A program made the translations under genes and the position numbers. From assembly GCF_016765795.1 (NCBI RefSeq), contig NZ_JAESVP010000004.1:186001-250000 (forward strand): DNA of 64,000 nt. The letters are read 5' to 3'. The notes under the pieces were generated by a model, which searched no databases, was not told the origin of the DNA, and saw only the letters and a program-made list of their open reading frames with translations. Origin of the DNA: Fuscibacter oryzae. Lineage in GTDB: Bacteria > Pseudomonadota > Alphaproteobacteria > Rhodobacterales > Rhodobacteraceae. Shown here one piece after another: positions 1 through 64,000 of this stretch; within the stretch, counting starts at the first letter, position 1, and each line of letters starts with the position of its first letter.

Positions 1-778
1 GCGTGATCCGCCGCAGCCTTTTGGGGTGAAACCCTTCGAAATCCTTATCGAACCCTTGGGCAATCGTCAGCAGCTTCAGCCCGCCGACCGATTGCGCCAT
101 GATCCCTTGGGAAACCAAGGGCCAGCGCCGGTCGTCATTCGGCAGGGGTTTCCTGCCCGAATCCTCGGCATCCATCAGATAGACCACCGGCAGGTTGGCC
201 TGCGTGTCATAGACCGCCCAATGGATCAGGAAATGCCGCCGGTCGCCCCGGTCTTCGATAAACTGCGCATCGGGGTCGTTGCGGGTCAGGAACAGCCCGC
301 CCTGCGCCAAGGCCTCATAATAGAGGCGCTGCGACAGCGCGAATTGCAGCGCGGTCGGCACCGTCAGATCGCGCACGATCTGGCGCACCATCCGGTCCTT
401 CAGCTCCGCCTCTGACGCCATCCCCGCCAGATGCTTGCCCGCCTGCGCCGCATCGACCGCCATGGTCATCAGTTCCTGCGCGATGGGAAAGCCCGACTCA
501 TGCCGGTCAAACGTCAGCTTCGGCGCGCCATCGGCCCGCCCCGTCATCAGGTATTTGTAATTCAGCGCCCGAAACGTCGCACTGATCGCCGCAAGATAGC
601 GGTCCAGCACGCGCGTCTCGGTCCGCGTCAACCGCCCCTCCTCCTCGACCTCCGAGGCAACGCGGACAAGATGTTGCGTGATCCGGTCGAACTTGGCGAA
701 ATAGCGCCGCGCGATGACCGGATCATAGAGTTCGGCGTGGTCCGAAGTGAGCTGGTCCTTGATAGAGGGGTCAGGCAT
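1..778 (-). CDS. Unknown protein, partial (C-terminus off the left edge)
   Basis: I do not recognise this protein. At least 259 residues are visible, starting MPDPSIKDQL and still open at base 1. The first 120 residues look helical and charged; a later part with alternating hydrophobic residues (near HFLIHWAVYD and LPVVYLMDAE) suggests a mixed alpha/beta domain. There is no signal peptide or membrane segment in the visible part. Its ATG overlaps the end of the two-helix membrane protein gene by 8 bases, so it is the third gene of a translationally coupled minus-strand operon. The opposite-strand open frames over this stretch are shadows. No function can be assigned; an envelope or stress role is only a guess from its partners. 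Confidence 0.75.
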   Translation of the reverse strand, partial: MPDPSIKDQLTSDHAELYDPVIARRYFAKFDRITQHLVRVASEVEEEGRLTRTETRVLDRYLAAISATFRALNYKYLMTGRADGAPKLTFDRHESGFPIAQELMTMAVDAAQAGKHLAGMASEAELKDRMVRQIVRDLTVPTALQFALSQRLYYEALAQGGLFLTRNDPDAQFIEDRGDRRHFLIHWAVYDTQANLPVVYLMDAEDSGRKPLPNDDRRWPLVSQGIMAQSVGGLKLLTIAQGFDKDFEGFHPKRLRRIT

Positions 779-1091
779 CACGGTCTCTGCCTCTTGAGTC
801 ACAGTGCAGCACCCACTGCCAAAAAGGGATCTCGCACAGGAAGTCACCAATATAAGTGTGCTCTATCGCTCCTGTTTTAAGCAGCAGAAGACGGGCTACC
901 ACACGCCAGATTGAAACTATCAGCGCAAATATCCCCGCAACAGAGATCGCCGTGGCCGGCCAGGCCAATGCCCCGATGTCAGCCGGTGCGTTTTCCAGCA
1001 CAACCTCATTCACGAACAACACAGCATAGGCCGCAACAAGGCACAAAGCACCTCCGCACAAACCGATAAGAGTCTGCTTTCTAAAGGTCAT
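771..1091 (-). CDS. Small two-helix inner-membrane protein of unknown function
   Basis: This 106-residue protein has two hydrophobic segments, about residues 7-28 and 43-66, separated by a short loop with acidic residues, followed by a 40-residue C-terminal tail rich in Arg and Asp (SRGRDRDA at the end). It is probably an integral inner-membrane protein. Its ATG overlaps the stop of the upstream coiled-coil gene in an ATGA quartet, and its 3' end overlaps the next gene by 8 bases, so the three are made together. I do not recognise the family. It could anchor the coiled-coil protein at the membrane, but that is inference from the operon only. Confidence 0.8.
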   Translation of the reverse strand: MTFRKQTLIGLCGGALCLVAAYAVLFVNEVVLENAPADIGALAWPATAISVAGIFALIVSIWRVVARLLLLKTGAIEHTYIGDFLCEIPFWQWVLHCDSRGRDRDA

Positions 1092-2161
1092 CCCCCATAC
1101 GTATTCTTGTCGTGCTTCTCGACAATCGCCTGGAACCGGCGCGCGAACCGCTCATCCGCCTTGGCCTTCTGCTCCAGAATCTGGCGGGCAAAGACCATGT
1201 GGCCCTCATGCGCCTCCAGCATGTCGGCCATCTTGTCGTTGGTGGCGGCGCCAATCGCGGCCATGGCGGCCTGCGCCTCTTGGTCCGTCTTCACGCCGAT
1301 CTCGTTGATGCGGTGGGCCACATCCTGCTGCTGCGCGGTTTTCAAGCTGCTGGTCAGCGCATCATACAGCACAACCCGCTGCTTGGTGTCGGTTTGCAAT
1401 TTGTTGATCAGCACCAGTTGCGTTGCCGCCTGATTGGTGAGTGAATCGACCCAGGTCTTGCCCTTCTCGATATACCGCTCCAGCGTCTGTGACTTCGCAA
1501 GCTGCACCTGCTCATCCTGCACCAGAGCATTATAGCGCCCGTTCAGCGCCGCCAGATCGGTTTCCAGCTTGGTGCGCGCGGCGGCGTCCTGTTCCACGCT
1601 GATCTTGTTTTCCAACTCGATGATCTTGGGGTCCATGCCCGCAATCTCGGCCCGCACGGCTTCCAGTGCCGAAACCGTGCCCTCGCGCTCGGTCAGGGTC
1701 TGGCCAAGGTTGGTTTCAACGCGGGTCTTCTGGGTGTTCAACAGATCCAGCTGGCCCTGCAACAGTTTGACGATCACATCCGACTTGCCGATCAGATCCT
1801 GCAACTTGTCGTCAATGCTGGCTGTGCGCAGCCGCTCTTGCCGCAGCGATTCCGATTTGGTGTCAGAAAAGATGCCGACAAAGCTCTCCCAGCCGGTCTT
1901 GGTCCGCATCTCGGAAAAGTCTTTCGAGAAGCCCGCCGTCACATCATCCAGCCCCATGATCAGCTCGGCGATATTGGCGTTCATCACCTCGGCGTGCTTT
2001 TGCACATCGGCCAAAGTGGCGTTTTCCACGTCAATCGACGCCTCGCCCGCGTCCAGTTTGGCGCGCCCCGCCTCAATCTGCGCCGTCACCGCCGAAATCT
2101 TGGCCTGCGCGGCGGCAACCTGCTTTTGGCTTTCCTCAATCTGGCTGTCGAAATCGGCCAT
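1088..2161 (-). CDS. Long coiled-coil protein of unknown function
   Basis: The 357-residue product is almost wholly alpha-helical with heptad-like spacing of Leu, Ile and Ala and many Gln, Glu and Lys residues. Coiled coil is evident at about 1-70, 115-225 and 250-340, with a short break around the aromatic stretch GWESFVGIF near residue 95. There is no signal peptide or membrane helix, so it is probably cytoplasmic or bound to a membrane partner. A strong AGGAGG ribosome site precedes the ATG. The composition recalls TelA (toxic anion resistance) or PspA-like scaffolds, but I see no diagnostic motif and do not assign it. It is the first gene of the operon and lies just after a palindromic site. 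Confidence 0.8.
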   Translation of the reverse strand: MADFDSQIEESQKQVAAAQAKISAVTAQIEAGRAKLDAGEASIDVENATLADVQKHAEVMNANIAELIMGLDDVTAGFSKDFSEMRTKTGWESFVGIFSDTKSESLRQERLRTASIDDKLQDLIGKSDVIVKLLQGQLDLLNTQKTRVETNLGQTLTEREGTVSALEAVRAEIAGMDPKIIELENKISVEQDAAARTKLETDLAALNGRYNALVQDEQVQLAKSQTLERYIEKGKTWVDSLTNQAATQLVLINKLQTDTKQRVVLYDALTSSLKTAQQQDVAHRINEIGVKTDQEAQAAMAAIGAATNDKMADMLEAHEGHMVFARQILEQKAKADERFARRFQAIVEKHDKNTYGG

Positions 2162-2199
2162 CTGGCCCTCCTTGGGAAACTGACGCTGACCATATAGGA

Positions 2200-2218
2200 A
2201 TGTAACAATACTTTACAT
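2200..2218. promoter_or_regulatory. Candidate operator ATGTAA-N7-TTACAT
   Basis: A perfect inverted repeat with 6-base arms and a 7-base spacer (ATGTAA, CAATACT, TTACAT) lies in the 114-base gap between the divergent coiled-coil operon and the M20 hydrolase gene, about 40 bases from the former's start. The gap is far more AT-rich here than its flanks. It fits a dimeric repressor or activator site. The regulator is unknown, and it could act on either gene. Confidence 0.45.
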
Positions 2219-2275
2219 CCCCTGTCTCATGAAAATCGGATTGCCCAGGGTGCCCCACCAAGGCAGTCTGACCGC

Positions 2276-3547
2276 ATGAGCGATAGCGCCATCCTTGCCC
2301 AAGTCACCGCGCGCCGCCAAGAGCTTATTGGTCTCGCGCAAGACTTGATCCGCATTCCCACCCTGAACCCGCCGGGGCGGGAGTATCGGCGCATCTGCGA
2401 CTATCTGGCCGAACGGATGCTGGCGCAGGGCTGGCAGGTCGAGCTTTTGCGCGCCACAGGTTCACCCGGCGACAGCGACGCTTATCCGCGCTGGAACATG
2501 GTCGCCCGCCTGTCGCGCGGCCCCGGCCCTTGCGTGCATTTCAACGGCCATCATGATGTGGTCGAGGTTGGCCATGGCTGGACCCGAGACCCCTTTGGCG
2601 CAGAGTTGGACGGCGACCGCATCTATGGCCGCGGCGCCTGCGACATGAAGGGTGGCATCGCCGCCAGCATCATCGCCGCTGAAGCCTTCGCCGCCGCTCG
2701 CCCCGACTTTCGCGGCACCATCGAAATTTCCGCCACGGCGGATGAGGAAACCGGCGGCTATGGCGGTGTCGCCTGGCTGGCCGAGCGCGGCTATTTCAGC
2801 CCCGAAAAGGTGCAGCACGTCATCATCCCCGAACCCCTGCACAAGGACCGCATCTGCCTTGGCCATCGCGGTGTCTGGTGGGCCGAGGTCGAAACCCATG
2901 GCCGCATCGCCCATGGCTCGATGCCCTTTCTGGGCGACAGCGCCATCCGCCACATGGGCGCCGTTCTGGAAGAGATCGAGGCACGGCTTTACCCCCTTCT
3001 TGCCACCAAGCGCACCGAAATGCCGGTGGTGCCCGAAGGTGCGCGGCAATCCACCCTCAACATCAACTCGATCCATGGCGGAGAGGCAGAGCCCGAACTC
3101 GGATCGACTGCGTTGCCCGCACCTTGTGTGGCCGACCGCTGCCGCATCGTGCTGGACCGACGCTTTCTGATCGAGGAGCAGCTGGATCAGGTGAAAGCCG
3201 AGGTCGCAGAGGTGCTAGAGCGTGTCCGCGCCCGCCGCTCCGGCTTTACCTATGACATCCGCACCCTGTTCGAGGTGCAGCCCACCATGGCTGACCGCGA
3301 CGCACCTGTGGTGAAATCAACTGCCGCCGCGATTGAGGCGGTGCTGCACCGCCTGCCAGATTATGTCGTCTCGCCCGGCACCTATGACCAGAAGCATATC
3401 GACCGGATTGGGCGGCTGAAGAACTGCATCGCCTATGGTCCGGGCCTGCTGCATCTGGCGCATCAGCCCGATGAATGGGTGGGTGTGCAAGATATGGAGG
3501 ACAGCGCGAAAGTCATGGCGCTGGTGCTGGCCGATCTGTTGGATTAG
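2276..3547 (+). CDS. M20 family metallohydrolase (ArgE/DapE-like)
   Basis: This 423-residue enzyme belongs to the M20 family of di-zinc amidohydrolases that includes acetylornithine deacetylase and succinyl-diaminopimelate desuccinylase. Visible metal-site motifs are GHHDVV (His92 and Asp94), GRGACDMKGG (bridging Asp123) and ADEETGG (Glu157 as base, Glu158 as ligand). A dimerisation-domain histidine sits in GRIAHGSMPF near residue 220, and a late His in the C-terminal LLHLAHQPDEW stretch completes the site. It is probably cytoplasmic. The substrate cannot be told from sequence: neither arginine nor lysine biosynthesis genes adjoin it. The ATG has only a distant AAGG ribosome site, so the start is less certain than the family. 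Confidence 0.88.
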   Translation: MSDSAILAQVTARRQELIGLAQDLIRIPTLNPPGREYRRICDYLAERMLAQGWQVELLRATGSPGDSDAYPRWNMVARLSRGPGPCVHFNGHHDVVEVGHGWTRDPFGAELDGDRIYGRGACDMKGGIAASIIAAEAFAAARPDFRGTIEISATADEETGGYGGVAWLAERGYFSPEKVQHVIIPEPLHKDRICLGHRGVWWAEVETHGRIAHGSMPFLGDSAIRHMGAVLEEIEARLYPLLATKRTEMPVVPEGARQSTLNINSIHGGEAEPELGSTALPAPCVADRCRIVLDRRFLIEEQLDQVKAEVAEVLERVRARRSGFTYDIRTLFEVQPTMADRDAPVVKSTAAAIEAVLHRLPDYVVSPGTYDQKHIDRIGRLKNCIAYGPGLLHLAHQPDEWVGVQDMEDSAKVMALVLADLLD

Positions 3548-3571
3548 GCGCTGGTCCCCCGCTGCGACGGG

Positions 3572-4411
3572 TCAGACCGGGATGTTGTCGATCAGGCGTA
3601 CGCCGTCAAGCCAGGCGGCGGCCAGCATCCGGCGGGCGCGGCGCGGGTCATCCGAGGGCATCAGCGTTCCGGCGTCGCGCAGCTCGATATATTCCACGCG
3701 TTCAAACCCCGCCGCGCGGACCTTTTCAGCGGCCTCGCGGATGGCCATGCGGTCCGACTGCCCGGCTCGGATATCGGTGGCGGCGGCGGTGATCGCGGAA
3801 TAGAGCACCCCGGCAATCGCCCGCCCCTCGGGCGTCAGGCGAACATTGCGGGAGGACATGGCAAGGCCATCGGCCTCGCGGATCGTCTCGCAGCCCACCA
3901 CCTCGACCGGCAGGTTCAGATCACGCACCAACCGCAGCACGACCTGCAGCTGCTGCCAGTCCTTCTGGCCGAAATAGCCGCGATGCGCCTCGGTCATGCC
4001 GAAGAGCTTGGTCACCACCGTGGCTACCCCGTCGAAATGGCCGGGGCGCATGCGGCCTTCCAGCGGTTCCGACACGCCGGCCACCGAAACCGTGCTGGCA
4101 AAGCCCTCGGGGTAAACCTCGTCCACGCTGGGGGCGAAGACGATATCGACCGGCACGCTGGACAGCAGGGAGGCGTCCGCCTTGAGCGTGCGGGGGTATT
4201 TCTTCAGGTCGTCGGGGTTGTTGAACTGCTTGGGGTTCACGAAGATCGTGGTGATCACCCGCCCGCATTCGGCCCGCGCGCGACGGGCCAGCGACAGGTG
4301 GCCTTCGTGCAGCGCGCCCATTGTGGGCACCACGCCCACACTCTCACCCGCAGCGCGCCATGCCCGGACCCTTTGGCGCAATTCGGCGACGGTATGGACG
4401 ATTTCGGTCAT
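3572..4411 (-). CDS. panC: Pantothenate synthetase
   Basis: PanC joins pantoate and beta-alanine with ATP to form pantothenate, the coenzyme A precursor. The 279-residue length is typical. The N-terminal nucleotide-binding segment [14 protein letters not shown] (about residues 24-37) carries the HxGH signature, and the family segment [12 protein letters not shown] sits near residue 145. It follows panB on the minus strand with a 4-base ATGA overlap, so the last two steps of pantothenate synthesis are translationally coupled. It is convergent with the M20 gene, with 24 bases between them. Confidence 0.97.
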
Positions 4412-5262
4412 TTCGGCTCTTTCGCAGTCGAAGATTTGGGCGCGGCCAGGGTGTCTGGGAAGGAATGTTCCTCGGTCGGGAAGGCTCCGCTGCGCACTTC
4501 GGCGGCATAAGCGGCAATCGCCTCATCCGCCTCTTGGCCAAGGGCGGCAAAGCGCTTGACGAATTTCGGGCGAAAATCGGTGAACATGCCAAGCATGTCA
4601 TCAACCACCAGAACCTGCCCGTCGCAGTGTACGCCCGCGCCGATGCCGATGGTGGGGATCGTCAGGCTTTGGGTGATCCGCGCTGCCAGCCCCATCGGCA
4701 CCTTTTCCAGAACCACCGCAAACGCCCCAGCCGCCTCGACCGTGCGGGCATCTTCCATCACCGCTTCGGCCTCTCCCTCGCGGCCCACCACCTTGTAACC
4801 GCCCAAGGTATTCACCGATTGCGGCGTCAGCCCGATATGGGCCATCACCGGCACACCGCGTTTGGTCAGGAAGGCAATCGTTTCCGCCATATGCGCCCCG
4901 CCTTCCAGCTTGACTGCGGGCGCGCCGGTTTCGGCCATCAGACGGGCGGCGTTGCGATAGGCCTGCTGCGGGCTTTCCTCGTAACTGCCAAAGGGCATGT
5001 CGATCACGACCATCGCCCTCTGGCAGCCCTTCACGACCGACCGGCCATGCAGCACCATCATCTCCATCGTCACGCCCAGTGTGCTGGCCATCCCGTGCAA
5101 GACCATGCCAACCGAATCCCCTACCAGCGCAATATCGCAATGGGCATCAACCAGCCGCGCCATCGGCGTGGTATAGGCGGTCAGCACCACCATTGGGGCC
5201 TGACGCTTGCGGGCGCGGATATCGGGCGGCAGAACCGGGCGGGCGGTGGACGTTGCGCTCAT
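4408..5262 (-). CDS. panB: 3-methyl-2-oxobutanoate hydroxymethyltransferase
   Basis: PanB transfers a hydroxymethyl group from methylene-tetrahydrofolate to ketoisovalerate to make ketopantoate, the first committed step of pantothenate synthesis. Family motifs are clear: [13 protein letters not shown], the metal-binding [21 protein letters not shown] and [16 protein letters not shown] chose the ATG at 5262 (MSATSTARP), giving 284 residues. A longer GTG frame from 5307 exists, but its first codons coincide with a TTATAT element that looks like the -10 box of the operon promoter, so it is unlikely to be translated. It is first in a panB-panC operon. Confidence 0.96.
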
Positions 5263-5415
5263 GGCTCGGGCGGCTCCGCAGTTGTCATCTGCCCGATATA
5301 AGGGCACAGCCGCGACGCCTGTGCAAGATTATTGCGCTGCATCGCGGCGAAGGTCGCAGGCTTGACCGCAGCGTCATGTCCATGCCCAATCCGCCCGCAT
5401 CAACAGGAGCAAGCC

Positions 5416-5751
5416 ATGTCCCTTCTCGCACGCCTCTCGCGCGAGGGTATCACCCCCGAGATCGCCCGCCCCAAGACCGTTCTGGCGGGCGACCCCGTTC
5501 ACACCACCTGGAACCAGGAAGCGCGGGGCAACCTGTTTGCCGGCATCTGGCAGTCGACCCCCGGCAAATGGGCCGTCAGCTATTCGGAATGGGAATATGT
5601 TTTCATCCATCAGGGGCATTCCATCCTGACGGACCAGAACGGGGTCGAGACCCATCTGAGGGCGGGCGACAGCTGGCTGATCCGCCCCGGCTATGAAGGA
5701 ACGTGGGAGGTTCTGGAGACCACCCTGAAGGATTACGTCATCCTGGCCTAG
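5416..5751 (+). CDS. Small cupin protein (DUF861/cupin_3 type)
   Basis: The 111-residue product from the ATG at 5416 (ribosome site CAGGAG 6 bases upstream) is a single cupin barrel. The two conserved half-motifs are in EWEYVFIHQGHSIL and HLRAGDSWLIRPG, the pattern seen in the DUF861/EutQ-like cupin_3 group. The usual cupin metal histidines are largely absent, so metal binding and catalysis are uncertain. It stands alone, divergent from panB. The substrate is unknown. A longer upstream reading frame exists but has no ribosome site. Confidence 0.85.
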   Translation: MSLLARLSREGITPEIARPKTVLAGDPVHTTWNQEARGNLFAGIWQSTPGKWAVSYSEWEYVFIHQGHSILTDQNGVETHLRAGDSWLIRPGYEGTWEVLETTLKDYVILA

Positions 5752-5776
5752 GCCGGGCGGGCGGCACCGGGGGCGC

Positions 5777-5812
5777 AAAAGAAAACGCCCCCGGCCGGGT
5801 GGCGGGGGGCGT
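5777..5812 (-). terminator. Intrinsic terminator of the L,D-transpeptidase gene
   Basis: Read on the minus strand, ACGCCCCC pairs with GGGGGCGT (8 bp) and is followed directly by TTTTCTTTT. It lies 20 bases after the stop of the L,D-transpeptidase gene. An overlapping hairpin on the plus strand (CCGGGGGCG with CGCCCCCGG) could also slow transcription from the cupin gene. Confidence 0.75.
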
Positions 5813-5831
5813 CTGGTCCGGTGGGCCGGTG

Positions 5832-6791
5832 TCAGCCGGCCGAGGCGGTTGCGGCGTCTGCCGTCGCTTCGGGCAGTGGCGGGCAATCTTCGGGCGAGAT
5901 GCCCTTACGCTTGCAGGCGCTCAGGCGCTTTTTGTCAGCCTTGGCGGCCTCTTTCGCCGCTTTGGCCGCAGCGATCCGCTCATTCTCGGCCTTTTGCGCG
6001 GCCTGTTCGGCCATCAGCTTTTCATCATCGATCTTTTTCGCGGCATTCTCTGGCGTGTCCGGCACGGCGCGGCCATAGGCGTCGTCGGTATAGGGGCCTT
6101 CGATCGCGATGCTTTCCTCAAGGCTGCGCACCTTCACATGCGTCCCGCTGGGGATCTTGTTGTAAAGGTCGATGGCATCCTGGTTGAACAGGCGGATGCA
6201 GCCCGCGCTGGTGGCGTGGCCGATCGATTCATTCTGCACGGTGCCGTGGATGCGGAACATCGTGTCGCGGCCGCCGCGGTACAGATACATCGCCCGTGCG
6301 CCCAGCGGGTTGTCGATGCCGCCCGCCATGCCACCGGCATATTCGGCGTAAAGGTCGGGGCGGCTGCGCACCATGTTGGCGGTGGGCTGCCACGACGGCC
6401 ATTCCGCCTTGCGCCCGATATAGCCCGACCCACGGAACGACAGACCTTCGCGGCCCACGGCGATGGCATAGCGCGTCGCCTGGCCACCCTCGCCCACCAG
6501 ATAGAGTTTGCGCGCGAAGGTATCGACGACGATCGTGCCCGGCGCATCGGGGCCGTTATAGGCAACTTCGGTCTTGGCGCGATCTTCCTCAAGCAGGCGC
6601 GGATCGACCGGCGGAATGAAATAGGCGCCGTCCTGCACCCCTTCATAGCCGGGCACCGAGGCCAGGCTTGCCGGGTTTTCGACCTTGGCTTTCGGCGCAC
6701 AGGCCGCAAGAGCCGACAGGGAAACAAGCGCCAGAAGGCGGAGGGAGAATCTGTTCAAGGTGTTGATCCGTTTGGCAGCGGTTTTGGGCAC
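5832..6791 (-). CDS. L,D-transpeptidase (YkuD) lipoprotein
   Basis: This exported enzyme should form 3-3 peptidoglycan cross-links or attach proteins to peptidoglycan. The YkuD active site is visible as RIHGTV (His near residue 182) and TSAGCIRLFN (nucleophile Cys near 198). The N-terminus has a hydrophobic stretch ending LSALAAC, a lipobox, so the mature form is probably an outer- or inner-membrane lipoprotein. The last 80 residues are a Lys/Ala/Glu-rich helical tail, unusual for the family. The start is uncertain: GTG at 6791 lies behind AGAGGG; TTG codons at 6794 and 6758 are alternatives, the last giving a more typical lipoprotein signal. Confidence 0.93.
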   Translation of the reverse strand: MPKTAAKRINTLNRFSLRLLALVSLSALAACAPKAKVENPASLASVPGYEGVQDGAYFIPPVDPRLLEEDRAKTEVAYNGPDAPGTIVVDTFARKLYLVGEGGQATRYAIAVGREGLSFRGSGYIGRKAEWPSWQPTANMVRSRPDLYAEYAGGMAGGIDNPLGARAMYLYRGGRDTMFRIHGTVQNESIGHATSAGCIRLFNQDAIDLYNKIPSGTHVKVRSLEESIAIEGPYTDDAYGRAVPDTPENAAKKIDDEKLMAEQAAQKAENERIAAAKAAKEAAKADKKRLSACKRKGISPEDCPPLPEATADAATASAG

Positions 6792-6837
6792 CAAATCCCT
6801 CTGCGGTGCCCAGCGTCAACCCCCGCTGGCCAATGTT

Positions 6838-6872
6838 GGAAAAAGAAAATCCCCCGGCAGGGCCGCCGGGGG
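6838..6872 (-). terminator. Intrinsic terminator of the phytase-like esterase gene
   Basis: CCCCCGGC and GCCGGGGG form an 8-bp stem with a 6-base loop. On the minus strand it is followed by ATTTTCTTTTTCC, a good U-tract. It lies 21 bases beyond the stop codon of the esterase gene. Confidence 0.85.
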
Positions 6873-6893
6873 AAAGATTCGGTAGAAATCCGC

Positions 6894-9065
6894 TTATTTC
6901 ACGTCGCCGATGGTCCAGAACAGCGTTTCGCCCGAGTTGTCGCTGACCCCGTCATTGTCGGTCACGACCCAGCCCTTGCCAGCGGCATCGATGGTAAACC
7001 CTTCCACCTTTTCCGGGGTTACGCCCTTCAGCACGGCCAGATCGGGCAGCAGGTCGCGGAACAGTTCCTTTTGCACCACCGGCAGGGTGCCACCCAGCTC
7101 GGCAGGTTTCAGGTCGGCCAGTTTGACGCGGTAGATCTTTTTGATCGTGGCGGCAGGCCCGATCTGGTTGTCACGCTCGATCACATAGGCATGGTCGCCG
7201 TGAACGGTCAGTTCCGACAGGCCGACCCAGGCATCCTTGGCGTCGGTGGTGTCCAGCGGGTAATGCACCGCGCCCCAGACCTTTTCTTCCGGGTCATAGG
7301 ACAGCAGTTTCACCATGCCCTTCGGGTCATCCTGCCATTCGCGCTGCACGGCCAGCCACAGCTTGCCATCGACCAGCGCCACGCCTTCAAAGCCATAGCG
7401 GATTTCATTGTCCAACAGGGCTTCGGGCAGGGCGACCTCTTCCTTGATCTCGCCTTCGTCGTTCACATGCAGCAGGGCATGGGGCACGCCCTTGTCGCTG
7501 CGCCCTTCGGAGGCCAGCCAGAACCCGCCCTCACCATCGGCCACGATCCCTTCCAGATCCAGCTTTTGCGCCGCATCGCCGCCACGGGTCACCACCATGG
7601 CTTTGGTGATCTTGGCCGGGGTCTGCGTGGTGTCGATGGTGTAGATCGTCGGTTGCGCAGCATAGGCAGAGTCGGAAATCGCATAGATCGTTCCGGCATT
7701 GGCCGGATCGGCTGCCAGACCCGACAGGGCACCCCAGCCGATCAGTTCCTCACTGCCAGCCGAGGTGATCATCGGATAGGCTGCCGTACCTTCGGCAAGC
7801 TCATAAATCATCACCTGCGCCCGCGCGCCGCCGTCTTCCACCAGATCAACCTCGTTCGCGGTCGCGAACAGGTTGCGCTCGGGGATAGAAACCATGCCTT
7901 CGGGGCTGATGCCCGACGGCAAGATTTGTTTCAGCACCGGCTTTGCCACATCGGTCAGGTCATAAACCCCGATGACTGAGGCGCGTTCCGAGGCGACAAA
8001 GGCATAGCGGGTGTCGCCAAAGGTGGCCACATCGACCGATTCCAGCTCGACGCCCTTCGACTTCGACCGCCCTTCGGGATAATGGCCCATCGCCACAATC
8101 GCATGTTCCAGGCTGGGGCCGCTTTCATAAACGACGGTGCCGTCCTTCTTGAACACCGTCCACGACCGGCTGCCACCTTTGTAGTCGCCCTCGTTGGCAA
8201 CCGCGAAATGGTCCTCATCAATCCATTTCAGGCCATCGGGTTCACGCAGCACGCCTTCCTTCTTCTTGGTGAAGGTCAGCTTGCCATCGGTCTTGGTGTC
8301 GATGCCGTCCAGATCAATCGCGCCCGCGCTGAAATGGCTGATGCTGCCATCGGCGGCGACCACCACGATTTCGTTGTTTTCCTGCATGGTCAGGGCGATG
8401 TCGCCCTTGGCGTTGATGTCCACGAACTCCGGCTCGGGGTCTTCGCCCGCCACGGCGGCCAGCCCGGTCACGTCGATCTTTTGCAAGCTGGCGCAATCGG
8501 CAGCCCCGTCCTTGACCGGCAGCTTGGCCAGCCAGCCCGCAGGCATCTGCGGCATCTCGCCGTCGTTCACATCCTCGTCGCGCTCATTTTCAATGGCGAT
8601 GGCCAGAAAGCTGCCATCCTTGGCCGCAGCCACCGAATCCGGCTGCCCGCCCAGATCGCATTCGGTCACGATCTTCTTGGTCGCCACGTCAATCGTCACC
8701 AGCTTGCCCGAAGGATTGGCCTTCGATTCCGAGGTGTTGACGGCCGCGTAAATCTTGCCCGCCACTTCCTTGGCAGTGGTCGGCTCTCCGCCCACGTCAA
8801 TATTGCCAAGGGCTTTCGGTGCCTTTGGGTCGGTGATGTCGATCAGCCCGATCACACCCAGCGGGCTGTCGGTATAGATCAGCGTCATGCCATCTTCGGT
8901 CGCCGTAATGATCTCGGCCGAGGTCGGGCGCGCTTTGTCCTCGCCGTCCGCCATGTTGTCGGGCGTGGCAAAGGTTGCAATGCGGTTGAAGGTCGGCTCG
9001 GCCAAAGCAGGCAGCGCAGTAACCATGGCAAGAAGCGAGCACATGCTCGTCAGGCGGATTTGCAT
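6894..9065 (-). CDS. Secreted esterase-like phytase-domain protein
   Basis: This 723-residue protein has a classical signal peptide (about 1-22, cleavage after ALA) and no membrane anchor, so it is probably periplasmic or secreted. The first 400 residues carry repeated beta-propeller-like blades (for example LVTIDVATKK and YAFVASERASVIGVYDL), resembling choice-of-anchor-I or alkaline-phosphatase-like propellers. The last 300 residues match the esterase-like activity of phytase family by motifs such as KLDLEGIVADGEGGFWLASEG, YGFEGVALVDGKLWLAVQRE and KVEGFTIDA. The substrate, probably a phosphate ester, is not proven. A GGAGA ribosome site precedes the ATG. Possible PhoB heptamers lie upstream. 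Confidence 0.85.
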   Translation of the reverse strand: MQIRLTSMCSLLAMVTALPALAEPTFNRIATFATPDNMADGEDKARPTSAEIITATEDGMTLIYTDSPLGVIGLIDITDPKAPKALGNIDVGGEPTTAKEVAGKIYAAVNTSESKANPSGKLVTIDVATKKIVTECDLGGQPDSVAAAKDGSFLAIAIENERDEDVNDGEMPQMPAGWLAKLPVKDGAADCASLQKIDVTGLAAVAGEDPEPEFVDINAKGDIALTMQENNEIVVVAADGSISHFSAGAIDLDGIDTKTDGKLTFTKKKEGVLREPDGLKWIDEDHFAVANEGDYKGGSRSWTVFKKDGTVVYESGPSLEHAIVAMGHYPEGRSKSKGVELESVDVATFGDTRYAFVASERASVIGVYDLTDVAKPVLKQILPSGISPEGMVSIPERNLFATANEVDLVEDGGARAQVMIYELAEGTAAYPMITSAGSEELIGWGALSGLAADPANAGTIYAISDSAYAAQPTIYTIDTTQTPAKITKAMVVTRGGDAAQKLDLEGIVADGEGGFWLASEGRSDKGVPHALLHVNDEGEIKEEVALPEALLDNEIRYGFEGVALVDGKLWLAVQREWQDDPKGMVKLLSYDPEEKVWGAVHYPLDTTDAKDAWVGLSELTVHGDHAYVIERDNQIGPAATIKKIYRVKLADLKPAELGGTLPVVQKELFRDLLPDLAVLKGVTPEKVEGFTIDAAGKGWVVTDNDGVSDNSGETLFWTIGDVK

Positions 9066-9119
9066 CGTAATTTCTCCGTCAGGGACGGGCGACAGATGGG
9101 CAGGGTTGCCAAAACCGCG

Positions 9120-9148
9120 ATGACAGCGTTGCGAAACTTCTGTGACGT
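9120..9148 (-). promoter_or_regulatory. Possible PhoB-box-like repeats upstream of the esterase gene
   Basis: On the minus strand ACGTCAC, GTTTCGC and CTGTCAT occur at exact 11-base spacing, 55 to 83 bases upstream of the esterase start. CTGTCAT is the canonical PhoB half-site and ACGTCAC is close to it; the middle unit is poor. A phosphate-starvation control of a phosphoesterase would make sense, but this is a weak pattern match. Confidence 0.3.
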
Positions 9149-9253
9149 GACGGGAAAAGATTAACGGGTGCGGCGCAATCTGCTAGAAATCCTTTGCCCA
9201 CGGCAACTTGGGCGAAAACAGCCGGAAAATCGGCGACTGGACAGTGAGAGACC

Positions 9254-9760
9254 ATGAAAACAACCCTGCTTGCAGCCGCATTTTGCGCGCTTGCCTTGCC
9301 CGGTCAGACGGCGACTATCGCCTCTGGCCCGGTGCCAACCGACAATTACATCACCATCAACGGGCGCGACTGGGCCTGGGCCTTGCCGTGCGGCGCGGGC
9401 AGCGAAAGCTGCTGGCTGCCCAACCAGCTTGATCTGACGGGGCAGGCCAAATACGGCTGGCGTCTGCCAACGGTGAACGAGATTGTGCTGTTCATTGGCG
9501 CCGACCTGCGCGGATTTCAAAATCTGTTCATCAAGTCGGACGGCTCTGTCACCTGCGCATCGGCATGGTTCAACGCGATCTGGGCGCATTGCGACAATGA
9601 AAACAGCGTCTGGAACGTCACGAACGATTCTTATGACGAAACCTTCGTGATCCGCGACGAGGCGGCCGAGGTGTCGCCGGTGCCGCTGCCGGGCGCTGCG
9701 GGCCTGTTGGCGGCAGCCATGGGCGCCCTGGGTCTGGCACGTCGCCGCAAGGCGGCCTGA
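9254..9760 (+). CDS. Secreted VPLPA-CTERM sorted protein
   Basis: The 168-residue protein has a signal peptide (about 1-20) and ends in the tripartite sorting tail seen in Rhodobacterales: VPLPGAAGLL at residues 143-152, a hydrophobic helix, and an Arg-rich end (LARRRKAA). This tail is recognised by a dedicated exosortase (VPLPA-CTERM system), which is not in this window. The mature part holds an RLPTVNE motif like that of DUF1566 domains and four cysteines (46, 53, 101, 113) that could form two disulfides. The function is unknown; it should end up cell-surface or extracellular. It is divergent from the phytase-like gene. Confidence 0.85.
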   Translation: MKTTLLAAAFCALALPGQTATIASGPVPTDNYITINGRDWAWALPCGAGSESCWLPNQLDLTGQAKYGWRLPTVNEIVLFIGADLRGFQNLFIKSDGSVTCASAWFNAIWAHCDNENSVWNVTNDSYDETFVIRDEAAEVSPVPLPGAAGLLAAAMGALGLARRRKAA

Positions 9761-9775
9761 CCCCATCCTGAAAGG

Positions 9776-9803
9776 TGCCCCGCCGCAACCGGCGGGGCAT
9801 TTT
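9776..9803. terminator. Bidirectional terminator between VPLPA-CTERM gene and creatinase gene
   Basis: A perfect 10-bp stem (TGCCCCGCCG with CGGCGGGGCA, loop CAAC) sits between the convergent stops, followed on the plus strand by TTTT and on the minus strand by CCTTTC. It can serve both genes. Confidence 0.85.
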
Positions 9804-9807
9804 GCCT

Positions 9808-11013
9808 TCAACCAACCACGTTGGTTTCGGGGCCATAGGGATATTTGGTGATATCCTCGTTGCCATCTTCGGTGATGAACAAGATGTCATGTTCGCGGTA
9901 GCCCCCCGCGCCCGGCTGCCCCTCTGGGATGGTCAGCATCGGCTCCATCGAAATGACCATGCCCGGTTCCAGCACCGTGTCGATATCCTCGCGCAGTTCC
10001 AGCCCGGCCTCGCGGCCATAGTAATGGCTGAGAACACCGAACGAATGGCCATAACCAAAGGTCCGGTATTGCAGCAACTGCCGCTCTTCGAGGAAGTCGT
10101 TGATCTTGGCCGTCACCTCGGCGCAGGACACGCCGGGTTTCAAAAGGCTCATCCCGTATTCATGGGCGGCGACGTTCGCCTCCCATATCCGCAGGCTGGC
10201 CGGATCAACCTCTTTCACGAACATCGTGCGTTCAAGGGCGGTGTAATAGCCACTGATCATCGGGAAGGTGTTCAGCGACAGGATATCCCCGCGCTTCAGC
10301 AGGCGGCTGGTTACCGGGTTATGCGCGCCGTCGGTATTGATGCCCGACTGGAACCAGACCCAGGTGTCGCGGTATTCGGCATCGGGAAAGCGTTTCGCAA
10401 TCTCCAATTCCATCGCGTCGCGGCCTGCCATGGCAATGTCGATCTCGCGCAGGCCTTCCTTCACCGCCTCGCGGATGGCATAGCCGCCCACGTCGGCCAC
10501 ACCGGCGCCATGGCGGATCAGGTCCAGTTCGGCCTGCGATTTGCGCATCCGCTGTTCCATCGTGGCGGGCGCAATGTCCATGCCGCGCTTGGGCTGAAGG
10601 AAGTGGTTCAGCTTTTCCGATTGCAGCAGTGTCAGGTGATCGGCCTCACAGCCGACATGTTTGCCGGTGCCGACAACCGAGGCAATCGCGCGCCAGTAAT
10701 TGTCGCGCTGCCAGTCGGTATAGGTGATGTTGTCGCCATGGCTGCGCCGCCACGGCTGGGCGGCATCAATCCCGGCGCTGATCGTGACCGACTGGTCCTT
10801 GGTGACCACCAGCCCATAGGGCCGCCCGAACGAGCAGTAGAGGAACCCCGAGTAATAGGCGATGTTCTGCATTGAGGTCAGGACAACCGCGTCCAACCCG
10901 TGCAGATCCATCACATCGCGCAAACCCTCGATGCGGTCTTCGTATTCTTCGGCAGAAAAGGGCAGCACCCGGTCGCCTTGGTGAAAGCGATATTGTTGTG
11001 GACGTTCCGTCAT
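9808..11013 (-). CDS. Creatinase (creatine amidinohydrolase)
   Basis: Creatinase hydrolyses creatine to sarcosine and urea. The 401-residue product matches my memory of Pseudomonas putida creatinase closely: shared segments include LYCSFGRPY, YTDWQRDNY, FQSGINTDGAHNPVT, YRTFGYGHSFG and GAGGYREHDIL. The catalytic His (232 in P. putida) is His231 here, with Glu261 and Glu357 at the matching places. The Asp pair that binds metal in true M24 peptidases is absent, as expected for this metal-free branch. I chose the ATG at 11013, which has GAGGT upstream; a longer frame would run through the structured leader. No urease or sarcosine oxidase gene adjoins it. A close paralogue acting on another guanidino compound is the main alternative. 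Confidence 0.92.
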   Translation of the reverse strand: MTERPQQYRFHQGDRVLPFSAEEYEDRIEGLRDVMDLHGLDAVVLTSMQNIAYYSGFLYCSFGRPYGLVVTKDQSVTISAGIDAAQPWRRSHGDNITYTDWQRDNYWRAIASVVGTGKHVGCEADHLTLLQSEKLNHFLQPKRGMDIAPATMEQRMRKSQAELDLIRHGAGVADVGGYAIREAVKEGLREIDIAMAGRDAMELEIAKRFPDAEYRDTWVWFQSGINTDGAHNPVTSRLLKRGDILSLNTFPMISGYYTALERTMFVKEVDPASLRIWEANVAAHEYGMSLLKPGVSCAEVTAKINDFLEERQLLQYRTFGYGHSFGVLSHYYGREAGLELREDIDTVLEPGMVISMEPMLTIPEGQPGAGGYREHDILFITEDGNEDITKYPYGPETNVVG

Positions 11014-11144
11014 ATCAGACCTCACTTGATGGGGCCTGCCTGTTGTGGCGCGAGACCCCGAAAGGTCCCGGCGTACAGGACTTGGGCAGGTTTCCCTGCA
11101 AGCGGCGGGGCAGTACCCCTGTGGCGACGCCATCGCCACGGCTT
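11014..11144 (-). ncRNA. Candidate structured leader RNA (riboswitch-like) of the creatinase gene
   Basis: The 131-base leader from the predicted start to the creatinase ATG folds strongly. In order: GTGGCGA/TCGCCAC (7 bp); GGGG/CCCC around TACTG; CTTGCAGG-GAAA-CCTGCccAAG (GNRA loop, 8 bp with a bulge); and a GGGACC/GGTCTC stem with a TTTCGG loop. A competing long-range helix pairs GGGG-TA-CTGCC with GGCAG-G-CCCC just before the ribosome site, closing the last two hairpins into one domain. Mutually exclusive pairing next to the ribosome site is what a translational riboswitch would show. It does not match the glycine, guanidine, SAM or cobalamin consensus as I remember them. Ligand unknown. 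Confidence 0.5.
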
Positions 11145-11150
11145 GAGCGC

Positions 11151-11180
11151 ATGATAGCGCGGGCCGTGGCAAATAGGCAA
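11151..11180 (-). promoter_or_regulatory. Predicted sigma-70 promoter of the creatinase transcript
   Basis: On the minus strand TTGCCT (-35, bases 11180-11175) and TATCAT (-10, bases 11156-11151) are 18 bases apart. Transcription would start near 11144. The site follows the stop of the YghU-type gene by only a few bases, so creatinase has its own promoter and a long 5' leader. Confidence 0.55.
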
Positions 11181-11188
11181 GCCTGTGC

Positions 11189-12037
11189 TTAAACCGCCTT
11201 GCCCGCGAAATCGGCGGCGGAATGGCGTTCCGGCACCTGTTCGGTATCCGGCCCCCAGGTGCGGTTTACCAGGCGCCCGCGCTTGACCGCCGGGCGGGAA
11301 TCGATCTTTTCGGCCCAGGCCAGCACGTTCTTGTAGGAGGACGCATCCAGAAATTCGGCCGCATTATAGGCGCGCCCCAGAACCAGCCCGCCATACCACG
11401 GCCATATCGCCATATCGGCGATGCTGTATTCATCGCCCGCGATATAGGGCCGAGTGGCCAGCAGACGGTCCAGCACATCAAGCTGGCGCTTGGTTTCCAT
11501 GGCATAGCGGTTGATCGGGTATTCGTATTTCTCGGGCGCATAGGCAAAGAAATGACCGAACCCGCCGCCGACAAAGGGGGCGGACCCCATCTGCCAGAAC
11601 AGCCAGTTGAGCGTTTCGGTCCGTTCCGGGCCGCTGGCGGGAAGGAAGGCGCCGAATTTCTCGGCCAGATGGACCAGAATTGACCCACTTTCAAAAAGCC
11701 GCACCGGCCGCTCTCCGGTGTAATCCCACAGGGCTGGAATCTTGGAATTGGGATTCAGATCGACAAAGCCAGATCCGAACTGATCGCCTTTGGAAATGTT
11801 GATGGTCCATGCATCATACTCGGCGCCGGTGTGTCCGGCCTCCAGCAGTTCCTCGAACATGATGGTGACCTTGACGCCATTCGGAGTGGCCAGCGAGTGC
11901 AACTGGAACCCGTGCTGCCCGCGCGGCAGGGGGGCATCATGCGTCGGCCCGGCGATGGGGCGATTGGTCGAGGCGAACTGTCCGCCGTTTTCCTTGTCCC
12001 AGGTCCAGACCTTGGGGGGCACATAGGGGCTATTCAT
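11189..12037 (-). CDS. yghU: Glutathione-dependent disulfide-bond oxidoreductase, YghU type
   Basis: This 282-residue glutathione S-transferase-fold protein reduces disulfides using two bound glutathiones. The N-terminal extension MNSPYVPPKVWTW, the thioredoxin-like part with FVDLNPNSKIPALWD, the glutathione-contact segment VRLFESGSILVHLAEKFG and the helical part with YPINRYAMETKRQLDVLD are typical of YghU. The start at 12037 has AAAGGA 7 bases upstream; a longer frame lacks support. It lies upstream of creatinase on the same strand, but the creatinase promoter begins immediately after it, so co-transcription is not required. Any role in peroxide defence is inferred from the family. Confidence 0.92.
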   Translation of the reverse strand: MNSPYVPPKVWTWDKENGGQFASTNRPIAGPTHDAPLPRGQHGFQLHSLATPNGVKVTIMFEELLEAGHTGAEYDAWTINISKGDQFGSGFVDLNPNSKIPALWDYTGERPVRLFESGSILVHLAEKFGAFLPASGPERTETLNWLFWQMGSAPFVGGGFGHFFAYAPEKYEYPINRYAMETKRQLDVLDRLLATRPYIAGDEYSIADMAIWPWYGGLVLGRAYNAAEFLDASSYKNVLAWAEKIDSRPAVKRGRLVNRTWGPDTEQVPERHSAADFAGKAV

Positions 12038-12159
12038 CAGGCGTCCTTTCGGGGTGCATCGGCCAGAACCTAAGCACGATTCCGCCCCGCGACAATCTGG
12101 CCGCCTTGTGCATTCCTGCACCGACCCCATCTGCAAAATGTAACAATGCGGAGAAAACA

Positions 12160-12459
12160 ATGCGCTGCCCGACCGATGGTGAAACCCTTGTCATGGCCGA
12201 CCGCAACGGGGTCGAGATCGACTATTGCCCGAAATGCCGAGGTGTGTGGCTGGATCGCGGAGAACTGGACAAGATCATCGAGCGCGCAGGCGCCGCTGCC
12301 CCGGTCCGCGATGCCGCGCCGGTCTATCAGCCGGAACCCGGACGCCCGCCGCGTCAGGAGGAACTGCGGCGATACCGTGATGATGACGATGACGACCATC
12401 GCCACGGCGGCAAGCGCAAGCGGCGGGAGAGTTTCCTGGGAGATTTGTTCGATTTTTAG
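12160..12459 (+). CDS. TFIIB-type zinc-ribbon protein (zf-TFIIB)
   Basis: The 99-residue protein from the ATG at 12160 (GCGGAGA upstream) begins MRCPTDGETL and holds the zf-TFIIB pattern: Cys3, then CPKCRGVWLDRGELDKI at about 24-40, giving a four-ligand zinc site with the earlier Cys. The C-terminal half is a highly charged linker (a run of Asp followed by a His/Lys/Arg-rich patch) ending FLGDLFDF. The family is widespread and uncharacterised; nucleic-acid binding is plausible. It is convergent with pheS. An upstream in-frame extension has no ribosome site. Confidence 0.88.
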   Translation: MRCPTDGETLVMADRNGVEIDYCPKCRGVWLDRGELDKIIERAGAAAPVRDAAPVYQPEPGRPPRQEELRRYRDDDDDDHRHGGKRKRRESFLGDLFDF

Positions 12460-12465
12460 GCAATT

Positions 12466-12503
12466 CCTTTGGTGGGGTGCGTGTTTGCACGCCCCCCCCA
12501 AAG
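12466..12503. terminator. Hairpin between convergent zf-TFIIB and pheS genes
   Basis: CCTTTGG at 12466 pairs with CCAAAGG at 12503, and GCGTG with CACGC inside, making a long, mostly paired stem. U-tracts on both sides are weak. Position between two convergent stops supports a bidirectional terminator. Confidence 0.55.
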
Positions 12504-12516
12504 GTGCCTTACCTCT

Positions 12517-13599
12517 TTAGCGCGACAGGCCGCCCGGCAGCGTCGGCATATCCAGCGCCGAGAACCCGTAGTGGCGCAGCCAGCGCAGGTCGGATTCGAA
12601 GAAGGCGCGCAGGTCGGGGATGCCGTATTTCAGCATGGCAATCCGGTCGATGCCCATGCCGAAGGCGAACCCCTGCCACTGCGCCGGATCAACCCCCGCC
12701 GCCGACAGCACCTTGGGGTGGACCATGCCGGAGCCGAGGATTTCCAGCCAGCTGTCACCCTGGCCGATCTTGAGCTGACCGCCTTCCCATGAGCAGCGGA
12801 TGTCCACCTCTGCCGAGGGTTCCGTGAAGGGGAAGTGCGACGCACGGAAACGCAGTTCGACCGAAGGCACCTCAAAAAACGCGCGGCAGAATTCCTCCAG
12901 CGTCCATTTCAGGTTGGCCATCGAAATATCGCGATCAATCGCCAGACCTTCGACCTGATGGAACATCGGGGTGTGGGTCTGGTCCATATCCATCCGGTAC
13001 ACCCGGCCCGGCGCGATGACGCGGATCGGTGCGCCCTGTTCGGCCATGGCGCGAATCTGCACGGGCGAGGTATGGGTGCGCAGCACATGGGGTGGGCGAT
13101 TGTCGCCGGTCGCGCGGTGCATGAAGAAGGTGTCATGTTCCTGCCGCGCCGGATGTTCGGGCGGAATGTTCAGCGCGTCAAAGTTATACCAGTCAGATTC
13201 GACCTGCGGCCCTTCGGCGACCGAAAAGCCCATATCGGCGAAAATCGCCGTCAGCTCTTCCATCACCTGCGATACGGGGTGAATCGTGCCCATCCGACGG
13301 GGACGGCCCGGCAGGGTGACATCCAGCCACTCGCTGCGAAGACGTTCATCCAGCGCCGCATCGGCCAGCGCCGATTTCTTGGCGCGAAGGGCGGCGTCAA
13401 TCTCGTCCTTCAGCGCGTTCAGGCTGGCACCTGCGGCCTTGCGGGCCTCGGGCTCCATTTTGCCAAGAGTGGCCATCAAGGCCGAAATCTCGCCCTTCTT
13501 GCCAAGGGCGGAAATGCGCAGGTCTTCCAGCGCGGCCTCGCCATTGGCATCGGCAACGGCGGTCAGATACTTGGCCTTGAGGGTGGAAAGCCCGTCCAT
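12517..13599 (-). CDS. pheS: Phenylalanine--tRNA ligase alpha subunit
   Basis: PheS is the catalytic subunit of phenylalanyl-tRNA synthetase. The 360-residue length is normal. The N-terminal 90 residues are the coiled-coil tRNA-binding arm. Class II motifs follow: motif 2 region [10 protein letters not shown] and the [20 protein letters not shown] segment, then motif 3 [18 protein letters not shown] near residue 320. The start at 13599 has a perfect AGGAG site; the longer frame was rejected. The beta-subunit gene pheT is not adjacent here, so the alpha2beta2 enzyme must be assembled from separated loci or pheT lies outside the window. Confidence 0.97.
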
Positions 13600-13662
13600 T
13601 TGCGCCTCCTTGGGATCGGGCATCGTGCTAGCGGGCAGGGGCCAGATTTGCAAGGGCAGAGG

Positions 13663-14205
13663 TCAGTCTGCCATCAGCGCCTTCAGCACCACCTGCGCCT
13701 CGGGGCTGTCCCATTCGGCACCGCCGATCAGGCGGGCAACCTCGCGCCCTTCGGGATCGACAATCACGGTGACCGGCAGGCCCAGAACGCCCATCGGGCG
13801 GGCAAGCTGCGATTTGGGGTCGCGCAGCACGGGCAGCACCTTCACGCCCGCCTCGGCATAGAACTTGTCGATCCGCTCGGGGTCATTCCGGCCAGCAGCC
13901 ACCGGCACCACGGCAATTTCTGGCATCAGCGTCTGCAAACGGTCAAGCGAGGGCATTTCGCGCCGGCAGGGCGCGCACCAGGTGGCCCAGAAGTTCAGGA
14001 CCATCCATTTGCCCTTATACTCGGCCAGCGAGGTTTCGGTGCCGTCACCTTTGGTCAGCACCGCATCGGGCAGAAGTTTCGGCTCTGCTCCCGGAACCAG
14101 CTTTTCCATCTCCCCCGTCAGAAGGGGCGTCAGGTCCACCGCTGCCGCCGGGTTTGCGCCAAGCACAAAGGCCGTATAAAGAGCCGCCAAGACCAGTTTC
14201 CGCAT
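13663..14205 (-). CDS. TlpA-like periplasmic thioredoxin
   Basis: This 180-residue protein has a signal sequence (about 1-22) and a thioredoxin fold with the active site [10 protein letters not shown] (Cys77 and Cys80) and the cis-Pro segment [12 protein letters not shown]. It should act in the periplasm as a reducing thioredoxin, for example in cytochrome c or copper-site maturation, as known for TlpA/ResA proteins. The start at 14205 has GGAGGGG upstream. It is divergent from argH with only 19 bases between the two start codons. The exact client protein is not known. Confidence 0.92.
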
Positions 14206-14224
14206 ATCCCCTCCGAGGCATCCG

Positions 14225-15628
<1,404 letters not shown>

Positions 15629-15643
15629 GGCAACCTAGGCCCC

Positions 15644-15793
15644 ATGCGTGCCCTGATCGCCCTTCTGGCCCTTGCCGCCTGTACCAACCCCAGCCTTGGG
15701 GTCGGGTTCGGCGTGGGCGCGGGCGGGGTCTCGGTCTCTCCGGTGGTTTCCGGCACCGTGGGCGGCGTGCGAACATCCGTTTCCGCATATTGA
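15644..15793 (+). CDS. Micro-lipoprotein, 49 residues
   Basis: A short frame starting MRALIALLALAACTNPSLG shows a lipoprotein signal with lipobox LAAC (Cys at residue 13), leaving a mature peptide of about 37 residues rich in Gly, Val and Ser (GVGFGVGAGGVSVSP). It is 15 bases after argH and 8 bases before a second micro-lipoprotein, so it is probably co-transcribed with them. The function is unknown; the mature part has no recognisable domain. Similar tiny lipoproteins are, from memory, common between argH and lysA in this order. Confidence 0.75.
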   Translation: MRALIALLALAACTNPSLGVGFGVGAGGVSVSPVVSGTVGGVRTSVSAY

Positions 15794-15801
15794 GGTTTTT
15801 C

Positions 15802-15933
15802 ATGCGCACCCTTGCCGTTTTGTCCCTGCTTGCCCTTGCCGCCTGTGGTGCCGATGGTGCGCCCACCAAGCCCGCGCCCAAGCCGGGGGTTTCCATCTCG
15901 GGCGAGGCGGCGGTGGGCGTGGTGGTGAAGTAG
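15802..15933 (+). CDS. Second micro-lipoprotein, 43 residues
   Basis: MRTLAVLSLLALAACGADG gives a lipobox LAAC with Cys at residue 15. The mature part is about 29 residues, with a Pro/Lys linker (APTKPAPKPG) followed by VSISGEAAVGVVVK. It resembles its 49-residue neighbour in the signal and in the repeated Gly/Val/Ser flavour, so the pair may be an old duplication. It lies about 95 bases before lysA. A LptM-like envelope role (the small lipoprotein next to lysA in other proteobacteria) is possible but not shown. Confidence 0.75.
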   Translation: MRTLAVLSLLALAACGADGAPTKPAPKPGVSISGEAAVGVVVK

Positions 15934-16028
15934 GCCGCAGGGCGCGGGAAATCCCTTTTCACACCTGCCCCTTGCGTTGCCCCCGACGCGCGGCGTGATA
16001 TACCCGCCCCAACCGCGCGGAGGCACCC

Positions 16029-17294
16029 ATGGACCATTTCCTTTACAAGAACGGCACCCTGCATGCCGAGGACGTGGCCCTGGCCGATATTGCGGCTTCG
16101 GTCGGCACGCCATTCTATGTCTATTCCGCCGCCACCCTGACGCGGCATTACCGCCTGTTCACCGAAGCCCTGTCGCCTCTGCCGCATCTGGTGTGCTTTG
16201 CCATCAAGTCGCTGTCGAACGTCGCCGTGCTGAAACTGCTGGGCGATCTGGGGGCGGGGATGGATGTGGTCTCGGGCGGGGAATATCTGCGCGCCAAGGC
16301 CGCTGGCGTGCCCGGCGACCGCATCGTCTTTTCCGGCGTGGGCAAAACGCGCGATGAAATGCGGCTGGCCCTGAAAGGCGGTATCCGTCAGTTCAACCTC
16401 GAATCCGAACCCGAAATGCGCGCGCTGTCGCAGGTGGCGACCGAATTGGGCGTGGTGGCCCCGGTGGCCGTTCGGGTAAACCCGGACGTGGATGCGAAGA
16501 CCCACGAAAAGATTGCCACGGGCAAGAAGGAAAACAAGTTCGGCATCCCGATTGACCGCGCCAGCGCCGTTTATGCCGAAATCGCCCGTCTGCCGGGGCT
16601 GAAGGTCGTCGGCATCGACGTGCATATCGGCAGCCAGTTGACCGAGCTGGAACCCTTTGAACTGGCGTTCAAAAAGGTTGCCGATCTGACGCGGCAACTC
16701 CGCGCCGAAGGGCATACGATCACTCGGCTGGACCTTGGGGGTGGTTTGGGCATTCCCTACACCCGGTCTAACGAAGCGCCACCGCTGCCCACCGATTATG
16801 GTGCCATGATCAAGCGCACGTTGGGCGATCTGGATGTGGAGATCGAGATTGAACCGGGCCGCCTGATTTCCGGCAACTCGGGCCTGATGGTGTCAGGCGT
16901 CATCTATGTGAAGAACGGTGAAGACCGTGATTTCCTGATCCTCGATGCCGCGATGAACGACCTTGTGCGCCCGTCGATGTATGGCGCGCATCATGACATC
17001 ATTCCGGTGGTGGAGGCCCCCGCAGGCAGCCCGACCCAAGCCTATGACATCGTGGGTCCGGTCTGTGAAACCGGCGACACCTTTGCCAAAGGCCGCGACC
17101 TGCCGCTGCTGGCCGAGGGCGATCTGGTCGCCTTTCGCAGCGCCGGGGCCTACGGCGCGGTGATGTCCAGCGAATACAACACCCGCCCCCTTATCCCCGA
17201 GGTGCTGGTGAAGGGGGATCACTTCGCTGTCATCCGCGCCCGCCCGACCTATGACGAAATGCTGAACCGCGATAGCATTCCTGAATGGCTTTGA
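16029..17294 (+). CDS. lysA: Diaminopimelate decarboxylase
   Basis: LysA decarboxylates meso-diaminopimelate to lysine, using PLP. The 421-residue protein has the fold-III PLP lysine in VCFAIKSLSN (Lys60), the SGGEYLRAKAAG helix, the glycine-rich phosphate site LDLGGGLGIPY and the second-subunit active-site Cys in VGPVCETGDTFAKGRDLP near residue 345. A GGAGG site precedes the ATG. It lies between the micro-lipoproteins and the TIGR02302 gene, a gene order I associate with Rhodobacterales. Confidence 0.98.
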   Translation: MDHFLYKNGTLHAEDVALADIAASVGTPFYVYSAATLTRHYRLFTEALSPLPHLVCFAIKSLSNVAVLKLLGDLGAGMDVVSGGEYLRAKAAGVPGDRIVFSGVGKTRDEMRLALKGGIRQFNLESEPEMRALSQVATELGVVAPVAVRVNPDVDAKTHEKIATGKKENKFGIPIDRASAVYAEIARLPGLKVVGIDVHIGSQLTELEPFELAFKKVADLTRQLRAEGHTITRLDLGGGLGIPYTRSNEAPPLPTDYGAMIKRTLGDLDVEIEIEPGRLISGNSGLMVSGVIYVKNGEDRDFLILDAAMNDLVRPSMYGAHHDIIPVVEAPAGSPTQAYDIVGPVCETGDTFAKGRDLPLLAEGDLVAFRSAGAYGAVMSSEYNTRPLIPEVLVKGDHFAVIRARPTYDEMLNRDSIPEWL

Positions 17295-17327
17295 CCGGCC
17301 ATATCTATTTGACCTGAAAGCGAGGGC

Positions 17328-19910
17328 ATGGAGCAGACCAGAACCGCCCCGGACATGCTGAAACGGCTTGAAACCCCCTTGCGGCTGACGCTGGCGGGGC
17401 TTTGGGCTGAACGGCTGTGCCGTGCCTTCTGGCCGCTGTGGTCGCTGGCGATTGCCATTCTGGCAGCCCTTGCCTTTGGCGCGCAGGATCATCTGCCGCT
17501 GGACCTGTTTTGGTATCTGGCCGTTGCTCTTGCCGCAGGTCTGGTCTGGGCGGCATGGCACGGCTGGCGGCGGTTCCGCAAACCCCTTCGGGCCGAGGCT
17601 TTGGCGCGCATTGATGCGCGCCTGCCCGGCCAGCCCCTTGCCGCGCTGAACGACACGCAGGCGCTGGGCCTGAACGATCCGGCCTCGCAGGCGCTATGGG
17701 CGGCGCACCGAACCCGCATGGCCGAACGGGCCAACGGCGCAAAGGCGGTGGCACCCGACCTGCGGCTATCGTCGCGCGACCCCTATGCCTTGCGCTATAT
17801 GGCGCTGACGGCGCTGATCATGGCGCTGGTCTTCGGCTCGCTTTGGCGGCTGACCTCGGTTTCCGCCCTTGCGCCGGGTGGTGCGCAGGCGGCTGCCGCG
17901 GGGCCGACATGGGAAGGCTGGGTCCAGCCGCCACCCTATACCGGCAAGCCCGCGCTATATCTGAATGACCAGAAGGGCGACGATCTGGCCTTGCCTGCCG
18001 GCACCCGGGTGCAACTGCGGTTTTATGGCGAGGCGGGCAGCCTGATCCTGAATGAAACCGTTTCGGCCCGCACCGATGCCCCCCCGGCATCCGAAGCGAA
18101 ACAGGATTTCACCGTCACCCGCGCCGGAAAGCTGGAGATCGCAGGCTCGGGGGGCCGGTCATGGGATGTAACGTTGATCCCGGATGCGCCGCCGCAGGTT
18201 TCGGTTGTGGGCCAGATCGGCCGCACCGCCGATGGCCGATTTAAACAGGGGTTTTCGGCCAAGGATGATTATGGCGTAACCAAGGGGCAGGTGGTGATCA
18301 CCCTTGATCTGCCCGCCGTTGACCGCCGCTTTGGCCTTGCCACCGATCCGCAGGATGTGGCCCCGGTCACGCTGGACCTGCCCTTGCCCCTGCGCGGCAA
18401 ACGCACCGAATTCACCCAGGAGCTGGTGGATGACCTGTCCAAATCCATCCTCGCCAACCAGCCCGTCACCCTGACGCTCTCGGTCAGCGATGCGGCGGGC
18501 CAGACCGGCAGCACTGCCCCGGTCAAGGTTACCCTGCCGGGCAAACGCTTTTTCGATCCCTTCGCCGCCGCCCTGATCGAAATGCGCCGCGACATATTGT
18601 GGAGCCGCACCAACGCCCCTCGCGCCGTCCAAATCTTGCGCGCCGTCACCTTCGCGCCCGAAGGCTTCATCCGCAACGAACGCGCCTTCCTGCGCCTGCG
18701 CGTCGCCATGAAGCGGCTGGAGGCGAACGCCACCACCCTGACCCCGGCGATCCGCGACGAGGTGGCCGAAGAGCTGTGGCAAGTGGCCCTGCTGGTGGAA
18801 GAGGGCGATCTGCAATCGGCCAAGGAGCGCCTGAAACGCGCGCAAGACCGGCTGGACGAGGCGATCCGCAACGGTGCCTCGCCCGAGGAAATTCAGGCCC
18901 TGATGGATGAGATGCGTCAGGCGCTGGACGATTACATGAAAAAGCTGGCCGAGGACCAGAAGCGCAAGGGTGGCGATCAAACCTCGCAGAGCGATGGTCC
19001 CAAGATCGAGATGAGCCAGGACCAGCTTCAGCAGATGCTGGATAAGCTGCAAAAGCTGATGGAAGAGGGCAAAACGGCCGAGGCCGCCGAGTTGATGGAC
19101 CAGTTGCGCCAGTTCATGGAAAACATGCAACTGGCCGATGGCGCGGGCGGTGAGGGGCAGGGTGGCCCTGGCCAGCAGGCAATGCGCGATCTGGGCAAAA
19201 CCCTGCGCGGCCAGCAGGGCCTGTCTGATGACGCCTTCCGCAACATGCAGCGCGGGCAAGGGCAGGGCGAAGGCCCGGACCTGGGACAGAACCCGGACCT
19301 GGGACAGAACGATGGGCAGGGCGATCAGCCCGGCACGCCGCAGGGCCAGCCCGGCGATCAGCCGAATGGTCAGCAAGAGGGCCAGCTGGGCAATCAACCG
19401 GGCCAAAGCCTGCAAGATCGTCAGGCTGAATTGCGGCAAGAGATCGAGCGCCTGCAAGCTGAGGGCAAGCTGCCCGGCGCGGGCACCGAACAGGGCGAGG
19501 CGGGGCGTAAGCAACTTGATGAAGCCGGTCGCGCCATGGATCAGGCCGAACGTGCGCTGCGCGACGGCGATCTGCCGGGTGCGCTCGACCGTCAGGCCGA
19601 GGCGATGGATGCTATGCGAGAGGGCCTGCGCAACTTTGGCGAAGCCTTGGCGCAGGAAAATCGGCAACAGGGCGGGTCAGAGCGTCTGGGGCAGGCCGAT
19701 CCGCAGGACGGCCCGCCCAATGGCCGCGACCCCTTGGGTCGCCAGACCGGCAATGGCTATCGTATCGGGTCCGACAACAACCTGCCCGAAGGCAAGGATG
19801 TTTACCGCCGCGCGCAGGAACTGCTGGACGAGATCCGCCGTAGATCGGGTGAACAATCGCGCCCCGAAGGCGAGCGTGATTACCTGAAACGCCTGCTCGA
19901 CCTGTTCTGA
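17328..19910 (+). CDS. TIGR02302 family (DUF4175) membrane protein
   Basis: The 860-residue protein starts with two close membrane helices (about 38-48 and 62-82), has a third near residue 163, then a beta-rich periplasmic region (about 200-420), a long charged helical region (420-600) and a Gln/Gly/Pro-rich low-complexity part before a helical C-terminus. This is the layout of TIGR02302, an alphaproteobacterial family without a known function. An exact tandem 18-base repeat encodes PDLGQN twice at about residues 650-661. It follows lysA by 33 bases and probably shares its transcript. An envelope role is likely from topology, but nothing more can be said. Confidence 0.9.
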   Translation: MEQTRTAPDMLKRLETPLRLTLAGLWAERLCRAFWPLWSLAIAILAALAFGAQDHLPLDLFWYLAVALAAGLVWAAWHGWRRFRKPLRAEALARIDARLPGQPLAALNDTQALGLNDPASQALWAAHRTRMAERANGAKAVAPDLRLSSRDPYALRYMALTALIMALVFGSLWRLTSVSALAPGGAQAAAAGPTWEGWVQPPPYTGKPALYLNDQKGDDLALPAGTRVQLRFYGEAGSLILNETVSARTDAPPASEAKQDFTVTRAGKLEIAGSGGRSWDVTLIPDAPPQVSVVGQIGRTADGRFKQGFSAKDDYGVTKGQVVITLDLPAVDRRFGLATDPQDVAPVTLDLPLPLRGKRTEFTQELVDDLSKSILANQPVTLTLSVSDAAGQTGSTAPVKVTLPGKRFFDPFAAALIEMRRDILWSRTNAPRAVQILRAVTFAPEGFIRNERAFLRLRVAMKRLEANATTLTPAIRDEVAEELWQVALLVEEGDLQSAKERLKRAQDRLDEAIRNGASPEEIQALMDEMRQALDDYMKKLAEDQKRKGGDQTSQSDGPKIEMSQDQLQQMLDKLQKLMEEGKTAEAAELMDQLRQFMENMQLADGAGGEGQGGPGQQAMRDLGKTLRGQQGLSDDAFRNMQRGQGQGEGPDLGQNPDLGQNDGQGDQPGTPQGQPGDQPNGQQEGQLGNQPGQSLQDRQAELRQEIERLQAEGKLPGAGTEQGEAGRKQLDEAGRAMDQAERALRDGDLPGALDRQAEAMDAMREGLRNFGEALAQENRQQGGSERLGQADPQDGPPNGRDPLGRQTGNGYRIGSDNNLPEGKDVYRRAQELLDEIRRRSGEQSRPEGERDYLKRLLDLF
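19274..19309 (+). repeat. Exact tandem 18-base duplication inside the TIGR02302 gene
   Basis: The unit CCCGGACCTGGGACAGAA occurs twice in a row without a mismatch and keeps frame, coding (PDLGQN)x2. It sits in the Gln/Gly-rich linker. Identity at every third position suggests a recent slippage event, so copy number may vary between strains. Confidence 0.85.
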
Positions 19911-20119
19911 TCCGCTGCTGCGCTGGCAGCCACTCTATCCAGCTTCAAAAAGGTGTGGGAGGGAGGTGCGTAAGCCCCCGGCAGGCCCGATTTCAACCCG
20001 AGTCAATAGACCCTGGCTCGCACATGTTAGGCGACCAAGGGCTGGCAAAAATCGTTGCCAACTCTCCTCGGTTGGGAGGGTGACAGGTGGGTTGAACCGG
20101 CGGGACAGGCGCTCCAGCC
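19911..20119. ncRNA. Structured intergenic region between convergent genes; possible ncRNA
   Basis: No gene is visible in these 209 bases. TTCAACCC (19992-19999) pairs with GGGTTGAA (20089-20096), and between them lie CCCTGG/CCAAGGG, GGCAA/TTGCC and CCAAC/GTTGG hairpins, the last two sharing two bases. An outer stem enclosing three hairpins is more structure than a plain terminator needs. No clear promoter or U-tract fixes the strand. It does not match tmRNA, RNase P, SRP or 6S signatures that I could check by eye. A pair of ordinary terminators is the alternative. Confidence 0.35.
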
Positions 20120-20917
20120 TCAGCCCGGATCGCTGGTGATGCCGCGGATTTGCCCGCTCAGGCTGCGCAATGTCTCGTCCAGCCACAACCGTCCGGCATC
20201 GACCTTGCCGACATAGGCTGTCAGGCTCGGACCGGCACCGGGGAATTGTTCCGACAGTTTCGGCGCCATGACATAAACCACCGTTGCCACAACCGCCGCC
20301 AGAACAGTCAGCAGAAACCCGGTGCGAAAGCCGCGTCGCCCCGGTTTGCCCAGCGTTTCGGCCACGGCCCCGGCCTCGCCGTCGCGGGGCTCTGTCGTGG
20401 CGCGCAGGGTGGAGTTGATCTCGTCAATCTCTGGCAACAGGTCACGCCGGGCCTGCGGTTTGGCCGGTTCGGCCATTGGCGGCGGCGTCTCGATGCCCTT
20501 CATCGCGGCAATCCGGCGCGCGGCGGCATCGGGGGCCGGGGGCGGTTGCAGGCCCAGCTCGGTCTGGGTCTCGATCGGCTGTGGCGCCTCGGACTTGCGG
20601 GCGGCGGTCTCGCGCTCGGCCTCTTCGCGCAAGACCGACAGCACGGAATCGTCGATTGACCGCGCGGCTGGCCCCTCTGCCGCAATCGCGGGCGCGGGGC
20701 CGGGCATCGGCGCGGGCGCAGGGGGCAGCTCCTCGTCATCCTCTTCGGGCATGGGCGAGAACAACGCGTCCTCCGCCTCGGCGGCGGCCGTCACATCGGG
20801 GGGAAGCTGAAACCACGCATGGCCGCAATTTGAACATTGCACATCACGCCCCGCCTCGGGGATGACCGAGGCATCCACCTCGTACTCTGCATCGCAGTTG
20901 GGGCAGATCAGGCGCAT
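20120..20917 (-). CDS. Zinc-ribbon membrane protein (MJ0042-type N-terminus)
   Basis: The 265-residue protein starts MRLICPNCDAEYEV and carries a zinc ribbon with Cys5, Cys8, Cys28 and Cys31, the MJ0042 type. A long acidic and Pro/Ala-rich linker follows (about 45-160), then a membrane helix at about 199-217 and a C-terminal domain of some 48 residues that would be periplasmic. I chose the ATG at 20917 because the zinc ribbon starts there; the longer frame has no ribosome site. It is divergent from ftsE, a neighbourhood seen in relatives. The function is unknown; the zinc ribbon faces the cytoplasm. Confidence 0.88.
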   Translation of the reverse strand: MRLICPNCDAEYEVDASVIPEAGRDVQCSNCGHAWFQLPPDVTAAAEAEDALFSPMPEEDDEELPPAPAPMPGPAPAIAAEGPAARSIDDSVLSVLREEAERETAARKSEAPQPIETQTELGLQPPPAPDAAARRIAAMKGIETPPPMAEPAKPQARRDLLPEIDEINSTLRATTEPRDGEAGAVAETLGKPGRRGFRTGFLLTVLAAVVATVVYVMAPKLSEQFPGAGPSLTAYVGKVDAGRLWLDETLRSLSGQIRGITSDPG

Positions 20918-21086
20918 CACGCTTCCGTATTTGCTCTCAGTCAGACCCATTCGCAGGCCTTTTGTGGAATGTGTAGCAACGAAGTCTGCAATCTCCAAGC
21001 CTTTGTCTTTCCGCAACATACCGCTGCGACTTGTGATTGGCGCGTTTCCGGGCAATTCTCGCCCCCGCTTGGAATGGGGGATTGCA

Positions 21087-21758
21087 GTGATTGCCTTCGA
21101 GAACGTCGCCTACAACTATGGCGGGGGCGAACTTCTGTCAGACATCTCGTTGCGTCTGGCACCGGGGTCTTTTCATTTCCTGACCGGGCCATCCGGGGCG
21201 GGCAAGACCACATTCCTGAAACTGTGCTATGCGGAACTGCTGCCGACGGCTGGCCATGTCACGATCTTTGATCACGACGTTCATGGCCTGACGCGCGATG
21301 ATGTCGCCATGACCCGGCGGCGGATTGGCGTTGTGCATCAGGATTGCCAGTTTCTGGATCATTTGCCGCTGTCGGCCAACATTGCGCTACCCTTGATGGT
21401 GGCGGGTCGGGCAGCGCCGCAGGGCGATCTGTCTGACCTGATGGGCTGGGTGGGACTTGACCGGCTGGCCCACAGCTTGCCGCCGCAATTGTCGGGGGGC
21501 GAACGGCAACGCGCCGCCTTGGCCCGCGCCATCATTACCGGGCCGGATGTCATTCTGGCCGATGAGCCGACCGGCAACCTGGATTGGGACATGTCGCTGC
21601 GCCTGCTGACGCTGCTTGTGGAGCTGAACCGGATGGGGAAAACCGTGGTCGTCGCCACCCATGACCTGAACCTGATCCGTCAGGCCAAAAGCCTGACCGC
21701 AGCGCGTGTGCTGCGCATCGCCAAGCGGCGCATCCAGCTTGCGGGGGCCGACCTGTGA
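21087..21758 (+). CDS. ftsE: Cell division ATP-binding protein FtsE
   Basis: FtsE is the ATPase of the FtsEX complex, which activates septal peptidoglycan hydrolases at the divisome. The 223-residue product from the GTG at 21087 (GGGGG upstream) has Walker A GPSGAGKTT (Lys40), the signature LSGGERQRAALARA, Walker B VILADEPTG and the switch His in VVVATHD. The longer frame through the divergent promoter region was rejected. It overlaps ftsX by 4 bases, and plsC, tfoX and a PPOX gene follow in the same operon. An EnvC-like factor, the usual FtsX partner, is encoded at 58341-59465. Confidence 0.95.
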   Translation: MIAFENVAYNYGGGELLSDISLRLAPGSFHFLTGPSGAGKTTFLKLCYAELLPTAGHVTIFDHDVHGLTRDDVAMTRRRIGVVHQDCQFLDHLPLSANIALPLMVAGRAAPQGDLSDLMGWVGLDRLAHSLPPQLSGGERQRAALARAIITGPDVILADEPTGNLDWDMSLRLLTLLVELNRMGKTVVVATHDLNLIRQAKSLTAARVLRIAKRRIQLAGADL

Positions 21759-22681
21759 GTCTGCAACTGACCCTGCCGCCGCAGATCACCCGCCTGCTGC
21801 AACACCGCATCTTTCACGCCAGCCCTGCCGATTCGGTGGTGCCGCCCTCTGGCCACACCGCCTGGCTGACCAGCTTTACCGCCGGTGCCATGACCTTTCT
21901 GGCGGTCTTTGCGCTGGCGCTGTCGCTGGCCTCTGGTCGGTTGGCTGAACGCTGGGCCGGTGCGCTGGACCGCACGGCCACAGTGCGTATTGCCGCGGCA
22001 TCGGGCCAGATCGATGCCCAGACCAAGGCGGTTCTGGCTGTGCTGGCCACCACCCCCGGTATCGCGAGCGCCCGCGCCTTGGGCGATGACGAGCAGCGCA
22101 AGCTGCTGGAGCCGTGGTTCGGCCCTAACCTGCCCGTGGAATCGCTGCCCCTGCCGCGCCTGATCGAAGTGACCGAGGATGGCAGCGGCTATGATGCTGA
22201 GGGCCTGCGCCAGCGCTTGACGGCAGAGGCACCGGGCGCGGTGTTCGATGATCACACCCGCTGGCGCAAACCGCTGGCAACGGCGGCCTCTCGGCTGCGG
22301 CTTTTGGGCTGGCTGGCCATCGCGCTGATCGGGTTGACCATGGCCGCGATGATCACGCTGGCCGCCAATGCCTCGCTTGCCGCCAATGCGCAGGTGATCG
22401 GCGTGCTGCGCCTTGTTGGTGCGCGCGACAGCTATATTGCCCGCGCCTTCGTGCGTCGCTTTACCCTGCGCGCCTTTGCAGGAGCGGCGGCAGGGGCGCT
22501 GGGCGGCATGCTGGGTGTGGCGCTGCTGCCTTCGGCCGATGCGGCGGGGGCGTTCATGACCGGCCTTGGCTTTCACGGGGCGGGCTGGCTTTTGCCGCTG
22601 GTCCTGCCACCTCTGGCCGGGCTGGTGGCCTTTGCCGCCACCCGCGCCGCCGCCTTTCGCAAACTGAGGGAGCTGCACTGA
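21755..22681 (+). CDS. ftsX: Cell division protein FtsX
   Basis: FtsX is the membrane partner of FtsE and passes the ATP signal to periplasmic amidase activators. The 308-residue protein has a cytoplasmic N-terminus, a first membrane helix at about 45-65, a periplasmic domain of about 110 residues, and three more helices near 188-208, 235-265 and 270-295. It starts with GTG in a 4-base overlap with ftsE and ends in a TGATG overlap with plsC. Sequence conservation in this family is low; the call rests on topology and coupling with ftsE. Confidence 0.92.
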   Translation: MSLQLTLPPQITRLLQHRIFHASPADSVVPPSGHTAWLTSFTAGAMTFLAVFALALSLASGRLAERWAGALDRTATVRIAAASGQIDAQTKAVLAVLATTPGIASARALGDDEQRKLLEPWFGPNLPVESLPLPRLIEVTEDGSGYDAEGLRQRLTAEAPGAVFDDHTRWRKPLATAASRLRLLGWLAIALIGLTMAAMITLAANASLAANAQVIGVLRLVGARDSYIARAFVRRFTLRAFAGAAAGALGGMLGVALLPSADAAGAFMTGLGFHGAGWLLPLVLPPLAGLVAFAATRAAAFRKLRELH

Positions 22682-23406
22682 TGCCCACCCCGATCCGCTG
22701 GCTTCTGTCACTGATTTTCGTCGTGCAGATGTATCTGGCGATGGCAGTGATTGCGCTTGTCTTTGCCCCTTTCGCCCTGTTCAGCCGCAACGCGGCCTTC
22801 ATGGCCTGCCACAGCTTTTGCGCTTGGGTGATCCTCACCGCGCGTATCCTGTGCGGCCTGCGGAGTGAGGTGCGCGGCACCCCGCCGACATTCGAGGCCG
22901 TGGTCGCCGCCAAGCATCAAAGTTTCTTTGACATCATCCTGATCTTCCACGCCGTCCCGCGCGGCAAATTCATCATGAAGCGAGAGTTGCTGTATGCGCC
23001 CTTCCTTGGCCAATACGCCCTGCGCATCGGTTGCGTGCCGGTTGATCGCGGCAAGCGCGGGGCCGCAATCACCAAGATGAAGGCCGATGTAGCGCGTGGC
23101 GCGGCCAGCCCGGGCCAGTTGATCATCTATCCGCAAGGCACCCGTGTGCCCCCCGGTGAAAAGCGGCCCTACAAGGTGGGCACCGGGTTGCTTTATGATC
23201 AACTGGCACAGCCCTGTGTGCCAGTCGCCACCAATGTGGGCCTGTTCTGGCCCAAACGCGGCATATTGCGCAAACCCGGCCTTGCGGTGGTCGAATTCCT
23301 GCCGGTGATCCCGCCCGGCAAACCCGTGCCCGAATTCATGACCTTGGTCGAGACGCAGGTGGAAACCGCATCGGATCGCCTGATGGAACAGGCGCAAAGG
23401 GGCTGA
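22681..23406 (+). CDS. plsC: 1-acyl-sn-glycerol-3-phosphate acyltransferase
   Basis: PlsC adds the second acyl chain to lysophosphatidic acid, giving phosphatidic acid at the inner membrane. The 241-residue protein has an N-terminal hydrophobic anchor (about 8-33), the catalytic HQSFFD motif (His79 and Asp84), and the substrate-binding YPQGTRVPPGE segment near residue 150. The start overlaps the ftsX stop by one base. Linking phospholipid synthesis to ftsEX in one operon is notable but seen in related genomes. Confidence 0.95.
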   Translation: MPTPIRWLLSLIFVVQMYLAMAVIALVFAPFALFSRNAAFMACHSFCAWVILTARILCGLRSEVRGTPPTFEAVVAAKHQSFFDIILIFHAVPRGKFIMKRELLYAPFLGQYALRIGCVPVDRGKRGAAITKMKADVARGAASPGQLIIYPQGTRVPPGEKRPYKVGTGLLYDQLAQPCVPVATNVGLFWPKRGILRKPGLAVVEFLPVIPPGKPVPEFMTLVETQVETASDRLMEQAQRG

Positions 23407-23408
23407 CC

Positions 23409-23741
23409 ATGGCCACCAGGCCCGAAACCGTCGCAACGATCCTTGATGCCCTGCCCGGCACCAGCGCCCGCAAGATGTTTGGCGAATATGCTCTGTATCT
23501 GGATGGCAAGGTGGTGGCGCTGATCTGCGATGACAGCCTGTTTGTCAAAGATCTGCCGCCCGCCCGCAGCCTTTTGCCAGATGCGCCGCTGGCCCCGCCC
23601 TATCCGGGCGCAAAGCCGCATCTGGTGGCCGATGGCTGGCTGGATGATCCCGAGACTCTGGCCACCGCCATCGGCGCTTTGGCTGCGGTGCTTCCCCTGC
23701 CAAAGCCAAAGGCCGCGAAGCCGAGCGCAAAGAAAGGCTGA
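23409..23741 (+). CDS. TfoX/Sxy N-terminal domain protein
   Basis: The 110-residue protein is a stand-alone TfoX N-terminal domain: ARKMFGEYALYLDGKVVALICDD and the PYPGAKPHLVADGWLDDPE segment are typical. The C-terminus is a Lys/Pro/Ala-rich tail (KPKAAKPSAKK). The domain is related to the competence regulator Sxy, but single-domain versions have no established role. It follows plsC by 2 bases and precedes the PPOX gene by 2 bases, clearly one operon. Confidence 0.9.
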   Translation: MATRPETVATILDALPGTSARKMFGEYALYLDGKVVALICDDSLFVKDLPPARSLLPDAPLAPPYPGAKPHLVADGWLDDPETLATAIGALAAVLPLPKPKAAKPSAKKG

Positions 23742-23743
23742 CG

Positions 23744-24349
23744 ATGGACTGGATCACCGATCTCGACGCGCTGCACGTCCATTACGGCACACCGGGTCAG
23801 CCCGCCATGCGCAAGGTCACGGCGGCGCTGACCCCGGCCTATCGACAGTTTATCGAGGCCTCTCGCTTCTGCCTTCTGTCCACAGTGGGGCCAGAAGGCA
23901 CCGATGGCAGCCCGCGCGGTGACCAAGGGCCGGTGGTTACGGTGCAGGATGCCGAAACCTTGCTGCTGCCGGATTGGAAAGGGAATGAGCGGATCGATTC
24001 CCTGCGCAACATCCTGCGGGACGGGCGGGTCAGCCTGTATTTCATGATCCCCGGATCGACCACCTCGGTCCGCGTCAACGGCACCGCCCGACTGACCGCC
24101 GACCCCGCGCTCTGTGCCCGGTTCGAACGCGATGGCCGCAATCCCCGCACCGTCATCGTCATCCGCGTGGCAGAGGTTTATTCCCAATGCGCCCGCGCCC
24201 TGCAACGCAGTGCGCTTTGGACCAGTGGCGACCAGTCGGCAGGCCTGCCTACCGTTGGCCAGATGCTGGAACAGGCCACACGGGGCGAGATTGATGGTTC
24301 TGCCTATGACGCCGAACGCGCCACCCGCGCGCATCTGGGCTGGTGGTAG
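23744..24349 (+). CDS. Pyridoxamine 5'-phosphate oxidase-like FMN protein
   Basis: The 201-residue protein is a split-barrel flavin-binding protein of the PPOX class (probable FMN-dependent, DR_2398-type). Motifs are RFCLLSTVGPEGTDGSPRGD, LLLPDWKGNERIDSLRNIL and VYFHC-region equivalent VAEVYSQCARALQRS near residue 150. It is not PdxH itself, which has other substrate-binding residues. The reaction is unknown; the family includes FMN- and F420-dependent oxidoreductases. It is the last gene of the ftsE-ftsX-plsC-tfoX operon. Confidence 0.9.
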   Translation: MDWITDLDALHVHYGTPGQPAMRKVTAALTPAYRQFIEASRFCLLSTVGPEGTDGSPRGDQGPVVTVQDAETLLLPDWKGNERIDSLRNILRDGRVSLYFMIPGSTTSVRVNGTARLTADPALCARFERDGRNPRTVIVIRVAEVYSQCARALQRSALWTSGDQSAGLPTVGQMLEQATRGEIDGSAYDAERATRAHLGWW

Positions 24350-24356
24350 GCCGGGC

Positions 24357-24860
24357 CTATCCCAGCAGACACTCGCTGACGGCCAGATCAATCGCCAGAT
24401 GGGCCTTGGGGCCAAACTCACGCCCGGCGACATTGATGAAGATTGCGTTGTTCGTCACACGCAGGTCGGCATCGCTGACCGCCATAGTCGTCGTCGCCGC
24501 ATCGACATGGGCGGCGGTGAACAGCGCGCAATCGGCGGCAAAGCGCAGCACATAGCCGTTGAAGGTGGCAGGCCAGAAACTGCCCGCACCGGTTTCATAA
24601 CCAATCTCGATCCGGTTTGGCAGAATCTCGATCGTGACCGGCACCACATCCAGCCCGTTCTGGCCGCCCTCTGGCCCCATTCCGAACTCGATCCCGTCGT
24701 CCACGCGGACCGTCTGGCCCCTGCTTTCCAGCAGGGGCTGCGCCGGATCGTCATAGGTCAGGGTGTTCAGGGTGACCAGCCGCCCTTGCAGCGTGCCACC
24801 GGCAAGGGCAGGGGTTGCCAGCAGCATGAGCAGGGCCGCAAAAAGCCGCCCGCCGCGCAT
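24357..24860 (-). CDS. Secreted protein of unknown function
   Basis: The 167-residue product has a clean signal peptide (about 1-20, [20 protein letters not shown]). The mature part is predicted beta-rich, with alternating polar and hydrophobic residues, and two cysteines (about 110 and 164) that could form a disulfide. I do not recognise the family. Its start abuts the stop of the guanidinium exporter gene with a one-base overlap, so it is the third gene of an accA-gdx-secreted protein minus-strand operon. The association with accA looks like convenience, not function. Confidence 0.8.
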   Translation of the reverse strand: MRGGRLFAALLMLLATPALAGGTLQGRLVTLNTLTYDDPAQPLLESRGQTVRVDDGIEFGMGPEGGQNGLDVVPVTIEILPNRIEIGYETGAGSFWPATFNGYVLRFAADCALFTAAHVDAATTTMAVSDADLRVTNNAIFINVAGREFGPKAHLAIDLAVSECLLG

Positions 24861-25174
24861 CAGGCAAACTTGAGCGCGATGATGCCCGACAGGATCAGCA
24901 GCACGCCCAGCACCCGCAGCGCATTGACCGGCTCGTTGAACAGGAACACCGCCAGAATGGCTGTGCCCACCGCGCCGATGCCGACCCAGACCGCATAGGC
25001 CGTGCCCACCGGCAGCGATTTCATCGCCACCGACAACAGCCAGAAACTGGCCAGCGCGCCCGCAATGGTCAGAACCGAGGGCACCAGCCTGGTGAAGCCT
25101 TCGGAGTATTTCAGCCCCAGCGCCCAGCCCGTTTCCATCAGCCCGGCAATCAGAACGATGAGCCAGGGGTTCAT
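24860..25174 (-). CDS. gdx: SMR-family guanidinium exporter, Gdx (SugE) type
   Basis: Gdx proteins swap guanidinium for protons across the inner membrane as antiparallel dimers. The 104-residue protein has four membrane helices. Gdx-type rather than EmrE-type signatures are visible: the central Glu14 in [17 protein letters not shown] and [20 protein letters not shown]. Selective guanidinium transport is known for this subtype; here it is inferred. It overlaps accA by 4 bases, so it lacks a leader in which a guanidine riboswitch could sit. Creatinase, 14 kb away, is the only other guanidino gene in view. Confidence 0.9.
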
Positions 25175-26130
25175 GCCGCCAGACCTTTCGCTCCCATATC
25201 CAGGAACTTTTGCCGACGGTCTTTCAGCAGCACTTCTGGCTTCTTGCCCACCAATTCCTTGAGCATCGCCTCAATCGCCTTGCCCACCGCCTCGATGGTT
25301 TCCTTGCGCCCGCGCTGCGCGCCGCCCAAGGGCTCCTTGATGATCCGGTCGATAACGCCCAGCTTTTGCAGCTCTTGCGCCGTCAACCGCATCGCCTCGG
25401 CGGCTTCGCGCATCTTTTCGGCGTCTTTCCACAGGATCGAGGCGCAGCCCTCGGGTGTGATCACCGAATAGACCGAATGTTCCAGCATCGCGACGCGGTT
25501 TGCCGTGGCAATGGCCACCGCCCCGCCTGATCCGCCCTCACCCACCACGACCGAGATCAGCGGCACACCGATTTGCAGGCATTTCTCTGTGGACCGGGCA
25601 ATCGCCTCGGCCTGGCCGCGTTCCTCGGCTCCCTTGCCGGGGTAGGCGCCGGGGGTGTCGATCAGCGTGATCACCGGCAGGCGGAAGCGGTCGGCCAATT
25701 CCATCAGCCGCACGGCCTTGCGATAGCCTTCTGGCCGCGCCATGCCGAAATTCCGCTCGATCCGGCTTTTGGTGTCATTGCCCTTTTCGTGCCCGATCAC
25801 CACCACCGGCGTATCGTTGAACCGCGCCAACCCCCCGATCACGGCATGATCTTCGGCAAAGCCACGATCCCCGGCCAGAGAGGTAAATTCGGTGAACAGC
25901 GCCTCGACGTAATCCTTGGTATGGGGGCGGTCTGGGTGGCGGGCCACAAGGCATTTCTGCCATGGCGTCAAGGCTTTATACAGGTCACGCAGCGCGGTCT
26001 CCGCCTTGCGGTCCAGCCCTTCGGTTTCCTTGGAAATATCCATCGAAGGGTTCGCGCGCGCCAGCGCCCGCAGCTCTTCGGCCTTGCCTTCGATTTCCGC
26101 GAGGGGCTTTTCGAAATCCAGATAGTTCAT
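25171..26130 (-). CDS. accA: Acetyl-CoA carboxylase carboxyltransferase subunit alpha
   Basis: AccA and AccD form the carboxyltransferase that makes malonyl-CoA for fatty-acid synthesis. The 319-residue protein shows the crotonase-like fold segments [36 protein letters not shown] and [30 protein letters not shown] in family order (I name them separately; each is conserved). It is first in a minus-strand operon with gdx and a secreted protein gene. Confidence 0.97.
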
Positions 26131-26293
26131 CGGACACTCCGCAAAGGACCGCTTCTATATGGCCAAAGGGGGGGCAAGATGCAACTCGGCAAGATAGGCA
26201 ACACGGCGCCATGACCGCACGCTCGGCGTTGCCTTGCAACTTTGGTCAAGTCTGGCCAAGGTCGCGGGGCAGGGCAGGGGCTGGGCGGAACCG

Positions 26294-27163
26294 ATGCAGA
26301 TCTATTTCTTCAATGATACCCGCAGCGCCCGCCACGCCGGGTGCCATGCTGTCTGCCGTTCGCTGGATGCGGCTCTTGCAGGGGTGCCCGGCCTGACGGT
26401 GACGACCCGCCAGATGACTGGCGAGTTCTTTGTTGATCCGGCGGGATTCGAGGCAGCGGATGTCATTTTCATCAATGGTGAGGGTACCATCCACCATTCG
26501 GCCAAAGGTGCGCTGCTGCTGCTGGAGGTGATTCAGACCGCGAAAGAGGCGGGCAAGCCCGTGCTGCTGGTCAACGCTCTGTTTCAGCAATACGAGGTGC
26601 CCTACCCAGACATTCTGGCCGACCTTGCCCTGCTGACGGTGCGCGAACCGCGCAGCGCCGCCTTTGCCCGCAGGTTCGGTGGCCAGCCGGTCGTGTTGCT
26701 GGATGCGGCCGCTGACCCGCGCTTTCTGGGCGGTGGCCGTCCGCTGCCCGTCCATCACCCGGTGATGATCGGTGGCGCGCATCGCGCCGGGCTGCTGACC
26801 GATTCTTTCGCCGGGATCGAGGGCCAGAAGTTGACGATGCACAGCGCCCGGTTCGAAGACATAGTCGCCACCTTGCAACAGGCTGACATCTACCTGACCG
26901 CGCAGCATCATGGTGTTTATGCGGCGGCGCTGGCTGGCTGCCCCTTCATCGCCACGCCGTCGAACAGCCACAAGATCGAATCTTTTATCGACTGGACCGG
27001 CCTGCCGATTCCGATCTGCCTGAAACGGGCAGAGGTGGAACCGGCCATGCGCTTTGCCATGGCCAACCGGTCAATCTTTACAGAATTGCAGGATTTCATG
27101 CGTAGCCAGCGTGTGCTTGACAGCGCAATGATCGCCGAAGCCCTGGGCATCACCCATCCCTGA
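26294..27163 (+). CDS. Polysaccharide pyruvyl transferase-like protein
   Basis: The 289-residue product from the ATG at 26294 has the PS_pyruv_trans pattern: an early ADVIFINGEGTIHH segment (about 58-71), LLVNALFQQYEVPY, a LTVREPRS segment near 118 and the late TAQHHGVYAAALAGCPFIATP segment near 210, where a His-rich turn is typical. Such enzymes transfer pyruvate to cell-surface sugars. It lacks neighbouring glycan genes, so the acceptor is unknown. The stretch 26234-26293 is in frame but has no ribosome site. Confidence 0.85.
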   Translation: MQIYFFNDTRSARHAGCHAVCRSLDAALAGVPGLTVTTRQMTGEFFVDPAGFEAADVIFINGEGTIHHSAKGALLLLEVIQTAKEAGKPVLLVNALFQQYEVPYPDILADLALLTVREPRSAAFARRFGGQPVVLLDAAADPRFLGGGRPLPVHHPVMIGGAHRAGLLTDSFAGIEGQKLTMHSARFEDIVATLQQADIYLTAQHHGVYAAALAGCPFIATPSNSHKIESFIDWTGLPIPICLKRAEVEPAMRFAMANRSIFTELQDFMRSQRVLDSAMIAEALGITHP

Positions 27164-27181
27164 CCCGGCTTGGCAGGCGCA

Positions 27182-27221
27182 GAAAAAAGCAACGCCCCAT
27201 GGCTTTTGGCCATGAGGCGCG
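27182..27221 (-). terminator. Strong intrinsic terminator downstream of the sRNA candidate and mcl1
   Basis: On the minus strand GCGCC-T-CATGGC pairs with GCCATG-G-GGCGT around an AAAA-containing loop, followed by GCTTTTTTC. This is a textbook Rho-independent terminator. It ends the candidate sRNA and would also stop read-through from mcl1. Confidence 0.9.
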
Positions 27222-27312
27222 CTCGTCCTCCCCTAAACGCGGTCTTGGGCCTCCATTCCCGCCACCGCTGGGTATTCCGTTACGTCACTGCCCTAGGGAT
27301 GGACGCTGCAAG
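27190..27312 (-). ncRNA. Candidate small RNA downstream of mcl1
   Basis: A compact RNA gene is suggested by three things: a perfect -35 TTGACA just after the mcl1 stop, a 12-position closing helix (CGTCCATCCCTA with TAGGGGAGGACG, one mismatch, bases 27294-27305 and 27224-27235), and a strong terminator. Inside the closing helix a GCGGT/ACCGC stem is visible. The length of about 120 bases, with a long helix that holds unpaired internal segments, resembles 6S-like or other regulatory RNAs, but I do not recognise a signature and do not name it. The alternative is a decorated 3' end of the mcl1 messenger. Confidence 0.5.
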
Positions 27313-27317
27313 GCAAG

Positions 27318-27346
27318 AGTTGCATGTTTCGCGGGCAGTCTGTCAA
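27318..27346 (-). promoter_or_regulatory. Predicted promoter of the sRNA candidate
   Basis: On the minus strand TTGACA (27346-27341) is a consensus -35 box. The hexamer 17 bases downstream, GCAACT (27323-27318), is a poor -10, so the promoter may need an activator or use another spacing. It begins 9 bases after the mcl1 stop codon. Confidence 0.45.
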
Positions 27347-27354
27347 CAATTCTG

Positions 27355-28314
27355 TTACGAAGCTGCAATCAATTCGGCCTGTTTCACCACGACTTCGGCC
27401 TGTTTGATCGAGGCGATGTCCACCAGACGGCCCTTGAACACGGTTGCGCCCTCACCCCGCGCCTTTGCGGCCTCCATCGCGGCCAGAATCTCGTGCGCTT
27501 CGGCCACGGCAGATTCGCTGGGGGTAAAGACCTCGTTGGCAAGCGCGATCTGCTTGGGGTGGATCGCCCATTTGCCCACCATGCCCAACGTGGCCGAGCG
27601 GCGGGCTTGCGCGCGATAGCCTTCGTCATCGGAAAAATCGCCGAACGGGCCATCGACCGGCAAAACGCCATGGGTGCGGCAGGCGGCGACAATGGCGGCC
27701 TGCGCCCAGTGCCAGGGGTCGGACCAGTGCCGCACACCCTCGCGCAGCATGTAATAGTTTTCCTGCGTTCCGCCGATGCCGGTGGTTTGCATGCCCATGC
27801 TGGCCGCGAAATCGGCGGCCCCCAGGCTCATTGCCTGCAACCGGGGAGAACTGGCGGCAATTTCTTCGACATGGGCAATGCCCGCCGCCGATTCGATGAT
27901 CACCTCAAAGCTGATCGGCTTGGTCCGCCCCTTGGCCCGTTCCACCGCCGTCACCAGCGCATCGACCGCATAGACATCTGCCGCGCAACCGACCTTGGGA
28001 ATCATGATTTGGTCCAGCCGGTCGCCCGCCTGTTCCAAGAGATCGACCACATCGCGATACCACCATGGCGTATCCAGCCCGTTGATCCGCACCGAAAGCG
28101 TCTTGCGGCCCCAGTCCACCTCGCTGATCGCCTTGATGATATTTTCGCGCGCGCTGTTCTTGTCGGAAGGCGCAACCGAATCTTCCAGATCCAGATTGAT
28201 CACATCGGCCGCACTTGCCGCCATCTTTTCAAACAGCGCCGGGCGCGATCCGGGGCCGAACAACTGGCACCGGTTCGGGCGGGCAGGTGCGGGTGGCTGG
28301 AGGCGAAAGCTCAT
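27355..28314 (-). CDS. mcl1: L-malyl-CoA/beta-methylmalyl-CoA lyase
   Basis: Mcl1 reversibly cleaves beta-methylmalyl-CoA and malyl-CoA to glyoxylate plus propionyl- or acetyl-CoA, key steps of the ethylmalonyl-CoA pathway for acetate assimilation. The 319-residue protein agrees with R. sphaeroides Mcl1 as I remember it over nearly its whole length: RPNRCQLFGPGSRPALFEKM at the start, VINLDLEDSVAP with metal-binding Asp, QIMIPKVGCAADVYAVDAL, and FEVIIESAAGIAHVEEIAA with metal-binding Glu. The ATG at 28314 has AGGA upstream. Palindromes upstream suggest regulation by carbon source. The window has a thiolase for the same acyl-CoA network but not the other pathway genes. Confidence 0.96.
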   Translation of the reverse strand: MSFRLQPPAPARPNRCQLFGPGSRPALFEKMAASAADVINLDLEDSVAPSDKNSARENIIKAISEVDWGRKTLSVRINGLDTPWWYRDVVDLLEQAGDRLDQIMIPKVGCAADVYAVDALVTAVERAKGRTKPISFEVIIESAAGIAHVEEIAASSPRLQAMSLGAADFAASMGMQTTGIGGTQENYYMLREGVRHWSDPWHWAQAAIVAACRTHGVLPVDGPFGDFSDDEGYRAQARRSATLGMVGKWAIHPKQIALANEVFTPSESAVAEAHEILAAMEAAKARGEGATVFKGRLVDIASIKQAEVVVKQAELIAAS

Positions 28315-28329
28315 GCGATCCTCATGGTA

Positions 28330-28341
28330 ACGAAATTTCGT
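28330..28341. promoter_or_regulatory. Perfect palindrome ACGAAATTTCGT in the mcl1 promoter region
   Basis: A 12-base perfect palindrome lies 16 bases upstream of the mcl1 start, and a second dyad, CGCAA-N7-TTGCG, lies about 60 bases further upstream (28381-28397). The whole 200-base gap to the divergent cox subunit IV gene is AT-rich near mcl1. These are good candidates for binding of acetate- or acyl-CoA-responsive regulators such as RamB/ScfR types, which is inference. Confidence 0.45.
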
Positions 28342-28516
28342 ATGATTTGATGATTTCGATATATTCTTGCGCATGCCTTCGCAAGTGAAATTTGCGCTTG
28401 CGGCAATGCGGGCGCGGCATCGCCCCGTATTCCGCCACCCCGCTGCAACGCCTACCCGTGACAGCACGCCATGAATCGGCTATGGGCAGGAAAACGCGTC
28501 AGGAAGGAAGCGACAG

Positions 28517-28651
28517 ATGGCTGAACACAAGCCCGGCACCATGGATATCCGCACCCAGGAAAAGACCTTTGCGGGCTTCATCAAGTTCACCACCTACACC
28601 ACAGTCGTGATCCTTTTGGTGCTGATCTTCCTCGCGCTGTCCGGCACCTGA
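28517..28651 (+). CDS. aa3-type cytochrome c oxidase subunit IV
   Basis: The 44-residue product MAEHKPGTMDIRTQEKTFAG... has a short polar N-terminus and a single C-terminal membrane helix (about 22-42, VVILLVLIFLALSG). This is the pattern of the small subunit IV of alphaproteobacterial aa3 oxidases (COX4_pro_2), which packs against subunits I and III. AGGAAGGAAG precedes the ATG. The catalytic oxidase genes are elsewhere, which is normal for this subunit. Confidence 0.92.
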   Translation: MAEHKPGTMDIRTQEKTFAGFIKFTTYTTVVILLVLIFLALSGT

Positions 28652-28684
28652 TCCGGCGCCTGCCTTTAGAACGGGTTCCCCCAC

Positions 28685-29326
28685 ATGCGTGTTTTTCTGA
28701 CCAAGGCGCTTGCCGTCCTGTCGCTTGTGGTGCTGGCCGGTTGTGCCACCACCGCCGAAAAGAAATGGGCGCCCGACGCTGCGGTCGCCGCCGCCCGCTA
28801 TGTGAAACCGGGGCCAAAGCAGGTGACCTTGTTCACCGTGGTCAGCAACCGGTCGAACGCGGGTGCGCATAGCGGGCTGCTGATAAATGGCTCGGAGCGG
28901 GTGATGTTCGATCCGGCGGGCACTTGGTATCATCCCCGCCTGCCCGAACGGAATGATGTGCATTTCGGCGTGACCGACCAGATGGTCGATTTCTACATCG
29001 ATTATCACGCCCGCGAAACCTATCGGGTTGTCGAACAGACTGTGACCGTCTCGCCAGAGGTGGCTGATCTGATCATCGCCCGCGCCAAGGCCTATGGTGC
29101 CGTTCCCAAGGCGCAATGCGCCAAGGCAACCTCTGCCGTGCTGGCGGGCGTTCCCGGGTTCGAGGCAATCCGCCACACCTGGTATCCCAACAAACTGTCG
29201 GATGAATTCGCCACCTTGGCGGGGGCAACGCGGCAGGTCTTCACCGACAACGATGCGCCAAACAACCATGGCGTGCTGATGGTTCAGGTTGAAGATGATG
29301 TCAGTCCGGCGGACAATCACCCGTAG
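28685..29326 (+). CDS. Lipoprotein with possible permuted papain-like (YiiX/LRAT) fold
   Basis: The 213-residue protein has a lipoprotein signal with LAGC (Cys20), so it is probably membrane-anchored facing the periplasm. The mature part shows AHSGLLING (His62) near the start and PKAQCAKATSAVLAG (Cys145) later. A His in an H-x-G-hydrophobic strand followed by a Cys at the head of a helix is how circularly permuted NlpC/P60 (YiiX/LRAT-like) hydrolases look, so a thiol hydrolase is possible; I saw no third catalytic residue with certainty. It lies 33 bases after the cox subunit IV gene. Otherwise unknown. Confidence 0.82.
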   Translation: MRVFLTKALAVLSLVVLAGCATTAEKKWAPDAAVAAARYVKPGPKQVTLFTVVSNRSNAGAHSGLLINGSERVMFDPAGTWYHPRLPERNDVHFGVTDQMVDFYIDYHARETYRVVEQTVTVSPEVADLIIARAKAYGAVPKAQCAKATSAVLAGVPGFEAIRHTWYPNKLSDEFATLAGATRQVFTDNDAPNNHGVLMVQVEDDVSPADNHP

Positions 29327-29373
29327 GGCAATTCTGAAACGGGTGCCCTTCAGGGTCCGGCGGGGGCGGAACT

Positions 29374-29967
29374 GTGCTGATCCACGGTATCATTCTGGCG
29401 GGTGGCGCGGGTCGCCGCATGGGCGGGGCCGATAAGGCCCTGCTTTCGCTTGGTGGCAGGCCGCTGATCTCGCATGTCATCGAACGCTTTGCGCCGCAGG
29501 TCGAAACCTTGGCCCTTTCGGCCAATGGCGATCCGGCGCGCTTTGCGGGCTATGGTCTGCCAGTCCTGCCGGATGATACGCCGCTTGGCCCGCTGGCGGG
29601 TATTCTGGCAGGCCTGCGTTATGCGCAAGAGAATGGGGCAACCGCGCTGGTCTCGGCACCCTGCGACAGCCCCTTTCTGCCCGGCGATCTGGTGCCACAC
29701 CTGTGTCTTGCTGCCGAAACCACGTCCTCTGGCCTTGCGCTGGTGCAGGCGGGCGGGCGTGATCAGGGCGTGTTCGGCCTGTGGCCAGTGGCGCTGGCCG
29801 GGGCGCTGGCCGCCTTCCTCGCCTCGGGCGCTAAACCAAGGATCACCGATTTCGCCGGGCTGTATGGCGCGGCGCGGGCAATTTATGCCGATGACACGGC
29901 CTTTCGCAACCTCAACACTCCCGATGATCTTGCCGCCGCTCAGGCGTTGTTGGGAGGCGCGGCATGA
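29374..29967 (+). CDS. mobA: Molybdenum cofactor guanylyltransferase
   Basis: MobA attaches GMP from GTP to molybdenum cofactor, giving the MGD form used by DMSO-reductase-family enzymes. The 197-residue protein begins (GTG start) with the nucleotidyltransferase loop ILAGGAGRRMGGADKALLSL, then has LPDDTPLGPLAGILAGLRYA and the metal-binding Asp in SAPCDSPFLPGDL near residue 100. It overlaps mobB by 4 bases. Confidence 0.95.
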   Translation: MLIHGIILAGGAGRRMGGADKALLSLGGRPLISHVIERFAPQVETLALSANGDPARFAGYGLPVLPDDTPLGPLAGILAGLRYAQENGATALVSAPCDSPFLPGDLVPHLCLAAETTSSGLALVQAGGRDQGVFGLWPVALAGALAAFLASGAKPRITDFAGLYGAARAIYADDTAFRNLNTPDDLAAAQALLGGAA

Positions 29968-30464
29968 AGGTTTATGGCGTCATCGGCTGGAAGAATGCAG
30001 GCAAGACCAGCCTGATGGAACGACTGGTGGCCGAAATCACCGGGCGCGGCTTTACCGTTTCAACTGTCAAGCATGTTCACCATGATGTGGACCTTGATCA
30101 CCCCGGCAAAGACAGCTTTCGTCACCGTCAGGCAGGCGCGACCGAGGTTGTTCTAGCTTCGGCACACCGCTTTGCCCTGATGCGCGAACATCGTGGGCCA
30201 GAGCCAGAACTGCCGCAGGTGCTGGCCCGCCTTGCCCCGGTCGATCTGGTGCTGGTCGAAGGCTACAAGCGAGACGCCCACCCCAAGGTTGAGGTCTGGC
30301 GCGCCGAAACCGGACATCCGCTGATCCAGCCCGCCGACTCCCTGGTGCGCGCAGTGGCAACCGATACCAACCCCGGCCCCCTGCCTGTGCCCGTGCTGGA
30401 CCTGAACGACACGGCTGCTGTGGCCGATTTCATTCTGCGAGAGGTGGGGCTTGCGCCGGTTTGA
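29964..30464 (+). CDS. mobB: Molybdopterin-guanine dinucleotide biosynthesis protein MobB
   Basis: MobB is a small P-loop GTPase that assists MobA. The 166-residue protein has GWKNAGKTSLMERLV (P-loop, about residues 8-22), VSTVKHVHHDVDLDHPGKDS, and VLVEGYKRDAHPKVEVWR, all family landmarks. It is coupled to mobA by an ATGA overlap, and the next gene starts within its last codons, so the three are one unit. Confidence 0.95.
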   Translation: MKVYGVIGWKNAGKTSLMERLVAEITGRGFTVSTVKHVHHDVDLDHPGKDSFRHRQAGATEVVLASAHRFALMREHRGPEPELPQVLARLAPVDLVLVEGYKRDAHPKVEVWRAETGHPLIQPADSLVRAVATDTNPGPLPVPVLDLNDTAAVADFILREVGLAPV

Positions 30465-31284
30465 CACCGTGGCGGTGGCTGATTGGTCAGCCACATCGGG
30501 CCTGTCGCCCGCCCGCCCCTCTGCCGACGCGATCTGGGTCGGAATTTGCCGCGCCGGTCAGGTTGAAGATCACTATCACCGCAGCCGCGCCGTGGCAGAG
30601 GCTCAACTGGTAACTCTGATCGCGCAGGAAACCGCCGCAGGCCGTCGCCTGCTGATCGGGTTCGATTTTCCGATGGGCTATCCTACCGGCTTTGCCGCCC
30701 GCCTGACCGGACAGCCCGGCGCGCGCGCCATTTGGGGCTGGCTGGCCGCGCGGATTACGGATGATGCGCAAAACCGCAACAACCGCTTTGAGGTCGCCGC
30801 CACGGCCAATCGCCAGCTTGGTAACCCCGGCCCGTTCTGGGGCCGCCCCGCCGGGCTGAGCCTGCTCGACCTGCCGCCCCGCAAGCTGGCTGATTATCCC
30901 GCCCTTTGTCTGGCCGAGCGGCGTCAGGTCGAACGCCTTGTCCCGCGCGCCCAGCCGGTCTGGAAGCTCTATACCACCGGCGCTGCTGGCGGTCAGGCGC
31001 TGATGGGCCTGCCAATGATCCACCGCTTGGCCCAAACCCCCGGCGTGGCGGTCTGGCCCTTCGATCCCCCCACCGCTCCGGCAGTTCTGGCAGAGGTTTA
31101 CCCCTCGCTCCTCTCCGGCCCCGTTGCCGCCACCGCCGACCCGATCCGCGACCGCGCGCAGGTGCGCCTGCTGTCCCGCGCGCTTTGGGCGGCACCGGCC
31201 CCCCTGTTCGACGTGCCCGCCACCGAAGAGGGCTGGATTCTTGGTGCAGGCCACGCCGCTCTTTTGGCTGCATCATGCGCATAA
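30451..31284 (+). CDS. Unknown protein coupled to mobAB (DUF429-like flavour)
   Basis: This 277-residue protein starts (TTG at 30451, after GAGAGGTGGGG) MRRFDTVAVADWSATSG and includes LLIGFDFPMGYPTGF near residue 75, VWKLYTTGAAGGQALMGL near 175 and VAVWPFDPPTAPAVLAEVYP near 200. The acidic strand-turn patterns recall RNase-H-fold proteins such as DUF429, but I am not sure of that. It overlaps mobB by 14 bases and the next GNAT gene by 10, so it is translated with mobAB. A role around molybdenum cofactor is suggested only by that coupling. The start codon is uncertain. Confidence 0.75.
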   Translation: MRRFDTVAVADWSATSGLSPARPSADAIWVGICRAGQVEDHYHRSRAVAEAQLVTLIAQETAAGRRLLIGFDFPMGYPTGFAARLTGQPGARAIWGWLAARITDDAQNRNNRFEVAATANRQLGNPGPFWGRPAGLSLLDLPPRKLADYPALCLAERRQVERLVPRAQPVWKLYTTGAAGGQALMGLPMIHRLAQTPGVAVWPFDPPTAPAVLAEVYPSLLSGPVAATADPIRDRAQVRLLSRALWAAPAPLFDVPATEEGWILGAGHAALLAASCA

Positions 31285-31859
31285 CCCTGCAAGACGGCCT
31301 GCCCCAAGCGCTGCGCCCGCAGGCGGCAGATCTTTATTGGCAGGCTTTTGGCGGCAAACTGGGCCGCGTCATGGGGCCGGAGCGCAAGGCGCTGGCCTTT
31401 TTGCGCGACGTGATCCGCGCCGATCATGCGGTGGTTGCCGTCGATGATCAGGGCCAGCTTCTGGGCCTTTTGGGGTTCAAATCCCCGGCTGGCAGCTTTG
31501 CGGGAGGCGATCTGGCGCAGATGCGCCGCCATTATGGTCTTTTCGGCAGCGCCTGGCGCGTGCCGCTGTTGTGGCTGCTGGGACGAGAGGTCGATAACGA
31601 CCGTTTCCTGATCGACGGGCTTTGCGTCGCCCGGCAGGCCCGCAGCCTGGGCATCGGCACCGCCCTGTTGAACGCCGCCTATGACCATGCCCGCGCCCGG
31701 GGCTATGCCGCGATCCGGCTGGATGTGGTTGATACCAACTGGCGCGCCCGTCAGCTTTATGAACGCCACGGCTTTCAGGTGGTCAAGACCAGCCCCCTTG
31801 GCCTGTTGCGCCATGCCTTCGGCTTTGATGCCGCCCATACCATGGTGCGCGCCCTCTGA
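31275..31859 (+). CDS. GNAT family N-acetyltransferase
   Basis: The 194-residue product from the ATG at 31275 has the GNAT acetyl-CoA site IDGLCVARQARSLGIGTALL (about 113-132, Q/RxxGxG/A) and the C-terminal strand-helix LDVVDTNWRARQLYERHGF. The substrate is unknown. Its start overlaps the upstream gene by 10 bases, so it ends the mobA-mobB-unknown-GNAT unit. The longer frame starting inside the upstream gene was rejected. Confidence 0.88.
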   Translation: MRITLQDGLPQALRPQAADLYWQAFGGKLGRVMGPERKALAFLRDVIRADHAVVAVDDQGQLLGLLGFKSPAGSFAGGDLAQMRRHYGLFGSAWRVPLLWLLGREVDNDRFLIDGLCVARQARSLGIGTALLNAAYDHARARGYAAIRLDVVDTNWRARQLYERHGFQVVKTSPLGLLRHAFGFDAAHTMVRAL

Positions 31860-31893
31860 TCCTGTCGCGGCTACAGGGGGGCACCACGCGCCG

Positions 31894-34455
31894 CTAACTC
31901 GCCACCAGCACCTCCGCTTCGCGGATGATCTCGCGCGCTTCGGCGGGGCGGTATGCGATCAGCATGTCGATGATCGCGCTTTTGCGCAAAGGCTTGGTCA
32001 TATAGCGGTCGATCCCTGCGGCCAGAATGCTCTCGGCGTCGCCCTCCATCGCATGCGCAGTCATGGCGATGATCGGCACATGGCGCTGGCCAGCCTCGGC
32101 GGCGCGGATGGCCTGTGCCGCTTCACGCCCGTCCATCTCTGGCATGGAAATATCCATGAAGATGATGTCGGGCCGCAGCGTCTGCCACAATTCCACCGCC
32201 TCGCGACCGTTGCCGGCAAAGGTCAACTCTATCCCGGTGCCGCGCACCATCTTTTGAAACACAAGCTGGTTGGTGCGGTTGTCTTCGGCGGCCAGCACCC
32301 GCACCGCGCGGCGTTCGCTGGGCGGCAGCAGGGTCACAACCTCGACCGCTTCCGGCTGCGGTTCTGCCGGACGTGTCAACGATTTCAGGCGGCGATACAG
32401 GTCGGCGCGCAGCAGCGGTTTTTGCAGAATGGCGGCCAACTCTCCGGCGTCCGCCTCGGCCATCGCCATTGTGGGGTTCGATGACAACAGCATCACCGGC
32501 ACCATCCAGCCTGCGGCCCGGATACGGCGCAACAGGGCGATGCCGTCCATCTCTGGCATGTCATGGTCGGTCAGCACCACATCGAACGCTCCGTCATTCG
32601 CCAGTGTCACCAGCGCCTCAGCCCCCGACCGGCACAGCACCACCTCGATCCCGCAGGGGGCAAGCTGGCGTTCCAGAATGGTGCGGTTGATGAACTGGTC
32701 ATCCACCACCAGCGCGCGGTGAATTTCCACCGGCAGGCGCTGCGGCTCTGCCGTCTCTGCCACTGGCAGGCACAGCCGAAAGCCGAAGGAAGAGCCCTGC
32801 CCCAACTCGCTGTCCACCCAGACGGCCCCCTCCATCCGCTCGATCAGACGGCGGGTGATGGCCAGCCCCAGCCCGGTGCCCTCGAACTTGCGGTTCGACT
32901 GGCTTTCCACCTGATTGAACTCGCCAAAGATGTGGTCAAGGTTGTCGGGTGCAATGCCGATGCCGGTATCTTCCACCGTCACATGCAGCTCTTGCCGGTC
33001 ATCGACCAGATCGAACCCGACCACCCGCACCATCACATGACCGGCTTCGGTGAACTTCACCGCATTGCCGATCAGATTGGTCAGCACCTGCCGCAGCCGC
33101 GCCGGATCAGCCACAAAGCGCGTGGGCAGGAACATATCGTAATCGATCAACAGATCGATCCCTTTGGCATAGGCGCGCGGTTGCAGCAGCATCGCCACTT
33201 CGTGGATCGTGCGTTCCAGATCGAAGGGCACGGGGTAGAATGTCAGCCGCTCGGCCTCGATCTTGGAATAGTCGAGGATGTCGTTGATGATCACCAGCAA
33301 TGCCTCGCCCGAGGACCGGATGGTCTCGGCGAACAAGCGCTGTTCCTCACTTAGCGTGGTATCGCACAGCAGTTCGGCCATGCCGACGACACCGTTCATC
33401 GGAGTGCGGATTTCGTGTGACATGTTGGCCAGAAAGGCGGATTTGGCGCGGTTTGCCGCCTCTGCCGCTAGGCGGGCATCTTCCAGCGCCTTTTGCTGTT
33501 CCTTATCGCGGGTAATATCGACCCGCAGCCCGACCCGTCCGCCATCGGGTGTCTGGTGGTCCTGCGCCCGCACCCAGCGCCCGTCCGACAATTGCTGCTC
33601 CACAGCACCTTGCGGGTTGCGGTGCTGGGCCAGCCTTCCGGCCAGCCAGTCCTCCTCGCGCCCCACTGCATCGACGTGCTGGCCATGGGTCAGGCCATAG
33701 CGCAAGATCTCCTCAAACCGCGCGCCGGGCTGCATTGCGGGGGCCGAGGCGGGATAGGTGTCGCGGTAATTCTGGTTGCAGATCAGCATCCGCTCTTCGC
33801 GGTCAAACAGCACAAAGCCATCGGGAATAGCCTCGATCGCGGCCCAGATGCGCTTTTGCTCGGTGATGTCGACCACAAGGCTGACCAGATCACCGTCGCG
33901 CGCGCGACGGTCTACGATGCGCAGCCATTGGCCGTTGGTCAGGCGCAGTTCAACCGGCTCCATCTCGGCGGCCGCGCGCCGAGCCAGCATCAGCGCCACC
34001 CAATCCGCCGGGGCTTCTGTCAGATCAACAATGCCCGACCGCGCCACAAGGTCCAGCAGTTGGCGGTAGGGCGTGCCCGGCTGCAATAGCTGGCCGTTGA
34101 AAAAGCCCAGATATGCCCGGTTCGCCGCGACCAGATGGTCTTGCGCGTCAAACACCGCAAAGCCGTCACGAATGGTGTTGATCGAATCCCACAGCCGCCG
34201 CTCTGCCATGTCGGCGGCGCTATGGGCGCGTTCCAGATCGCCCAGAAACCGGCTGGCCTGCCCTTTCAGCGCCTCTGCCTCGGTCAGCGCGGTATGCACG
34301 ACATGGCGCTGTTCCACGATCTGGTCCGAAAGGGCGCGGGCATGCAGCGCCAGCTTTTCGTTGGCGGCAATCAGCTCACGGCTTTTCTGCTCCAGCAAGC
34401 GCTCTGCCGCCAGCCTTGCCCGCCGCTCTTTCGCAAGCCGATCCGTAAAGTCCAT
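31894..34455 (-). CDS. Soluble hybrid sensor histidine kinase with two PAS and two receiver domains
   Basis: The 853-residue protein has no membrane segment. In order: an N-terminal coiled coil (about 5-85), PAS-like domain 1 (90-200), PAS-like domain 2 (202-318), HisKA with FLANMSHEIRTPMNG (phospho-acceptor His347), HATPase_c with NLIGNAVKFTE, EDTGIGIA and GTGLGLAI, then receiver 1 (578-695, acceptor Asp630 in VVLTDHDMP) and receiver 2 (716-835, acceptor Asp768 in IIFMDISMP). A HPt domain is missing, so a separate phosphotransfer protein is needed. The signal is presumably cytoplasmic. No response regulator gene adjoins it. The ATG at 34455 was chosen because the domain architecture begins there; the longer frame runs under the macroglobulin gene start. 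Confidence 0.93.
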   Translation of the reverse strand: MDFTDRLAKERRARLAAERLLEQKSRELIAANEKLALHARALSDQIVEQRHVVHTALTEAEALKGQASRFLGDLERAHSAADMAERRLWDSINTIRDGFAVFDAQDHLVAANRAYLGFFNGQLLQPGTPYRQLLDLVARSGIVDLTEAPADWVALMLARRAAAEMEPVELRLTNGQWLRIVDRRARDGDLVSLVVDITEQKRIWAAIEAIPDGFVLFDREERMLICNQNYRDTYPASAPAMQPGARFEEILRYGLTHGQHVDAVGREEDWLAGRLAQHRNPQGAVEQQLSDGRWVRAQDHQTPDGGRVGLRVDITRDKEQQKALEDARLAAEAANRAKSAFLANMSHEIRTPMNGVVGMAELLCDTTLSEEQRLFAETIRSSGEALLVIINDILDYSKIEAERLTFYPVPFDLERTIHEVAMLLQPRAYAKGIDLLIDYDMFLPTRFVADPARLRQVLTNLIGNAVKFTEAGHVMVRVVGFDLVDDRQELHVTVEDTGIGIAPDNLDHIFGEFNQVESQSNRKFEGTGLGLAITRRLIERMEGAVWVDSELGQGSSFGFRLCLPVAETAEPQRLPVEIHRALVVDDQFINRTILERQLAPCGIEVVLCRSGAEALVTLANDGAFDVVLTDHDMPEMDGIALLRRIRAAGWMVPVMLLSSNPTMAMAEADAGELAAILQKPLLRADLYRRLKSLTRPAEPQPEAVEVVTLLPPSERRAVRVLAAEDNRTNQLVFQKMVRGTGIELTFAGNGREAVELWQTLRPDIIFMDISMPEMDGREAAQAIRAAEAGQRHVPIIAMTAHAMEGDAESILAAGIDRYMTKPLRKSAIIDMLIAYRPAEAREIIREAEVLVAS

Positions 34456-34622
34456 TCTGCCCGTCCTGTGGCCGCGCGTGACCCTTGGCGACTCGCGGTC
34501 AGGATCGGGGAACATCGTGAAGGCGGGCTTAACGGGCGAAATGACCCAAGGTCGCTGCGAATCCTTGCAAGCCTCTGCCCGCCCGTGCCAGATTCGCAGC
34601 GTTATTCGACGGAGGATTGGTG

Positions 34623-37600
34623 ATGATTGCATTTCGTTCGGCCCGGATTTTCGGGGCGTTGGCCGTGGCATTTGTGCTGGGTATGGCCCCCGTGCTGGCC
34701 GATGACCTGATCCCCCAAAAGCGGCTGGCCATTTCGGAAAACACCGATCTGCCCGGCGGCGATCTGGCATCGATCTTCGACACCACGCTGGAGGCTTGCG
34801 AACGTGCCTGCCTGTCGAACAAGGCATGCACCGCATTCACCTTCAACACCCGCAACGGCTCTTGCTTTCCGAAATCCGGTCCGGGAGAGGCCGCGCCCTT
34901 CATTAACGCCTATTCCGGCTTTGTGATCCCCGCCTCCAAAGGGGCCGAGGCACTGGCTACGACCCGCGCGGCAGAGCTGACATTTGTCGGCTCATGGGAA
35001 TATGGATCAATCACCGGGCAGGCCGCCGATCTGGCGAACCAGCATACCACTAACGGCTACTCCGCCGAGGAACACCTTGCCTCCGCCGCAGATGCAGAGG
35101 CGCAGAACGACCTGCGGGGGGCGGCGAATTTCACCGGCGCTGCCGTGAACCTGTCGGACAGCGCGGCGGACTGGCTGGAGTATTCCCGCCGCCTGTATCT
35201 GGCCGCCAATCAGGATCAGGGCAACCAGAACAGCTGGTATGAGAAATCCTATTACGCCGCCGCCAACGCCTATCTGCGGTCGGACGGCAAGCCGCAGCAG
35301 CATTCCATTCTGGTCCAGATGGGGCAGGCGTTGGAGCAGATCGGTCGCGGCCGCGATACGGTTCAAGCTCTGCGCCTTGCCGAAAAGCTGCAACACCGCG
35401 ACGATACCGCCGCCCTCTTGGATGATGCCATGGGCAAATACGGTTTTCGCGTGGTGGATAACGAGGTTCAGGCCGACAGCCTTCGCCCGCGCATCTGCGT
35501 GAACTTCTCGGAAGACCTGATCAAGACCGGCACCGACTATACCACCTATGTGCAACTGCCCGCGCCCGACCTGACGGTTTCCTTCGACGGTTACCGCCAG
35601 CTTTGCGTCGAAGGCCTGACCCATGGCAGCCGCAGCACCGTGACCTTCCGCGAGGGCCTGCCCTCTGCCGATGGCCAGACCTTGGCGAAATCCATCGACA
35701 TCACCGCCTATATCCGCGACCGCAATCCCGGCGTCCGCTTTCCCGGGCGCGGCTATGTCCTGCCCAAGGCGGGCGGAGCCGCCGTTCCGGTCGAAACCGT
35801 CAACACCGAAAAGCTGGATCTGACCGTCTATCGCGTGACCGACCGCAACCTTTTGCGCGCCATCCAGAACGGCTATTTCGGCACTCCGATGTATGATTAT
35901 CAGGAATATGATTTCAGCGAGCAGATCGGCACCGAAGTCTGGACCGGCACGGCCAGCGTCAAGCAGGACGTGAACCATGACGTGACAACCCGCCTGCCGC
36001 TGGATGAGGCGCTGAAGGGTCAGCCCGCAGGCGTCTATGCCTTGCGCGCCGCTGTTCCGGGGGTGGACGAATCCACCATTCCCGCCGGTTGGCAGTGGTT
36101 CGTGGTGTCTGACCTTGGCATCACCACCATGTCCGGCGTCGATGGCCTGCATGTCTTTGTGCGTGGCCTTGGCGATGCCGGGGCCAAGGCGGGCATTCCT
36201 GTGCAACTCCTCAGTCAGGCGAATGAAATCCTTGGCACCGCGACGACCGACGATCAGGGCTATGCCCATTTCGAGGCCGGTCTGACCAAGGGCACCGGCG
36301 CAGCCACCCCCGCGCTGGTCGTCGCCAAAGAGGGCGATCAGGACGTGGCCTTCCTGTCGCTGCAAGACCCAGAGTTCGACCTGTCCGACCGGGGCGTCGA
36401 AGGCCGCGAAGCCGCGCCTCCTGTCGATGTGTTCCTTGCGACCGACCGCGGCGCCTATCGCGCCGGGGAAACCGTCAACGTCACGGCCCTGACCCGCGAT
36501 ACCGAATCCCGCGCGATTGAGGGGCTGCCCCTGACCGCCGTGCTGACCCGCCCCGATGGCGTCGAATATTCCCGCGCGCTGGCGCAGGATGCGGGCGGCG
36601 GTGGCCATGTCTTCGCCCTGCCGGTGGCGGGCAACGCGCCCCGTGGCGTCTGGCGGCTGGATATGTATGCCGACCCCAATGATGCCGCGCTGACCTCGCA
36701 AACCTTCCTTGTCGAAGATTTCCTGCCTGAGCGGATCGACTTTACCCTTGCCCTGCCCGAAACCCCGGTGCGCCTTGGCGAAACCCCCGACCTCAAGGTC
36801 GATGCGCGCTATCTGTTCGGTGCCCCCGGTGCCGATCTGGCTGTGGAGGGCGAGGTGTTCCTGCGCGCGGCCAGCGGCCTCGCCAGCTTCCCCGGCTATG
36901 TCTTCGGCAAATATGATGAGCCCTTCTCGGGCGTGATGACCAGCCTTGACCCCGCCCGCACCGATGAGGCGGGGGCCGTGACGCTGGCCCTGCCGCTGCC
37001 CGTGGTCGAAGACCCCGGCCGCCCGCTGGAAATTCGCGCCACCGTCCGCGTTGCGGAAGGCTCGGGCCGTCCGGTGGAACGTCAGGTCACCAAGGCGCTG
37101 ACCCCCTCGGCCCCGATCATCGGGGTGAAGCCGCTCTTTGACAACGTGGTGCCCGAAGGTGCCGATGCCCGCTTTAGCCTTGTCGCTGTCGGCCCGGACG
37201 AGGCGCCGGTGGCGATGAAGGTGAAATGGTCGCTGTCGCGCATCGACACGAATTACCAATGGTATCAAAGCTATGGCAACTGGAACTGGGAGCCGGTAAC
37301 CACCCGCACCCCGGTGGCCGATGGCACCACTGACCTTGCCTTTGCCGCCAGCGATATTACCGCCAAGGTCGAATGGGGCGAATATGAACTGAAGGTCGAA
37401 CAGATGGGTGGCGGCAGTGCCGCCACCTCCACCACCTTCTGGGCAAGCTGGTATGCCCCGGCGGATGCCACGGCAACGCCCGATACGCTGGAACTGTCGC
37501 TGGACAAACCGGCCTACAAGCCCGGCGATGTGGCGCAGGTGCGTGTGGTGCCGCGTGCGGCAGGCAAGGCGCTGGTGACGGTGCTGTCGAACCGGCTGGT

Positions 37601-40070
37601 GGCGATGAAGGCGGTTGACCTGACGGCGGGGGAAAACCAGATTCCGCTGGATGTGACCGACGATTGGGGCGCTGGCGTCTATGTTACCGTCTCCGCCCTG
37701 CGCCCGATGGATGTGGCCGCCGGTCACAACCCCGCCCGCGCGCTGGGCCTTGCCCATGCGTCGATTGACCCCGGCGACCGCGCGCTGAAAGCGACGGTCG
37801 AGGTCGCGCCAGAGGCTGCCCCGCGTGGCCCGCTGGATGTGGCCGTGAAGGTAGATGGCGTTGCCGCAGGCGATCAGGCCTATGTGACGATTGCGGCGAT
37901 TGATCAGGGCATCCTGAACCTGACCGCCTATACACCGCCCGATCCGCAAGGCTATTACTTCGGTCAGCGCAAGCTGGGTGTGGGCATCCGCGACATCTAT
38001 GGCCGTCTGATCGATGGCCTTAGCGGTGAGACAGGTGAGGTGCGCTCGGGCGGCGACGCGGGCGCGCAGGCCCGCCTGCAATCGCCCCCCCCCACCGAAG
38101 AGCTTGTGGCCTACTTCTCGGGCCCCGTGACCGTGGGTGCCGATGGCTATGCGCGGGCGACCTTTGACCTGCCGTCCTTCAACGGCACGGTAAAGGTGAT
38201 GGCCGTTGCATGGTCCAAGAAAGGCGTGGGGCAGGCCAATGCCGATGTGCTGGTGCGCGACCCGGTGGTCGTGACCGCCAGCCTGCCGCGCTTCCTGCAA
38301 CCGGGCGACCAAAGCCGCGTTCTGCTGGAGATTGTCCATGCCACCGGGTCTTCTGGCCGGATGAGTTTGGATGTTACCTCGGGCGGGCTGACCATCGGTC
38401 AGGTGCCCTCGGGTTTTGATCTGGCCGACAAGGGCAAGGCCACCTTCTCGGTGCCGGTTACGGCGCGCGATGTGGGCAACCAGACCATCGACGTGCGCCT
38501 GACCACGCCAGACGGCAAGGTTCTGGCCAAAACGCTGACCGTGCCGGTGCAGGTCAATGACCCCCCCACCGTTCATGTCAGCCGCTTCAAACTGGCCAAG
38601 GGCAAAGAGTTCACCTTTGACCAGAACGCCTTTGCCGGCCTGCTGCCGGGGTCCGCCAAGGCCACCATGGCCGTCGGCCCCATCGCCCGCCTGAACGCCC
38701 CCGGCATTCTGGCCGCCCTTGACCGTTACCCCTATGGCTGCACCGAGCAGATTACGTCCAAAGCCCTGCCGCTCCTCTACTTCGATCAGGTGGCTCTGGC
38801 GCTGGATCTGCCCCATGCCGACAACCTGCAACAGCGGATCAATGAATCGATCACCGCAGTTCTGACCAACCAGTCGGCAGCGGGCGGTTTCGGCCTTTGG
38901 GGGCCGTCGGATGGCGATATGTGGCTGGATGCCTTCGTGACCGACTTCCTGTCACGCGCCAAGGCCCGTGGCTTTGCCGTGCCAGACCGCGCCCTGCGCA
39001 CCGCGCTGGATAACCTGCGCAACAAGACCAACTACTACGCCGATTTCGACAAGGGCGGTGAGGATCTGGCCTATGCGCTGATGGTGCTGGCCCGTGAAGG
39101 GGCGGCAGCAGTGGGCGATCTGCGCTATTACGCCGATGTGAAGGGCGACGCCTTCGCCACCCCGCTGGCGCAGGCCCAACTGGGCGCGGCCCTTGCCAGC
39201 TATGGCGACCAGCAGCGCGCCGACGCCATGTTCCGTCGTGCCGGGGCGACCCTCAATGCACTGAAAGGCCCGGATACCGAGCAAATCTGGCGCGCCGACT
39301 ATGGCACCGACTTCCGCGATGCCGCGGGGGTGCTGGCTCTGGCGGCAGAAAGCGGGTCGAACGCGGTGGATCGGGATGCGCTGACCGCCCGCATCGCCCG
39401 CGACACGGCACTTTCGACGCAAGAGGCAACGTGGTCGCTGCTGGCCGCCAATGCGTTGATCGACCGCAAGGGGGCAGAGGGCATCACGCTGAACGGTGCG
39501 CCCGCCGATGGCCCCTTGGTCAAGGTGTTGGACGCCAATTCCACCGATCCGGTGGTGGTCAAGAACGGCAGCGATGCCGATACCGTGCTGACCGTCACCA
39601 CCTATGGCGTGCCGACCGACCCGGAACCTGCGGGCGGCACCGGCTATGGCATCACCCGCACCTACTATACCTTGGACGGTCAGCCCGCTGACATGGCCAA
39701 GGTCAAGGTCGGTGACCGTCTGGCTGTGGTGCTTGAGGTGACGCCCTATGGCCGGGGAGAGGCACGGCTGATGGTCAACGACCCGCTGCCCGCAGGGTTG
39801 GAGATTGACAACCCCAACCTGCTCGCAGGCGGCGATGTCGGCAACCTTGACTGGCTGTCGGCAGAAACCGAGGTGGCCCATTCCGAGTTCCGCCAGGACC
39901 GCTTCCTGACCGCGATCGACCGGATGGACAATGCGACCTTCCAGCTTGCTTATATCGTCCGCGCCATCTCACCCGGCACCTACCACCACCCGGCGGCCTC
40001 GGTCGAGGATATGTACCGCCCCGACCTGACCGGGCGCAGCGAAACGGGCAGCCTGACCATTGGTGAGTGA
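34623..40070 (+). CDS. Alpha-2-macroglobulin family protein (bacterial, thioester type)
   Basis: This 1815-residue periplasmic protease trap has a signal peptide (about 1-27) and then a Cys-rich PAN/apple-like domain (CERACLSNKACTAF, about 59-90). Macroglobulin domains and the bait region follow. The thioester motif GCTEQ is intact at Cys1373, so the protein should attach covalently to attacking proteases. The ATG at 34623 is 7 bases after GGAGG. It overlaps pbpC, as in the classic yfhM-pbpC pair, where the trap and the glycan synthase are thought to defend and repair a breached envelope. The PAN domain is an extra compared with the E. coli protein. Confidence 0.95.
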   Translation: MIAFRSARIFGALAVAFVLGMAPVLADDLIPQKRLAISENTDLPGGDLASIFDTTLEACERACLSNKACTAFTFNTRNGSCFPKSGPGEAAPFINAYSGFVIPASKGAEALATTRAAELTFVGSWEYGSITGQAADLANQHTTNGYSAEEHLASAADAEAQNDLRGAANFTGAAVNLSDSAADWLEYSRRLYLAANQDQGNQNSWYEKSYYAAANAYLRSDGKPQQHSILVQMGQALEQIGRGRDTVQALRLAEKLQHRDDTAALLDDAMGKYGFRVVDNEVQADSLRPRICVNFSEDLIKTGTDYTTYVQLPAPDLTVSFDGYRQLCVEGLTHGSRSTVTFREGLPSADGQTLAKSIDITAYIRDRNPGVRFPGRGYVLPKAGGAAVPVETVNTEKLDLTVYRVTDRNLLRAIQNGYFGTPMYDYQEYDFSEQIGTEVWTGTASVKQDVNHDVTTRLPLDEALKGQPAGVYALRAAVPGVDESTIPAGWQWFVVSDLGITTMSGVDGLHVFVRGLGDAGAKAGIPVQLLSQANEILGTATTDDQGYAHFEAGLTKGTGAATPALVVAKEGDQDVAFLSLQDPEFDLSDRGVEGREAAPPVDVFLATDRGAYRAGETVNVTALTRDTESRAIEGLPLTAVLTRPDGVEYSRALAQDAGGGGHVFALPVAGNAPRGVWRLDMYADPNDAALTSQTFLVEDFLPERIDFTLALPETPVRLGETPDLKVDARYLFGAPGADLAVEGEVFLRAASGLASFPGYVFGKYDEPFSGVMTSLDPARTDEAGAVTLALPLPVVEDPGRPLEIRATVRVAEGSGRPVERQVTKALTPSAPIIGVKPLFDNVVPEGADARFSLVAVGPDEAPVAMKVKWSLSRIDTNYQWYQSYGNWNWEPVTTRTPVADGTTDLAFAASDITAKVEWGEYELKVEQMGGGSAATSTTFWASWYAPADATATPDTLELSLDKPAYKPGDVAQVRVVPRAAGKALVTVLSNRLVAMKAVDLTAGENQIPLDVTDDWGAGVYVTVSALRPMDVAAGHNPARALGLAHASIDPGDRALKATVEVAPEAAPRGPLDVAVKVDGVAAGDQAYVTIAAIDQGILNLTAYTPPDPQGYYFGQRKLGVGIRDIYGRLIDGLSGETGEVRSGGDAGAQARLQSPPPTEELVAYFSGPVTVGADGYARATFDLPSFNGTVKVMAVAWSKKGVGQANADVLVRDPVVVTASLPRFLQPGDQSRVLLEIVHATGSSGRMSLDVTSGGLTIGQVPSGFDLADKGKATFSVPVTARDVGNQTIDVRLTTPDGKVLAKTLTVPVQVNDPPTVHVSRFKLAKGKEFTFDQNAFAGLLPGSAKATMAVGPIARLNAPGILAALDRYPYGCTEQITSKALPLLYFDQVALALDLPHADNLQQRINESITAVLTNQSAAGGFGLWGPSDGDMWLDAFVTDFLSRAKARGFAVPDRALRTALDNLRNKTNYYADFDKGGEDLAYALMVLAREGAAAVGDLRYYADVKGDAFATPLAQAQLGAALASYGDQQRADAMFRRAGATLNALKGPDTEQIWRADYGTDFRDAAGVLALAAESGSNAVDRDALTARIARDTALSTQEATWSLLAANALIDRKGAEGITLNGAPADGPLVKVLDANSTDPVVVKNGSDADTVLTVTTYGVPTDPEPAGGTGYGITRTYYTLDGQPADMAKVKVGDRLAVVLEVTPYGRGEARLMVNDPLPAGLEIDNPNLLAGGDVGNLDWLSAETEVAHSEFRQDRFLTAIDRMDNATFQLAYIVRAISPGTYHHPAASVEDMYRPDLTGRSETGSLTIGE

Positions 40071-42106
40071 TGGGCCGATGGCTTCTGGCACTGGCGGCGG
40101 GCCTTTGGCTTGCCGCCCTTGGCCGTGACGGGTTTGACGCTTGGGTCGATGCCACCGAGCTGCCGCCCTTGGTCGTGCAAACCTCGGTTCAGGTGCAGGA
40201 CAGGAATGGTGAATTGCTGCGGGCCTATACCGTGGCCGATGGCCGCTGGCGCATGGCGGTTGATCTGGGGCAGGTCGATCCGGCCTTCATCGCCGCCCTC
40301 TTGGATTATGAGGATCGCCGTTTTTACACCCACGGCGGGGTAGATCCGCGCGCCGTGCTGCGTGCGGTGGGGCAGGCGGTCCGATATGGCCATGTTGTCT
40401 CGGGCGGCTCGACCCTGACGATGCAGGTCGCGCGGCTGCTGGAAGATTCCGGCACCGGTAAGGCCAGTGGCAAGCTGCGGCAGATGCGGGTCGCCTGGGC
40501 CTTGGAGCGGCGGCTGACCAAGGATCAGATCCTGACGCTTTACCTGCACCTCGCCCCTTATGGCGGCAATCTCGAGGGGCTGCGTGCCGCCTCTATCGCC
40601 TATTTCGGCAAGGAGCCGCGCCGCCTGACGCCCGCGCAGATCGCCCTGCTGGTGGCCATTCCGCAATCGCCCGAGGGCCGCCGCCCCGACCGTTCGGTCG
40701 AACGCGCCACCAATGCCCGCGACCGGGTTCTGGCCCGGCTGCAACGCGACGGGCTGATTGACGCTGATCAGGCTCGCGCCGCGAGCACCGAGCCCGTCCC
40801 CGCCGCCCGCCGCCCCTTTCCCGCCCTTGCCCCGCATCTGTCCGACCGCGCCCGCGCCGCCGACCCCACCGCGAAAACCCTGCGCCTGACCATCGACAAA
40901 CCCTTGCAGGTAGCGCTGGAGAAACTCGCCGCCGAAACCGTGGCCGGGCAGGGTGAGCGGATGCAGGTGGCGATTGTGGTGGCCGATCATGCCAGCGGCG
41001 AAATCCTTGCCTCGGTCGGTTCCGCCGCGTTCAAGGCCGATCAGCGGGCGGGGTTCGTCGATATGACCCAAGCCCTGCGCAGCCCCGGCTCTACCCTGAA
41101 ACCGCTGATCTATGGTCTGGCGTTTGATGATGGCCTTGCCCACCCCGAGACGATGATCGAGGATCAGCCGACTAATTTCAACGGCTACCGCCCCCAGAAC
41201 TTCGACCGCCAGTATCGCGGCACCATCCGCGTGCGCGAGGCGTTGCAGATGTCGCTGAACATCCCCGTGGTCTCGCTGACCGAGGCGATGGGGCCTGCCC
41301 GCCTGCTCAATGCGCTGGACAAGGCCGGGGTTGGCTATCGCCTGCCGATGGGTCAGCCGGGGCTGGCGATTGCCTTGGGCGGCATCGGTGTGACCTTGCA
41401 GGATATGGTGCAGCTTTACGCCGCCCTTGCGCGCGGCGGGGTGGCGCTGCCCTTGCGCTGGCAGATGGACGGGCAGGGGGAAGAGGGCCAGCGCCTGATC
41501 GGCCCGGTCGCCGCCTGGTATGTCGGCGATATTCTGGCGGGCCTTGCACCACCGCCGGGATCGCCCGCGAACCGGCTGGCCTATAAGACCGGCACCTCCT
41601 ATGGCAACCGCGATGCCTGGGCCATCGGCTTTGACGGGCGGCATGTGGCAGGCGTGTGGATGGGCCGCCCCGATGGCACGCCGGTGCCGGGGGCCTTTGG
41701 TGCCGATCTGGCAGCGCCGGTGTTGTTTCAGGCCTTCGCGCGACTGAAACCGAAACTTGATCCGCAGCCGCCGGCGCCGCCATCGGCGCTGATGCTGGCC
41801 AATGCGCAACTGCCCGCGCCGCTGCGCACGTTCCGCAATCGCCACGCGGCGTTTCAGGCGGCGGAAGATGCGCCCGCCGTCTCGTTCCCGCCAGACGGGG
41901 CCGAGGTGGAACTCCTGCCCGACGGGTTGATGGTCCGCGTCACCGGGGGCCACGCGCCCTATACCTGGCTTGCCAATGGCGTGCCGGTGGCCCTGTCACT
42001 GGCGGCGCGCGAGGCGATGCTGACCGGGCTGGGGCGTGGTTTCGTCACCTTGTCGGTGATCGACGCGCAGGGGCTGTCTGCAAGGGCAACGGTGCGCCTG
42101 CGGTAA
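40070..42106 (+). CDS. pbpC: Penicillin-binding protein 1C
   Basis: PbpC is a bifunctional peptidoglycan synthase. The 678-residue protein has an N-terminal membrane anchor (about 3-17), a GT51 glycosyltransferase domain with EDRRFYTHGGVDPRA and GGSTLTMQVARLLE, a transpeptidase domain with SPGSTLKPLIYG (SxxK Ser near 343) and KTGTSYGNRDAW (KTG near 505), and the PbpC-specific C-terminal beta domain (about 590-678, SFPPDGAEVEL). The ATG at 40070 overlaps the macroglobulin stop; a GTG one codon earlier is possible. The partnership with the upstream macroglobulin is well known as an operon. Confidence 0.96.
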   Translation: MGRWLLALAAGLWLAALGRDGFDAWVDATELPPLVVQTSVQVQDRNGELLRAYTVADGRWRMAVDLGQVDPAFIAALLDYEDRRFYTHGGVDPRAVLRAVGQAVRYGHVVSGGSTLTMQVARLLEDSGTGKASGKLRQMRVAWALERRLTKDQILTLYLHLAPYGGNLEGLRAASIAYFGKEPRRLTPAQIALLVAIPQSPEGRRPDRSVERATNARDRVLARLQRDGLIDADQARAASTEPVPAARRPFPALAPHLSDRARAADPTAKTLRLTIDKPLQVALEKLAAETVAGQGERMQVAIVVADHASGEILASVGSAAFKADQRAGFVDMTQALRSPGSTLKPLIYGLAFDDGLAHPETMIEDQPTNFNGYRPQNFDRQYRGTIRVREALQMSLNIPVVSLTEAMGPARLLNALDKAGVGYRLPMGQPGLAIALGGIGVTLQDMVQLYAALARGGVALPLRWQMDGQGEEGQRLIGPVAAWYVGDILAGLAPPPGSPANRLAYKTGTSYGNRDAWAIGFDGRHVAGVWMGRPDGTPVPGAFGADLAAPVLFQAFARLKPKLDPQPPAPPSALMLANAQLPAPLRTFRNRHAAFQAAEDAPAVSFPPDGAEVELLPDGLMVRVTGGHAPYTWLANGVPVALSLAAREAMLTGLGRGFVTLSVIDAQGLSARATVRLR

Positions 42107-42170
42107 GCGCCGGGGGGTGTCTGCCCCCCACGGCCTTCGGCCTCCCCTCGAGGATATTTTTGCCAATGTG
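42107..42170 (+). repeat. Rhodobacterales-type intergenic element with hairpins and T-run
   Basis: Right after the pbpC stop come GGGGGG-TGTCTG-CCCCCC (42112-42129), GGCC-TTC-GGCC (42132-42142) and the palindrome CCTCGAGG followed by ATATTTTTG (42146-42162). The phrase CTCGAGGATATTTTTG followed by an AATGGAG-like tail recurs, from memory, as an extragenic element in Rhodobacteraceae genomes. Here it can also act as the pbpC terminator. Only one copy was noticed in this window. Confidence 0.5.
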
Positions 42171-42254
42171 AATGGAGAAGGCGGAGCGTGACGCTCCTCT
42201 CCCCCTAAATGTGCCAGTGTGGACGGCTGACAGAAAGGTAGCACGCCGAATAGT

Positions 42255-43430
42255 TCACAGCCGTTCAATCGCCAGGGCAATCCCCTGACCGCCGCCGATG
42301 CACATGGTGATCAGTGCCGTTTTCCCCCCGGTTCGCTCCAATTCATAAAGCGCCTTGGTCAGGATGATTGCCCCCGTCGCCCCGACGGGATGCCCCAGCG
42401 CGATGGCCCCGCCATTGGGGTTCACCTTTGCCGGGTCCAGATCCAGCGCGCGGGTCACGGCAAGGGCCTGAGCGGCGAAAGCCTCGTTAGATTCGACCAG
42501 ATCAAAGTCGACAGGCTTCATCCCCAGTTTGGCCGCCAACTGTCGGCTGGCCGGAATTGGCCCGATGCCCATCACCTTGGGGTCCACCCCCGCGACCGCA
42601 TAGCCCATGATCCGGGCGCGCGGTTTCAGCCCCGCCTTTTCCGCCGCACTTGCCCGCGCCAGCACCAGCGCCCCGGCTCCGTCATTCAGGCCAGAGGCAT
42701 TGCCCGCTGTCACCGTTCCTTCCTTCTGGAACGCGGGCCGCAGCCCACCAAGGGTTTCCAGAGTGGTGGGCTTGGGGTGTTCATCAACCGCAAAGACGGT
42801 GGGGCCTTTGCGGCTGGCAATCTCGATCGGGGCGATCTGGTCGGCGAACAGGCCAGCCGCGATGGCGCGGGCGGCGCGGGCCTGGCTTTCCACCGCAAAA
42901 GCATCCTGATCGGCCCGGCTGATCCCGGCTTCGGCGGCGACATTCTCGGCCGTGATGCCCATATGGCCGGTGCCGAAGGGGCAGGTCAGCGCGCCTGTCA
43001 TCATGTCGATCATCTTGGTGTCGCCCATCTTCTGGCCCCACCGCGCGGCTTGCACCGCATAGGGAGAGCGGCTCATGCATTCCGCTCCGCCCGCCAGCGC
43101 GAAATCGGCATCGCCCAGCATCAGGGATTGCGCCGCCGAAATCACCGCCTGCACCCCCGACCCACACAGCCGGTTCACGTTCATCGCCGGGGTTTCCTGC
43201 GGCACCCCCGCCCCGATGGCCGCAACCCGCGACAGATACATGTCGCGCGGCTCGGTGTTGATGACATGGCCGAAGACGACCGTTCCGATCTGGTCGGGCG
43301 CAATCCCGGCGCGCCCGATTGCGGCCTTGGCTACATGGGTCGCCAACTGGTGCGGCGCAAAACCGGTCAATGATCCGCCAAAGCTGCCAATGGCGGTGCG
43401 GGCTGCGGAAAGGATCACGATATCGGTCAT
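42255..43430 (-). CDS. Acetyl-CoA C-acyltransferase (thiolase II, PhaA/BktB-like)
   Basis: The 391-residue biosynthetic-type thiolase joins two acetyl-CoA to acetoacetyl-CoA or cleaves beta-ketoacyl-CoA. Catalytic residues are complete: Cys89 in NVNRLCGSG, His347 in ALGHPVG and Cys377 in MCIGGGQG. Length and motifs fit PhaA or BktB, and I cannot tell chain-length preference from sequence. The ATG at 43430 was chosen by family length; the long N-terminal extension of the open frame overlaps the MFS gene and is spurious. The gene stands alone, with no phaB next to it, so PHB synthesis versus beta-oxidation or ethylmalonyl-CoA pathway input remains open. Confidence 0.94.
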
Positions 43431-43571
43431 GCTGGGCCCCTTTTGTTGATCACGTCTTGATGGCGGATTGTGACATGCCTTCACATCTTGCGCAGCATGA
43501 CGTTGCGTCGTCACCGGGCCAATTGACATTCCCCCATCGCCGGGATTTTTGGCGCGGCGATCAGGAGAATG

Positions 43572-44675
43572 ATGATGCAAGACATAACCGCAACGCGCCG
43601 GGCGCTGCTGGTATCGGGGTTGGCGACCTTTGTCTTGCTGGGGGTTGCCCAGGCGATCATCGGGCCTGCCTTGCCGGTGTATCAGCAGATGTTCGGCCTG
43701 ACGACCGGCGGGGCTGGCTGGCTGGTTTCGGGCTTCTGGATCGGCTGCTTTCTGGGCGTGATCGGCATTTATCTGGGGGCAGGGCGGATTGGCCCGCGCC
43801 CTGGTCTGGCAGGATCGGCTGCCGGGGCGCTGATCATGGGATTGTCTCCCTGGTGGCCAGCGGTGATTCTGGGGGGCGTGGTGTTCGGTGCGGGCTATGG
43901 CAGCCTGTCCGCCGTCTTCAATCCGCGCATCCTGTCGGCCTATGGGGCGCGGGGGCCGTCGATGATGGGCCTCTTGAACGCGATTTTTTCGCTGGGGGCG
44001 ATTGCGGCACCGCTGGTGTTTCTGGCGCTGGGGGGCAGCCCGCGCGACACGCTGCTGGTGACGGCGCTGTTCGCGGCGCTGATCTGGCTGGGGTCTGGCG
44101 GGGTTTCGCGCGGCGGCGCCGGAGCCAATCAGGCGCAGACCGGGTTTCGCCTGCATTGGCCGATTCTGGCTTTCGGGGTTCTGGCCATCGGGGTCGAGGC
44201 GTCGCTGGTCAGCCTTGGACCAACCGCACTGATCCGTGCAGGGCTTGAGGAGACGCAGGCGGCGCGGCTCTTCTCGCTGTTCTATGTGGCCTATCTACTG
44301 GCGCGTACCTCTTTGATCTTTGTGGCCAGCCGCATTCCGGCATTTACCATCTTTTCCGGGGCCGTTGCCGTGACGCTGGCTTGTGCGCTGGGCGCGATAT
44401 TCATCAGCCCGGTCTGGTTTTTCCCGCCGCTTGGCATCAGCGCCAGCTTGTTCTTTCAGGGCTTTTTCGTCACCGGCATCCGCAAGATGGGCACGGATGC
44501 CCGCGTACCTTCGGTGATCATCGCCTCGGGTCTGCTGGGGGCGATCGTGCTGCCCCTGATCTGCGCGCGGCTGATGGACGGGTTGGGCGACCGGGGGTTC
44601 TTCTGGCTTATTCTGGCGGCGTCGGTGGCCATGTTGGCCGCCGCCGTACCGATGCACCGCCAGATGGTGCGCTAG
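43572..44675 (+). CDS. MFS transporter
   Basis: The roughly 367-residue protein has about 12 hydrophobic segments with the usual six-plus-six arrangement and short charged loops, including GAGRIGPRPGLAGSAAGAL after helix 2, in the place of MFS motif A. It resembles sugar/fucose-permease-like or drug-exporter MFS proteins only in a general way, and the substrate is unknown. Three ATG codons follow each other at 43569, 43572 and 43575 after AGGAG; the second or third has the better spacing. Its stop shares a CTAG with the convergent phosphoesterase gene. Confidence 0.85.
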   Translation: MMQDITATRRALLVSGLATFVLLGVAQAIIGPALPVYQQMFGLTTGGAGWLVSGFWIGCFLGVIGIYLGAGRIGPRPGLAGSAAGALIMGLSPWWPAVILGGVVFGAGYGSLSAVFNPRILSAYGARGPSMMGLLNAIFSLGAIAAPLVFLALGGSPRDTLLVTALFAALIWLGSGGVSRGGAGANQAQTGFRLHWPILAFGVLAIGVEASLVSLGPTALIRAGLEETQAARLFSLFYVAYLLARTSLIFVASRIPAFTIFSGAVAVTLACALGAIFISPVWFFPPLGISASLFFQGFFVTGIRKMGTDARVPSVIIASGLLGAIVLPLICARLMDGLGDRGFFWLILAASVAMLAAAVPMHRQMVR

Positions 44676-45409
44676 GCGGTCTCGGGGCGGATCGGCATAC
44701 GCCCGCCCTTGATCAGCCGATAGGCATCGCGCCCTTCAACCACCACCGCCGACAGCGGCCCACCATAGGCGACCGAGCTGTCGATATTCAGCCGGTTGCC
44801 ATAATGGCGCGGCTGGTCGATGGCGGTATGGCCATGCACGATCAGGGCACCATGGTCACGCGGATCTTCCAGAAAATCCTTTCGGATCCAGACCAGATCG
44901 GTTTCGGTCTGTGCCTCCATCGCGATGCCGGGTCGGATGCCCGCATGGACAAAGATTGCCTGATCCCGCTGCCACCAGTTTTGCAGGCCTGCCAGAAAAG
45001 CACGGTGTTCGGGCGGCACGGCGGCGACGGCCTCGGGGTGAACCTTGCGCAGCGGTCTGTCGGCGGCGCTTTTGACGCCGTAAGAGGCAAGGGTTTCACC
45101 GCCGCCGATCTTGTAATGCAGATAGGACAGGTCGGACCGCAGGCCCGCATCTGTCGAATCGGGGCTTTGCAGAAAGCCCGCGAACATCCGGTCATGATTG
45201 CCGCGCAGGGTGATCCAGTCCTCGCCCCGCGCCTGACCGGCGATTAGAAAGTCGATCACGCCACGGCTGTCAGGGCCACGGTCCTCGAAATCGCCGACAT
45301 GCACAACCGGAGCGTTGCCGTTCCGCGCCATGTCATCGGCGATCAGATCGTGAACTGCCTTCAGCTTGTCCAGATGTCCGTGAATGTCGCCAATCGCATA
45401 AGTGTGCAT
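44672..45409 (-). CDS. Metallophosphoesterase (serine/threonine phosphatase-like)
   Basis: The 245-residue protein has the calcineurin-like metal motifs in order: GDIHGHLDKL (about 7-16), VHVGDFEDRGPDSRGV (about 36-51), TLRGNHDRM (about 67-75), a later HAGI (near 151) and VHGHTAI (near 192). This pattern is that of PrpA/PrpB or ApaH-like phosphatases; a bis(5'-nucleosyl)-tetraphosphatase or protein phosphatase activity are both possible. The ATG at 45409 was chosen because the first motif begins there. Its stop overlaps the convergent MFS stop by 4 bases. Confidence 0.92.
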   Translation of the reverse strand: MHTYAIGDIHGHLDKLKAVHDLIADDMARNGNAPVVHVGDFEDRGPDSRGVIDFLIAGQARGEDWITLRGNHDRMFAGFLQSPDSTDAGLRSDLSYLHYKIGGGETLASYGVKSAADRPLRKVHPEAVAAVPPEHRAFLAGLQNWWQRDQAIFVHAGIRPGIAMEAQTETDLVWIRKDFLEDPRDHGALIVHGHTAIDQPRHYGNRLNIDSSVAYGGPLSAVVVEGRDAYRLIKGGRMPIRPETA

Positions 45410-45525
45410 CGCGTGCCTCGTTTCCTGTCCGCAAGGGTTAGGCGCTGCGGTGCAGCAGGACAAGGCCCCTTTGCGGGCATAAAGTCCTACATATATGGTC
45501 ATGGTAGCGCTGACAGGAGGCGGTC

Positions 45526-46929
45526 ATGGAACTTGCAGAGATTGGTCTGGTGGGTCTGGGCACGATGGGGGCGGCGCTGGCGCTGAACATCGCGGAAAAG
45601 GGACACCGGATTGCGGTGTGGAACCGGACCGGCACGGTGACAGATGCGTTTGTGGCCGAAGCGGGCGAATTGGCCGCAAGGGTGGTGCCGACCCACAGCT
45701 TGCAGGCACTGGTTGACGCAATTGCCCCTCCGCGCGCCATCATCCTGATGGTGCCTGCGGGTGATGCGGTCGATCAACAGATTGCGGCCTTGCGCCCCTT
45801 GCTGGGCAAGGATGATCTGATCATCGACGCGGGCAACGCCAATTTCCACGATACGGAGCGACGGTCAGCCGAGGCCGAGGTGCAGGGCGTGTCCTTCATC
45901 GGCATGGGCGTTTCGGGGGGCGAGGAGGGTGCGCGCCATGGCCCCTCGATCATGGGCGGCGGGCCGCGCGCGGCCTGGGACCGGGTTGCGCCCATCCTGA
46001 CCAGCATTGCCGCGCGGCATGGCGAGGTGCCTTGCGCCACATGGATGGGGCCGGGCGGGGCGGGGCATTTCGTGAAAACCGTGCATAACGGCATCGAATA
46101 TGCCGACATGCAAATGATCACCGAGGTTTACGGGCTGATGCGCGATGGCCTGGGCATGGCGGCCCCGGCGATTGCCGATGTGTTTGATGGCTGGAACGCC
46201 GGGGCCTTGCGGTCCTATCTGGTGGAAATCTCGGGTGCTGTGGCCCGCGCGGTGGACCCAGAGACTGGTGCCGCGATGCTGGATGTCATTCTGGATGCCG
46301 CCGGGCAAAAGGGCACCGGGCGCTGGACGGCGATTGAGGCGCAGCATCTGGCCGCCCCGGTTCCCGTGATCGAGGCGGCGGTGATGGCCCGCAACGTCTC
46401 GTCCCGTCTGGCCGAGCGGCAGGCGGGGCAGGCGGCGTTCGGCGCAGGCCCGCAGCCGGTTTCGCTGACGGTAGAGGATCTGGAAGGCGCGCTGATGGCG
46501 GGCAAGATCCTGTGCTATGCCCAAGGCTTCACCATGCTGGATGCGGCGTCGAAAACCTTTGGCTGGGGCGTGCCCTTGCCGGAATGCGCCAAGGTCTGGC
46601 GCGCGGGTTGCATCATCCGGTCCGATATGCTGGACCATATGGCGCAGGCCCTGACCGAAGACCCCGGCCGCAACCTGATTTTGGCACCGACCTTTGCGGC
46701 CCTGCTGAAACAGCACCATGGGGCGTTGCGCAAGGTGGTCGCGGCGGCGGCGCTGAACGGCCACGGATTGCCTGCGCTGTCAGCGGGACTGGCGTGGTTC
46801 GACCTGATGCGCACGGCGCGCGGCACGGCCAACATGATCCAAGGCCAGCGCGATTTCTTTGGCGCGCATGGGTTTGACCGGCTGGATGGCAAGCCGGTGC
46901 ATCATGGGCCGTGGGGCGGGCATGCTTGA
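45526..46929 (+). CDS. gnd: 6-phosphogluconate dehydrogenase (decarboxylating)
   Basis: Gnd oxidises 6-phosphogluconate to ribulose 5-phosphate and CO2, making NADPH in the pentose phosphate pathway. The 467-residue protein has the dinucleotide site GLVGLGTMGAALALNIAEKG with the NADP-type residues WNRT after it, the substrate site GVSGGEEGARHGPSIMGGG, the catalytic Lys in HFVKTVHNGIEYADMQ near residue 180, and a C-terminal GTANMIQGQRDFFGAH tail. It overlaps the following VOC gene by 8 bases. zwf and pgl are not in view. Confidence 0.97.
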   Translation: MELAEIGLVGLGTMGAALALNIAEKGHRIAVWNRTGTVTDAFVAEAGELAARVVPTHSLQALVDAIAPPRAIILMVPAGDAVDQQIAALRPLLGKDDLIIDAGNANFHDTERRSAEAEVQGVSFIGMGVSGGEEGARHGPSIMGGGPRAAWDRVAPILTSIAARHGEVPCATWMGPGGAGHFVKTVHNGIEYADMQMITEVYGLMRDGLGMAAPAIADVFDGWNAGALRSYLVEISGAVARAVDPETGAAMLDVILDAAGQKGTGRWTAIEAQHLAAPVPVIEAAVMARNVSSRLAERQAGQAAFGAGPQPVSLTVEDLEGALMAGKILCYAQGFTMLDAASKTFGWGVPLPECAKVWRAGCIIRSDMLDHMAQALTEDPGRNLILAPTFAALLKQHHGALRKVVAAAALNGHGLPALSAGLAWFDLMRTARGTANMIQGQRDFFGAHGFDRLDGKPVHHGPWGGHA

Positions 46930-47317
46930 CCACATCTTTCTGACGGTCAGTGATCTGGCCCGGTCTGTGGCATTTTATCAGGCGGTTCTGCCAAATCTGG
47001 GCATCATCGCGCGCCATGATTACGACGGCAAGGATGGCCCAACCGGCCACCCTGATCTGAAAGGATTCGGGGCAGGCGGGCGGATTTTCTTCTGGCTAAA
47101 GCAGGGCAATGCCGCGCCGGGGGCGGTGCATGTCGGCTTTGCCGCAAGGTCCGAGGATGAGGTTCGCGCAGCCCATGTGGCGGCGCTGTCCGCCGGGGCG
47201 ACCGAAATCCACCCGCCGGGGCCGCAGCATCATTATGACCCGCGCTATTATGCGGCGCAGGTTTCGGACCCGGATGGATACAGCTTGGAATTCGTGTTCA
47301 AAAGCTGGCAGCACTAA
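46922..47317 (+). CDS. VOC family (glyoxalase-like) protein
   Basis: The 131-residue protein begins MLDHIFLTVSDLARSVAFYQ, the classic VOC opening, with VHVGFAARS in the middle and VSDPDGYSLEFVFKS at the end, giving the usual His and Glu metal ligands. Such proteins include dioxygenases, glyoxalases and resistance proteins; the reaction here is unknown. The ATG lies inside the last codons of gnd, so it is co-translated with it. Confidence 0.9.
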   Translation: MLDHIFLTVSDLARSVAFYQAVLPNLGIIARHDYDGKDGPTGHPDLKGFGAGGRIFFWLKQGNAAPGAVHVGFAARSEDEVRAAHVAALSAGATEIHPPGPQHHYDPRYYAAQVSDPDGYSLEFVFKSWQH

Positions 47318-47319
47318 GC

Positions 47320-47349
47320 AAAAGGCCCGAGGTTTCCCTCGGGCCTTTT
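47320..47349. terminator. Perfect bidirectional terminator between VOC gene and serA
   Basis: AAAAGGCCCGAGG pairs with CCTCGGGCCTTTT, a perfect 13-bp stem with loop TTTC. The A/T ends give a U-tract on each strand. It lies 3 bases from the VOC stop and 4 bases from the serA stop, so it ends both transcripts. Confidence 0.95.
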
Positions 47350-47352
47350 CCA

Positions 47353-48948
47353 TCACGCGCCAACAAATTCCAGCGGCTTCACCTGGCTGAACATGCCGGT
47401 GTTTTCCAGCGTTTCCACCACTTTCGGGTCAAGCGCCTGATCCAGATACAGGATCGCAATCGCATCCTGCCCCACGCCCGACCGGCCAAGGGTAAAGTTG
47501 GCGATGTTCACGCCGTTCTTGCCCATGGTCATGCCCAACAGGCCGATGATGCCCGGCACGTCCTCGTTGGTCGTGTAAAGCATGTGGCGGCCAACCTCGG
47601 CGTCGATATTGATGCCCTTGATCTGGATGAACCGCGGCTTGCCATCGGCAAAACAGGTGCCCGCGACCGAGCGTTCGCGTTTATCGGTCACCATCGTCAC
47701 CTTGATATAGGCGTCAAACACCCCGGTCTTGTCCTGCCGGGTGGTCGAGATCTGGATGCCCTTGTCCTTGGCCACGATGGGGGCAGACACAAGGTTCACA
47801 TCGGGGTTCTGCGCCTTCAAGACGCCCGCGATGACCGACTGGTTCAGCGCGGCCAGATTCATGTCGGCCACGCGGCCATCATACAGGATGTTGATGGCGC
47901 GGATCGGCTCATCCGTCATCTGGCCGATGAAGGCACCCAGATGGCTGGCCAGCTTGATCCATGGCCCCATCACGGCGGCCTGTTCGGCGGTGACATTGGG
48001 CATGTTCAGCGCGTTCTGCACGGCCCCGGTCAACAGATAGTCCGACATCTGCTCGGCCACTTGCAGCGCCACATTCTCCTGCGCCTCGGTGGTCGAGGCG
48101 CCAAGATGCGGCGTGACCACCACATTGGGCAGGTTGAACAGCGGGCTGTCGGTGGCGGGTTCCACCTCGAACACATCAAAGGCGGCCCCGGCAACATGGC
48201 CGGATTTCAGCGCCTCGGCCAAGGCGGCCTCATCCACCAGACCGCCACGGGCGCAGTTGATGATGCGCACACCGGGTTTGGTTTTTGCCAGCGACTCGGC
48301 GTTCAGGATGCCCTTGGTCTTGTCGGTCAGCGGCACATGCAGGGTAATGAAATCGGCACGGGCCAGCAGCTCTTCCAGCTCCACCTTCTGCACGCCAAGG
48401 GCCTTGGCGCGCTCTTCCGACAGGAAGGGGTCATAGGCCACGACCTTCATGTGCAGGCCGACCGCACGGTCGCAGACGATGCCGCCGATGTTGCCCGCGC
48501 CGATCACGCCAAGGGTCTTGTTGAACAGCTCCACCCCCATGAACTTCGACTTTTCCCATTTGCCGGCATGGGTCGAGGCAGAGGCTTCGGGCAGTTGGCG
48601 GGCGACGGCGAACATCATCGCAATCGCATGTTCGGCGGTGGTGATCGAATTGCCGAACGGCGTGTTCATCACAATCACGCCTTTCTTGGAGGCGGCCGGA
48701 ATATCCACATTGTCCACACCAATCCCGGCGCGGCCGACGACCTTGAGGTTCGTCGCATTGGCCAACAGCTTGTCGGTCACCTTGGTGGCCGAGCGGATGG
48801 CAAGGCCGTCATATTGGCCGATGATCTCGGCCAGCTTTTCCTTATCCTTGCCAAGTTTCGGCATGTAATCCACCTCGACCCCACGGTCGCGGAAGATTTG
48901 AACGGCGGTTTCACTCAGTTCGTCGGATACGAGAACGCGGGGGGCCAT
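47353..48948 (-). CDS. serA: D-3-phosphoglycerate dehydrogenase
   Basis: SerA makes 3-phosphohydroxypyruvate from 3-phosphoglycerate, the first step of serine synthesis. The 531-residue long form has the NAD site LGVIGAGNIGGIVCDRAVG, catalytic Arg in INCARGGLVDEAAL, Glu in FDVFEVEP and the His in VTPHLGAST. An intervening substrate-binding domain and a C-terminal ACT domain (about 455-531, DVPGIIGLLGMTMGKNGVNI) complete it, so feedback by serine is possible. It follows serC on the same strand after a 65-base gap with a strong hairpin. Confidence 0.97.
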   Translation of the reverse strand: MAPRVLVSDELSETAVQIFRDRGVEVDYMPKLGKDKEKLAEIIGQYDGLAIRSATKVTDKLLANATNLKVVGRAGIGVDNVDIPAASKKGVIVMNTPFGNSITTAEHAIAMMFAVARQLPEASASTHAGKWEKSKFMGVELFNKTLGVIGAGNIGGIVCDRAVGLHMKVVAYDPFLSEERAKALGVQKVELEELLARADFITLHVPLTDKTKGILNAESLAKTKPGVRIINCARGGLVDEAALAEALKSGHVAGAAFDVFEVEPATDSPLFNLPNVVVTPHLGASTTEAQENVALQVAEQMSDYLLTGAVQNALNMPNVTAEQAAVMGPWIKLASHLGAFIGQMTDEPIRAINILYDGRVADMNLAALNQSVIAGVLKAQNPDVNLVSAPIVAKDKGIQISTTRQDKTGVFDAYIKVTMVTDKRERSVAGTCFADGKPRFIQIKGINIDAEVGRHMLYTTNEDVPGIIGLLGMTMGKNGVNIANFTLGRSGVGQDAIAILYLDQALDPKVVETLENTGMFSQVKPLEFVGA

Positions 48949-48984
48949 GATGGGCTCCTATGAATTGGGTTTTCCGGGGGGGAA

Positions 48985-49005
48985 GGGGGCGCGGTTTGCG
49001 CCCCC
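48985..49005 (-). other. Strong hairpin in the serC-serA gap
   Basis: GGGGGCGC pairs with GCGCCCCC (8 bp, 5-base loop) between the serC stop and the serA start. There is no U-tract on the minus strand, so it may be a processing or partial attenuation site that sets the serC:serA ratio rather than a full terminator. Confidence 0.5.
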
Positions 49006-49013
49006 GGGAAAGA

Positions 49014-50168
49014 TCAGGCGGCTTGCGCCAACGCCGCGATTTCGGTGTTGAAAGCATATTCGATCCACGGCAGCAGGGCCTGCACGTCCGAGGTTTCGAC
49101 CGTGGCACCGCACCAGATGCGCAGGCCAGCCGGGGCATCACGGTAGGCCCCCGCGTCCAGCGCCACGCCTTCCTTTTCCAGCCGCTTTGCCACGTTCTTG
49201 GCAAAGGTCGCGCCATCGGAGATGCGCGGATCGGTGAACTTCAGGCACACGCTGGTGCAAGAGGCGGTGGCCGGATCGACCGCCAGATTGGCGATCCAAT
49301 CTTTATCTGCGATGAAATCGGCAATCGCCTTGGCGTTGGCCTCACTGCGGGCAATCAGGCCCTTCAGCCCGCCGATGGTTTGCGACCATTTCAGCGCGAC
49401 AAGGTAGTCCTCGACGCACAGCATGGACGGAGTGTTGATCGTCTCACCCACAAAGATGCCTTCGGAGATTTTGCCCTTGGAGGTCAGTCGGAAAATCTTG
49501 GGCAGCGGCCAGGCCGGGGTATAGCTTTCCAGCCGTTCCACCGCGCGGGGCGACAGGATCAGCACGCCATGCGCGCCCTCACCGCCCAGAACCTTTTGCC
49601 AGCTAAAGGTCACCACATCCAGCTTGTCGAACGGCAGGTCCATAGCAAAGGCGGCACTGGTCGCGTCGCAGATGGTCAGGCCAGCGCGGTTCGCGGGAAT
49701 GGCGTTGCCATTCGGCAGGCGCACGCCGCTGGTGGTGCCGTTCCAGGTGAAGACCACGTCTTTGTCGAAATCGACGGAGGCGAAATCGACGATCTCACCG
49801 TAAGGCGCGATTTTCACGGTGGCTTCCAGCTTGAGCTGTTTGACCACATCGGTCACCCAACCTTCGCCAAAGCTCTCCCACGCCAGCATTTCCACCGGGC
49901 GCGCACCCAGCAGGCTCCACAGAGCCATTTCCACAGCCCCGGTGTCCGAGGCGGGGACGATGCCGATGCGGTAATCCGCAGGCACGCCCAAGATGTCTCG
50001 GGTCAGCTCAATCGCCTCTTTCAGCTTTGCCTTGCCAACGGCGGCACGGTGAGAGCGGCCCAAGGGCGCATCAGCCAACATGTCGAGGGAGAAACCGGGG
50101 ATCTTCGCGCAAGGGCCCGAAGAGAAACGCGGGTTTGCCGGCCGCGTTGCCGGAGCGGTAGTCGCCAT
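49014..50168 (-). CDS. serC: Phosphoserine aminotransferase
   Basis: SerC transaminates 3-phosphohydroxypyruvate with glutamate to phosphoserine, using PLP. The 384-residue protein starts [22 protein letters not shown], has [32 protein letters not shown] and the PLP lysine in [20 protein letters not shown] near residue 190. This is the alphaproteobacterial subgroup of SerC. The ATG at 50168 has AAGGA upstream. It is divergent from serB, and serA follows, so all three phosphorylated-pathway genes are adjacent. Confidence 0.96.
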
Positions 50169-50235
50169 ATCTGGTATCCTTACAGATATATGCCCTTCGG
50201 TGGGGAAGGGTGTCCCGCCGATGGGAATATGCGGG
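50169..50235 (-). ncRNA. Hairpin leader of serC (serC-motif-like)
   Basis: Immediately upstream of the serC ribosome site the minus strand has CCCTTC-CCCACC-GAAGGG (50193-50210), and before it a GC-rich region with CCCGC/GCGGG or CCGCC/GGCGG pairing (about 50214-50235). Tandem hairpins before serC are what the published alphaproteobacterial serC RNA motif describes; I am recalling this and cannot verify the consensus. No ligand is known for that motif. Confidence 0.4.
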
Positions 50236-50328
50236 CGGCGACGCTGGCACAAGACAGAAAATCGCGCTAAAGCGCCGCATCACCCCCGAAAAGCGACGTG
50301 CTTTTCCACTATCGGAAACTTTCTGATC

Positions 50329-51204
50329 ATGTTCATCGCCACGCTTTTGACCAACCCCGAACGCCCTGTGCTGGACCGTGCGGCGGTGGAATCCCTGCGC
50401 AATGCCTGGGGCGGGGGCGATGCGGTCTGGCTGGACCCCGGCGTGGCGGCAGAGTTTGCGGTGCAGGCGATGCCCGAAAACCGTTGGCAGGTCTGGCAGG
50501 ATTTTCAGGGGCTTGGCGTCGATCTGGTGGTGCAGCCTGCCGAGGGGCGGCGCAAGAAAATGCTGCTGGCCGATATGGATTCGACCATGATCGAGCAGGA
50601 GTGCATTGACGAGCTGGCGGACGAGGCGGGCGTGGGGCCCTATGTCGCCGACATCACCAAACGCGCGATGAATGGCGAGCTGGACTTTGACGCAGCCCTG
50701 CGAGAGCGGGTTGGCCTGCTGAAAGGCCTGCCGGTTTCGGTGATTGATCAGGTGATCCGCGACCGGATTACCCTGATGCCCGGCGGGCCGGTTTTGCTGG
50801 CGACGATGAAGGCCAATGGCGGCTATGCGGCGCTGGTTTCTGGCGGCTTCACGGCCTTCACCGGCGCGATTGCCGCGCAGCTGGGGTTTGATGAAAACCG
50901 GGCGAATACCTTGCTGCATGAAGGCGGCAAGCTGACCGGAGCGGTGGCGGACCCGATCCTCGGCAAGCAGGCCAAGGTGGATGCCTTGGTCGAAATCACC
51001 GCACGGCTGGGGCTGACCGAGGCCGATGTGCTGGCGGTGGGCGACGGCGCGAATGATCTGGGCATGCTCAAGCGCGCAGGCGCGGGGGTGGCGCTGCATG
51101 CCAAACCCGTGGTGGCGGCGGAATGCGATATTCGCATCAACCATGGCGACCTGACGGCGCTGCTTTACATTCAGGGCTATGCGGCGGAAGACTTCATCCG
51201 CTGA
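50329..51204 (+). CDS. serB: Phosphoserine phosphatase
   Basis: SerB removes phosphate from phosphoserine to give serine. The 291-residue product from the ATG at 50329 has an N-terminal domain of about 75 residues and a HAD phosphatase domain with ADMDSTMIEQE (nucleophile Asp82, acid Asp84), LVSGGFTAF (motif II), GKQAKVDAL (motif III Lys) and VGDGANDLGML (motif IV). A longer frame starts inside serC on the other strand and was rejected. It is divergent from serC and heads an operon with a thioesterase, a GNAT and a TSUP gene. Confidence 0.96.
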   Translation: MFIATLLTNPERPVLDRAAVESLRNAWGGGDAVWLDPGVAAEFAVQAMPENRWQVWQDFQGLGVDLVVQPAEGRRKKMLLADMDSTMIEQECIDELADEAGVGPYVADITKRAMNGELDFDAALRERVGLLKGLPVSVIDQVIRDRITLMPGGPVLLATMKANGGYAALVSGGFTAFTGAIAAQLGFDENRANTLLHEGGKLTGAVADPILGKQAKVDALVEITARLGLTEADVLAVGDGANDLGMLKRAGAGVALHAKPVVAAECDIRINHGDLTALLYIQGYAAEDFIR

Positions 51205-51217
51205 AACGGAGACCGCG

Positions 51218-51697
51218 ATGCCCGATAGCCGCACCTTGGAAATGACCGTGCTGATGACGCCCGACATGGCGAATTTCAGCGGCAAGGTGCATGGCGGGGC
51301 GCTGCTGAACCTGCTGGACCGGGTGGCGTTTTCCTGCGCCTCGCGGTTTTCGCAGCAATATGCGGTGACGCTGTCGGTGGATCAGGTGGTGTTCAAAGAG
51401 GCGATTCAGGTGGGTGAACTGGTGACGTTTCGCGCCAGCATCAACCACGCGGGCCGCACCTCGATGGAAGTTGGCATACGGGTTGAGGCGGAAAACATCC
51501 GCACCGGCCACCGGCGGCATACCAATTCGTGCTATTTTACCATGGTCGCGGTGGATGACACCGGCAAACCGGCGCAGGTGCCGACCTATGTGCCCGCGAC
51601 CGATGTTGACCGCAGACGGCATCAGGCCGCACTTCTGCGCAAGGAGTTGCGGCGAGAGTTCGATGCGCGGCACCGTGAGGTTGCGGGCAAGGCATGA
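51218..51697 (+). CDS. Hotdog-fold acyl-CoA thioesterase
   Basis: The 159-residue product has the YciA-type hotdog signature: MTPDMANFSGKVHGGALLNL with the key Asn and His, DRVAFSCASRFS on the central helix, and AVTLSVDQVVFKEAIQVGEL. It hydrolyses acyl-CoA; chain length is unknown. It follows serB by 13 bases and overlaps the GNAT gene by 4, so it is part of the serB operon though unrelated in function. Confidence 0.92.
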   Translation: MPDSRTLEMTVLMTPDMANFSGKVHGGALLNLLDRVAFSCASRFSQQYAVTLSVDQVVFKEAIQVGELVTFRASINHAGRTSMEVGIRVEAENIRTGHRRHTNSCYFTMVAVDDTGKPAQVPTYVPATDVDRRRHQAALLRKELRREFDARHREVAGKA

Positions 51698-52167
51698 CGG
51701 TTTCCGTTCGCGCCGCGCGCCCCGAAGATGCCGCAGCGATGGCGGAGATTCTGAACCAGATCATCAGGATCGGCGGCACCACCGCCCATCAGGAACCGAA
51801 ATCGGCCGAGGCCGTGCGGCGCGACTATATCGACGGGCCAGAGGTTCAAACCTCAGTCGTCGCCGAGGTGGGCGGGCAGATCGTCGGCTGGCAGTCCATC
51901 GGGCTGTGGCAGGGCGACGCGCATATCGGCACCTTTGTGCAGCCGGGTTTGCAGGCGGGCGGTGTGGGCGCGGCCCTGTTTGCGCTGACCTGCGATCAGG
52001 CCCGCGCGGCAGGAAACACGCAGATCGAGGCAGCGATCCGCGCCGACAATGTGCCGGGTCTGGCCTATTACGCGCGCATGGGGTTTCGGGATGTGGGCGC
52101 AGAGCCGGAGTTCGCCCTGAACGACGGGCGCGTGGTGGGGCGCATGCACCGGCGGTATGATCTGTGA
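51694..52167 (+). CDS. GNAT family N-acetyltransferase (PAT/YncA-like)
   Basis: The 157-residue protein starts MTVSVRAARPEDAAAMAEIL and has the acetyl-CoA site TFVQPGLQAGGVGAALF and the final IRADNVPGLAYYARMGFRDVG. The opening resembles phosphinothricin/methionine-sulfone acetyltransferase relatives, but substrate cannot be told. It overlaps both neighbours by 4 bases. Confidence 0.9.
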   Translation: MTVSVRAARPEDAAAMAEILNQIIRIGGTTAHQEPKSAEAVRRDYIDGPEVQTSVVAEVGGQIVGWQSIGLWQGDAHIGTFVQPGLQAGGVGAALFALTCDQARAAGNTQIEAAIRADNVPGLAYYARMGFRDVGAEPEFALNDGRVVGRMHRRYDL

Positions 52168-52931
52168 TCTTTGAGATTTCGCTGCACATGACCGGCCTTC
52201 TGGCGCTGGCGGCCTTTGTGGCCGGGCTGGTTGATGCCATTGCAGGTGGTGGCGGGTTGATCACCGTGCCCGCACTGCTGCTGGCCGGGGCCGATCCGGT
52301 AACGGCGCTGGCCACCAACAAGCTGCAGGGCAGTTTCGGGTCGGGCACGGCAACGCTGGCCTATGCGCGGGCGGGCCATGTCCGGCTGCGCGATCAGGCG
52401 GGGATGGGGCTGGTTGCGCTGATCGGCGGGGCGGCGGGGGCGATGGTGGCGCATCTGATCCCGGCAGCGGCGCTGCGCATCATCATGCCGCTGATCCTTG
52501 TGGGCATCGCCGCCTTCTTCGCGCTGAAACCGGGTCTTAGCGATGCCGACCGGGTGCAGCGCATGGCGCCGGAGCTGTTCACGGCAACGGTGGTGCCGCT
52601 GATTGCCGGGTATGACGGGTTTTTCGGGCCGGGGACGGGCAGTTTCTTCATGCTGGCCATTGTCATGCTGGCCGGGTTCGGCGTGCTGAAGGCGACGGCG
52701 CATACCAAGCTGTTGAACTTCGCCTCGAACATCGGGTCGCTGGCGGTATTCGCGGTGGGCGGGGCGATCTGGTGGAAGGTTGGCCTGGCGATGGCCGTGG
52801 CGCAGACGGCGGGCGCGGCACTGGGCGCAAAGCTGGCGATGCGGGTGGGGGCAGGGCTGATCAAGCCTTTGCTGGTCGTCACCTCTGCCGGAATGGCGCT
52901 GCGGCTGATCTGGCAGGCCTGGCAGGGCTGA
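52164..52931 (+). CDS. TSUP family permease (TauE/SafE)
   Basis: The 255-residue protein has about eight hydrophobic helices and the TSUP hallmarks GLVDAIAGGGGLITVPALLL near the start and GYDGFFGPGTGSFF in the middle, an internal repeat typical of the family. Members move sulfite, sulfoacetate or other small organic anions. The substrate here is unknown. It starts with GTG overlapping the GNAT stop by 4 bases and is the last gene of the serB operon, convergent with parC. Confidence 0.92.
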   Translation: MIFEISLHMTGLLALAAFVAGLVDAIAGGGGLITVPALLLAGADPVTALATNKLQGSFGSGTATLAYARAGHVRLRDQAGMGLVALIGGAAGAMVAHLIPAAALRIIMPLILVGIAAFFALKPGLSDADRVQRMAPELFTATVVPLIAGYDGFFGPGTGSFFMLAIVMLAGFGVLKATAHTKLLNFASNIGSLAVFAVGGAIWWKVGLAMAVAQTAGAALGAKLAMRVGAGLIKPLLVVTSAGMALRLIWQAWQG

Positions 52932-52941
52932 GCGCCCCGCC

Positions 52942-55257
<2,316 letters not shown>

Positions 55258-55354
55258 GGATGCTGTCTAAGGCGTGGCTGCGGGTCGGTCCAGTGGGTTT
55301 TTCCGGCGGCGTCAGGTGGGAAAAATCGCAAGGAATTCTCCCACCCCGGTCTGC

Positions 55355-55376
55355 GAATCGTGATAGATCGTGATTC
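55355..55376. promoter_or_regulatory. Paired GANTC (CcrM) sites with direct repeat ATCGTGAT
   Basis: GAATC (55355) and GATTC (55372) frame a direct repeat of ATCGTGAT with a 2-base spacer, in the 144-base gap between divergent parC and the SH3 gene. GANTC is the CcrM methylation site, used with GcrA for cell-cycle control in alphaproteobacteria. Sites so close together in a promoter gap are suggestive, and parC is a plausible cell-cycle target. Confidence 0.45.
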
Positions 55377-55401
55377 ATAGTGAGTTAATGAGATTGATCC
55401 C

Positions 55402-55878
55402 ATGTTCCGGCTGACAGCACTTCTTGGCGCAGGCATTTATCTGGCGATGCTGGTGGGCGGCGTTGACCGTGGACAGCAGCGCTTTGGCCTTATGGCCGCG
55501 CCTGAAATGGGGCGCCCGGCGATTGTAGCGGCGGCAGAGCCCGCGGCCCCGGCCGTGGTCCAGCCGCAGGTGCAACCGGCTGCCTTTGTGCCAAGCGCGC
55601 CGGTGATGGTGACCCCGGCGGTTGAGGTTGCCCCACCCGAGGCGCAATTGCCGGATGCCCCGGCAGAGGTTGCCGCAGAGGTTGCCGTGGTGGTGCAATA
55701 CATCAGCACCAATGCCAATCTGCGCGAAGGACCGGGCACCGATTTTGCCGTTCTGGCCCGTCTGCCCGCTGGTGAGGCGGTGCAGGTGGTTGAAGCCCTG
55801 CCCGATGGCTGGAGCCGTATTCGGATAGAGGGCGATGGCGGCGAAGGCTTTGTCGCCACGCGGCTTTTGTCGCAATAG
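55402..55878 (+). CDS. SH3-domain secreted or membrane-anchored protein
   Basis: The 158-residue protein has an N-terminal hydrophobic segment (MFRLTALLGAGIYLAMLVGG, about 1-20), a Pro/Ala/Val-rich linker, and a C-terminal bacterial SH3 (SH3b) domain at about 90-157: YISTNANLREGPGTDF, VLARLPAGEAVQVVEALPDGW and GFVATRLLSQ. It probably sits in the periplasm and binds peptidoglycan. No catalytic domain accompanies it. It is divergent from parC and followed by an SDR gene. Confidence 0.9.
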   Translation: MFRLTALLGAGIYLAMLVGGVDRGQQRFGLMAAPEMGRPAIVAAAEPAAPAVVQPQVQPAAFVPSAPVMVTPAVEVAPPEAQLPDAPAEVAAEVAVVVQYISTNANLREGPGTDFAVLARLPAGEAVQVVEALPDGWSRIRIEGDGGEGFVATRLLSQ

Positions 55879-55934
55879 GGGTTTCCGCCTGCGCTGCCCC
55901 CGCTTAGGAAAGCGGGAAAAGGCAGGAGGCGGGC

Positions 55935-56762
55935 GTGGAATCACGGTCAGTTCTGATCACGGGCTGTTCGTCGGGCATTGGCCTTGATGCGGCCCGCGGG
56001 CTTAAGGCGCGCGGCTGGCGGGTGTTTGCGACCTGTCGGCAAGAGGCGGATTGCGAGCGGCTGCGGGCCGAGGGGCTGGAGAGTTTCCGGCTGGATTACG
56101 CGGATGAGGCCAGCATCGAGGCCGCGGTGGCCGAGGTGGTCGCCCGCACCGGCGGGCGGCTGGACGCGCTGTTCAACAACGGTGCCTTTGCTTGCCCCGG
56201 TGCGGTGGAAGACCTGCCGCGCGGGGCGCTGCGCGAGATCTTCGAGGTCAACCTGTTCGGTTATCACGACCTGACGCGGCGGATCATTCCCCTGATGCGG
56301 GCGCAGGGCCGTGGCCGGGTGGTCAACTGTTCGTCAGTGCTGGGGCTGGTGGGCGCGAAATGGCGCGGGGCCTATGTGGCGACCAAATTCGCGATGGAAG
56401 GGCTGACCGATGTGCTGCGGCTGGAAATGCGCGGCACGGGGCTGGATTTCATCCTGATAGAGCCGGGTCCAATTGGTACGATGATCCGCCAGAACTCGAT
56501 CCCGCATTTTGAAAAGTGGATCGACTGGAAGAACTCGGCGCGGGCTGACGAATACCAGACGCTGCTGGGGCGGCTTTATGAAAGCCGGGGGCCAGACAGG
56601 TTTCAACTGGGGCCAGAGGCGGTGACGGTCAAGCTGATCCATGCGCTGGAAAGCCCACGGCCACGGGCGCGGTATTATGTAACGACGCCCACCTATATCG
56701 TGGGCTGGTTGAAGCGGCTTTTGCCGACACGGGCGCAGGATTGGTTTCTGACCAAAGGCTGA
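55935..56762 (+). CDS. SDR family oxidoreductase
   Basis: The 275-residue protein begins (GTG start, AGGAGG upstream) with VLITGCSSGIGLDAARGL, the cofactor-binding TGxxxGxG. The NNGA equivalent is LFNNGAFACPG; catalytic Ser is in NCSSVLGLVGA and the Tyr-Lys pair in YVATKFAMEGL. A classical SDR with an extended C-terminus (WLKRLLPTRAQDWFLTKG) that may touch the membrane. The substrate is unknown. It lies 56 bases after the SH3 gene and 58 before gpmI. Confidence 0.92.
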   Translation: MESRSVLITGCSSGIGLDAARGLKARGWRVFATCRQEADCERLRAEGLESFRLDYADEASIEAAVAEVVARTGGRLDALFNNGAFACPGAVEDLPRGALREIFEVNLFGYHDLTRRIIPLMRAQGRGRVVNCSSVLGLVGAKWRGAYVATKFAMEGLTDVLRLEMRGTGLDFILIEPGPIGTMIRQNSIPHFEKWIDWKNSARADEYQTLLGRLYESRGPDRFQLGPEAVTVKLIHALESPRPRARYYVTTPTYIVGWLKRLLPTRAQDWFLTKG

Positions 56763-56820
56763 CGTTGCCCGTAGGCCGCTTTGGGCCTAGAAGCGGGGCA
56801 AAGCGATAAGGGGGCTGGCG

Positions 56821-58344
56821 ATGGCGGCGAAAAAACCTGTTGTCCTGTGCATTCTGGATGGCTGGGGCATTGGCCCCGATCCGGCGGTGTCGGCCCCGGC
56901 GCAGGGCAATGTGCCGAACTTCAACCGCATCTGGGCCAATTGCCCGCATTCCACCCTGACCACCTTTGGCCCGGATGTGGGGTTGCCGACCGGGCAGATG
57001 GGCAATTCCGAGGTGGGCCACACCAACATCGGCGCGGGCCGTGTGGTGGCGATGGATCTGGGGGCCATTGATCTGGCTGTCGAGGACGGCAGTTTTGCGC
57101 TGAACCCGGCGCTGCTGGACTATGCCGCCAAGGTCAAGGCGGCGGGGGGGGCGGCGCATCTGATGGGCGTGGTGTCTAATGGCGGGGTGCATGGGCATAT
57201 CAGCCATATCATCGCGGCCTGTCGGGCGATCACCGCGCTGGGCGTGCCGGTCTGGCTGCATGCCATCACCGACGGGCGCGATGTGGCGCCCAGTTCCGCC
57301 ATAACCTTCGTTGCCGATCTGGAGGCGCATTTGCCGGTGGGCGCGCGGGTGGCGACCGTGATCGGCCGCTATTGGGCGATGGACCGCGACAATCGGTGGG
57401 AACGGGTGGAGCGGGCGTGGCGCGCGATGGTGCTGGCCGAGGGCGAGCATGCGGATACCGCCTTGGCGGCGGTGGAGCGGTCATATGCCAAGGAGGAGAT
57501 GGATGAGTTCATCGCCCCGACGGTGATCGGCAGCTACAAGGGCGCAAGGGCCGGTGACGGCTATTTCTGCCTGAACTTCCGGGCCGACCGGGCGCGGGAA
57601 ATTCTGTCGGCGCTGGCCGATCCGGCCTTTGACGGCTTTGCGCGGGCGGTCTTGCCGAAGTGGTCGGCCCTGCTGGGGATGGTGGAATATTCCACCGCCC
57701 ATAACGCCTATATGGCCACGGCCTATCCCAAGCGCAGCATCGTCAATACGGTGGGCGAATGGGTGGCCAAGCAGGGGCTGACGCAGTTCCGGCTGGCCGA
57801 GACCGAAAAATATCCGCATGTCACCTTTTTCCTGAACGGGGGCCGCGAGGTGCCGTTCGAGGGGGAGGAGCGTGCGATGCCGAAATCGCCCAAGGTGGCT
57901 ACCTATGATCTGCAACCCGAGATGAGTTCGGTCGAGGTGTCGGACCGGCTGGTCGAGGCGATTGAGCGCGGGTTTGACCTGATCGTGGTGAACTACGCCA
58001 ACCCCGATATGGTGGGCCATACCGGCAGCCTGCCCGCCGCGATCAAGGCGGTGGAGGCGGTGGATATTGGCCTTGGCCGGGCGCTGGCGGCGCTGAACAC
58101 GGCGGGCGGGGCGATGGTGGTGATTGCCGACCACGGCAATTGCGAGGTGATGGTTGATCCGGTGACCGGCGGGCCGCATACGGCGCATACCACCAACCCG
58201 GTTCCTGTCATTCTGGTCGGCGGGCCGGTTGGCGCGCATCTGCGGGACGGCGGGCGGCTTTCGGATGTGGCGCCCACGGTGCTGGAGCTGATGGGCGTGG
58301 CGCAGCCGCCGGAAATGACGGGGCAAAGCCTGATCGCCAAATGA
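56821..58344 (+). CDS. gpmI: 2,3-bisphosphoglycerate-independent phosphoglycerate mutase
   Basis: GpmI interconverts 3- and 2-phosphoglycerate in glycolysis with two manganese ions. The 507-residue protein has CILDGWGIGPD (metal Asp13), GQMGNSEVGHTNIGAG (nucleophile Ser63), RADRAREIL, VNYANPDMVGHTG and IADHGNCEVM, all family motifs in order. It overlaps the EnvC-like gene by 4 bases and shares an operon with ctpA, a glycolytic enzyme with envelope genes. GGGGG precedes the ATG. Confidence 0.97.
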   Translation: MAAKKPVVLCILDGWGIGPDPAVSAPAQGNVPNFNRIWANCPHSTLTTFGPDVGLPTGQMGNSEVGHTNIGAGRVVAMDLGAIDLAVEDGSFALNPALLDYAAKVKAAGGAAHLMGVVSNGGVHGHISHIIAACRAITALGVPVWLHAITDGRDVAPSSAITFVADLEAHLPVGARVATVIGRYWAMDRDNRWERVERAWRAMVLAEGEHADTALAAVERSYAKEEMDEFIAPTVIGSYKGARAGDGYFCLNFRADRAREILSALADPAFDGFARAVLPKWSALLGMVEYSTAHNAYMATAYPKRSIVNTVGEWVAKQGLTQFRLAETEKYPHVTFFLNGGREVPFEGEERAMPKSPKVATYDLQPEMSSVEVSDRLVEAIERGFDLIVVNYANPDMVGHTGSLPAAIKAVEAVDIGLGRALAALNTAGGAMVVIADHGNCEVMVDPVTGGPHTAHTTNPVPVILVGGPVGAHLRDGGRLSDVAPTVLELMGVAQPPEMTGQSLIAK

Positions 58345-59465
58345 TCCTGCGTGCCGTTACCCTTGCCCTGTGCCTTGCCCTGCCCGCCCCGGCGGCGCGG
58401 GCCGGTGTTGCCGAAGAGGCGGCGGCGGCATCGGACAATCTGGCGGCGGCGGTTGCCGCGCTGGAACAGGCCGACAGCGCGAAAGACCGGATCGCGGCGC
58501 TGACCCAGACCATCCGCGCCTATGAGCAGGGGCTGGCTGCGATGCGCCAGTCGATGCGGCAGGCCGAATTGCGCAAATCGGAACTGGATGCCCGGCTGGA
58601 GGCCAAGCGCGATGACGTAGCCCAGTTGCTGGGCGTTCTGTCGGGGATCGAGGCCGAGCCGGGGCCGATGTTGCTGATGCACCCAGATGGCCCCTTGGGC
58701 ACGGTGCGGTCGGGGATGGTGCTGTCGGATGTGACCCCCGCCTTGCAGGCGCAGGCAAACCAGTTGCGCGCCGAGATCACCGAGCTGGAGGCCTTGCGCA
58801 AGTTGCAGACCTCGGCGGGCGACATCTTGCAGCGCGGGCTGACGGCGGCGCAAGCGGCGCGGTCTGATCTGTCGCAAGCGATGTCGGAACGCACCGAATT
58901 GCCCAAGCGGTTCACCGAAGACCCCGAGGTTCTGAAGAACCTGTTGGAAAGCGCCGATACGCTGAACGGCTTTGCCAAGGGCCTGTCGTTGGATGACCGC
59001 CAGACGCCCGAATTCCCGAATGCGCGGGGCACGCTGCCCTTGCCGGTGCTGGGCCGGGTGATCCTGAAACCGGGCGAAACCGATGCGCGCGGGGTGGAGC
59101 GTCCGGGCATGGTGCTGGCCACGCGGCCCGGTGCGCTGGTCACCAGCCCCTGGGCCGGGACGGTGCGATACAGCGGCCCGCTGCTCGACTACGGAAATGT
59201 GATCATTCTGGAGCCCGGGGGCGGGTATCTGTTGATCATGGCAGGTCTTGCCGAAGTCTATGGCCAGGTGGGAGAAGTGGTGGCGCAAGGGGCGGCTTTG
59301 GGCCTGATGGGCGGGGCTGATCCCGGCGTTGCCGACTTTCTGGTGCAGGCCGAAGAAGGTGGTGGCGTGGCCGATACGGAAACGCTTTACTTGGAATTGA
59401 GGCAGGGCGCCGACCCGGTGGACCCGATGGAATGGTTTGCGGCCACGGCCGCGGGGAAGGAATGA
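58341..59465 (+). CDS. EnvC-like murein hydrolase activator
   Basis: The 374-residue protein has a signal peptide (about 1-23), a long coiled coil (about 25-210) and a C-terminal LytM/M23-like domain (about 265-370: SPWAGTVRYSGPLLDYGNVI, GGGYLLIMAGLAEV). The LytM zinc ligands are missing (EPGGGYLLIM replaces the HxH region), as in EnvC, which activates amidases instead of cutting. It is the likely periplasmic partner of FtsEX, encoded 37 kb away. It overlaps gpmI and precedes ctpA. Confidence 0.92.
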   Translation: MILRAVTLALCLALPAPAARAGVAEEAAAASDNLAAAVAALEQADSAKDRIAALTQTIRAYEQGLAAMRQSMRQAELRKSELDARLEAKRDDVAQLLGVLSGIEAEPGPMLLMHPDGPLGTVRSGMVLSDVTPALQAQANQLRAEITELEALRKLQTSAGDILQRGLTAAQAARSDLSQAMSERTELPKRFTEDPEVLKNLLESADTLNGFAKGLSLDDRQTPEFPNARGTLPLPVLGRVILKPGETDARGVERPGMVLATRPGALVTSPWAGTVRYSGPLLDYGNVIILEPGGGYLLIMAGLAEVYGQVGEVVAQGAALGLMGGADPGVADFLVQAEEGGGVADTETLYLELRQGADPVDPMEWFAATAAGKE

Positions 59466-59472
59466 CGCGACG

Positions 59473-60819
59473 ATGAAAAAGATGTGGATGGCCGCTGCGG
59501 GCGGCATTGTGGCGGGCGTGCTTGCCACGACGCAGGTCGCAGGCCCCCTGTTGGCGCAAGAGGCGGCCAAGAACAGCTCGGTCTATGAACAGCTTGACCT
59601 GTTCGGCGACATTTTTGAACGCATCCGCGGCCAGTATGTCGAGGAAGTGGACAGCAAGAAGCTGATCGAGGCGGCGATCAACGGCATGCTGACCTCGCTT
59701 GACCCGCATTCCAGCTATCTGAACGAAGAAGATTTTGCCGCGATGCAGGTGCAGACGCGCGGCGAATTCGGCGGGCTGGGGCTGGAGGTCACGCAAGAGC
59801 AGGGCTTCGTCAAGGTCATCTCGCCGATGGACGGCACGCCTGCCGACAAGGCGGGCATCAAATCTGGCGACTTCATCACCCAGGTGAACGGCGAGGCGGT
59901 GAACGGCCTGACGCTGGATCAGGCGGTCGATATGATGCGCGGCGAGATCGGCAGCGAAGTGACGCTGACCGTGGTGCGCGAAGGGGTGAAAGACCCGTTC
60001 GACGTGTCGCTGGTGCGCGATACGATCAAGCTGACGGCCGTGAAGCCGCGCCTTGTGGGCGGCACCGTGGTTCTGCGGATCACCACCTTCAACGATCAAA
60101 CCTTCCCCGGCGTGGAAGAAGGCATCAAGAAGATGGTGGCCGAGGCGGGCGGGATGGACAAGGTGAACGGCTTTGTCATCGATCTGCGCAACAACCCCGG
60201 CGGCCTGCTGAATCAGGCGATTCTGGTGGCCGATGCCTTCCTTGACAAAGGCGAGGTGGTTTCGACGCGAGGGCGCAACCCGCAAGACAGTGAGCGGTTC
60301 AACGCGACGCCGGGCGACATGGCCGAAGGCAAGCCGATCGTGGTGCTGATCAACGGGGGCTCTGCCTCTGCCTCGGAAATCGTGTCGGGCGCGTTGCAGG
60401 ATCATCGTCGCGCCATCGTTGTCGGCACCCGCAGCTTTGGCAAAGGCTCGGTCCAGTCGCTGATCCCGCTGAAAGGCGAGGGCGCGATGCGTCTGACCAC
60501 GGCGCGGTATTACACACCGTCGGGCCGCTCGATCCAGGCGCTGGGCGTAATGCCCGATATCGTGGTGAACCAACCGGCGGTTGACCCCAACCAGCAAGGC
60601 ACCGAGGCGAAAGCCGCCGAAACCGAGGGCAAGGACCGCCACGAATCCGATCTGCGGGGCATCCTGTCGAATGACTCGATGACCGAGGACGAGAAGAAGC
60701 AGTTGGAGGAACAGCGCGCCCGCGTCGAGGAATCGGCCAAGCTGCGGGATGAGGATTATCAACTGGCCTATGCCATCGATATCCTGCGCGGGCTGGCGGC
60801 GGTTGCACCCAAGCCCTGA
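59473..60819 (+). CDS. ctpA: Carboxy-terminal processing protease (S41)
   Basis: The 448-residue periplasmic serine protease has a signal segment (about 7-29), a PDZ domain (about 95-180) and the S41 catalytic core with GGSASASEIVSGA (Ser in 297-301) and TRSFGKGSVQ (Lys324). CtpA proteases trim or degrade envelope proteins, including peptidoglycan hydrolases, with a lipoprotein adaptor. The acidic C-terminal extension after residue 380 is charged and helical. It follows the EnvC-like gene by 7 bases, so a hydrolase activator and a protease are made together. The ATG at 59473 has AAGGAA upstream. Confidence 0.95.
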   Translation: MKKMWMAAAGGIVAGVLATTQVAGPLLAQEAAKNSSVYEQLDLFGDIFERIRGQYVEEVDSKKLIEAAINGMLTSLDPHSSYLNEEDFAAMQVQTRGEFGGLGLEVTQEQGFVKVISPMDGTPADKAGIKSGDFITQVNGEAVNGLTLDQAVDMMRGEIGSEVTLTVVREGVKDPFDVSLVRDTIKLTAVKPRLVGGTVVLRITTFNDQTFPGVEEGIKKMVAEAGGMDKVNGFVIDLRNNPGGLLNQAILVADAFLDKGEVVSTRGRNPQDSERFNATPGDMAEGKPIVVLINGGSASASEIVSGALQDHRRAIVVGTRSFGKGSVQSLIPLKGEGAMRLTTARYYTPSGRSIQALGVMPDIVVNQPAVDPNQQGTEAKAAETEGKDRHESDLRGILSNDSMTEDEKKQLEEQRARVEESAKLRDEDYQLAYAIDILRGLAAVAPKP

Positions 60820-60826
60820 CCATCAG

Positions 60827-60852
60827 CGCCGCGCGGATCTGTCCGCGCGGCG
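60827..60852 (+). terminator. Stem-loop between ctpA and rppH
   Basis: CGCCGCGCGGA pairs with TCCGCGCGGCG around loop TCTG, an 11-bp stem. No U-tract follows, so it may be a weak terminator or a stability element. rppH begins 21 bases further on. Confidence 0.55.
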
Positions 60853-60873
60853 TGCCAAACCCCCGGGGGCCAA

Positions 60874-61356
60874 ATGTCTGTCGATCCTGAAACGCTGCCC
60901 TATCGGCCTTGCGTCGGCGTGGTTCTGATCAACGATCAGGGCCTGATCTTTGCCGGGCAACGCGTTGATAACCCGATGCCCGCCTGGCAGATGCCGCAGG
61001 GCGGCATTGACGAGGGCGAAAAGCCACGCGCCGCCGCCCTGCGCGAGTTGTGGGAAGAAACCGGGGTCACCGAGGATCTGGTGGAGTTTGTGGCCAAGAC
61101 CCACCATTGGGTAACCTATGACCTGCCACCCGAATTGCTGGGCAAAGTCTGGGGCGGCAAGTATCGCGGGCAGCGCCAGAAATGGTTCCTGTTTCGGTTC
61201 AAGGGCCGCGACGATCAGGTGCAGATTGCCATCGAACACCCGGAGTTTGACAAGTGGCGCTGGATCGGGGCGGATGAGATGGTCGCCTCTATCGTGCCAT
61301 TCAAGCGCGCGGTTTACGAGGAAGTGGTGCGCCACTTCCGCGCCTATCTGGCCTGA
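60874..61356 (+). CDS. rppH: RNA pyrophosphohydrolase
   Basis: RppH removes pyrophosphate from the 5' end of mRNA and starts decay; related dinucleoside polyphosphate hydrolases exist. The 160-residue Nudix protein has [24 protein letters not shown] and the Nudix box from GGIDEGEKP to RELWEETGV (about 46-66). Its C-terminal [20 protein letters not shown] is typical of RppH. It is the last of the gpmI-envC-ctpA-rppH set, convergent with lrgB. Confidence 0.95.
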
Positions 61357-61358
61357 CC

Positions 61359-62075
61359 TTACAGAAACAGCCGCAGGATCAACGGCGCAATCACCGCTGT
61401 CAGCACGGCGTTCAGCGCCATGCCCAAGCCAGCAAAGGCCCCTGCGGTCGGGTTGACCTGCAAGGCCCGCGCGGTGCCGATGCCATGGGCTGCCACGCCA
61501 ACGGAAAATCCGCGTGCCCGCCAATCCTTGATGCGCAGCAGGTTTAGCAGGGGCGTGACCACAACCGCGCCGATGGCGCCCGTGATCAGAACCATCACCG
61601 CCGTCAGCGTGGGCGATCCGCCCAGCCGTTCGGACACGCCGATGGCAACCGGCGCGGTGGCGGCCTTGGGGGCAAGCGAGGCCAGAAGATCCGGTCCCAG
61701 CCCAAAGCCCCGCGCGATGGCCAGCACCGAGACGGCAGAGGTGACAGAGCCTGCCACCAGCGCCGCCAGCATCGGCAGGGCCGCCCGGCGGATGCGGGGC
61801 AGGTTTTCGCACAGCGGCAAGGCCAGGCTGATCGTGACCGGCCCCAGCAGAAAGTGGACGAACTGCGCCCCTTCGAAATAGGTGGCATAGGGGGTGCCGG
61901 TCAGCCACAGCACCGGTGCCAGCACGGTCACGGCGATCAGCACCGGATTGACCAAGGGCGCGCGGTTTGCCGCCCGCGCACAGGCATCGCCAATCGCATA
62001 GGCCGCCAGCGTTGCCGTCAGCCACAGCAGCGGGCCACGGGACAGATAGCTCCAGATTTCGGCGAAATCAGTCAT
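61359..62075 (-). CDS. lrgB: LrgB family protein
   Basis: The 238-residue protein has about eight hydrophobic helices and the family landmarks LASLAPKAATAPVAIGVSE and GIGTARALQVNPTAGAFAGL. LrgB works with LrgA, and both are linked to autolysis or small-metabolite (pyruvate, glycolate) transport in other bacteria. It overlaps lrgA by 8 bases, and the two make a clear unit. Confidence 0.92.
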   Translation of the reverse strand: MTDFAEIWSYLSRGPLLWLTATLAAYAIGDACARAANRAPLVNPVLIAVTVLAPVLWLTGTPYATYFEGAQFVHFLLGPVTISLALPLCENLPRIRRAALPMLAALVAGSVTSAVSVLAIARGFGLGPDLLASLAPKAATAPVAIGVSERLGGSPTLTAVMVLITGAIGAVVVTPLLNLLRIKDWRARGFSVGVAAHGIGTARALQVNPTAGAFAGLGMALNAVLTAVIAPLILRLFL

Positions 62076-62421
62076 CGCGGTTGCCCGTCAGCCGCGCGAC
62101 GGCGGCAAAGGTCAGCGCGCCCACCGCGATGGCCAGCACGGTAGACCCCAGCAGAGCCAGAAACAGCGGTCCGCCCTGCGCGCCCAGAATGGCAGCATGA
62201 CCGACAACGCCCACACCCGCCGGAACGAACAGCAGGGACATGTTGGCCAAAAGCCCCCGCGCCAATGGGCTGACCAGCGCCAAAAGCCGAGGCGACAGGC
62301 GCAATGCCAGAACCATCAGCACCATGCCCAGAACCGGCCCCGGCAAGGGCAGGCCAAGGGCGCGCACCGTGGCCTCTCCGGCAAGCTGGCAAAGCAGAAT
62401 GGCTAGAAGCGCGTGGATCAT
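62068..62421 (-). CDS. lrgA: CidA/LrgA family holin-like protein
   Basis: The 117-residue protein has four hydrophobic helices and the family segments ILLCQLAGEATVRALGLPLPGPV and NMSLLFVPAGVGVVGHAAIL. It probably oligomerises in the membrane. It overlaps lrgB and the GNAT gene, so the order GFA-GNAT-lrgA-lrgB is one minus-strand transcript. Confidence 0.92.
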   Translation of the reverse strand: MIHALLAILLCQLAGEATVRALGLPLPGPVLGMVLMVLALRLSPRLLALVSPLARGLLANMSLLFVPAGVGVVGHAAILGAQGGPLFLALLGSTVLAIAVGALTFAAVARLTGNRDD

Positions 62422-62885
62422 GGCAAAAGAACCCCTTTGCGGAAGGTGATCGAGGTGGGGCGGGAATACCCGAAATGGGCCGTGCGCGCGGTTTCTGCAA
62501 AGCCCAGGGCACGAAAGGTAGCCTGATTTTCCACCAGTTCGACGCGGGTCTGCAATTCAACGGCGGGCAGGCCAAGGGCGGCGGCCCGCTCGCAGGCAAG
62601 ATCAACCATCAGCCGCGCCAGCCCCTTGCCGCGATGGGTTGCAGAGACGGCCAGCTTGCCCAGATAGAGACAGCCGACCTTGGGTGTCAGCACCATGCAG
62701 GCGATGGCGGGGGTGCCAATGGCCCAGACCTCGGCCGTTTCCGCCTGCCCGGCCAGATTAGCGGTGGTCAGATTGTGCATCGAGGAAGGCGGGTCGATCC
62801 GGTCCTCCATATAGGCGAATTCGGTCTGGATAAGGCGCAGCAGGGGTGCGAAATCGTCTGTCGGGGCAAGGCGGTGGGGCTGCAT
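62418..62885 (-). CDS. GNAT family N-acetyltransferase
   Basis: The 155-residue product from the ATG at 62885 has LYLGKLAVSATHRGKGLARL (about 73-92), the acetyl-CoA pocket, then VELQTRVELVENQATFRALGF. The substrate is unknown. It overlaps the GFA gene by one base (TGATG) and lrgA by 4 bases. A longer frame through the GFA gene is spurious. Confidence 0.88.
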   Translation of the reverse strand: MQPHRLAPTDDFAPLLRLIQTEFAYMEDRIDPPSSMHNLTTANLAGQAETAEVWAIGTPAIACMVLTPKVGCLYLGKLAVSATHRGKGLARLMVDLACERAAALGLPAVELQTRVELVENQATFRALGFAETARTAHFGYSRPTSITFRKGVLLP

Positions 62886-63268
62886 CAATGGGGCAGCCCG
62901 TCCGACAGGTGCAGCCAGGGCAGCCGCTCTGACCAGAAGTAATGGCGGGTTGGGGCAAAGGCTTCGGGCAGGTCCAGCGTTGCGGCGAAGAAATGCCGCT
63001 CTCCCGGAAACCGGGCCGAGCGATAGCTGATCTGCGTGCCGCAGCGCGGACAAAACTGCCGGATGGCACCGGGAGAGGATTCGTATTCGGCGGGGGGCAG
63101 GCCGGTAAATGCCCATGCCCCATCGGCCACGCCGAAATAAGAGGTAAAGGGCGAGGCGGTGGCCCTGCGGCAGCTTTCGCAGTGGCAATGGCCCTGCCAC
63201 AGCGGTGGTTCTGTGCAGTGGTAGGTCACGGCTCCGCACAGGCAGCGGCCGGAATATGGCGGGGTCAT
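62885..63268 (-). CDS. GFA family zinc protein
   Basis: The 127-residue protein is a small glutathione-dependent formaldehyde-activating (GFA) domain. Zinc ligands are visible: Cys9 and Cys11 (GRCLCG), Cys28, Cys30 and Cys33 (GHCHCESC), and Cys73 and Cys76 (FCPRCG). Most family members are not proven to bind glutathione or formaldehyde. A full AGGAGG site precedes the ATG at 63268. It heads the minus-strand GFA-GNAT-lrgAB operon. Confidence 0.92.
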
Positions 63269-63383
63269 CGGGCACCTCCTGTTTCTATCGAAAGCCAAGC
63301 GCGCTTGCAGCGCAAGGGGGATTGTCGCGCCCAACATCTTGGGGATAACCGGCATCCCCTTGCCAGATACAGGGGGTGGGCAA

Positions 63384-63412
63384 TTGACTTGGGCCGCGTT
63401 GCAAGGGACGAT
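63384..63412 (+). promoter_or_regulatory. Possible promoter of smc
   Basis: TTGACT (63384-63389) and GACGAT (63407-63412) are 17 bases apart, and the smc GTG lies 25 bases beyond. The -10 is imperfect. A GATTC (GANTC) site at 63431 lies between it and the start codon. Confidence 0.35.
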
Positions 63413-63437
63413 GGCCACCCCGCCCGAAAGGATTCCC

Positions 63438-64000
63438 GTGCGCTTTTCCCGCCTGCGTCTGAACGGCTTTAAAAGCTTTGTCGATCCCACGGATATGGTG
63501 ATCCATGAGGGGCTGACAGGTGTGGTCGGCCCGAACGGCTGCGGCAAGTCAAACCTGCTGGAGGCGCTGCGCTGGGTGATGGGCGAAAACCGCCCCTCGG
63601 CCATGCGGGGCGGCGGGATGGAAGACGTGATCTTTAACGGCGCAGCGACGCGGGGCGCGCGGCATTTCGCCGAAGTTGCACTGCATCTGGACAATGCCGA
63701 CCGGCTTGCCCCCTCGGGCTTCAACGATGCCGACACGATCGAGATCATTCGCCGGATCACCCGCGATGCCGGGTCTGCCTATAAGCTGAACGGCAAGGAG
63801 TTGCGGGCGCGCGATGTGCAGATGCTGTTCGCCGATGCCTCGACCGGGGCGCATAGCCCGGCGCTGGTGCGGCAGGGGCAAATCTCGGAACTGATCAACG
63901 CCAAGCCCAAGGCCCGCCGCAAGGTGCTGGAGGATGCGGCGGGGATCGGCGGACTTTATCAGCGGCGGCACGAGGCCGAGCTGAAGCTGCAAGGGGCCGA
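63438..64000 (+). CDS. smc: Chromosome segregation protein SMC, N-terminal part
   Basis: The visible 187 residues are the SMC N-terminal ATPase half: [15 protein letters not shown], Walker [10 protein letters not shown] (residues 31-39), the [12 protein letters not shown] segment, and the Q-loop and hinge-side segment [17 protein letters not shown] followed by [12 protein letters not shown]. The gene runs off the right edge. The start is GTG behind AAAGGA. SMC condenses and helps segregate the chromosome with ScpA and ScpB, which are not in view. Confidence 0.96.

Follow-up and report, generated by a model that had tools for sequence, protein, structure and literature searches.

Background

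Guanidine riboswitches are reported to control SMR exporter genes and degradation genes (PMC12186494). Guanidine-II, also known as mini-ykkC, has been described as two small hairpins that are proposed to kiss via their loops on binding guanidinium (PMC7544219), and a variant of guanidine-IV, the Gd4v motif, is thought to sense a ligand other than guanidine, with gene associations that differ (PMC9788692). In Rhodobacterales, the SAM/SAH riboswitch is described as lying directly upstream of metK, the gene for the enzyme that makes its ligand (PMC2864571). Genes for creatine utilization are reported to be controlled by AmtR in Corynebacterium (PMC8864220).

The RNA described here lies in the leader of a creatinase gene in the window, by which is meant the whole stretch of 64,000 nucleotides of the Fuscibacter oryzae genome that was analysed (contig NZ_JAESVP010000004.1, positions 186,001 to 250,000). 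It shares with guanidine-II, as that class is described, the two small hairpins and the proposed kissing of their loops. The loops of guanidine-II are two ACGR loops, whereas those of the creatinase RNA are GATGGCGTC and TGNACGCCG, and the partner genes of the creatinase RNA are those for creatinase, an AGAT-type amidinotransferase and an EamA transporter. The SAM/SAH riboswitch is similar in its occurrence in Rhodobacterales and in its reported position directly before one enzyme gene; it differs in the gene and in sequence, and the creatinase RNA differs from both of these classes in having no Rfam match. The likeness to the Gd4v motif is one of argument, in that sensing of something other than guanidine is in both cases argued from gene associations. 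The genes are not the same: the main text on the Gd4v motif names N-acetyltransferase genes, and creatin-, amidinotransferase and EamA are absent from it (PMC9788692). AmtR, and perhaps a regulator of the GlxA type, are protein regulators of creatine genes, unlike the RNA of the creatinase leader.

Creatinase gene and promoter

All features of this locus lie on the minus strand. The leader is followed by a gene (9808-11013, with its ATG at 11013-11011) for a protein of 401 amino acids that is a full-length relative of solved creatine amidinohydrolases (PDB 1chm, E 1.4e-152 over residues 4-400; also 7yto and 1kp0), and the 1chm match bears out the name creatinase given to it in a preliminary description of this DNA. 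The substrate of creatinase is creatine. The nearest named relatives are from Rhodobacteraceae, and creatinase is frequent in this family, being found in at least 260 of 394 sampled genomes (E<=1e-100).

The preliminary description had also given the gene a sigma-70-like promoter of its own. Such a promoter is present (11151-11180), with a -35 element TTGCCT at 11180-11175 and a -10 element TATCAT at 11156-11151 that together match at 9 of 12 positions. The window's match alone is at chance level, with one found in 3701 bases against 1.3 expected. Its placement relative to the RNA is kept among relatives: in 67 of 96 that are non-redundant, the best sigma-70-like -10 element ends 12-19 nt 5′ of the RNA's first hairpin, compared with 10% in shuffles. 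The transcript is predicted to start close to 11145, where the RNA and its first base pairs begin.

Structure of the leader RNA

Folded as a single sequence, the leader (11014-11144) beats its shuffled versions by a modest margin (z -2.56), being matched by 2 of the 200, and with so moderate an excess it was for comparison across relatives to decide. Two alignments were used. One comprises 51 leaders, namely that of the window and 50 of 61 non-redundant cores; the other, of the window's subtype, comprises 31 of 35 leaders that had been preselected for spacing and TTTCGGGG, with the window as L001, and neither includes the creatinase loci L102 and L107. The invariance of conserved positions in these leaders is partly set by the search expressions that picked the cores.

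The hairpin P1 (11121-11139) carries the conserved GATGGCGTC at 11134-11126. Across 155 non-redundant sites from five gene families, a set that includes 11 loci from a scan of the class, the pair beside this nonamer is C-G at 139 sites, T-A at 12, and T-G, G-C and G-T at one each, with a single site unpaired. The hairpin P4 (11065-11081) reads GTCC-TGTACGCCG-GGAC and contains the conserved CCTGNACGCC. Its T-A pair becomes C-G at 5 of the 155 sites, and its innermost C-G pair is exchanged for G-C in one genome (G125, locus L327), the leader of which was matched by covariance model. Several pair types, G-U wobbles included, occur in both P1 and P4 across this set. In the alignment of 51 leaders, both sides have changed in 53 cells of the P1, P4 and loop pairs, the shuffled data giving 18.2, and none of 500 shuffles was as high.

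Long creatinase leaders contain three more helices. The hairpin P2 (11107-11119, GGGG/CCCC) is 96.0% paired, with two of its four pairs changed on both sides, and the hairpin P3 (11086-11099, GCAGG-GAAA-CCTGC) is 95.3% paired in the 31 aligned leaders, with three of five pairs so changed. P1 and P2 are enclosed by an outer helix, P0 (11099-11145), in which CAAGC at 11145-11141 pairs with GCTTG at 11103-11099, base 11099 being shared with P3. Over the 31 leaders of the window's subtype, the four inner pairs of P0 (11144-11141 with 11103-11100) are paired in 95.2% of cells and two of them have changed on both sides; in a blind stem search P0 stood slightly above shuffles only, and it is claimed for long creatinase leaders alone, as the aligned class in which it is supported. 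A kissing helix is proposed between GGCG at 11131-11128 in the P1 loop and CGCC at 11073-11070 in the P4 loop. These segments are complementary in all 51 and all 31 aligned leaders; since they do not vary and belonged to the motif by which leaders were chosen, the pairs stand outside the support from covariation.

The structure of the window's subtype as a whole, six helices with the invariant kissing pairs included, is 97.4% paired in the 31 leaders, with 11 double-changed pairs against 5.4 in shuffled data. Covariation across homologous leaders, which had been set beforehand as the test, is clear in these pairs as in the 53 cells of the larger alignment. The four local hairpins of the preliminary description are present and conserved in the window's subtype as P1 to P4, to which P0 is to be added. 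Its long-range helix did not survive: the pairing of GGG..CCTGCC with GGCAGG..CCC, which does appear in the minimum-energy fold of the window's single sequence, is possible in 53.0% of cells among 31 relatives against 52.3% in shuffles, and was rejected, its CCTGCC/GGCAGG part alone giving 52.5% against 51.4%. On this comparative evidence, the leader is a conserved structured RNA of mRNA 5′ leaders.

Distribution upstream of creatinase genes

The two-part RNA was found upstream of 110 of 112 creatinase loci, for which up to 300 bases were read (101 distinct stretches), and its order is fixed in these 110: GATGGCGTC in a stem is followed, 30-77 bases on, by CCTGNACGCC in a second stem. One of the two exceptions (L102) is a contig that starts 78 bases upstream, and the other (L107) is a variant recognised by covariance model (32.8 bits, E 3e-6). 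In this latter creatinase leader (2920-2990), the first loop is rearranged to GATGGCGATATCGTC and the second loop is CCTGACCGCC. Variation is also possible at the TG of the second loop, as in the creatinase leader of genome G304 (L326), where GTCCCACACGCCGGGAC replaces GTCCTGNACGCCGGGAC.

The model built from the 51 leaders has a single strong match (E 1.5e-16; the next is at 0.02) in the genome from which the window comes, and it matches at least 242 of 394 genomes of the family at E<=1e-4. Creatinase (E<=1e-100) is present in 229 of the 242 genomes listed and absent from 13. Among the matches listed, 31 of 260 creatinase genomes are without an RNA match at E<=1e-4, and four of these (G250, G304, G378 and G380) do carry the RNA. 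The exact two-part pattern occurs in at least 194 of 388 family genomes; the reversed pattern occurs once among the matches listed.

A scan of 385 genomes of the class gave, among its best 30 loci, 12 that lie directly before creatinase, members of five other families included; 11 of the 12 have E<=7e-5 and one (G501) has 1e-3. The remaining 18, with E from 7e-4 to 0.01, were set aside as chance matches, with no CCTGNACGCC within 80 nt of GATGGCGTC and, in seven, no GATGGCGTC at all. At newly fetched creatinase loci in a sample of the phylum, from which two creatinase matches of 55-56% identity (G938 and G026) were left out, both halves were present in 21 of 21 loci of at least 64% identity and in none of six of at most 59%. 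Between these identities, one creatinase (L304, 63%) has the RNA and that of Azoarcus (61%) is without it. Creatinases on plasmids also have the RNA, in Maritalea myrionectae (65.1 bits; L329, a leader of the short form), in Loktanella salsilacus (50.4) and, weakly, in Paroceanicella profunda (24.6). It is present, too, in Rhodobacter capsulatus (L088, L094), which is a species used in the laboratory.

Creatinases without the RNA include that of Azoarcus, with a GlxA-family gene beside it, and the six of at most 59% identity. The Azoarcus gene is on a plasmid of strain sp. KH32C (L332), between the genes for the GlxA-family regulator and creatininase. This layout suggests that creatinase genes lacking the RNA are controlled by a protein; a role for GlxA at the Azoarcus gene is a guess from its position.

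A record titled Enemella evansiae (L103), the name of an actinobacterium, contains an 80% identical creatinase with an alphaproteobacterial leader, perhaps through contamination or mislabelling. The RNA is also kept before an apparent creatinase remnant (L254, genome G083) and before an apparently shortened creatinase frame (L255, genome G187).

Other genes preceded by the RNA

Extra sites were examined because of the 13 genomes that have the RNA and no creatinase and because of genomes with two matches. An amidinotransferase of 373-376 amino acids, the best solved relative of which is human L-arginine:glycine amidinotransferase (E 6.7e-85), stands behind the RNA in 11 genomes (loci L242, L239, L253 and eight others). 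In G202 and G076, the amidinotransferase and creatinase genes adjoin and each has its own RNA copy (L239, L253). An EamA/DMT transporter (Pfam EamA) stands behind the RNA in 21 genomes, two of the frames being short (L247 and L302); these loci include L248, L257 and L265, and the protein is possibly a transporter of guanidino compounds. A DMT transporter on a Paracoccus plasmid has the RNA as well (36.0 bits), and the RNA is absent from the Photobacterium amidinotransferase, a named plasmid example. A Rieske oxygenase resembling dicamba demethylase (G096, L243) and an SDR resembling 7-alpha-hydroxysteroid dehydrogenase (G185, L246) were each found behind the RNA once. Six pattern matches were judged to be chance (G221:C9, G116:C5, G358, G051, G204 and G213:C14), and two extra sites were left unassigned to a gene, one at a contig end (G362) and the other at the apparent creatinase remnant of G083.

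Among the matches listed, creatinase at E<=1e-100 is lacking from 2 of the 11 amidinotransferase genomes and from 10 of the 21 EamA genomes, and the latter argue that the RNA is not merely an appendage of creatinase. Site counts do not measure the frequency of partner genes, since 99 of 132 creatinase sites had been fetched as creatinases. The RNA is shared by genes that are unlinked and belong to one metabolic theme, namely those for creatinase, the AGAT-type amidinotransferase and, putatively, the EamA transporter; the Rieske oxygenase and the SDR have no obvious fit to this theme or to a creatine switch.

The sites differ by gene in the base that follows CGCC. Creatinase sites have G here in 117 of 125 cases and amidinotransferase sites in all 11, and C is found in all 17 non-redundant EamA sites as well as in those of the Rieske oxygenase and the SDR. 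The remaining creatinase sites have C in seven cases and A in one, so the base does not track the gene strictly. A C in this position may mark a second ligand specificity.

Proposed pairing with the Shine-Dalgarno region

A competitor for the ribosome site was part of the preliminary description; the conserved one is a different segment from that drawn there. In the proposed OFF pairing (11017-11068), the 3′ strand of P4, GGACCTT at 11068-11062, is complementary to the Shine-Dalgarno region, GAGGTCT at 11023-11017. Across the 31 leaders, 99.5% of cells allow it to form, most of them invariant. The threshold for Shine-Dalgarno complementarity was reached by 54 of 68 long creatinase leaders (22-27% in shuffled segments) and by 23 of 46 short ones (21-32%). 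Amidinotransferase and EamA leaders have complementarity at about the level of chance, with no clear excess over shuffles, and masking of the Shine-Dalgarno was dropped for these leaders on that ground.

In an energy model in which P1 and P4 were enforced, the Shine-Dalgarno opened in 25 and closed in 7 of 64 long creatinase leaders, the corresponding numbers being 21 and 2 of 43 for short creatinase leaders, 4 and 1 of 11 for amidinotransferase and 5 and 5 of 17 for EamA; these counts, like those for complementarity and the blind stem search, include one misread row (L311). The opening among creatinase leaders lends switching weak support from modelling. In the window's own leader, enforced P1 and P4 do not open the Shine-Dalgarno in this model (0.24, against 0.27 when free; 0.16 with all five stems).

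We infer the ligand, the kissing contact and the direction of switching, and the mechanism might run as follows. P1 with GAUGGCGUC and P4 with CCUGNACGCC would probably dock via the GGCG:CGCC kissing helix and so create a ligand pocket. When no ligand is present, the 3′ strand of P4, GGAYCTT, would mask the ribosome site in creatinase mRNAs. P4 and the OFF pairing are mutually exclusive, so a ligand that stabilises the contact between P1 and P4 would free the ribosome site: with the ligand bound, P4 would keep its 3′ strand and translation would be on. The RNA would act as an ON switch that lets the enzyme be made in the presence of its substrate, a direction that fits the role of creatinase as a breakdown enzyme.

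Ligand, class and alternative explanations

The Rfam search proposed in the preliminary description returned no family at the gathering threshold for the leader. Against Rfam 15, the sole match in the whole window is the serC leader RF00517 (50169-50220, minus strand, 68.1 bits), with none at the creatinase leader; the leader at a permissive E<=10 gave two chance-level matches only; and among ten loci, which covered leaders of creatinase, amidinotransferase, EamA, Rieske and SDR genes, the one match was a tRNA. The guanidine riboswitch families, models of which Rfam 15 presumably holds, had no match in the window, the leader or the ten loci. A search of the literature for riboswitches of creatine or creatinase, amidinotransferase or guanidinoacetate, many subscription journals and preprints being outside its scope, found no earlier report among the papers listed, and in the surveys of bacterial RNA motifs that were consulted the main text contains no word beginning with creatin. 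The proposal of a riboswitch-like leader of no Rfam class before creatinase is borne out by this absence of matches together with the covariation.

Its riboswitch anatomy and the lack of a match to Rfam classes make the leader a candidate for a new riboswitch class, a putative metabolite sensor. AGAT makes guanidinoacetate or, in reverse, consumes it, and the presence of the RNA before amidinotransferase and DMT transporter genes strengthens the case for a guanidino compound, with creatine as the most likely ligand and guanidinoacetate the next. The probable reading, in our judgement, is a new riboswitch-like RNA class of Alphaproteobacteria with kissing hairpins, creatine as its most likely ligand and ON control of creatinase translation. 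That creatine or its precursor guanidinoacetate here has its first natural riboswitch class, an alphaproteobacterial aptamer of kissing hairpins that controls creatine breakdown, AGAT and a DMT-type transporter and has a C variant that may mark a second ligand, seems to us slightly better than an even bet. A widespread RNA that is absent from Rfam would constitute a new orphan riboswitch class for which the ligand hypothesis is unusually clear. Should either creatine or guanidinoacetate prove to be its ligand, these bacteria would sense an animal energy metabolite directly by RNA, a function would be hinted at for the EamA transporter family and for bacterial AGAT, and the RNA would serve as a natural aptamer for a compound that is measured in the clinic.

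The strongest competitor, which we regard as possible and rather unlikely, is a riboswitch of the same anatomy for another ligand, be it guanidine, sarcosine, arginine or ornithine, 4-guanidinobutyrate or another guanidino compound; the sites with C after CGCC (EamA, Rieske, SDR and some creatinases) may then have a second specificity. The division of that base by gene, C in EamA, Rieske and SDR sites and mostly G in creatinase and amidinotransferase sites, would agree with such a ligand, as would a gabD-like gene that 9 of 80 loci contain in the neighbourhood of creatinase. Like EamA proteins, those of the SMR type are classed as DMT transporters. The combination of an exporter with a degrading enzyme also recalls the gene set reported for guanidine riboswitches, namely SMR exporters and degradation enzymes (PMC12186494). 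However, no Rfam family matches, and the base is not a strict marker, with 7 of 125 creatinase sites having C and one A. Creatine remains the favoured ligand in that 229 of the 242 RNA genomes, among the matches listed, have creatinase, the enzyme of which it is the substrate.

It is improbable that the leader is instead bound by a protein or a small RNA, with an RNA-binding regulator reading the two loops and controlling how a guanidino regulon is translated. Conserved loops that are short and variably spaced (30-77 nt), as the two here are, would suit a protein or a trans-acting RNA, but conserved loops that are complementary to each other, and a strand shared with the Shine-Dalgarno, are the usual anatomy of a riboswitch.

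A DNA operator downstream of the promoter, in which the near-palindrome GGCGATGGCGTCGCC is a transcription-factor site, is very unlikely. Although P1 is nearly palindromic and near the promoter, and the RNA-less Azoarcus creatinase adjoins a gene for a GlxA-family regulator, the G-U wobble pairs in P1 and P4 speak for RNA, P0, P2 and P3 covary too, the site is 3′ of the -10 element and inside the transcript in 67 of 96 relatives, and 110 of 112 upstream regions hold the second half behind the first, in the direction of the gene and at variable distance. Chance folding of a G+C-rich leader, to which the single-sequence z of only -2.56 might be ascribed, merits almost no credence and is refuted by covariation and by conservation over genera and families.
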